NCBI GenBank assembly: GCA_030531025.1
Contig: JAUMTV010000116.1
Coordinates: forward strand, 1 to 9,527
Reading direction: 5' to 3'
From: Turicibacter sp.
Lineage (GTDB): Bacteria > Bacillota > Bacilli > MOL361 > Turicibacteraceae
Length of the DNA: 9,527 bases
Positions within the stretch are counted from its first letter, which is position 1. Every line of letters begins with the position of its first letter. The notes beneath the pieces were generated by a model that saw nothing but the letters and a program-made list of their open reading frames with translations, had not been told where the DNA came from and searched no databases. The position numbers and the translations under genes are program-made. Below are positions 1 to 9,527 of the stretch, one piece after another.

Positions 1-87
1 TGTGGACACATACACTACGGTAAAAAAGCTCCTAAATTGTGCCCTGTTTGCTCAAGTCAATACTTTGAAATAAAGAGAAATCTATAG
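1..87 (+). CDS. C-terminal fragment of a rubredoxin/rubrerythrin-type zinc-ribbon protein
   Basis: Only the last 28 codons and the TAG stop are present; the gene enters from the left edge in frame 1. The visible residues read CGHIHYGKKAPKLCPVC followed by a short tail. This matches the second half of a rubredoxin-like zinc ribbon (C-G-y-x-h-x-G then a-P-x-x-C-P-x-C), as at the C-terminus of rubrerythrins, where four cysteines hold one iron. The first Cys-x-x-Cys knuckle is mostly outside the window. A rubrerythrin-like protein would act in cytoplasmic peroxide or iron handling, but other proteins also end in such ribbons, so the function of the whole protein is open. A terminator follows 48 bases after the stop. 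The gene runs opposite to the mobile-element genes and may be host flank or cargo. Confidence 0.6.
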   Translation, partial: CGHIHYGKKAPKLCPVCSSQYFEIKRNL

Positions 88-135
88 AGATATATTTTTT
101 AAGAGAAGTAATGCCTTAAAAAATATAGGCCACTG

Positions 136-177
136 AAAAAGGAGCTTATTATTTTTTAAATAATAGGGTCCTTTTTT
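136..177 (+). terminator. Rho-independent terminator of the zinc-ribbon gene
   Basis: Arms at 136-154 and 158-176 pair with only two mismatches around a 3-nt loop. The stem starts with AAAAAGGA and ends with TCCTTTTTT, so a T-run follows the stem. It lies 48 bases after the stop codon at 85-87 and suits termination of that transcript. Confidence 0.75.
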
Positions 178-198
178 CTTATTCTTAAATATATCCAT

Positions 199-252
199 TC
201 ATCAGTTTCAGTTTTGGGATGCAAAAAAGTGAATGACATTAACTTTTACAAA
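199..252 (+). repeat. 54-bp inverted repeat, left copy
   Basis: This segment begins TCATCAGTTTCAG and ends TTTTACAAA. Its reverse complement recurs at 2488-2541 with 50 of 55 aligned columns identical (one 1-nt gap in each copy and three substitutions). The inner side carries an imperfect hairpin (AAAAGT...ACTTTT). The two copies face each other across about 2.2 kb. They could be ends of an older mobile element, recombinase sites, or copies of a dispersed repeat; the window does not tell which. Confidence 0.85.
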
Positions 253-255
253 CAA

Positions 256-286
256 AAAAGCAGTCATTTTTACAATGACTGCTTTT
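256..286. terminator. Bidirectional-type hairpin terminator
   Basis: A perfect 13-bp stem (256-268 with 274-286) closes a 5-nt loop. It has A-runs on the left and T-runs on the right, so it could stop transcription from either side. No complete gene lies directly next to it. It sits just inside the left copy of the 54-bp repeat. Confidence 0.7.
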
Positions 287-365
287 ATTGTATTATCAAT
301 GTTTTTAGAGATTCCTAATCAAAAATATCATTATTTTTACAGGTATTTTTACATATCTAAAATTT

Positions 366-393
366 GTGGTAATAATTTTATTACCACTTTTTT
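366..393 (+). terminator. Second hairpin terminator in the spacer
   Basis: GTGGTAATA (366-374) pairs perfectly with TATTACCAC (379-387) around a 4-nt loop, followed by six T residues (388-393). It is the second terminator-like hairpin within 140 bases, in a stretch (88-393) that otherwise holds only the 136-177 terminator and the left 54-bp repeat. I see no gene in 88-393. Confidence 0.6.
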
Positions 394-537
394 ATGTCTG
401 TAAAAAGTGGTGTAAAAGTTCTCCTCAAGTCTGAAAGAGAATTTATCAAGATAGAAAGAGCTTATGTATTGTCTCAAGCCCATTATACGGATTGTTCTGT
501 TAAAGCGATTAAAACAAGGACCTCTGCTTTTGTGTAA
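394..537 (+). other. Doubtful 47-codon ORF or gene remnant
   Basis: An ATG at 394 opens 47 codons ending with TAA at 535-537. The product starts MSVKSGVKVLLK and has a plausible protein-like composition with many charged residues. However, the ATG lies directly after the T-run of the hairpin at 366-393, no Shine-Dalgarno site precedes it, and I recognise no domain. It may be the remnant of a larger regulatory gene, or chance. It ends just before the promoter of the small membrane-peptide gene. Confidence 0.2.
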
Positions 538-544
538 TATTTAA

Positions 545-573
545 TTGTTAAATTTTGTATAATGGTTTATAAT
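545..573 (+). promoter_or_regulatory. Sigma-A-type promoter of the 41-aa peptide gene
   Basis: TTGTTA (545-550), a 17-nt spacer and a consensus TATAAT (568-573) form a near-ideal vegetative promoter. Transcription would start near 580, giving a leader of about 25 nt before the ATG at 605 and a short transcript ending in the stem-loop at 728-786. Confidence 0.75.
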
Positions 574-604
574 GAAATTAACAACAAACAATGGGGTGCT
601 TCAT

Positions 605-730
605 ATGACTGAGACAATAGCATTATTTATACAACTGGTGGTTTTAGTAATTGTTCTTATACCATTGGCTTATTTATTTAAATTGGTAATTAAAGCATTG
701 AAAATCTATATTGAAAAGAATTCTAAATAA
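605..730 (+). CDS. 41-aa hydrophobic single-pass peptide, type I toxin-like
   Basis: The ORF encodes a short N-terminus (MTET), a hydrophobic stretch from about residue 5 to 29, and a basic tail (KALKIYIEKNSK). This is the layout of a single transmembrane helix with a charged end. ATG at 605 is preceded at 6 nt by GGGGTG. The gene has its own strong promoter and a 25-bp stem-loop that begins at the stop codon, so it is a free-standing transcript of roughly 200 nt. Small hydrophobic peptides with this arrangement include Gram-positive type I toxins (TxpA, BsrG and Fst groups) and holin-like peptides. I cannot assign it to a named family, and no convincing antisense promoter is visible. It may instead be a small membrane regulator. 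The IS1595-family element starts 82 nt after the stop. Confidence 0.6.
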   Translation: MTETIALFIQLVVLVIVLIPLAYLFKLVIKALKIYIEKNSK

Positions 731-786
731 AGAGAAGATAATCAAAATGACTGAAATTCTTAGTCATAGTGATTACCTTCTCTTTA
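728..786. terminator. Long stem-loop terminator after the 41-aa peptide gene
   Basis: Arms 728-752 and 762-786 (25 nt each, three mismatches) enclose a 9-nt loop. The left arm contains the TAA stop of the peptide gene. The stem is far longer than most terminators and could work in both directions, as in small toxin loci where the 3' end pairs with an antisense RNA. Confidence 0.7.
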
Positions 787-812
787 TTTCGTTCATTATC
801 AACTTTTATTTA

Positions 813-840
813 GGCTCTGTTAGATAAAATGTTGATAAAA
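813..840 (+). repeat. Left terminal inverted repeat of the IS
   Basis: GGCTCTGTTAGA followed four bases later by ATGTTGA. It matches the reverse complement of 2461-2488 over GCTCTGTTAGA, and again over ATGTTGA with a one-base offset. Confidence 0.75.
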
Positions 841-843
841 CAG

Positions 844-879
844 AAAAAAAAGTGAAGATGAGCATCTTCACTTTTTTTT
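844..879 (-). terminator. Terminator of the IS passenger gene
   Basis: Seventeen bases at 844-860 are perfectly complementary to 863-879 (GTGAAGATG/CATCTTCAC plus A/T tails), with an effective 4-nt loop. It ends within the stop codon of the passenger gene and yields a U-run on the - strand transcript. It could also work on the + strand. Confidence 0.8.
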
Positions 880-1303
880 ATTCACTTAATGAGCTTAACT
901 TTTCTAAATCCAACACTCCATTTGTTGCGTGATATCCTAAAGAGAAACTTCCATCAAACTTTTTAACGTAAGAGATGTTTTTCTCATCATAGACACGAAT
1001 ATCGGCTAATTCATTTCCATTTTTATCAAACACAAAGACACGAAACTTTTTTTGAGGGCCTTTATATCCAGCGGCATCTGTTGTTATCTCAAGGTCTTCA
1101 TTAAAAATCTTGAATTTTAAGTCATTTAGTTCGCTAACTAAATAAGAGGCTTCCTCTTCAGATAGTTCAATGCGCTCTACCCCATTTTTACGTATTTCAA
1201 TACTTCCCACTACCTTTTCATTTAAACTGAATGAATAAATGGAAATAAAATAACATCCTAAGACAACGACAACAATCCCTACAAATAAGGCTATCTTTTT
1301 CAA
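878..1303 (-). CDS. Membrane-anchored 141-aa protein, IS passenger gene
   Basis: The protein begins MKKIALFVGI, followed by a hydrophobic helix to about residue 24, then a soluble domain of about 115 residues rich in charged and beta-forming residues. It should face the outside of the membrane. V-L-G-C at 14-17 is a weak lipobox, so it may be a lipoprotein or simply anchored. I chose the TTG at 1303 because GGGGGG sits 7 nt before it; the in-frame TTG at 1309 almost touches the Shine-Dalgarno site. The gene lies wholly inside the terminal repeats of the IS1595-family element, in the same direction as the transposase and 69 nt after it, with its own promoter (1338-1366) and terminator. I recognise no family. 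Immunity, surface or regulatory roles would be guesses. Confidence 0.7.
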   Translation of the reverse strand: MKKIALFVGIVVVVLGCYFISIYSFSLNEKVVGSIEIRKNGVERIELSEEEASYLVSELNDLKFKIFNEDLEITTDAAGYKGPQKKFRVFVFDKNGNELADIRVYDEKNISYVKKFDGSFSLGYHATNGVLDLEKLSSLSE

Positions 1304-1337
1304 ATTCAATCCCCCCTATAATGTTATTAATATCTTC

Positions 1338-1366
1338 ATTATAGATTATTAGGGAAAAATTTACAA
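1338..1366 (-). promoter_or_regulatory. Promoter of the IS passenger gene
   Basis: On the - strand, TTGTAA (1366-1361), a 17-nt spacer and consensus TATAAT (1343-1338). It starts just past the transposase stop codon (1373-1375) and ends 34 bases before the passenger start, so the passenger can be expressed without transposase transcription. Confidence 0.75.
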
Positions 1367-1372
1367 ATAATT

Positions 1373-2401
1373 TTAGCGGAATAAAGCTTGGCGTATTTTA
1401 TAATCTTCAATATTAATCTCTAATTGACTTGAAACAGCTTGAATAAGCATGTGTTTCCCTTTTATCACTTCTTTATCGTCTTTAATGTACTCAAGCCACT
1501 TGAACCAATATAAATAGTTGGCAAGGTACTTCGTTGAAACACCATTAAAATTATCCATCCATTTTTTTAGGCGACTATGAAATGAGTTCAACCTTTGTAT
1601 AGAGTAAAAATCTTCTGTTAAATAGCGACCCGATTTAATTTGTTTGTGCTCCAAGTTGAAATCTTTTGCGAATTGGATATACCCTTTGTGACTATCTGTA
1701 CATAGCGTTGAATCTTGTTCAACACGACCTTCTAACGCTCTATTTAAATCTGAACTCTTAAAGCGTCCCTTACAAATTAATTCCATATAAATATTGCCAT
1801 AGCGGTCTAATCCTGTTAGTACACACACTTGTTCAGAACTAATACCACGCTTCTTAACTTCTTTCCCACGCTTGCGAGCTGGACGTGGCATTGGAAAGCC
1901 ACTTTTCTCATGATTTCCCTTAAAGGATTCTGCAAAGAAAGTTTCATCCATTTCGATAACCCCCTCTAAATGTCCCATCCCAATAGCCATACGGATAGCG
2001 TCTAAGATACGGTGACGCATATAAAAAGAGGTTTTAATACATACATCGATATGTTCAGCACACTTACGAATACTTGCACCTAAAATCATTAATTTAGTAT
2101 ATTCTAACCATTTTGATAAAGGAATTTTAGAACTTGATAGAGCTGATTTAGTAAAGTCAGTGAATGTTTTTGAGCATGACTTACACTTATAACGTTGTTT
2201 AGAGTTAGCTTTACCAAATTTAGAAATAGCATTACTTTCACAATGCGGACACTTTTGCCCCATAGCAAATCGAGCCTCACGACACTCTTTTATTGTGACG
2301 GGACTTAATGACAACATTTCAAATATACGATTTGCTAATATCTCTTTTTGGTAATCCGTTAAAAACATTACATCAGCCATAACGCTATTAATTGTTGGCA
2401 T
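1373..2401 (-). CDS. IS1595-family (ISXO2-like) transposase
   Basis: The 342-aa product has an N-terminal zinc ribbon (CPHC at 51-54 and CKSC at 73-76), a helix-turn-helix at about 105-133, and an ISXO2-like DDE nuclease core. The core shows IEMDETFF (Asp-152), LCTDSHKGY (Asp-236) and RLNSFHSRLKKW, where Asn-272 with Lys-279 replaces the usual Glu, as known in part of this family. GVSTKYLANYLYWF is also typical of IS1595-type enzymes. The enzyme cuts and joins the ends of the surrounding element. Start: ATG at 2401 lies 7 nt after GAGGTG; the in-frame ATG at 2407 almost overlaps that site. A perfect CAAACGTTTG palindrome (2414-2423) overlaps the region just upstream. The gene looks intact. 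Confidence 0.93.
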   Translation of the reverse strand: MPTINSVMADVMFLTDYQKEILANRIFEMLSLSPVTIKECREARFAMGQKCPHCESNAISKFGKANSKQRYKCKSCSKTFTDFTKSALSSSKIPLSKWLEYTKLMILGASIRKCAEHIDVCIKTSFYMRHRILDAIRMAIGMGHLEGVIEMDETFFAESFKGNHEKSGFPMPRPARKRGKEVKKRGISSEQVCVLTGLDRYGNIYMELICKGRFKSSDLNRALEGRVEQDSTLCTDSHKGYIQFAKDFNLEHKQIKSGRYLTEDFYSIQRLNSFHSRLKKWMDNFNGVSTKYLANYLYWFKWLEYIKDDKEVIKGKHMLIQAVSSQLEINIEDYKIRQALFR

Positions 2402-2460
2402 AAACATTCACCTCAAACGTTTGTTTATATTAGTTTACCACGTTTCTAAGAGGCTATGCA

Positions 2461-2488
2461 AATTTCAACATTAAAGTCTAACAGAGCT
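2461..2488 (-). repeat. Right terminal inverted repeat of the IS
   Basis: Reading inward on the - strand: AGCTCTGTTAGAC, then AATGTTGA. It pairs with 813-840 over 11 of the first 12 bases and over the inner ATGTTGA block. Its last base is shared with the end of the right 54-bp repeat. Confidence 0.75.
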
Positions 2489-2541
2489 TTGTAAAAAGTG
2501 ATGTCATTCACTTTTTTGCACTCCCAAACTGAAACTGATGA
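2488..2541 (-). repeat. 54-bp inverted repeat, right copy
   Basis: Reverse-complement partner of 199-252 (50 of 55 aligned columns identical). Homology ends exactly where the IS begins at 2488. It contains a perfect 9-bp hairpin (2493-2501 with 2508-2516), and it lies 86 bases downstream of the recombinase operon's last stop codon. Confidence 0.85.
2493..2516 (-). terminator. Weak hairpin terminator, possible end of the recombinase operon
   Basis: AAAAAGTGA pairs with TCACTTTTT around a 6-nt loop inside the right 54-bp repeat. On the - strand the stem runs into a T-run. It is the first plausible terminator after the operon's last gene (stop at 2627-2629). The stem is GC-poor, so termination would be partial. 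Confidence 0.4.
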
Positions 2542-2626
2542 TCTTAACTTAGATTACTTCTCTTTTTATTGGATTATATTTTCACTTCAATCTTACCCTT
2601 TTTTCGATAAACAACTTTGTTTCATT

Positions 2627-3250
2627 TTAATCATCTAAATCATCGAAGATTGAACATGCTTTTGCTAAATCATCCTCATTTGTACTAAGTTTCTTGTCAT
2701 CTCTATCAATAGAAATAAGATTTTTGACAATACCTTGTTCTCTTCTCTTTGTAGCACTTTCACTATTGATATACAGTAAATCGATTTCGTGATTTAAGGA
2801 CTCGTTTTCTTTTTTCAATCGCTCAATTTCAAGTTTTAATTCTTGAACCTCTGCTTTGTGTTCAGCCTCGAATTGGAAGAAATTCTTCACTTTATAAGCA
2901 GTATCTTGATACTGAATTACTAAATCTAAGAGTGCTTGAACATTTTGAGTCAATCTTTTTTTGTTACCATAATGCTCATCAACAAAGTCTTCAGCCGATG
3001 GGAGGATGACTTCCTGAACTTTCTTTGAATCAGTTAACGTTTTTGTCGAATTTAATGACTTAATCAACACATTAATCGGTTTATTATCCCTAAATATATA
3101 ATAGGGAATTCCTGTGGCTTTAGATATTTTACTAATTGTAATGTCATGTTCCATTGGATTCGCCTCTTTATACTCCTCAATACGCTTAATTAAAAATTCA
3201 TCGGTATATTTTTTTGGTCTACCCATTTTACTATCAATAATTTTACTCAA
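2627..3250 (-). CDS. Small coiled-coil DNA-binding partner of the recombinases, TnpC-like by position
   Basis: Last gene of the operon, about 207 aa. An AT-hook-like GRPKKY lies near residue 10, a putative helix-turn-helix at about 36-57 (ITISKISKATGIPYYIFRDN), a strongly charged heptad region at about 128-160 (ELKLEIERLKKENESLNHEI), and an acidic tail ending DDLDD. It has no catalytic recombinase motif. Small HTH/coiled-coil proteins end Tn554-type transposition operons (TnpC), where they assist rather than catalyse; a similar role is inferred here. Start: TTG at 3250 lies 9 nt after AAAGGA and 5 nt after the stop of the upstream gene. The TTG at 3259 touches the Shine-Dalgarno site, and the ATG at 3226 has no site. 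The Shine-Dalgarno sits in the end of the upstream gene, so translation is probably coupled. Confidence 0.75.
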   Translation of the reverse strand: MSKIIDSKMGRPKKYTDEFLIKRIEEYKEANPMEHDITISKISKATGIPYYIFRDNKPINVLIKSLNSTKTLTDSKKVQEVILPSAEDFVDEHYGNKKRLTQNVQALLDLVIQYQDTAYKVKNFFQFEAEHKAEVQELKLEIERLKKENESLNHEIDLLYINSESATKRREQGIVKNLISIDRDDKKLSTNEDDLAKACSIFDDLDD

Positions 3251-3255
3251 AAAAA

Positions 3256-4917
3256 TCAATCCTTTCTTATTCGGTACATATGAGCCTCTACAAGAGCTTT
3301 TCGTTTTAAGTCTGTATTTAGTGATTTGATGTTGGTTTTTGAGTCTGTATCATCCTTAAAATCAATTTTACGAGAAACTACTGATTTAATATAGTCTAAC
3401 TTTGTTTTTATCTGTCGATCTAACATCTCTGCTTTTTGTTCTAACATAACCTGAGACATATCTCTACTACCTACAAAGTGCGGACAAAATAAACAGTCAT
3501 CAATTTCACATTCAAGGGGGAAATTCTTCGACTGGCAATAACCATTATCTACTTTCATAACTGTGCCCAAACTGTTGGTTAATAAAGCCATGGAGATTTT
3601 TTGTTTTTGAGCCAGTTCTTTAGTTTCAAATTCATCATTAATGTTAAATTTGAATGAATTTTGAAAAGACTTAGCCATCCTGTGGGTATATGCTGTCGCA
3701 TAGCTATCTAAATGATTACAGTACCCAATTTGTTCTGTTAAATTATTGTGTCCAGCCATTTGAGCAATAGTGAATTCATTCATACCTTGTAACATCATCG
3801 AGCAAATAGCAATATGTCTTGTATCCCCAAGCGTGATCATTTCAATTTCATTAGAATCACAATCCAATTCCTCATCTTGTTTAGGAACAATTTTGTACCC
3901 ATAATGATCTCTAACAATTTCCTCAAAAAATTTAAAACGGAGAGTGTTATTTAGAAAACTATTAGTGGAAAATTCAGTATTTACTTTATTTTTAGGAACT
4001 GTTTGATTTAGATTATGTTTAGCGAATTCATAATCTAAGATATAGGGTGCATTGTTAAATGCTCTACCTAAATCGATGTAATGATGAATTAAGTCGAATA
4101 ATTCTTTGGATATTTCAACCTCTGTTAAAGGTGGGATAGTCTGATAACGAATTTGTCCTTGCCTCTTCTTGCGACGCTCAATTTTAATAAAATATGAGCC
4201 ATTTTTTTGATACAACCAATCACGTTCAAGAAGTGATAATTCGATAGGTCTTAAAGGAACGATTTTAGTTAATTGCCACCAAATTAAAACTGGATAATAC
4301 TTTAATTTTAACTCCTCTGAACCATTCAAGATAAAATCATTAATGATGTAATCAAATGTCATAATACTTTTATAAGAGGGCAGTGCTCTACTCCCATAGT
4401 TTGAATTAGGTACATGTTTTAAAGCATCATAATATTGCTCACTATTTGGTATTTGAGAAAATCTCAAAAACTCTCTTACATACATCATGTCTGCAAGGTC
4501 ATTATTATCAAAGTCTTTTATCTCATCAATGAAATCCACTAACTGATTTAAGTGAAAAAATTTTGTTTTTTTTACAACCTTGATAAGTCCAGACATCGAA
4601 CCCTGTATCTGGTTAGGCGTAATATTTTGGATTTTAAATTTGAAAACCAAATACTTTTTTAATAAGTTATTAACTTCTTGATTAAATTCAAAAGGAAATT
4701 CGATACTACGTGTACCCCAAAATTCGGTAAACAAAACCCATTTATTTTCTTTAAATGTAGTTTGTTTCATTTGTTTATCTTCAATCAATTCCTGTAAGAA
4801 ATCCTCGTATTCTTCTTGAGTATAGGTGTCATGAAAAATCTCATTTTTCACAACAATAATCCCTGTTGAATCTTCTTCGGATATATATTCCTTCACCTTA
4901 ATCCCTGTAGTTATCAT
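3256..4917 (-). CDS. Tyrosine recombinase-like protein with C-terminal Cys cluster (TnpB-like), altered H-x-x-R
   Basis: 553 aa; third gene of the operon. A helical N-terminal part (about 1-190) precedes a tyrosine-recombinase catalytic domain (about 195-410). It has PLRPIEL with the first Arg (R223), basic residues at 249-252 where the beta-hairpin Lys is expected, LGDTRHIA (R367, H368), MAGHNN (H390) and GYCNH with Tyr-399 as nucleophile. The first His of the usual H-x-x-R is Gly-364, so activity may be altered or need a partner. The C-terminus has C461, C470, C475, C478 and H480, a likely zinc site, then a charged helix (485-515). Size, order and the Cys cluster recall TnpB of Tn554. Start: ATG at 4917 with AAAAGGAGG 9 nt before it, 28 nt after the upstream stop. 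DNA strand cleavage and joining is inferred from the family. Confidence 0.85.
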   Translation of the reverse strand: MITTGIKVKEYISEEDSTGIIVVKNEIFHDTYTQEEYEDFLQELIEDKQMKQTTFKENKWVLFTEFWGTRSIEFPFEFNQEVNNLLKKYLVFKFKIQNITPNQIQGSMSGLIKVVKKTKFFHLNQLVDFIDEIKDFDNNDLADMMYVREFLRFSQIPNSEQYYDALKHVPNSNYGSRALPSYKSIMTFDYIINDFILNGSEELKLKYYPVLIWWQLTKIVPLRPIELSLLERDWLYQKNGSYFIKIERRKKRQGQIRYQTIPPLTEVEISKELFDLIHHYIDLGRAFNNAPYILDYEFAKHNLNQTVPKNKVNTEFSTNSFLNNTLRFKFFEEIVRDHYGYKIVPKQDEELDCDSNEIEMITLGDTRHIAICSMMLQGMNEFTIAQMAGHNNLTEQIGYCNHLDSYATAYTHRMAKSFQNSFKFNINDEFETKELAQKQKISMALLTNSLGTVMKVDNGYCQSKNFPLECEIDDCLFCPHFVGSRDMSQVMLEQKAEMLDRQIKTKLDYIKSVVSRKIDFKDDTDSKTNIKSLNTDLKRKALVEAHMYRIRKD

Positions 4918-4945
4918 CAGTTAGAACCTCCTTTTAATTTACTTA

Positions 4946-7900
4946 TTAAAGACTTAATAATTTAGGCTTCGTTTCGGTCATTCGATCGCTAAGTTTTCTT
5001 AATGGCACAAAGGTTTTGAAATAATTAGGATCAATTTGATCAAACTCAGTTTTAGCCTCTCTTAATACCATCATTAATCTCGTGATTTGGAACGTATACT
5101 TCCTTCGATTAACATTGTCATCATCTTCCACTAAACTTAATTTATCGAACAATACGAATAATTCATCACTAATTGCGAGTAAAGAGTAATTGGTTGGAAT
5201 ACTATAACGACAACCTTTGCAAGAATTTTGAGTAGTGAAAGGACATTTCTCTGGTTTTATGCAATAGATATTTCTTTCCTTAGAAGATAAATTACCAAGA
5301 ATTAATTGATGAATTAATTCTTTTAATTTGTCTTTAGGAGCTGTTACTAACTCATTGAGGACACTTCTTCTACTGTCTAACTCATAAGTTAAGAACCTTG
5401 AGATATTTTCAATTCCACTTGCACTTAAATCTTTTTGAAGTGTTTCAATAGCGGTAGTCATTTCTGTTAATGTCTCATATTCTTCGCTATAAGCTAAATC
5501 AATCATGACTTTATACAGCCACCCAAATACTCCTCTTCTGAATAATTGGCTACTAATTGTATTGATGTCTCCATCTTTACTAAGGGCATAAATGTATTGA
5601 GAGGTTGTTTCTGCCTTTTGATACATATTAGGCTTATGAGATCGTAAATAAGAGCCCATACTATAAGCAATTGAGCTATAATTTTCTGACTCATTCGCTT
5701 CGTTGAAAAGATATGAAATTAGGCTACGATTAGCTTTTCGACTACTAAAACCAGCCATTTCCTCACCTAAATACTCCTTTAAAGATTTTAGTTCTATTTT
5801 TTCAATAGAAAATAACGTAGATGAATTACTTGCTCTTCGATGTTGTTCTGTAATAATAAAGGCAATAGAAACGGGGATAACATAGTGAATTGGTACTATG
5901 AAATGTTTGCGAGCCCCTGTTTTTCGAGTCTCTCTATCTTCTACAAACTTCTTAACTGAATTAATGATAATTTGACCATCTGACAACTTAAAATCATTGT
6001 TTTTGAACCAATCTAATGAGTATTTATCGATGTCAAGATCGTCAAAACCTGTATTCCCACTATTATCAAGAAAATCTAAACCTGGGGTTTCTAAAAAATC
6101 ACTTGAACGCCAAGCAACCGAAAAATGAAGAATGGCATAGAGCCAACGTTTAGCGTAGGAATATCGTTCAAATGCTTTTTCAATATGTTGATTAATATCA
6201 GTTAAGAAATTAGAGTAGAAAGTCCATTCTTCTAAAGTGTAAATGTCATCAACAGCTCTCATTCTTGCTTCTTTATAGCGATTATAATGATTTTTAAATT
6301 GGCATTTATCTGAGTATTTTTGTCTTAAATAATTTAAATAAACTGAGAAATGCCCTCGATCAGTCGCAGTAAGTTCTTCTGATGATAAAATCTGTAATAT
6401 TTCATCGTCACTTAACAAATGAATGTCATTTGGACTTACATTGATAAATCTGCTTAACGCGTTAAATAATTCATGTGTCATATCTAAGAGAGCATTTGAA
6501 TTTGAATTATTTATCTTAGTAAAGGCAAACTCTTTATAAGTCTTGATGGCAAAAGAGAATTGTTCCTTATGTTCTTTGGTGAATTGTTCTTCTAATAATT
6601 CATATCGATCATGAGGTTTTTTTGTGTTTCTAAACTCAAATTCTGCCTTAATTCTTTTAACAAAATCAGACTTAAATTGCTTGGGATTTTGTGTTCTAAT
6701 TCTGTTGTGTGCATTCCCAAAAATAGTAAAACTGAAAACTTCAACATCATCTGAGCAATAAGCACGAACACTTGCATTTGATTGAGTTTTAGCTGTATTA
6801 ACTTTTAATAATTCTTTACCCAATTCACTCATGGCAATAGAATTATCTAAGATATGTTTAATAGATTCTAATTCTTTTTTAGAGACATATAGTGTTCCCA
6901 ATTCATTTTCATAAGTATTAATAACAGAGCCTCTTTTAATCGCATGTTTTAACATTCTTGAACTAAGAGTTGTTCCATTTGCTGTCAAGTTGTAAAAATT
7001 TTGGATTGACTCTACCTTAATAAAAGTATCATTATCCACTTCCAGAGTATCAGGCGAAGCTTCAATTCTTCTTAGTTTAGAAGGCTTCCTCTTAGTGGAT
7101 AAAGTCTTAACCACTCTTACCCTACAATCTTCATAATATTGGTACCCTTCTCCGAATTCATCTATTTTTTGATCAATCATAGCCTTATCAAAATATTCAG
7201 TGATACCAAATTTTTTCCATTCAACATCTTTTTTTATTATCTCTATTACCGTTTCTAATAGGCATGTACTTATATTAAGTAGTTCTTCCAAATCCTTACG
7301 TCTGTAAGAATTTCGGATAAACTGATATTCATCTACTAAATTGGGAATAATATCATCTTTTAAATACACTCGATTGTTTACTTTTATGGTGTGTTCCTTT
7401 AAACCACGCCTAACTTTATCCCTTATAACGTGATAATCAAGGTTATGTGTATTACAAACCTGTTTTACATGAGTATATCCATCTGGAACCTTATCCATTT
7501 CGGTTTCAACTTGAGTTGTTAGACTTATGCCACGTTCTTTCATTAATCGTTCCAAAGCTGTCTTATCTACATAACAACCTCCATCGAATTCTTTCCATTC
7601 TTGTCCCTCTTTTAAATACTTGCGAATAGTTTGTTTATGTATTCCAGAAAGTTTTTGAGCTTGTGATAAAGTGATGCTATTTTCTAAAAAATCTTTGAAC
7701 GGCTCACGTTCTTTTAACAATTGTTCAAGAGCCTCTTTTTTAAAATAAGTCACACCCCCAATTATTCTCCATTCTTCCACCTGTTTTAGGCATTTACAAA
7801 GTTTAGGTGTCTTAAGCCCAGAAAGTTTTTGAGTCTCTGTCGATGGAATACTGGCTGATTTAAACGCTACTTCCTCTTGGAGGATTTTAAAGCCCTCTTC

Positions 7901-8008
7901 GGTAATCATCAACTTCGTTCCTATTTTGGTTACCCCTAAATCCTTTCTCTTTCGGATGTGATCATAGGTCAATCCTAACGTTTCTCCTACCTCTCTCACA
8001 GTAATCAT
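4946..8008 (-). CDS. Giant tyrosine recombinase-like protein with tandem HTH array
   Basis: 1020 aa from ATG 8008, which has GAGGGG 8 nt upstream; the longer frame from TTG 8050 lacks such a site and overlaps the previous gene by 37 nt. The N-terminal third holds about six related 45-60-residue units, at about 2-47, 56-101, 112-160, 177-220, 234-286 and 328-387. They resemble MerR/excisionase helix-turn-helix modules, best seen in the second and third (QKLSG...EW...Y...AL..L.KER). A mainly helical linker follows. From about 590 a divergent tyrosine-recombinase core is suggested by VAWRSSD (R634), a basic hairpin (686-701), RKANR (R761), LRSH (H791) and TTSQYIY (Tyr-805 or 807). A Cys cluster lies at C916, C922, C930 and C933. 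Typical tyrosine recombinases have 300-450 residues. Role inferred: end recognition plus strand exchange, or a catalytically weak architectural subunit. Confidence 0.75.
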   Translation of the reverse strand: MITVREVGETLGLTYDHIRKRKDLGVTKIGTKLMITEEGFKILQEEVAFKSASIPSTETQKLSGLKTPKLCKCLKQVEEWRIIGGVTYFKKEALEQLLKEREPFKDFLENSITLSQAQKLSGIHKQTIRKYLKEGQEWKEFDGGCYVDKTALERLMKERGISLTTQVETEMDKVPDGYTHVKQVCNTHNLDYHVIRDKVRRGLKEHTIKVNNRVYLKDDIIPNLVDEYQFIRNSYRRKDLEELLNISTCLLETVIEIIKKDVEWKKFGITEYFDKAMIDQKIDEFGEGYQYYEDCRVRVVKTLSTKRKPSKLRRIEASPDTLEVDNDTFIKVESIQNFYNLTANGTTLSSRMLKHAIKRGSVINTYENELGTLYVSKKELESIKHILDNSIAMSELGKELLKVNTAKTQSNASVRAYCSDDVEVFSFTIFGNAHNRIRTQNPKQFKSDFVKRIKAEFEFRNTKKPHDRYELLEEQFTKEHKEQFSFAIKTYKEFAFTKINNSNSNALLDMTHELFNALSRFINVSPNDIHLLSDDEILQILSSEELTATDRGHFSVYLNYLRQKYSDKCQFKNHYNRYKEARMRAVDDIYTLEEWTFYSNFLTDINQHIEKAFERYSYAKRWLYAILHFSVAWRSSDFLETPGLDFLDNSGNTGFDDLDIDKYSLDWFKNNDFKLSDGQIIINSVKKFVEDRETRKTGARKHFIVPIHYVIPVSIAFIITEQHRRASNSSTLFSIEKIELKSLKEYLGEEMAGFSSRKANRSLISYLFNEANESENYSSIAYSMGSYLRSHKPNMYQKAETTSQYIYALSKDGDINTISSQLFRRGVFGWLYKVMIDLAYSEEYETLTEMTTAIETLQKDLSASGIENISRFLTYELDSRRSVLNELVTAPKDKLKELIHQLILGNLSSKERNIYCIKPEKCPFTTQNSCKGCRYSIPTNYSLLAISDELFVLFDKLSLVEDDDNVNRRKYTFQITRLMMVLREAKTEFDQIDPNYFKTFVPLRKLSDRMTETKPKLLSL
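7644..7659 (-). repeat. 16-bp direct repeat inside the HTH array, copy in the third unit
   Basis: Identical on the DNA level to 7818-7833 (CCAGAAAGTTTTTGAG on the + strand), in the same reading frame, encoding part of the shared AQKLSG/TQKLSG motif. It supports origin of the helix-turn-helix units by duplication. Confidence 0.7.
7818..7833 (-). repeat. 16-bp direct repeat inside the HTH array, copy in the second unit
   Basis: Partner of 7644-7659, 174 bases apart (58 codons), the length of one helix-turn-helix unit plus linker. Confidence 0.7.
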
Positions 8009-8013
8009 AGTTG

Positions 8014-9282
8014 TCACCCCTCTATATCTTCTTGAAATAACTTGCCACAATACTCATTCATGAAATCATAAATTTTATCATTCATTGATTTAGTATTTGT
8101 GATATAAGGTAATGCAGCATTTAACGTGCTATCTCCTCGCATTGCAGCTAATTCAACAGCATTACTTGCAACCTCTTTGGCAAGATTACTAAAAACACCT
8201 CGCCCAATATGGGTTGACCAGTTTTGAGTCTGTAAATAAAGAGCGTATGAGTGTAGTTCTGGATTATTAGATTCCCTTAATCCCTTAAGAAAAGCCTTTT
8301 TTACTTTGTTAAAATAATAACGATAGCCCTGATAATCCATTGGTTTTCCATATTTATTAAGAAATACGGCTGACTGATCTTCTTGTTTATAGAGTTTCTT
8401 GTGATTTTCAAACAATTTCATGAAGTATCCATTTAACCCAGCTACTCGTTGATCCCTAACTTTCTTGACTTGGGCTTGATAACTACTCTTGTTATCAGGT
8501 CGTAAGTCTTTTTTTCTTAGTCGGATAACGACTCCATCACGACCTGCACGACCTCTTAATGAAATATCTGTATACTCAACTGAAACAACTTCACTCGCTC
8601 TTAATCCTCCAAAGAATTGCATATAAATCCCTAATGTAATCGATGGCGCTACCTTTAAAGATGTTTCTAAGAAATAAACAAGAAGATTAGATTGAATCTC
8701 ATGCAACTTATTCTTGTTGTGTACTTCTTTATTTTTTTTAATTAATCCTTCAAATGGTGATTCCATAACAGTTCTGTTGTTGGATTGTGTAAATGTAAAA
8801 TCTGAGAGTTTTACTCGCTTTAAAAGTTTCCTTTTTGCCATGAAATAATAAAACTCTGCAACCGTTCGTTCCATTTTATCAGAAGATGATTTTGACCATT
8901 TCTCACTGTATTGATTTAAAAAATCAATCCCAATTTCAAAATCTAATTCACTAATATGAGGTAATACTTTTTCACTTAAATCAAAGTGGATGTAATTCAG
9001 AAACTGTACGATGTTTGACGCTTTATTCATTCGGTGTTTAATACTACTGTTCTTCCATTTGCCTAAGAACTCTGTATAAGGGTGTATACGACTCTTCCCA
9101 GTCTTTATATTTTGAATTTTAATCACAACATGAACATCCGTAATCATGTCTCCTGTTCGACTATGAGGACGTTGAACCTTAATCACTTCTCTAATGAATT
9201 GATACTTTGGTTCTCTTTTATTGACTGGAATAAATGAAATAACATTACTACTCATGAATGATCTCCTCTCTGATTTTGACAT
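8014..9282 (-). CDS. Tyrosine recombinase/integrase (TnpA-like), first gene of the operon
   Basis: 422 aa. An N-terminal core-binding (SAM-like) part at about 70-170 precedes the catalytic domain at about 190-400. Visible residues: FFGGLRASEV (first Arg, R228), VKKVRD (K273/K274) as candidate hairpin Lys, STHIGRG (H358, R361, intact H-x-x-R) and LPYITN (Tyr-393 nucleophile). The usual G-H box before the Tyr reads MRGDS, so the second His is missing, which is tolerated in some families. It should make and rejoin single-strand breaks through a phosphotyrosine link. Two starts are possible: ATG 9282 with TAGGAG 6 nt upstream, or ATG 9255 with GAGAGGAG 7 nt upstream; both are good. Its last codons (GAG GGG TGA) hold the Shine-Dalgarno of the next gene, whose ATG follows after 5 nt. 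Position, size and motifs match TnpA of Tn554-type elements. Confidence 0.88.
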   Translation of the reverse strand: MSKSERRSFMSSNVISFIPVNKREPKYQFIREVIKVQRPHSRTGDMITDVHVVIKIQNIKTGKSRIHPYTEFLGKWKNSSIKHRMNKASNIVQFLNYIHFDLSEKVLPHISELDFEIGIDFLNQYSEKWSKSSSDKMERTVAEFYYFMAKRKLLKRVKLSDFTFTQSNNRTVMESPFEGLIKKNKEVHNKNKLHEIQSNLLVYFLETSLKVAPSITLGIYMQFFGGLRASEVVSVEYTDISLRGRAGRDGVVIRLRKKDLRPDNKSSYQAQVKKVRDQRVAGLNGYFMKLFENHKKLYKQEDQSAVFLNKYGKPMDYQGYRYYFNKVKKAFLKGLRESNNPELHSYALYLQTQNWSTHIGRGVFSNLAKEVASNAVELAAMRGDSTLNAALPYITNTKSMNDKIYDFMNEYCGKLFQEDIEG

Positions 9283-9407
9283 GTATGACTCCTAAAAATA
9301 AATCATAATCCATAAAAATTAGTAGCCTTTATTTTTCTACTTATAGATAATCATTTCTCTATGAAAGAAAAGTATATCTATTTTATACAAATGTAGTATT
9401 ACCAACC

Positions 9408-9436
9408 ATTATAAACATTATACATACATCTATTAA
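9408..9436 (-). promoter_or_regulatory. Candidate promoter of the recombinase operon
   Basis: On the - strand, TTAATA (9436-9431), a 17-nt spacer and consensus TATAAT (9413-9408), giving a leader of about 120 nt to the ATG at 9282. A second, weaker pair lies upstream (TTTGAG and TATAGA, with TATAGA at 9455-9460). The stretch 9283-9527 shows no gene on either strand. Confidence 0.4.
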
Positions 9437-9527
9437 GTAGGAGTCTTACTTTACTCTATAATACCATAGACTTTTGCTCAAATGATCAATCTCATTTTGA
9501 AATTCGTTTAGAGAATTATTAAAAAAC

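Follow-up and report, generated by a model that had tools for sequence, protein, structure and literature searches.

A four-gene recombinase operon from a probable site-specific integrative element of Bacillota, with rubrerythrin as its likely target

The window analysed here, a stretch of 9,527 nucleotides from Turicibacter sp. (contig JAUMTV010000116.1), very probably contains half of a Bacillota site-specific integrative element (the half with intA) and most of its cargo, the element being one that would work much as SE and GInt elements do and that has broken a rubrerythrin gene. The four-gene operon in the window is the motor of this element. It belongs to a divergent Bacillota lineage, for which SE and GInt are the closest described systems.

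The four-gene operon and its distribution

All four genes of the operon are open in the window and are encoded on the reverse strand. The first, intA (8014..9282), encodes a tyrosine recombinase of 422 aa (PF00589, 6.5e-8) with R228, K273, H358, R361, and Y393, and with D384 where H or W is usual. The R, K, H, and R are kept in all 25 rows of the IntA alignment, and the D and Y in 24, the other row having a gap. The second gene (4946..8008) encodes a Tfp-like protein of 1020 aa, recognized from an HTH_17 match (1.5e-4), the model, and folds. Helix-turn-helix units form a variable array at its N-terminus (about residues 1-440), followed by a tyrosine-recombinase-like core (about 480-812) and a C-terminal four-cysteine motif (916, 922, 930, 933). 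R634, K696, H791, Y805, and the four cysteines are present in 52 out of 52 aligned rows, and R761 in 38 of them. The third gene, intB (3256..4917), encodes a Cre-fold tyrosine recombinase of 553 aa, also with a C-terminal four-cysteine motif (461, 470, 475, 478), in which R223, K250, H368, and Y399 are found in 28 out of 28 rows, R367 in 27, and H390 in 26. The Tfp alignment (A5) was made from 52 of 68 listed proteins after removal of fragments and near-duplicates; alignments A6 (28 rows), A7 (25 rows), and A8 (25 rows) were built from the retrieved loci. The preliminary description had credited each of the first three genes with a recombinase-like core. The fourth gene (2627..3259) encodes a small Srap-like coiled-coil protein of 199-210 aa that matches DUF6262 (1.8e-4), as does the Srap of SE-6945 (9.5e-5).

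A search with the Tfp profile yielded 30 genome loci, of which 29 have the order IntA, Tfp-like protein, IntB, and small coiled-coil protein; the remaining locus runs into a contig end. The operon proposed in the preliminary description is thus confirmed; the possibility that they do not co-occur elsewhere is false, and the suggestion of a distinct or poorly described multi-recombinase branch is supported. The small-protein homologue lies at the same place in these 29 loci, the position held by TnpC, Srap, or GinD in other elements. Plasmid records show the four-gene order as well, in Paenibacillus lautus, Enterococcus faecalis, and Cytobacillus firmus. The titled genome loci with the operon are from Bacillota and none is from the Gammaproteobacteria, the host class of SE elements; a relative of the window copy is named Turicibacter sanguinis. 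No relative was found when genome contigs were scanned with close alignment A1, scans of viral contigs returned no relative of the operon, and the phage collection had no match to it.

Element ends, split host genes, and spare copies in relatives

Both ends of the element were located in seven relatives (L001, G001, G522, G667, G731, L025, and G1260), each of which splits a conserved host gene: a dinB-like polymerase, topoisomerase III, DUF2196, or nuclease gene. Peroxiredoxin genes are the insertion site of two further loci. In L001 and G001, the fragments of the host gene share about 9-13 aligned residues; in G522, G667, and L025 they abut or come within one residue of each other, and in G731 within two. 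Six of the seven relatives also carry a second, intact version of the split gene. In L001, G001, G522, G667, and L025, a complete spare copy lies beyond srap and is itself followed by the host fragment; in G731, where topB is split, there is no spare copy within 39.9 kb. Across the wider set, no spare copy was seen in 26 out of 36 loci, many of which are on contigs that end too early. L021, L030, and G654 were left out of the count, their matches being weak or paralogous. Another reading of the target-gene piece beyond srap, that of a partial repair joined to the host gene, was rejected on finding the complete spare copy. In G1260, two copies of the element are present on two contigs of one genome, identical over 9,840 bp and differing in their flanks alone, with short host repeats such as GGTGG.

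Imperfect terminal inverted repeats are supported in six of the seven relatives, with the observed score reached by no more than 25 out of 1000 shuffles (12, 25, 24, 0, 11, 101, and 0 across the seven); for this test, right-end positions were moved by 1-24 nt after inspection of the end sequences. The scores of an element's own pair of ends (10-19) partly reflect a family-wide motif, since pairs from unrelated elements score 9.7 on average and up to 18. The end motif of the relatives, which was built and scored on one and the same sequence set, is absent in 30 out of 65 distinct intA upstreams. The end DNA contains TGYACATAA repeats.

The recurrent finding of a split gene beside its spare copy provides a rule for locating element ends. 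With a complete spare copy, target choice and element stability become directly testable, and Paenibacillus and relatives of Bacillus are tractable, non-pathogenic hosts in which to test the roles of the four proteins.

The window copy, its target, and its cargo

In relatives, the element ends about 40-310 nt before intA. In the window, the intA-side end probably occupies about 190 nt (9283..9472, reverse strand), placing the junction with host DNA at about 9473, although the end motif of the relatives was not found at this end (score -2.8). The next 50 nt (9473..9522, forward strand; CSNDQSHFEIRLENY followed by a stop) are an orphan 3′ end of a host rubrerythrin gene, the broken target. Its BLOSUM score of 40 against a rubrerythrin C-terminus was matched by none of 10,000 dinucleotide shuffles (maximum 28), and the next best of the 353 C-termini tested in the window scored 12; the reference C-terminus was from one of three rubrerythrin loci, chosen for likeness to the orphan fragment. 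No empty site is available for the window element, because a search of 250 genomes for rubrerythrin gave only three hits, all distant.

At the other side, the contig start cuts into a second rubrerythrin 3′ end (1..87, forward strand; PF21349 rubredoxin-like domain, 1e-7). The geometry is the same as for dinB in L001 and G001, and the preferred reading is a spare copy carried by the element, the alternative being a repaired host gene. Both rubrerythrin ends contain the 9 bp word TTTGCTCAA in the same codon frame (47..55, forward strand, and 9473-9481), which alone is at chance level, the DNA alignment of the two ends being reached by 229 out of 2000 shuffles.

On the reading of rubrerythrin as the target, IntA and IntB, possibly joined by the Tfp-like protein, would work together with the small coiled-coil protein at the short inverted repeats of the element ends, to which the helix-turn-helix array may bind. 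A circular intermediate would be formed from the element, probably leaving no empty donor site, and would be inserted at a conserved motif within a host gene, which in the window would be rubrerythrin cut at the codons of the last rubredoxin cysteine. As the element would bring an intact copy of the target gene, the host would lose no function. A bolder and rather doubtful proposal is that Bacillota have their own class of four-gene elements, in which the modular helix-turn-helix array of the third recombinase subunit reads the end repeats and retargeting occurs by host-gene capture, each element targeting invariant codons in the gene of which it carries the spare copy. Loss of such an element would mean loss of a working gene, and these elements would spread by replacing genes, with stability built in.

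The cargo lies beyond the fourth gene (88..2626), so the preliminary description, which expected the module to sit at an element end next to its cargo, holds with the intA side as that end. Most of this region is occupied by an IS1595-family insertion sequence (813..2487, reverse strand; NF033547, 1e-59), with a transposase at 1373-2407, a passenger ORF at 878-1309, and ends GGCTCTGTTAGA at 813 and TCTAACAGAGC at 2477. A second terminal inverted repeat was not detected in the window, 42 out of 60 shuffles scoring as well. Lacking this and the end motif of the relatives, the window suggests a far end that is either outside the contig or unrecognized. Two other pairs of inverted repeats were dropped as element ends, 549-573/9398-9422 because it is inside the orphan-gene boundary and 199-252/2488-2541 because it flanks the insertion sequence. 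With an insertion sequence in its cargo and its far end not seen, the window copy could be a dead remnant, broken by the IS1595-family insertion and stranded; this is unlikely, however, as all four genes are open and close relatives at 61-65 % identity retain the whole 1020-aa protein. In some other members of the family, mercury or quaternary-ammonium type genes adjoin the module.

Relationship to described elements

In the SE elements of Gammaproteobacteria (SE-6283 and SE-6945), the gene order is intA-tfp-intB-srap, and in the published text available the tfp/srap blocks are reported by the SE authors in Gammaproteobacteria only; hallmarks given there are imperfect terminal inverted repeats of 13-19 bp, a 6 bp footprint, a strand-biased circle, and no empty site, and SE-6283 brings along its own version of bcp, the gene that it targets (PMC10214605, PMC9345347). 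The Bacillota operon has the same positional order of recombinase, tfp-type protein, recombinase, and small protein, and likewise uses selected target sites within genes and carries a target-gene copy; imperfect terminal inverted repeats are seen in its relatives, not in the window copy. It is therefore plausible, if somewhat doubtful, that this is plain SE or GInt, one and the same family that has reached Bacillota without anything to set it apart, the two loci in peroxiredoxin genes recalling bcp. IntA matches the SE IntA profile at 5e-8 and 1.2e-7 in two comparisons, the sole clear SE match among the four proteins; IntB (0.0017) and the small protein (0.0079) have their SE counterparts as best hhalign match of eight SE/GInt profiles. 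Against this, the Tfp-like protein fits SE Tfp at only 0.048, a slightly better fit being SE IntB (0.0079), the one GInt GinA sequence compared gives no match to IntA (0.58), and SE and GInt proteins match each other far better (IntA-GinA, 2e-28; IntB-GinC, 3.6e-29) than the Bacillota proteins match either. The long protein is also the second in Bacillota, retaining R, K, H, and Y, with an IntB of about 550 aa, whereas in SE-6945 the third protein is the longest (720 aa) and the Tfp of 581 aa is described as lacking RHRY (PMC10214605, PMC9345347). Nor was a helix-turn-helix array seen by Pfam in the SE and GInt proteins tested. A diverged Bacillota lineage with the SE plan, as we favour, would show this mode of moving DNA to be old and widespread.

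GInts are described as having ginABCD, three recombinases and a small HLH protein, at one end, with cargo of variable size, an AT-rich far end, reported circles, and flanking direct imperfect repeats of 10-17 nt (PMC5385486). The Bacillota operon resembles them in its three recombinase-type proteins and small protein at one end, whereas the four proteins have no significant profile match to one GInt-like operon (Paraburkholderia, L047). As for flanking repeats, the 9 bp word in the window and the GGTGG-type host repeats in G1260 were seen. Firmicutes GInts are mentioned in a supplementary table (Bardaji et al., 2017; PMC5385486); that table excepted, no named element uniting all four genes was found in the parts of the SE, GInt, and Tn554 literature available.

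The preliminary description had pointed to Tn554, recombinase-in-trio (RIT), and Gamma-Mobile-Trio elements as comparators, which captured the kind of module but left out SE and GInt, the closest found. The Gamma-Mobile-Trio shares the trait of a multi-gene recombinase module with cargo; an NCBIfam search of the Bacillota proteins gave no match of that name, judged on family names in a library that may lack such models. RIT elements also have three consecutive recombinase genes, of 315-410 aa rather than 422, 1020, and 553 aa, and no fourth small gene is given for them in the text available (PMC10214605). The Tn554 family shares a large recombinase, the small TnpC, and a conserved gene as insertion site; Tn552-II, described as consistent with Tn554, has a yolD-like gene as its insertion site and contains a gene resembling that target (PMC12486829). 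It is nevertheless quite improbable that the element is a transposon of the Tn554 type to which a single gene was added, having an IntB-like TnpB plus TnpC: there are four genes here, not three (tnpA, tnpB, tnpC), and the available account gives Tn554 no counterpart of the large Tfp-like second protein (PMC10214605). IntB does match a recombinase adjoining a DUF6262 protein in L049, weakly (4.8e-4) and over a partial 494-residue frame, the Tn554-like label of that locus being our own reading.

Distribution and proteins of the four-gene module

The genes of the module, intA (8014..9282), a Tfp-like gene (4946..8008), intB (3256..4917), and a small Srap-like gene (2627..3259), are all on the minus strand and closely spaced, encoding proteins of 422, 1020, 553, and ~199–210 aa. 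The preliminary description regarded them as a single module, and they do co-occur elsewhere, in the same order in 29 out of 30 genome loci, the 30th being cut off. In four loci of relatives (L007, L011, L026, and L029; L and G numbers denote relatives' loci and genomes) tfp or intB is fragmented. The full-length 1020 aa protein retrieved five relatives from 5.8 billion proteins (61–65 % identity), one from Turicibacter sanguinis, and the core of the P. lautus Tfp relative retrieved 62 proteins, the named sources of which are Bacillota (e.g. Paenibacillus, Bacillus, Lysinibacillus, Brevibacillus, and Desulfitobacterium). With the IntA profile at E 1e-15, the phylum to which G001 belongs gave 2 matching genomes out of 398 and its order 26 out of 296, and the order of G002 gave 20 out of 299; the window Tfp hit 6 of 398 genomes in the class. 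Four plasmid records contain Tfp matches, three with the complete four-gene set (L001, L003, and L004); in L004, intA is interrupted by an IS21. A 5.1 kb circular record labelled as a Campylobacter jejuni plasmid (L002, NZ_CP029055.1) consists mostly of pieces of the Bacillota module (three genes) and may be a contaminant or misassembly. Near the complete module of L020, the opposite strand bears a further intA-tfp remnant (2103–3830), incomplete and diverged.

IntA matches PF00589 (Pfam), the structural model of IntB is Cre-like, and the fourth protein is a coiled-coil. Residues were assigned to recombinase boxes by eye from alignments. In IntA, R228, K273, H358, and R361 are kept in 25 of 25 rows, and D384 and Y393 in 24, the remaining row being a gap; in IntB, R223, K250, H368, and Y399 are present in 28 of 28 rows, R367 in 27, and H390 in 26. 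In the Tfp-like protein, HTH units at the N-terminus precede a core resembling recombinases, and there is also a four-cysteine motif. R634, K696, H791, and Y805 are present in all 52 rows, and the second arginine is ambiguous (R761 in 38 out of 52, K758 in 50 out of 52). Its catalytic state rests on this conservation because the lowest-confidence part of the structural model (~780–880; overall mean pLDDT 77, pTM 0.34) includes the tyrosine region. Across the 52 Tfp-like proteins an HTH-unit profile finds 2 to 10 units, with four in the window protein, where the model, judged by eye, suggests ~7–8. The folds of the units are similar to the DNA-binding domains of pSK1 Par, BldC, and CarH, and member-to-member variation in unit number fits a putative modular DNA reader.

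Comparison with SE, GInt and Tn554-type elements

Profile–profile comparisons were made with six to seven loci of strand-biased circularizing integrative elements (SE; intA-tfp-intB-srap) and one GInt-like operon, giving eight SE/GInt profiles. IntA matches SE IntA (E 5e-8 and 1.2e-7 in two comparisons), IntB matches SE IntB at 0.0017, the Srap-like protein SE Srap at 0.0079, and the Tfp-like protein SE Tfp at 0.048 and SE IntB at 0.0079. The positional SE counterpart is thus the best of the eight profiles for three of the four proteins, a suggestive pattern in which only the IntA match is significant. There was no significant match to the profiles of the one GInt-like operon (best 0.021). Passages of the SE literature report tfp and srap blocks in Gammaproteobacteria only (PMC10214605). 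No publication on Bacillota members was found in the literature listings searched, which did not extend to the table in which alone Bardaji et al. (PMC5385486) name Firmicutes GInts. In L049 (1468–3328), a DUF6262 protein of 127 aa comes after a recombinase frame, an arrangement resembling the Tn554 tnpB-tnpC pair.

Element ends, split host genes and spare copies

A TTATCT...TGCACATAA...TGTACATAA motif is common to 35 of 65 distinct intA upstream sequences, and the DNA preceding it is variable and host-like. By Pfam, the flanks fall within conserved genes: topoisomerase (L009, L010, L020, L022, L024, and L029), ATP-dependent DNA ligase (L015 and L034), RtcB (L018), ABC transporter (L030), and a DinB C-terminal domain (L001 and L005). 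Pfam searches of the L033 and L019 flanks and the short L008 flank gave no match; the copy carried by L008 is a peroxiredoxin (AhpC-TSA, 3.3e-40). A dinB-like gene is split in L001, G001, G522, and G667, its 3′ part on the intA side and its 5′ part on the far side, with a complete extra copy between the fragments. A DUF2196 gene is likewise split around a complete copy in L025, and topB is split without one in G731. One fragment and a complete copy are present in the available DNA of L008, L011, L031, and L034. Overall, a confident same-gene copy was identified in 10 of 36 loci (27, plus eight further genomes and G1260) and none was seen in the other 26, where the available DNA is often short. 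Carrying a spare copy has precedents: according to passages of the respective reports, the target gene bcp is present on SE-6283 (PMC9345347) and a target-gene-like gene on Tn552-II (PMC12486829).

Genome G1260 has the element twice, on a 3.1 Mb and a 128 kb contig, identical across 9,840 bp with only the flanks differing. These copies are the best, though indirect, evidence of element movement. One end is GGTATAGGACACTTTT and the other, given inverted, GGTATAGGATATTCTTTT. In copy A a nuclease gene (GHIIADSLGG, by eye) is split, its orphaned 3′ part being 138 aa long; carried within the element are a complete nuclease gene (325 aa; PF13930, 2.9e-7), a TetR-like gene, and a gene pair of small multidrug-resistance type. 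At copy B, target resemblance is limited to ~20 nt on the left.

By analogy with GInt and SE, for which parts of the published work show circle formation and insertion into a short conserved motif, the four proteins would most likely assemble on both inverted ends and form a circle, which would then be inserted into such a motif. The spare copy would preserve host viability and may also make the element more stable.

Window ends and neighbouring genes

The window, at 9527 bases, is apparently one complete contig. Directly outside the intA end, 9475–9522 translates to CSNDQSHFEIRLENY and a stop, scoring 40 against a rubrerythrin C-terminus (maximum of 10,000 shuffles, 28). A clear rubrerythrin 3′ end is present at 1–87 (PF21349). 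By analogy with L001 and G001, this copy would be the element's spare gene, with the far end past the contig; a second inverted repeat is not visible anywhere in the window. Alternatively, 1–87 may belong to a repaired chimeric gene joined at 47–55.

The cargo includes an IS1595-family insertion sequence (813–2487), with no 8 bp target duplication apparent by eye at its ends and a 143 aa passenger ORF (878–1309) of no recognised family. One arm of a 54 nt inverted repeat (199–252/2488–2541, 89 % complementary) adjoins it. A 41 aa ORF (605–730) resembles a small membrane peptide, had no family in a Pfam search (best 0.082), and is followed by a strong inverted repeat (725–789).

Among the relatives, all four genes are plasmid-borne in Enterococcus faecalis (L003, 12297–18925), with genes for streptogramin resistance ~2.4 kb away, the Cytobacillus firmus module (L004, 13930–21702) is followed by mercury-resistance genes, and a remnant intB-srap pair in Exiguobacterium (L048, 6977–10405) adjoins bcrABC-type genes.
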